From Pseudomonadota bacterium (GTDB lineage Bacteria > Pseudomonadota > Gammaproteobacteria > SZUA-229), in contig JADFWE010000115.1 of NCBI GenBank assembly GCA_015222915.1, forward strand, positions 1 to 9,234: a DNA stretch of 9,234 bases, given 5' to 3'. The notes under the pieces were generated by a model that was not told where the DNA came from, did no database searches, and worked only from the letters and a program-made list of their open reading frames with translations. The first letter of the stretch is position 1, and each line of letters begins with the position of its first letter. Position numbers and translations under genes: made by a program. Positions 1 to 9,234 of this stretch are shown here, in pieces.

Positions 1-204
1 CAGAAATATTATTTTAATGCATGGAAGCAGGATAGCGAAAACGCGGATTATCTCTTCAATATGGCGATCAGTATGGATCAGCTGGGAAAATCTCAGCAGG
101 CGCTGAAGTTCTATAGCGAGAGCCTGCGTAAGTCAGAGAACAGGCAGGTCGGTTTTTCGCGTGAAGCGGTACAGCAGCGCATAAAAGTGCTGAGCGAGCT
201 GTGA
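1..204 (+). CDS. TPR-repeat protein, C-terminal fragment (MshN-like position)
   Basis: Open reading frame entering from the left edge in frame 1 and ending at TGA 202-204; 67 residues are visible. They contain a tetratricopeptide-like unit: Asn-Ala-Asp, then Leu-Phe-Asn-Met-Ala, then Leu-Gly-Lys followed by Ala-Leu-x-Phe-Tyr, then a basic helical tail ending in Val-Leu-Ser-Glu-Leu. TPR proteins act as protein-interaction scaffolds. In MSHA pilus loci, mshN (a TPR protein) sits directly upstream of mshE, and the same order is seen here with only 4 bases to the ATPase start. The MshN assignment rests on this order and the TPR pattern; the N-terminal part, where a membrane anchor would be expected, is outside the window. 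It could also be a PilF-type pilotin, but those usually sit apart from the ATPase gene. Confidence 0.75.
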   Translation, partial: QKYYFNAWKQDSENADYLFNMAISMDQLGKSQQALKFYSESLRKSENRQVGFSREAVQQRIKVLSEL

Positions 205-208
205 TCTG

Positions 209-1936
209 ATGGCGAATTCTCCTGTAACCGATGTGAAAATACAAATTGGCCAGCGCTTGCTGGACAAAGGGCTGATATCTATCGATCAGCTGGATATCGC
301 GCTTACCGAGCAGAAGAAAAAAGGTCTGCTGCTCGGTGAGGTCCTGGTGGGTCTGGGTTTTATCTCTGAATCGGTAATGCGAGATATGCTGAGCCAGGTG
401 CTCGGTATCGCCAGTGCTGATCTGTCGAGTGTAGTGCCTGATAAAACCGCCCTCGATCTGATCGAAAAGGAAGTAGCTGAGCGTTACACTATTATCCCGG
501 TGAGTTTTGAAGAAGGACCGCAGCGATTGAAGATCGCGATGAAAAACGCATCAGATCTGATGATCCTCGACCGCGTGCATGCGCTGGTCGGGCGCAAGAT
601 AGAACTGGTACCGATGGTGGCCGGCTCCAGCGAGATCAAAAAAGCCATCGATCAGTTTTACGGCTATGAATTATCGGTAGACGGTATCCTGCGCGAGATC
701 GAGACCGGTGAAATCGATTACCGCAGTCTGGATGCGACCGAAGATGAATACAGTCAGCCACTGGTGCGACTGGTCGATGCCATCCTGGCCGATGCCGTCA
801 AACGAGAAGCATCGGATATTCACTTCGAGCCGGAAGAAGGTTTCCTGCGTCTTCGATATCGTATCGACGGTGTACTGAGACAGATCCGAAGCCTGCATAA
901 AGACTACTGGTCCGCTATCGTGGTCAGGCTAAAAGTGATGTGCGGCATGAATATCGCCGAGACCCGTATCCCGCAGGACGGCCGTCTGAGTCTGCAGGTG
1001 CAGGGTTACCGGGTGGATTTCCGCGTATCGGCACAACCGACGACGCATGGTGAGAATATCGTGCTGCGTGTGCTCGACCGGGCAAAAGGCATCGTGCCGA
1101 TGGAACAGCTCGGTATTCATGACGAGACCCTGAACGAACTGAAGATGATGATGGCGCGCCCGGAAGGCATCATCCTGGTGACCGGTCCCACGGGCAGCGG
1201 TAAGACCACGACACTGTATTCATTATTGAACTACGTGAAGTCGGAACAGGTAAATATCATGACGCTGGAAGATCCGGTGGAATACCCGATGGACATGATT
1301 CGACAGACCTCGATCAACGAGGTCGCACGTATGGACTTTGCCAACGGTATCCGTTCCATGATGCGCCAGGACCCGGATATCATCCTGGTCGGTGAGATCC
1401 GTGATGAGGATACTGCCGACATGGCATTCCGCGCGGCGATGACAGGCCATCAGGTACTGTCGACATTACACACGAATTCAGCCGTCGGAACGTTTCCGCG
1501 GCTGTTAGATATCGGCGTACTGCCGGATATCATGACAGGTAATATCATCGGCGTGATCAGTCAGCGCCTGGTGCGCCTGCTCTGTCCACACTGTAAACAG
1601 GAGAAACAGCCCAGTGAGATCGAAAGTAAATTACTGGATCTGGAGATAACGGGTGAAGTAGAGGGTGGCCGCCATACCATCTATGACGCCGGCGGTTGCA
1701 GCCGTTGCGACAATACCGGTTATAAAGGCCGGGTCGCTATCATCGAAGCATTGCGTATCAACGATGAACTGGACGAGCAGATCGCCAAGCGCGCGACACT
1801 GGGAGAATTAAAGGCGGCTGCCAGGCAGACCGGTTATATGACACTGGCGGATGATGCTATCCGCTGTGTGCTCGATGGCAGAACCTCATTGACCGAAGTC
1901 TCACGCGTGATCGATCTCACGCAGCGACTGATGTAA
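209..1936 (+). CDS. mshE: Type IV filament assembly ATPase, GspE/PilB superfamily, MshE-like
   Basis: A 575-residue cytoplasmic hexameric ATPase expected to power polymerisation of pilin subunits at the inner membrane. Residues 10-64 form an MshEN/T2SSE_N domain built of two 24-residue motifs with a 5-residue spacer. The nucleotide-binding half has arginine-rich segments (RIPQDGRL 253-260, RVS 272-274), Walker A GPTGSGKTT 326-334, Asp box LEDPVEY 353-359, Walker B region ending ILVGEIRDED around 392-401, and His box GHQVLSTLHTN 413-423. A zinc tetracysteine is present as C459-x2-C462 and C497-x2-C500, which favours an assembly ATPase over a PilT-type retraction ATPase. Length is normal for MshE/PilB. 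ATG 209 lies 4 bases after the TPR gene stop, with only a weak upstream purine tract, suggesting coupled translation. The key Arg and Gln of the c-di-GMP motifs are substituted (see findings). GspE or PilB would be alternative names; the TPR-ATPase-platform order favours MshE. Confidence 0.93.
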   Translation: MANSPVTDVKIQIGQRLLDKGLISIDQLDIALTEQKKKGLLLGEVLVGLGFISESVMRDMLSQVLGIASADLSSVVPDKTALDLIEKEVAERYTIIPVSFEEGPQRLKIAMKNASDLMILDRVHALVGRKIELVPMVAGSSEIKKAIDQFYGYELSVDGILREIETGEIDYRSLDATEDEYSQPLVRLVDAILADAVKREASDIHFEPEEGFLRLRYRIDGVLRQIRSLHKDYWSAIVVRLKVMCGMNIAETRIPQDGRLSLQVQGYRVDFRVSAQPTTHGENIVLRVLDRAKGIVPMEQLGIHDETLNELKMMMARPEGIILVTGPTGSGKTTTLYSLLNYVKSEQVNIMTLEDPVEYPMDMIRQTSINEVARMDFANGIRSMMRQDPDIILVGEIRDEDTADMAFRAAMTGHQVLSTLHTNSAVGTFPRLLDIGVLPDIMTGNIIGVISQRLVRLLCPHCKQEKQPSEIESKLLDLEITGEVEGGRHTIYDAGGCSRCDNTGYKGRVAIIEALRINDELDEQIAKRATLGELKAAARQTGYMTLADDAIRCVLDGRTSLTEVSRVIDLTQRLM

Positions 1937-1951
1937 GTTGAGTCCGTCGAG

Positions 1952-3160
1952 ATGCCTGATTATAAATTCAAAACTATCGACTCGGCAGGAAAGATCCGCA
2001 GCGACACCATGGTCGCCAGTAACCCGATGGAGCTGGAAAAACGTCTGAGCAATATGGGTTTTGACCTGTTGAGCTTTAAAGAGCAGACGAGGGCGGTAAA
2101 GAGTGCGTTCCATCGAAAAAAGATCAGCCGCCGTGAACTGATCAACTTTACCTTCCATATCGAACAGCTGATCAAGTCAGGTGTGCCGCTGATCGATAGT
2201 CTGAAAGATATACGTGACAGCATCGAATACAGTTCCTTCACCGATGTGCTGCAGACCATCATCGAGGATATCGAAGGCGGTAAGACATTGTCGCTGGCTC
2301 TGGCTGAGCACCCGATTATCTTCGATAAAGTTTATGTGACGCTGGTGCGAGTCGGTGAAGAGACCGGGCAGCTGGCAGAGGTATTAAAAGATCTGGCAGA
2401 GACCATTCGCTGGCAGGATGAGCTGGTCTCGCAGACCAAGAAGATCATGATCTATCCGATGATAGTAACAGTGATCGTTTTGATGGTCGTCGCCTTCCTG
2501 ATGATATACCTGATGCCGCAGCTGCTGCCGTTCATCAAGAACATCGGCGGCGAGATCCCGTTACATACGAGGATACTGATGGATGTCTCCGACGTTTTCG
2601 TAAATTACTGGTACCTCATCTTCAGCGCACCATTCATTATTTATTTCACCATAAGAACAGTCGCTAAAAACAATATCGGTTTCAGATATTTTCTCGATGA
2701 TCTCAAGCTGAAGGTATGGCTGTTCGGGCCGCTGGTGACGAAGATAAAGCTGGCGAGGTTCGCCAACTATTTTGCCATGATGTACGCATCAGGAATCACC
2801 GTACTCGATGCCTTGCAGATATCAGAGGACATGGTGGATAACCTGGTCCTGGAGGAGTCGATAAATCAGGCGCGCCAGAGGATCTCTGATGGTGTGATAA
2901 TCAGTAAGAGTTTTGAAGCGGTCGGCGTGTTCCCTTCGATGATCGTGCGCATGCTAAAGGTCGGTGAAGATACCGGTGCCATGGATGACGCCCTGCTGAA
3001 TGTGAGTTATTTCTATAACCGCGAAGTAAAAGAATCGATCGAGAAGATTGAACCGGCTATCTTACCGGTGCTGACTGTGGTGCTAGGTGCCATCATGATG
3101 TGGATCATGATGGCCGTGCTAGGCCCTGTCTATGATGCGGTAGCAGGAGTGAAGCTGTAA
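1952..3160 (+). CDS. mshG: Type IV filament inner-membrane platform protein, GspF/PilC/MshG family
   Basis: A 402-residue polytopic inner-membrane protein, the platform on which the assembly ATPase acts and from which pilins enter the filament. It has the two-copy GspF domain. Copy 1 (about residues 66-190) carries SGVPLIDSL (76-84) and VGEETGQLAEVL (134-145). Copy 2 (about 268-390) carries SGITVLDAL (280-288) and VGEDTGAMDDAL (337-348). Membrane segments lie near 168-190, 219-234 and 368-392, the usual three for the family. Length matches PilC/GspF/MshG. ATG 1952 follows the ATPase stop by 15 bases, and the stop TAA overlaps the next start (TAATG at 3158-3162). Membership of the GspF family is secure. 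The MshG label comes from the gene order next to the MshE-like ATPase and is less certain. Confidence 0.93.
   Translation: MPDYKFKTIDSAGKIRSDTMVASNPMELEKRLSNMGFDLLSFKEQTRAVKSAFHRKKISRRELINFTFHIEQLIKSGVPLIDSLKDIRDSIEYSSFTDVLQTIIEDIEGGKTLSLALAEHPIIFDKVYVTLVRVGEETGQLAEVLKDLAETIRWQDELVSQTKKIMIYPMIVTVIVLMVVAFLMIYLMPQLLPFIKNIGGEIPLHTRILMDVSDVFVNYWYLIFSAPFIIYFTIRTVAKNNIGFRYFLDDLKLKVWLFGPLVTKIKLARFANYFAMMYASGITVLDALQISEDMVDNLVLEESINQARQRISDGVIISKSFEAVGVFPSMIVRMLKVGEDTGAMDDALLNVSYFYNREVKESIEKIEPAILPVLTVVLGAIMMWIMMAVLGPVYDAVAGVKL
3145..3149 (+). promoter_or_regulatory. Ribosome binding site supporting the ATG at 3160
   Basis: AGGAG lies inside the last codons of the platform gene, 10 bases before ATG 3160. 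The start overlaps the upstream TAA by one base (TAATG), so reinitiation and a standalone Shine-Dalgarno site both support this start. Confidence 0.6.
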
Positions 3161-4734
3161 TGATAAAACGACTGTTTTATTTTACCGGTTACCGTCTAAG
3201 CGTTATGCACTTCAATGGTAAGGAGCTCGTCGGTACGAGTTCTTTTGAGCCGACAGATGCCGGCCTGGAAAAGTTCAGGGCCTACCTGGAACAGACGCCG
3301 AACATCACCGGTAAATTTCTTGTCGATGTGATCGAAGAGGACTTCCGGAAAGAAAAAATTCCACATGTAGGCAGCAAGGACAGAAAAGCCGTTATCAGCC
3401 GTCTGATCGATCGTTACTATCGGGCGAGCCAGAACTATTGTCATAGCGAGGTCATCGGTAGAGAGAAGAGCGGCCGGAAAGATGACCTGGTGCTGATAGG
3501 CGCGATGACTAATCCACAGTTGATACAGCCGTGGATCTCGATAATCGATGAATGCAAGGTACCATTGTCAGGCATATGGACATTGCCCCTGGTCAGTAAG
3601 GCTGTTCTGAAAACCATAAAAGCCGATTCCGGCGTGGTATTGCTGGTAAGCCAGCAGGTTAACAGCAACGTGAGACAGACCCTGTTCAGAGATGGAAAAT
3701 TGATATCCAGCAGGCAGTCGATAATCAATCAGGATATGGACGATATCACGTCCATCGGTGATCATGCTGCACCCGAGGTTAAGCGGACCATCGACTTCTT
3801 GCGAGGGCAGGGGCTGGTGGCAGGTAATGAGGTTATAAGTATCCATATTCTGGGCGGCGATGAACAGCTGCTGTCGCTGAAGAATTCGTTCATCCCCGGA
3901 GAGAGGCAGACGGTCACCATACATCGCATAACGGAGATCAACGAAAAACTGGGGCTGAAAAGCGTAGGCGAAAAATTCTCTGACGGAATTTTTGCATGGT
4001 TATGCATAAGTCAGAATTTTACCGCCGGCCATTATGGCGAAAAGAAGCTGTTTTCCCGTTATCATAATAAACTGGCTGCCAACGCGATGTACGCGTCGAG
4101 TTTGCTGGTGCTGATAATTGCCGCCCTGATAACTGAAGGTAATATTACAAAAGTTCTGGAAAACGAAAGATCGACGGCTTTGCTGAAACAGGAGGAGATA
4201 CACTATAAAGACCTGTATTCACGGAAGTTTAAAGACTTTGAAGAAGTATTTGAAAATGCTGGCCTGATGAACTCGGCGGTCGATCTGGCGAACCAGATAA
4301 AACTGAATGCTGCGACCTCACCACTGGATTTCATGATCACCCTGAGTAATATATTGAGTGATGATAGCGTTGCCGGGTTGAATATCGACAAGGTCGAATG
4401 GGACGCGATCAATATAGAGAAAAAAACGAACAGGGTAATGAAGGCAAACTTCACCGCAGATCAGCCGGCTAAACATCATGCTGTGGTAACCGGTCGCATC
4501 GACGAGTCAGAATATAATTACCGGGCATCGGTGGCGCAGATACAGGCCATCATTCATCTGCTCAAAGAAAGTCCGCGTGTCGAAACGGTCGAAGTATTAA
4601 AGATGCCGGTCGATCTGCGGTCGGAGAGCAAATTTTCCACCGAGTCAGGCGTCGAGGTAAAACAGCAGGGCGAGAGACGATCGACCGGTGTTTTCTCACT
4701 GGAGATAGTAATGAAGGAGCCGGATCGTGTCTGA
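3160..4734 (+). CDS. GspL-like (PilM-PilN-like fused) pilus alignment protein
   Basis: A 524-residue protein with one central transmembrane helix (about 306-326). Residues 1-300 are cytoplasmic, with alternating strand/helix segments suggesting an actin-like PilM/GspL fold; distinctive stretches are VIEEDFRKEKIPHV (57-70) and GREKSGRKDDLVL (100-112). After the helix comes a charged coiled-coil-like stretch (330-365), then a periplasmic domain (about 387-520), probably ferredoxin-like as in PilN/GspL. This layout equals GspL, or PilM fused to PilN, and is inferred from topology and position rather than strong motif identity. I recognise the N-terminal pattern from uncharacterised pilus-locus proteins of proteobacteria. 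No clear actin-type phosphate loop is visible at the N terminus (YFTGYRLS replaces the usual Asp-x-Gly-Ser/Thr), so ATP binding is doubtful. It probably contacts the ATPase and pairs with the next gene product. The end overlaps that gene by 8 bases. Confidence 0.8.
   Translation: MIKRLFYFTGYRLSVMHFNGKELVGTSSFEPTDAGLEKFRAYLEQTPNITGKFLVDVIEEDFRKEKIPHVGSKDRKAVISRLIDRYYRASQNYCHSEVIGREKSGRKDDLVLIGAMTNPQLIQPWISIIDECKVPLSGIWTLPLVSKAVLKTIKADSGVVLLVSQQVNSNVRQTLFRDGKLISSRQSIINQDMDDITSIGDHAAPEVKRTIDFLRGQGLVAGNEVISIHILGGDEQLLSLKNSFIPGERQTVTIHRITEINEKLGLKSVGEKFSDGIFAWLCISQNFTAGHYGEKKLFSRYHNKLAANAMYASSLLVLIIAALITEGNITKVLENERSTALLKQEEIHYKDLYSRKFKDFEEVFENAGLMNSAVDLANQIKLNAATSPLDFMITLSNILSDDSVAGLNIDKVEWDAINIEKKTNRVMKANFTADQPAKHHAVVTGRIDESEYNYRASVAQIQAIIHLLKESPRVETVEVLKMPVDLRSESKFSTESGVEVKQQGERRSTGVFSLEIVMKEPDRV
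4714..4719 (+). promoter_or_regulatory. Strong ribosome binding site deciding the GTG start at 4727
   Basis: AAGGAG lies 7 bases before GTG 4727, inside the 3' end of the preceding gene. It is the best Shine-Dalgarno match in the gene run and justifies the non-ATG start of the PilO-like gene. Confidence 0.75.
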
Positions 4735-5356
4735 TAAATTTATCCTGCCAGATTTTACCCCGGCGATGATCCGTTCTGCCATCGCCCTGAGTCTCATGCT
4801 GGTGGTGAGTGCCATCGTCGTGGGCGTATCTTATGTCTACCTGGATGATGTCTATCAGCAGCGTCAGGCGGCCACACGAGCTATGCAGAAGTGGAAGATA
4901 AAGATAAACAGTTCGGTACAGAACAACCAGATCATCGAAGAGTTTGAAAGCAACTTCCTCACCCTGGTCAATCAGGGGGTGGTCGGTGCTGAAGACCGTC
5001 TTAGCTGGTTTGAGACCATACAGAATACCGCGAAACGAAGAGGCATGCCCTCGGTTAAATACAGCATATCCTCGCAGAAAAAACTTGATACAAAAAACCT
5101 GAAAGCAAAATATCGTGGCATAGATGTCTTCAAAAGCGTGATGACACTCGATATAACGATGGCGCACGAGGGTGATCTGTTCGCCTTGTTAAATGACCTG
5201 AGAAAGGCCGATGGCCTGTATGCCGTCGATCACTGTGATATACAGAAGACGGGTAATACTGTTGGCCTGAACAATAATATGACAGCATTTTGCGAACTCG
5301 GCTGGTACACCTTCAAGCGGCAAGTGAGCAATAAACGCAGCAAGAGATCAGGTTAA
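4727..5356 (+). CDS. PilO/GspM-like inner-membrane alignment subunit
   Basis: A 209-residue bitopic protein: a short cytoplasmic N terminus, a transmembrane helix (about 14-37), a helical/coiled-coil stretch (38-80) and a periplasmic region. The stretch GVVGAEDRLSWFETI (84-98) and the segment SVMTLDITMAHEGDLFALL (137-155) fit a PilO/GspM-type ferredoxin-like domain. In those proteins the domain pairs with PilN or GspL, here presumably the preceding gene product. Two periplasmic cysteines, C170 (DHCDIQK) and C189 (TAFCELGW), could form a disulfide. The GTG start has a strong AAGGAG 7 bases upstream and overlaps the previous gene by 8 bases, so translation is probably coupled. The call rests on topology, gene position and recall of this sequence pattern; MshJ would be the functional counterpart in the MSHA system. 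Confidence 0.78.
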   Translation: MSDKFILPDFTPAMIRSAIALSLMLVVSAIVVGVSYVYLDDVYQQRQAATRAMQKWKIKINSSVQNNQIIEEFESNFLTLVNQGVVGAEDRLSWFETIQNTAKRRGMPSVKYSISSQKKLDTKNLKAKYRGIDVFKSVMTLDITMAHEGDLFALLNDLRKADGLYAVDHCDIQKTGNTVGLNNNMTAFCELGWYTFKRQVSNKRSKRSG

Positions 5357-5360
5357 GGTA

Positions 5361-5771
5361 ATGATTATCAGGATAATTAGATCGATGATGGTTCTATCCG
5401 TATTCGGTGTCAGTACTGGATATGCGGCAGGTGCGGATTATGATGCCGGAAGTCTGGAGCGATTGTTTACAGATAGAGGGCAGCGTGCACAGATCGATGC
5501 CGCCCGTTCCGGAGGTGTATCTGGCACAGGCACGAAAAAGATCAGTAAGGTTAAAGTCAATGGTTATGTGACCCGCAGTGATGGTAAAAGCGTGGTCTGG
5601 GTGAACGGCAAGAGCACCCTGGATAAAACGAGGGTTGATGATGTGAGAGTGCATCAGTCGACCATCGGTAAAAATAAAAAAGTTACGATCAGCGCAGATG
5701 GAAAGCATAGACGATTGAAGCCGGGTGAAGTCTGGCATAAAGAGACGGGTAAGGTCGTTGAAGGGTATTAG
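5361..5771 (+). CDS. Small exported PilP/MshK-like protein
   Basis: A 136-residue protein with a Sec-type signal peptide (residues 1-23; cleavage likely after the Ala-Ala at 22-23 or after Ala25). The mature part has three marks: SLERLFTDRGQRAQIDAAR (31-49), a short beta-rich unit VNGYVTRSDGKSVVWVNG (66-83) resembling the PilP/GspC homology region that contacts the secretin, and a basic C-terminal part with LKPGEVW (119-125). It most likely sits in the periplasm and links the inner-membrane alignment proteins to an outer-membrane secretin. Unlike typical PilP it has no lipobox and no cysteine at all, so it should not be lipidated; this is closer to MshK. ATG 5361 lies 4 bases after the previous stop, and the 3' end is overlapped by the next gene. 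The PilP/MshK role is inferred from motif and position. Confidence 0.72.
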   Translation: MIIRIIRSMMVLSVFGVSTGYAAGADYDAGSLERLFTDRGQRAQIDAARSGGVSGTGTKKISKVKVNGYVTRSDGKSVVWVNGKSTLDKTRVDDVRVHQSTIGKNKKVTISADGKHRRLKPGEVWHKETGKVVEGY

Positions 5772-7236
5772 CAGACAATCCGCACATTGGCAACAGAGCG
5801 GGGTCGTGCTGCTTACCCTGGTAATCGTTATTGCATTGACATTGTCGACTTATTATCTGTTATCGATATCACGGGTCGATATCGACGTCGAAAATAAAGT
5901 GAAAACACGTAAGATCCTCACTCGGGCAAAACAGGCGCTGATCGATTACGCTGTGGTCAACTGGACGGATGATATGGAAAACGGGAAGCTGGGAAAACTT
6001 CCCTGTCCGGATGTTAGTACTATTAACCCGGAAGGACAGCAGGATCCAACCTGTGGAAAAGCATATGCAAATGTGACCGGATATTACCCATGGCGGACGC
6101 TGGGCACGGATGTGTTTAAGGATAGTGGTGGCAGTTGTTTATTCTATGCCGTTTCACCAGCATATAAGGTTAGCCCGGTTGCTGCGCTGACCCCTGACAG
6201 CTACGGACAGCTCCAGATCGTGGATCAAGCGGGTGCTGTGATACAGGGTGCGACGCCTGAGAGTCGCCCGGTAGCCATCATTATCGCCGCCGGGCACTCG
6301 CTCGGATCACAGGCCAGAAATCATGATGCGACTACCCTGTGTGGTGCTGATTACGGAAATCTCATCGCGTATCTCGATGATGATGGTGTTACTGATAATG
6401 CTGCGATAGATCCTGATGCTGAGGATGTAATCGAAAAGTTGGTACAGTCATATGCTGGTTCGGAAGAAGCGGCCAACCCGCTTAATGATATGCTTATCAC
6501 CATCACACATGACGAGATTTGGGCGGCATTAGACAGCACGATAAAAAGTGCCGCTTTCGATAAGCGAATGGAGAAACTGACCGAAGCGATAGCTTTGTGC
6601 TTTGCTGAATACGGCTCTCATAATGGCAGTCATCTACCGATGCCTGCGGCTGTTGATCTTAACGGTGGAGAGTACCGGAAGAGTTCAGATTACACGGATG
6701 GCAGTAGTTTCACTTCTGCATATTCAGGACGGCTGCCCTATATCGTCTCAAATGCAAATGCGAGGCTGGTAAATGGTGATGAAGCTGAGATATTTGATAA
6801 CGATTACTGTGACGATATCGATCTGACGGTGTCTGCTTCAGAGAGCAATATTAATTTCAAGGATGATAGCGGTGATGATAAAGGCGCCTATTTTGATCTA
6901 TGGAGTAACTGGAAAGATCATTTTTTCTATGCGATATCAAAAGCAAATAACCCGGATGTCATCGTTTCATCCTGTTCCGGAAGCTGCATCGACGTTGCCG
7001 GGACAGAATATGCCGGCATTATCTTCTTTTCGGGGTTGAAGCAAGCCGGACAGCTGCGATATGCACCACCGTTCGAAACGGATACCAAATCAGACGTGGC
7101 GAATTATCTTGAGAACGGCAATGCTGGCTTTTTCCCTGATAATACCGGTAGCCAGATATACCAGCCTGTCGGCGGTACAAGTAATGACCATATGTTCTGT
7201 ATTAAATCTGACATGAGCGGGGTAGTCAGATGCTAG
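5725..7236 (+). CDS. Large PilX/GspK-like prepilin with duplicated C-terminal domain
   Basis: A 503-residue protein with a basic leader and Gln-Gln-Ser-Gly (23-26) before the hydrophobic helix VVLLTLVIVIALTLSTYYLL (27-46). This fits a class III-like prepilin peptidase site cut after G26. Position +5 is Thr31, not Glu, as in GspK-type pseudopilins. The exported part holds two related domains. Copy 1 (about 92-269) has LPCPD, C110, GYYPWRTLG, GGSCLFYAVSP, PVAIIIAAGHSLGSQAR and NDMLITIT. Copy 2 (about 286-494) has LPMPA, GRLPY, LWSNWKDHFFYAIS, YAGIIFFSGLKQAGQLR and NDHMFCI. Ten cysteines, including the last residue C503, suggest disulfide stabilisation. An Asp-rich stretch occurs at 218-233. GTG 5725 overlaps the previous gene by 47 bases with a weak ribosome site; TTG 5758 (14-base overlap) is an alternative. 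It is probably a minor, tip-located subunit. I recognise the pattern but know of no tested function. Confidence 0.8.
   Translation: MKSGIKRRVRSLKGISRQSAHWQQSGVVLLTLVIVIALTLSTYYLLSISRVDIDVENKVKTRKILTRAKQALIDYAVVNWTDDMENGKLGKLPCPDVSTINPEGQQDPTCGKAYANVTGYYPWRTLGTDVFKDSGGSCLFYAVSPAYKVSPVAALTPDSYGQLQIVDQAGAVIQGATPESRPVAIIIAAGHSLGSQARNHDATTLCGADYGNLIAYLDDDGVTDNAAIDPDAEDVIEKLVQSYAGSEEAANPLNDMLITITHDEIWAALDSTIKSAAFDKRMEKLTEAIALCFAEYGSHNGSHLPMPAAVDLNGGEYRKSSDYTDGSSFTSAYSGRLPYIVSNANARLVNGDEAEIFDNDYCDDIDLTVSASESNINFKDDSGDDKGAYFDLWSNWKDHFFYAISKANNPDVIVSSCSGSCIDVAGTEYAGIIFFSGLKQAGQLRYAPPFETDTKSDVANYLENGNAGFFPDNTGSQIYQPVGGTSNDHMFCIKSDMSGVVRC
7215..7222 (+). promoter_or_regulatory. Purine-rich ribosome binding site for the ATG at 7230
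   Basis: GAGCGGGG ends 7 bases before ATG 7230, within the 3' end of the preceding gene. The match is moderate. It favours ATG 7230 over the in-frame GTG at 7242, which has no comparable upstream tract. Confidence 0.45.
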
Positions 7237-7958
7237 TTCGCGTGGCGAGAAGAGAAGCGGGTTTTACACTGATCGAGATCGCGGTGGTACTGGTTATTAT
7301 CGGCTTGCTGCTGGGTAGTTTCATCAATACCTTTGCGCAAAGAATCGACACGACGAGAAGAGATAATACAAAAAAGGAGCTGGAGGAGATCAAGAGCGTT
7401 ATCATGGCGTACGCGTACACTAAATCACCGCCCTATATTCCCTGTCCGGATACAGATTCACCTTTAGATGGAATCGAGAATCGCAGTGGCGCTTCATGTA
7501 CTTCTGCACATGGTTTCGTGCCCTGGGTGACGCTCGGCGTTGGTTATTCAGATGCCTGGGGTAACCGTTATCGTTACTGGGTGAGACCCGATTATTCGGG
7601 CAGCTCAGGGTTTTCATTAACGACCGCAGATGATTCGGCGAAGGACGCAAGAGTGTTCACGAGGGTGCAACATACGGTGCAAGATCTCACCGATAATGCA
7701 GTGGTCGTGATCTTCTCACAGGGTAAGAATGGCTTAGGTGCGCGTAGCTTCGAAGGTACGGACCGGGCGCCGGTACCGGCGGTGGGTGGCGGACATGATG
7801 ATGAACGTGAAAATCTCGATCTCGACATCGCATTCGTATCTCGTGATCTAAGGGTAGAAGGTGCGACGACAGTAAATGGCGGCATCTTTGACGATATCGT
7901 TATCTGGATAGGCGCCCTGGAACTCAAAGCTAAAATGGTCGAAGCGGGCGTTTTGTAG
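7230..7958 (+). CDS. Type IV prepilin / pseudopilin with CPD-type C-terminal domain
   Basis: A 242-residue prepilin. The leader (MLVRVARREAG) is followed by FTLIEIAVVLVIIGLLLGSF, giving a textbook prepilin peptidase site after G11 with Phe at +1 and Glu16 at +5. The helix serves as membrane anchor and then filament core. The exported domain has IPCPD (70-74), C90, GFVPWVTLG (95-103), DAWGNRYRYWV (108-118), NAVVVIFSQGKNGLGA (156-171) and FDDIVIWIG (220-228). C72 and C90 are the only cysteines and probably form a disulfide. The same ordered motifs occur in the preceding 503-residue protein, so the two are related. It overlaps that gene by 7 bases and is the last gene of the run. It is larger than a typical major pilin, so a minor pilin or pseudopilin is likelier; whether it is the main filament subunit cannot be told from this window. 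Confidence 0.88.
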   Translation: MLVRVARREAGFTLIEIAVVLVIIGLLLGSFINTFAQRIDTTRRDNTKKELEEIKSVIMAYAYTKSPPYIPCPDTDSPLDGIENRSGASCTSAHGFVPWVTLGVGYSDAWGNRYRYWVRPDYSGSSGFSLTTADDSAKDARVFTRVQHTVQDLTDNAVVVIFSQGKNGLGARSFEGTDRAPVPAVGGGHDDERENLDLDIAFVSRDLRVEGATTVNGGIFDDIVIWIGALELKAKMVEAGVL

Positions 7959-7990
7959 ATATAACCTGCGCGAGGCTGATATTCCCTATC

Positions 7991-9234
7991 TTAATGGTCG
8001 TTCTTGAGCGTGTTCTGTAGAGAGAAGCAAACCTTACCTTCTGTATTATCACTCACCGTCAATTCATAACCGTGATTGATCGCCAGTTCACGTGACTGGA
8101 ACAAGCCTATACCGAATCCGTCGTTAGAAGATACGATCTCTTTGAGCAGGTGAGGAAAAATTTCCGCAGAAATGGCGCTGCCGGTATCGGTAACGGTTAG
8201 CCGGAGAGCCTCCTTGTTTTTTTCCAGGGTTATAAAAATCTCAAGCTGTGATTCACGTATTCGTTTGCTCCTCGCGTTATCCAGGAGATTTTCGACGACG
8301 GTGGTAAAAGCATCTATCGGGATATCGGTGTCCTGATCGATTTCAGCTGAAAAATCGATGTGTCTGTCAGCGTAGCGCATCTGCAGCTGGTCCCACCAGT
8401 GCAACATGGAACCGGTCGCAATTTTTTCGTCATCTTTATTCTTTGCCGGTGCGCGAAGTTTTTCCAAGGTGGTGTTGAGGCGCTGGGTTAACAGGGGCAT
8501 CTGTTTTTTTAATACGTCGATGATCTCCTGTATCTGCGCATCATTATCATTCAGTATCTGGGTCATGGTCTGTGTCGATTGTAGAATGTTTTTTACATCA
8601 TGAGTCAACTTTGACCCGGTTTCATAGATAGCTTTCAGGTGCGCCTGTTTGATGAGCTGCTGCTCCTGCAGCTTGGCGAGATAGTAAAACACCTGCACAT
8701 TGAGCAATAGCTTTGCATGTAGAGATAATGACGGCCCAACCGGGGTAAAAGTATATAGCCGTAGTTTTATCTTCTTATCTTCGACCTCGATAACATAAGG
8801 TGATCTCTCGCCTTCGAGCTTGCTGTCCGCCTCTGTCTCCCAGTAAACGCCGCATACCCAGTGCTGCTGTAGAAGATATGTTGATGTGGCGGACAGAAAG
8901 GTAGAAGGCCTGAGTGATGCGTTAGCTTCCAGTGTCGACACATGGGTAAACCATTGCTCGAAAGGGCCGCCTATATTAAGGATGTATTTCTCAAGGAGCT
9001 GCGAGAGACCTTTAAATCCGGCGCGCGGCGTCCACAAAAAAGCCATGGTGAATAGAAACAGGCTGAGGATGAATACGCTGATCGCCAGCGACTCGATGTA
9101 TGGCTGCTGTGTGGCCAGTGTGATCAGTGCGCTGCTCATGCATAAGAAGGTGATCAGTAATACGATCAGAAAACCGCGGATAAAATCGACCTGTTTGGAA
9201 GATGTGTCGTTTACCGGAACGAATAGCAGTACCA
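7991..9234 (-). CDS. Membrane sensor histidine kinase, partial (5' end beyond window)
   Basis: Minus-strand frame with stop (TTA on the plus strand) at 7991-7993. The first in-window ATG complement is at 9137-9139, but the frame stays open to the right edge. The extra 31 codons are strongly hydrophobic and complete a membrane helix spanning that Met, so the true start lies outside. Counting from that Met: a second membrane helix about 16-36; a GAF-like region about 57-140; a helical linker; an H-box with H180 (KLTHDVKN, 177-184); an N-box VVENLLDNAR (281-290); G1 DTG (318-320); and G2 GFGIG (341-345). All core catalytic parts needed for autophosphorylation are present. No receiver domain follows the C terminus (ends LKNDH). 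The layout resembles PrsK-type kinases of XrtA/PEP-CTERM systems, but that label is tentative. The gene is convergent to the pilus run, and its partner regulator is not in the window. Confidence 0.85.
   Translation of the reverse strand, partial: VLLFVPVNDTSSKQVDFIRGFLIVLLITFLCMSSALITLATQQPYIESLAISVFILSLFLFTMAFLWTPRAGFKGLSQLLEKYILNIGGPFEQWFTHVSTLEANASLRPSTFLSATSTYLLQQHWVCGVYWETEADSKLEGERSPYVIEVEDKKIKLRLYTFTPVGPSLSLHAKLLLNVQVFYYLAKLQEQQLIKQAHLKAIYETGSKLTHDVKNILQSTQTMTQILNDNDAQIQEIIDVLKKQMPLLTQRLNTTLEKLRAPAKNKDDEKIATGSMLHWWDQLQMRYADRHIDFSAEIDQDTDIPIDAFTTVVENLLDNARSKRIRESQLEIFITLEKNKEALRLTVTDTGSAISAEIFPHLLKEIVSSNDGFGIGLFQSRELAINHGYELTVSDNTEGKVCFSLQNTLKNDH

What the first reader, a model, noticed from the sequence alone, without database searches (positions are those of the whole stretch)
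5725..7958. Shared CPD...PW.TLG domain: two tandem copies in the large prepilin, one in the small prepilin
The same ordered motifs occur three times: LPCPD / IPCPD / LPMPA; GYYPWRTLG / GFVPWVTLG / GRLPY; GGSCLFYAVSP / DAWGNRYRYWV / LWSNWKDHFFYAIS; then an aliphatic strand followed by Gly-rich turn (PVAIIIAAGHSLGSQAR, NAVVVIFSQGKNGLGA, YAGIIFFSGLKQAGQLR); then NDMLITIT / FDDIVIWIG / NDHMFCI. This suggests an ancestral single-domain pseudopilin whose C-terminal domain was duplicated to give the 503-residue protein. A pilin carrying a tandem head domain is unusual and may build a specialised tip.
Basis: partly seen in the sequence, partly recalled or inferred. Interest (0 to 1): 0.72.

Follow-up and report, generated by a model that had tools for sequence, protein, structure and literature searches.

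The report
Two-headed tip pilin of MSHA-like pili
A bacterial pilus gene cluster encodes a large pilin-like protein that carries two related copies of one head domain, next to a small pilin with a single copy; the large one likely caps the tip of the filament, and its second head would be the part that touches surfaces.

Summary
The repeat is real, with limits. Head copy 1 of the 503-aa protein and the head of the 242-aa prepilin are clear homologues (BLASTP 7e-8; profile-profile 99.1%). Copy 2 is homologous to copy 1 by profile (86-93% in four runs; score 49 against at most 26 in 300 column-shuffled controls), but only its C-terminal half carries the signal. The N-terminal motifs LPMPA/GRLPY are marginal, and copy 2 does not match the small protein significantly. 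The large gene is followed by the small one in 30 of 33 fetched loci, at the end of an MSHA-like pilus operon. The large protein lacks the pilin Glu5 (0 of 109 filled rows), the published mark of a tip cap; the small one keeps it (121 of 121). The second head is the variable part: absent, intact, enlarged, or exchanged for a legume lectin in two relatives. I read the pair as a two-subunit pilus tip. Clostridioides difficile PilJ and modular tip pilins are precedents, so this is a new variant of a known kind.

The parts
5725..7236 (+). large pilin-like protein 'BIG', 503 aa, GTG start (TTG at 5758 is an alternative start)
   Evidence: 137 homologues at E <= 0.001
5800..5901 (+). N-terminal part of the alpha-1 helix after the predicted cleavage at Gly26; no Glu at mature position 5
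5902..6546 (+). head copy 1 (residues 60-274)
6004..6054 (+). Cys94 to Cys110; kept in 107 of 112 rows and both lost in the same 5, as expected of a disulphide
6547..7233 (+). head copy 2 (residues 275-503), opening with a short helix (276-299)
6922..7215 (+). C-terminal half of copy 2 (FYAIS, IIFFSG, GQLR, NYLE, ND..FCI), the part significantly similar to copy 1; limits approximate
7230..7958 (+). small prepilin 'SMALL', 242 aa, GFTLIE signal with Glu5
   Evidence: N_methyl 26.7 bits over cut-off 21.2
7359..7955 (+). single head of SMALL (residues 44-242), GspG-like
209..1936 (+). MshE-like extension ATPase with c-di-GMP-binding N-domain
   Evidence: T2SSE and MshEN over cut-off; NF053729 58.5 bits over cut-off 38
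1952..3160 (+). MshG/GspF-like platform protein
   Evidence: T2SSF over cut-off
3160..4734 (+). 524-aa protein in the place of MshI/PilMN; no family over cut-off
   Evidence: role by position only
4727..5356 (+). 209-aa protein in the place of MshJ/PilO; no family hit
   Evidence: role by position only
5361..5771 (+). 136-aa protein in the place of MshK/PilP, overlapping BIG by 47 nt; no family over cut-off
   Evidence: role by position only

Best explanation
The 503-residue protein carries two related copies of a pilin head, its 242-residue neighbour carries one, and together they likely form a two-subunit tip of an MSHA-like type IV pilus. Inferred mechanism: the large protein has no Glu5, so no further pilin is expected above it and it would cap the filament and prime assembly. 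The small pilin, which has Glu5, would sit directly beneath and pair with its N-terminus, with a major pilin below; a candidate major pilin gene lies downstream in relatives. Head copy 1 would pack into the filament as pilin heads do. Head copy 2 opens with only a short helix that by eye is not a membrane anchor, so it would project from the tip and serve as the contact (adhesion) module. [quoted passage not shown] Shown here: the homologies (copy 2 in its C-half), the Glu5 pattern, the gene order and the variability of the second head. Not shown: tip location, pairing, ligand.
For: Head homologies with controls. The copy-1 profile run over tails behind head 1: 46 of 47 tails with a copy 2 give a (mostly weak) hit, 40 of them in the C-half of the profile; 9 reach 5 bits, one of which (L064) is the trailing end of head 1 itself; reversed tails give 12 hits, none at 5 bits. 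The copy-2 profile also matches single heads in other-class loci (6 of 15, up to 19 bits in L141). Confident models with the same order of elements by reading. Glu5 absent in 109 of 109 filled rows of BIG, present in 121 of 121 of SMALL (the window's own proteins are among the rows). A tip complex capped by a subunit lacking Glu5 is the published rule (PMC10191384, passages). BIG is followed by SMALL in 30 of 33 loci, the other 3 being cut. Secretin over the MshL cut-off in syntenic L002. A legume lectin domain over Pfam's cut-off sits behind head 1 in L053 and L054, where no copy-2 match was reported.
Against: No experiment; no complex was modelled. N-halves of the two copies are only marginally similar and not in the expected register; forced global alignment falls to 62.6%. 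Foldseek found no solved structure at E <= 0.001 for either model; the second look gave only middling scores. Of 20 BIG relatives scanned, 18 had no Pfam domain at E <= 0.01, so the contact role rests on two lectin cases and analogy. BIG has no N_methyl hit, though the genome's own GspK-like gene is missed by that model too. The window is a whole contig of an 84% complete assembly, so its own mshL, mshM and major pilin were not seen.
Confidence: 0.6

Rival explanations
1. BIG is an accessory pilin spread along the shaft, as PilJ of C. difficile is modelled, with copy 2 sticking out sideways.
For: PilJ has a dual pilin fold whose C-terminal domain extends from the fibre (PMC9556784, passages); copy 2 here is likewise C-terminal.
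Against: BIG lacks Glu5 in 109 of 109 filled rows, the mark of a cap; the BIG profile matched no PDB chain at E <= 10.
Confidence: 0.17
2. BIG and SMALL are pseudopilins of a second type II-like secretion machine, and copy 2 handles a secreted substrate.
Against: The GspG cut-off of 88.85 is not reached; the genome has a separate T2SS (G to N-like genes on C79 named by eye; GspE and GspF over cut-off on C392); the syntenic secretin is MshL type.
Confidence: 0.15
3. Copy 2 is not a pilin head but an unrelated domain with a few look-alike motifs.
For: BLASTP sees nothing; within this one protein the C-halves are only weakly alike (54 of 2000 shuffles as good); N-halves marginal.
Against: Profile score far outside 300 controls and 0 of 300 for the C-halves; cross-recognition in relatives.
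Confidence: 0.06

Closest known systems
PilJ of Clostridioides difficile (dual pilin fold)
   Same: one pilin chain with two pilin-like heads, thought to come from duplication or fusion; C-terminal head projects from the fibre (PMC4471445 and PMC9556784, passages)
   Different: no sequence match of the BIG profile to any PDB chain; PilJ is from a Gram-positive and is modelled within the fibre; BIG lacks Glu5 and has a conserved single-headed partner gene
Modular pilins (Streptococcus sanguinis PilB with vWA, PilC with lectin; CofB; ComZ)
   Same: extra C-terminal module on a pilin, likely exposed at the tip (PMC8179133, passages)
   Different: in PilB and PilC the module is foreign to pili; here it is another pilin head, and a lectin only in two relatives
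GspK-type caps of T2SS and T4aP tips
   Same: pilin without Glu5 that caps a minor-pilin complex (rule in PMC10191384, passages)
   Different: BIG has no family over cut-off; GspK carries an inserted alpha domain instead (PMC8179133, passages)
GspG major pseudopilin
   Same: SMALL shares the N-terminal helix and the D.WGN.Y.Y segment with GspG
   Different: SMALL is longer, with LPCPD...PW.TLG before DAWGN, and misses the GspG cut-off
MSHA pilus system (MSH)
   Same: ATPase with MshE's c-di-GMP domain and a platform protein in the window; in relative L002 MshL over cut-off, an MshM-like ATPase and a TPR protein in MshN's place
   Different: only two pilin-like genes follow in the window; a gene for MshQ, the putative MSHA adhesin (PMC7096442, passages), was not searched for

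Membership tests
type IV pilin | class III signal / N_methyl motif, SMALL | tested here: met
   PF07963 26.7 > 21.2; TIGR02532 22.5 > 16.3
type IV pilin | class III signal / N_methyl motif, BIG | tested here: not met
   no PF07963 hit at E <= 1. BIG has Q.G and a hydrophobic helix without Glu5; the genome's own GspK-like gene is missed by this model too. I therefore call BIG pilin-like, by its head
Glu5-less tip cap | no Glu at mature position 5 | tested here: met
   0 of 109 filled rows of 112 have Glu
Glu5-less tip cap | located at the pilus tip | not testable with these tools
   needs microscopy or cryo-EM
dual-pilin-fold pilin (PilJ kind) | two homologous pilin heads in one chain | tested here: met
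   profile evidence for the C-halves; N-halves marginal; no superposition
dual-pilin-fold pilin (PilJ kind) | kinship with PilJ itself | tested here: inconclusive
   the BIG profile matched no PDB chain at E <= 10
modular pilin (strict sense) | extra domain not specific to pilus biology | tested here: not met
   in the window the extra module is a pilin head; in L053 and L054 it is a legume lectin
MSHA-type (MSH) system | mandatory mshE, mshG (list from PMC6668835, passage) | tested here: inconclusive
   T2SSE, MshEN, T2SSF and the MshE-related c-di-GMP domain over cut-off; GspE, PilB and GspF equivalog cut-offs not reached; no MSH-specific model was scored
MSHA-type (MSH) system | mandatory mshL, mshM | tested here: inconclusive
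   in syntenic L002: MshL 252.6 > 250.2, AAA_22 ATPase; the window is cut and its genome shows no MshL over cut-off
MSHA-type (MSH) system | mandatory mshA (major pilin) | tested here: inconclusive
   a third prepilin lies downstream in 22 of 26 loci; not identified as MshA
GspG | TIGR01710 over cut-off (SMALL) | tested here: not met
   37 bits against 88.85; all 115 members of A2 match the model at E <= 0.001

The most novel reading that the evidence does not exclude
A widespread, unnamed family of pilus caps evolves by duplicating the pilin head onto itself: the first head builds into the filament and the second becomes a fast-changing contact module that can be lost, enlarged by hundreds of residues, or exchanged for a lectin, making this two-gene pair the missing tip adhesin of MSHA-like pili.
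Probability: 0.35. Interest if true: 0.68.

Novelty: new variant of a known kind. Interest (0 to 1): 0.5.

Why it matters
If true, it names the likely tip of MSHA-like pili in a broad set of mostly uncultured Gammaproteobacteria, adds what may be a second origin of the dual pilin fold known from PilJ, and gives a simple two-protein tip in place of the four-protein (HIJK) one of T4aP and T2SS. BIG reaches no Pfam or NCBIfam cut-off, so databases mostly call it 'hypothetical protein' (names).

Tried and rejected
Rejected: copy 2 coming from SMALL (profile match not significant). Rejected: a stand-alone copy-2 pilin. Of the 120 proteins listed (of 199), 14 are shorter than 420 aa; all 14 start inside head 1 or copy 2, by eye without a pilin signal, so they look like fragments of BIG. 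Rejected as a finding: 'living single-headed forms are the ancestor'; the tree does not settle it. The comparison used segments of BIG that share 15 residues, so its copy 1-copy 2 shuffle result is an artefact and is not used.

Led nowhere: Foldseek against the PDB for both models; the BIG profile against PDB sequences; paper searches for a tandem or double pilin (one unrelated paper) and for the family.

Selections: the 112-row BIG alignment is the query and 111 of the 120 homologues listed (of 137), those over 440 aa; it holds the window's own protein twice. A3 and A4 use the window and 25 of the 33 loci (8 left out as cut, redundant or dropped by the length filter). The 87 BIG frames come partly from loci fetched with the two-headed window protein, so 47 of 87 is biased towards copy 2; frames with a GFTLIE-like motif were excluded by design, so its lack of Glu5 is not evidence. 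Minus-strand coordinates printed count from the other end. In some searches L138 was labelled other-class but belongs to the same class.

Full report
What is in the window. Genes run MshE-like ATPase (209-1936), MshG-like platform (1952-3160), three proteins with no family over cut-off (3160-4734, 4727-5356, 5361-5771), BIG (5725-7236, 503 aa) and SMALL (7230-7958, 242 aa), all on the plus strand, and a histidine kinase on the minus strand (7991-9139). BIG overlaps its upstream gene by 47 nt and SMALL overlaps BIG by 7 nt. The window is one whole contig of a 2.1-Mb assembly, 84% complete.

Is the repeat real? Copy 1 (BIG 60-274) and SMALL are homologous: BLASTP E 7e-8, 0 of 1000 shuffles as good; hhalign of the heads alone 99.1%, E 2e-18; 99.4% with the N-terminal helix. 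Copy 2 (BIG 275-503) needs profiles. hhalign gives copy 1-copy 2 86.1% on 112 rows each, 93.3%, E 2.6e-7 on 26 diverse rows each, 90.8% on the same rows trimmed and 87.6% on 150 rows each. The trimmed run scores 49.3; 300 column-permuted controls reach at most 25.8 and the reversed profile 13.6; forced global alignment gives 62.6%. So FYAVS/FFYAIS, VAIIIAAGHSLGSQAR/AGIIFFSGLKQAGQLR, AYLDDDG/NYLENGN and NDMLITIT/NDHMFCI are good evidence; LPCPD/LPMPA and GYYPW/GRLPY are suggestive only. Within this one protein the C-halves are weakly alike (54 of 2000 shuffles as good). Copy 2 does not match SMALL significantly, so it is closer to copy 1.

Support from relatives. A copy-1 profile run over the 80 tails behind head 1 gives hits in 46 of the 47 tails with a copy 2, 40 of them in the C-half of the profile; 9 reach 5 bits, one of which (L064) is the trailing end of head 1 itself. 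Reversed tails give 12 hits, 11 in the C-half, none at 5 bits. In the 33 tails without a clear copy 2, a weak C-half match ending within 60 residues of the C-terminus is found in 16 (copy-1 profile) and 18 (copy-2 profile), against 1 and 0 for reversed tails: many long tails seem to end in a worn second head. The copy-2 profile also matches the single head in 6 of 15 single-headed other-class loci, up to 19 bits in L141.

Conserved features. At mature position 5 none of 109 filled rows of BIG has Glu, against Glu in 121 of 121 rows of SMALL (the window's own proteins are among the rows). BIG has ten cysteines, each kept in at least 107 of 112 rows. Cys94 and Cys110 are lost together in the same 5 rows, as expected of a disulphide; SMALL keeps Cys72 and Cys90 in 121 of 121 rows. 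BIG has no N_methyl hit, but that model also misses the GspK-like gene on C79 of the same genome.

Surroundings. One search gave 33 loci, records of Gammaproteobacteria by title. BIG is followed by SMALL in 30 of 33, the rest being cut in BIG; machine genes lie upstream in the same order where the locus reaches. In L002 an MshM-like ATPase, a secretin over the MshL cut-off (252.6 against 250.2) and a TPR protein come first. A third prepilin (VLKGQELI type) lies downstream in 22 of the 26 loci inspected; the 4 without end within 2.3 kb of SMALL. It is my candidate for the major pilin. The genome also holds a T2SS, three PilT/PilU-family ATPases over cut-off, one short PilA-like pilin and two secretins below the MshL cut-off, so a retraction motor exists.

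Distribution. The copy-1 profile, which also finds SMALL-type genes, matches in 64 of 274 genomes of the class and 42 of 299 across the phylum. The copy-2 profile matches in 19 of 274, one of which (G091) lies on head 1. Of 87 distinct BIG frames, 47 have a detectable copy 2, 5 complete ones end after head 1, and tails reach 887 residues (the set is biased, see Tried and rejected). L053 and L054 carry a legume lectin domain behind head 1 (6.7e-8 and 6.4e-11, both over cut-off); the other 18 of 20 scanned had no Pfam domain at E <= 0.01. In another class 15 of 17 loci have a single head without Glu5, at least 12 of them with a SMALL-type gene in the same locus. The tree groups these but has weak deep branches; at least 4 changes are needed and the direction is open.

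How it likely works. Published rule: pili are built tip first on a minor-pilin complex capped by a subunit lacking Glu5, and Glu5 pairs with the N-terminus of the subunit above (PMC10191384, passages). BIG fits the cap and SMALL the subunit below. Head 1 would pack in the filament, head 2 would stand free. Its variability and the lectin in its place in two relatives point to contact with a surface or ligand, as in modular pilins (PMC8179133, passages) and PilJ (PMC9556784, passages). [quoted passage not shown] Tip position, pairing and ligand are inferences.

Known or new. A dual pilin fold is known from PilJ, called in 2014 the only one (PMC4471445, passage). No sequence match of BIG to any PDB chain was found. 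No pilus paper holds any of the five phrases for tandem pilin heads searched. I rate it a new variant of a known kind.

Noticed in passing
L002:15908-16636 and 21 other loci: A third prepilin (VLKGQELI/VLKGREMI type, FPGDY in L002) lies downstream of SMALL in 22 of 26 loci, directly after it in several Woeseiaceae; candidate major pilin.
   Followed up: partly
L053, L054 (BIG relatives): Legume lectin domain over Pfam's cut-off behind head 1, where no copy-2 match was reported.
   Followed up: partly
window:7991-9139 (-) and L002:75-1436: The kinase next door and the MshM-like ATPase both have XrtA/PEP-CTERM proteins (PrsK, PEP-CTERM ATPase) as best NCBIfam match, below cut-off.
   Followed up: no
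L002:14243-17437: ABC-2-like permease (just under cut-off), unknown protein, the third prepilin and an ABC ATPase sit together downstream of the kinase.
   Followed up: no
L139, L140, L142, L143, L144, L146 (other class): SMALL-type frames there run 270 or more residues past the copy-1 match (all cut by the locus end; 64 in the window's SMALL), while BIG is single-headed: the extra module may move between partners.
   Followed up: no
L075:5186-6440: Head 1 and a part of head 2 lie in two different reading frames near a contig end; sequencing error or a broken gene.
   Followed up: no
window:3160-5771: Three machine genes without a Pfam or NCBIfam hit over cut-off, although syntenic in many loci.
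   Followed up: no
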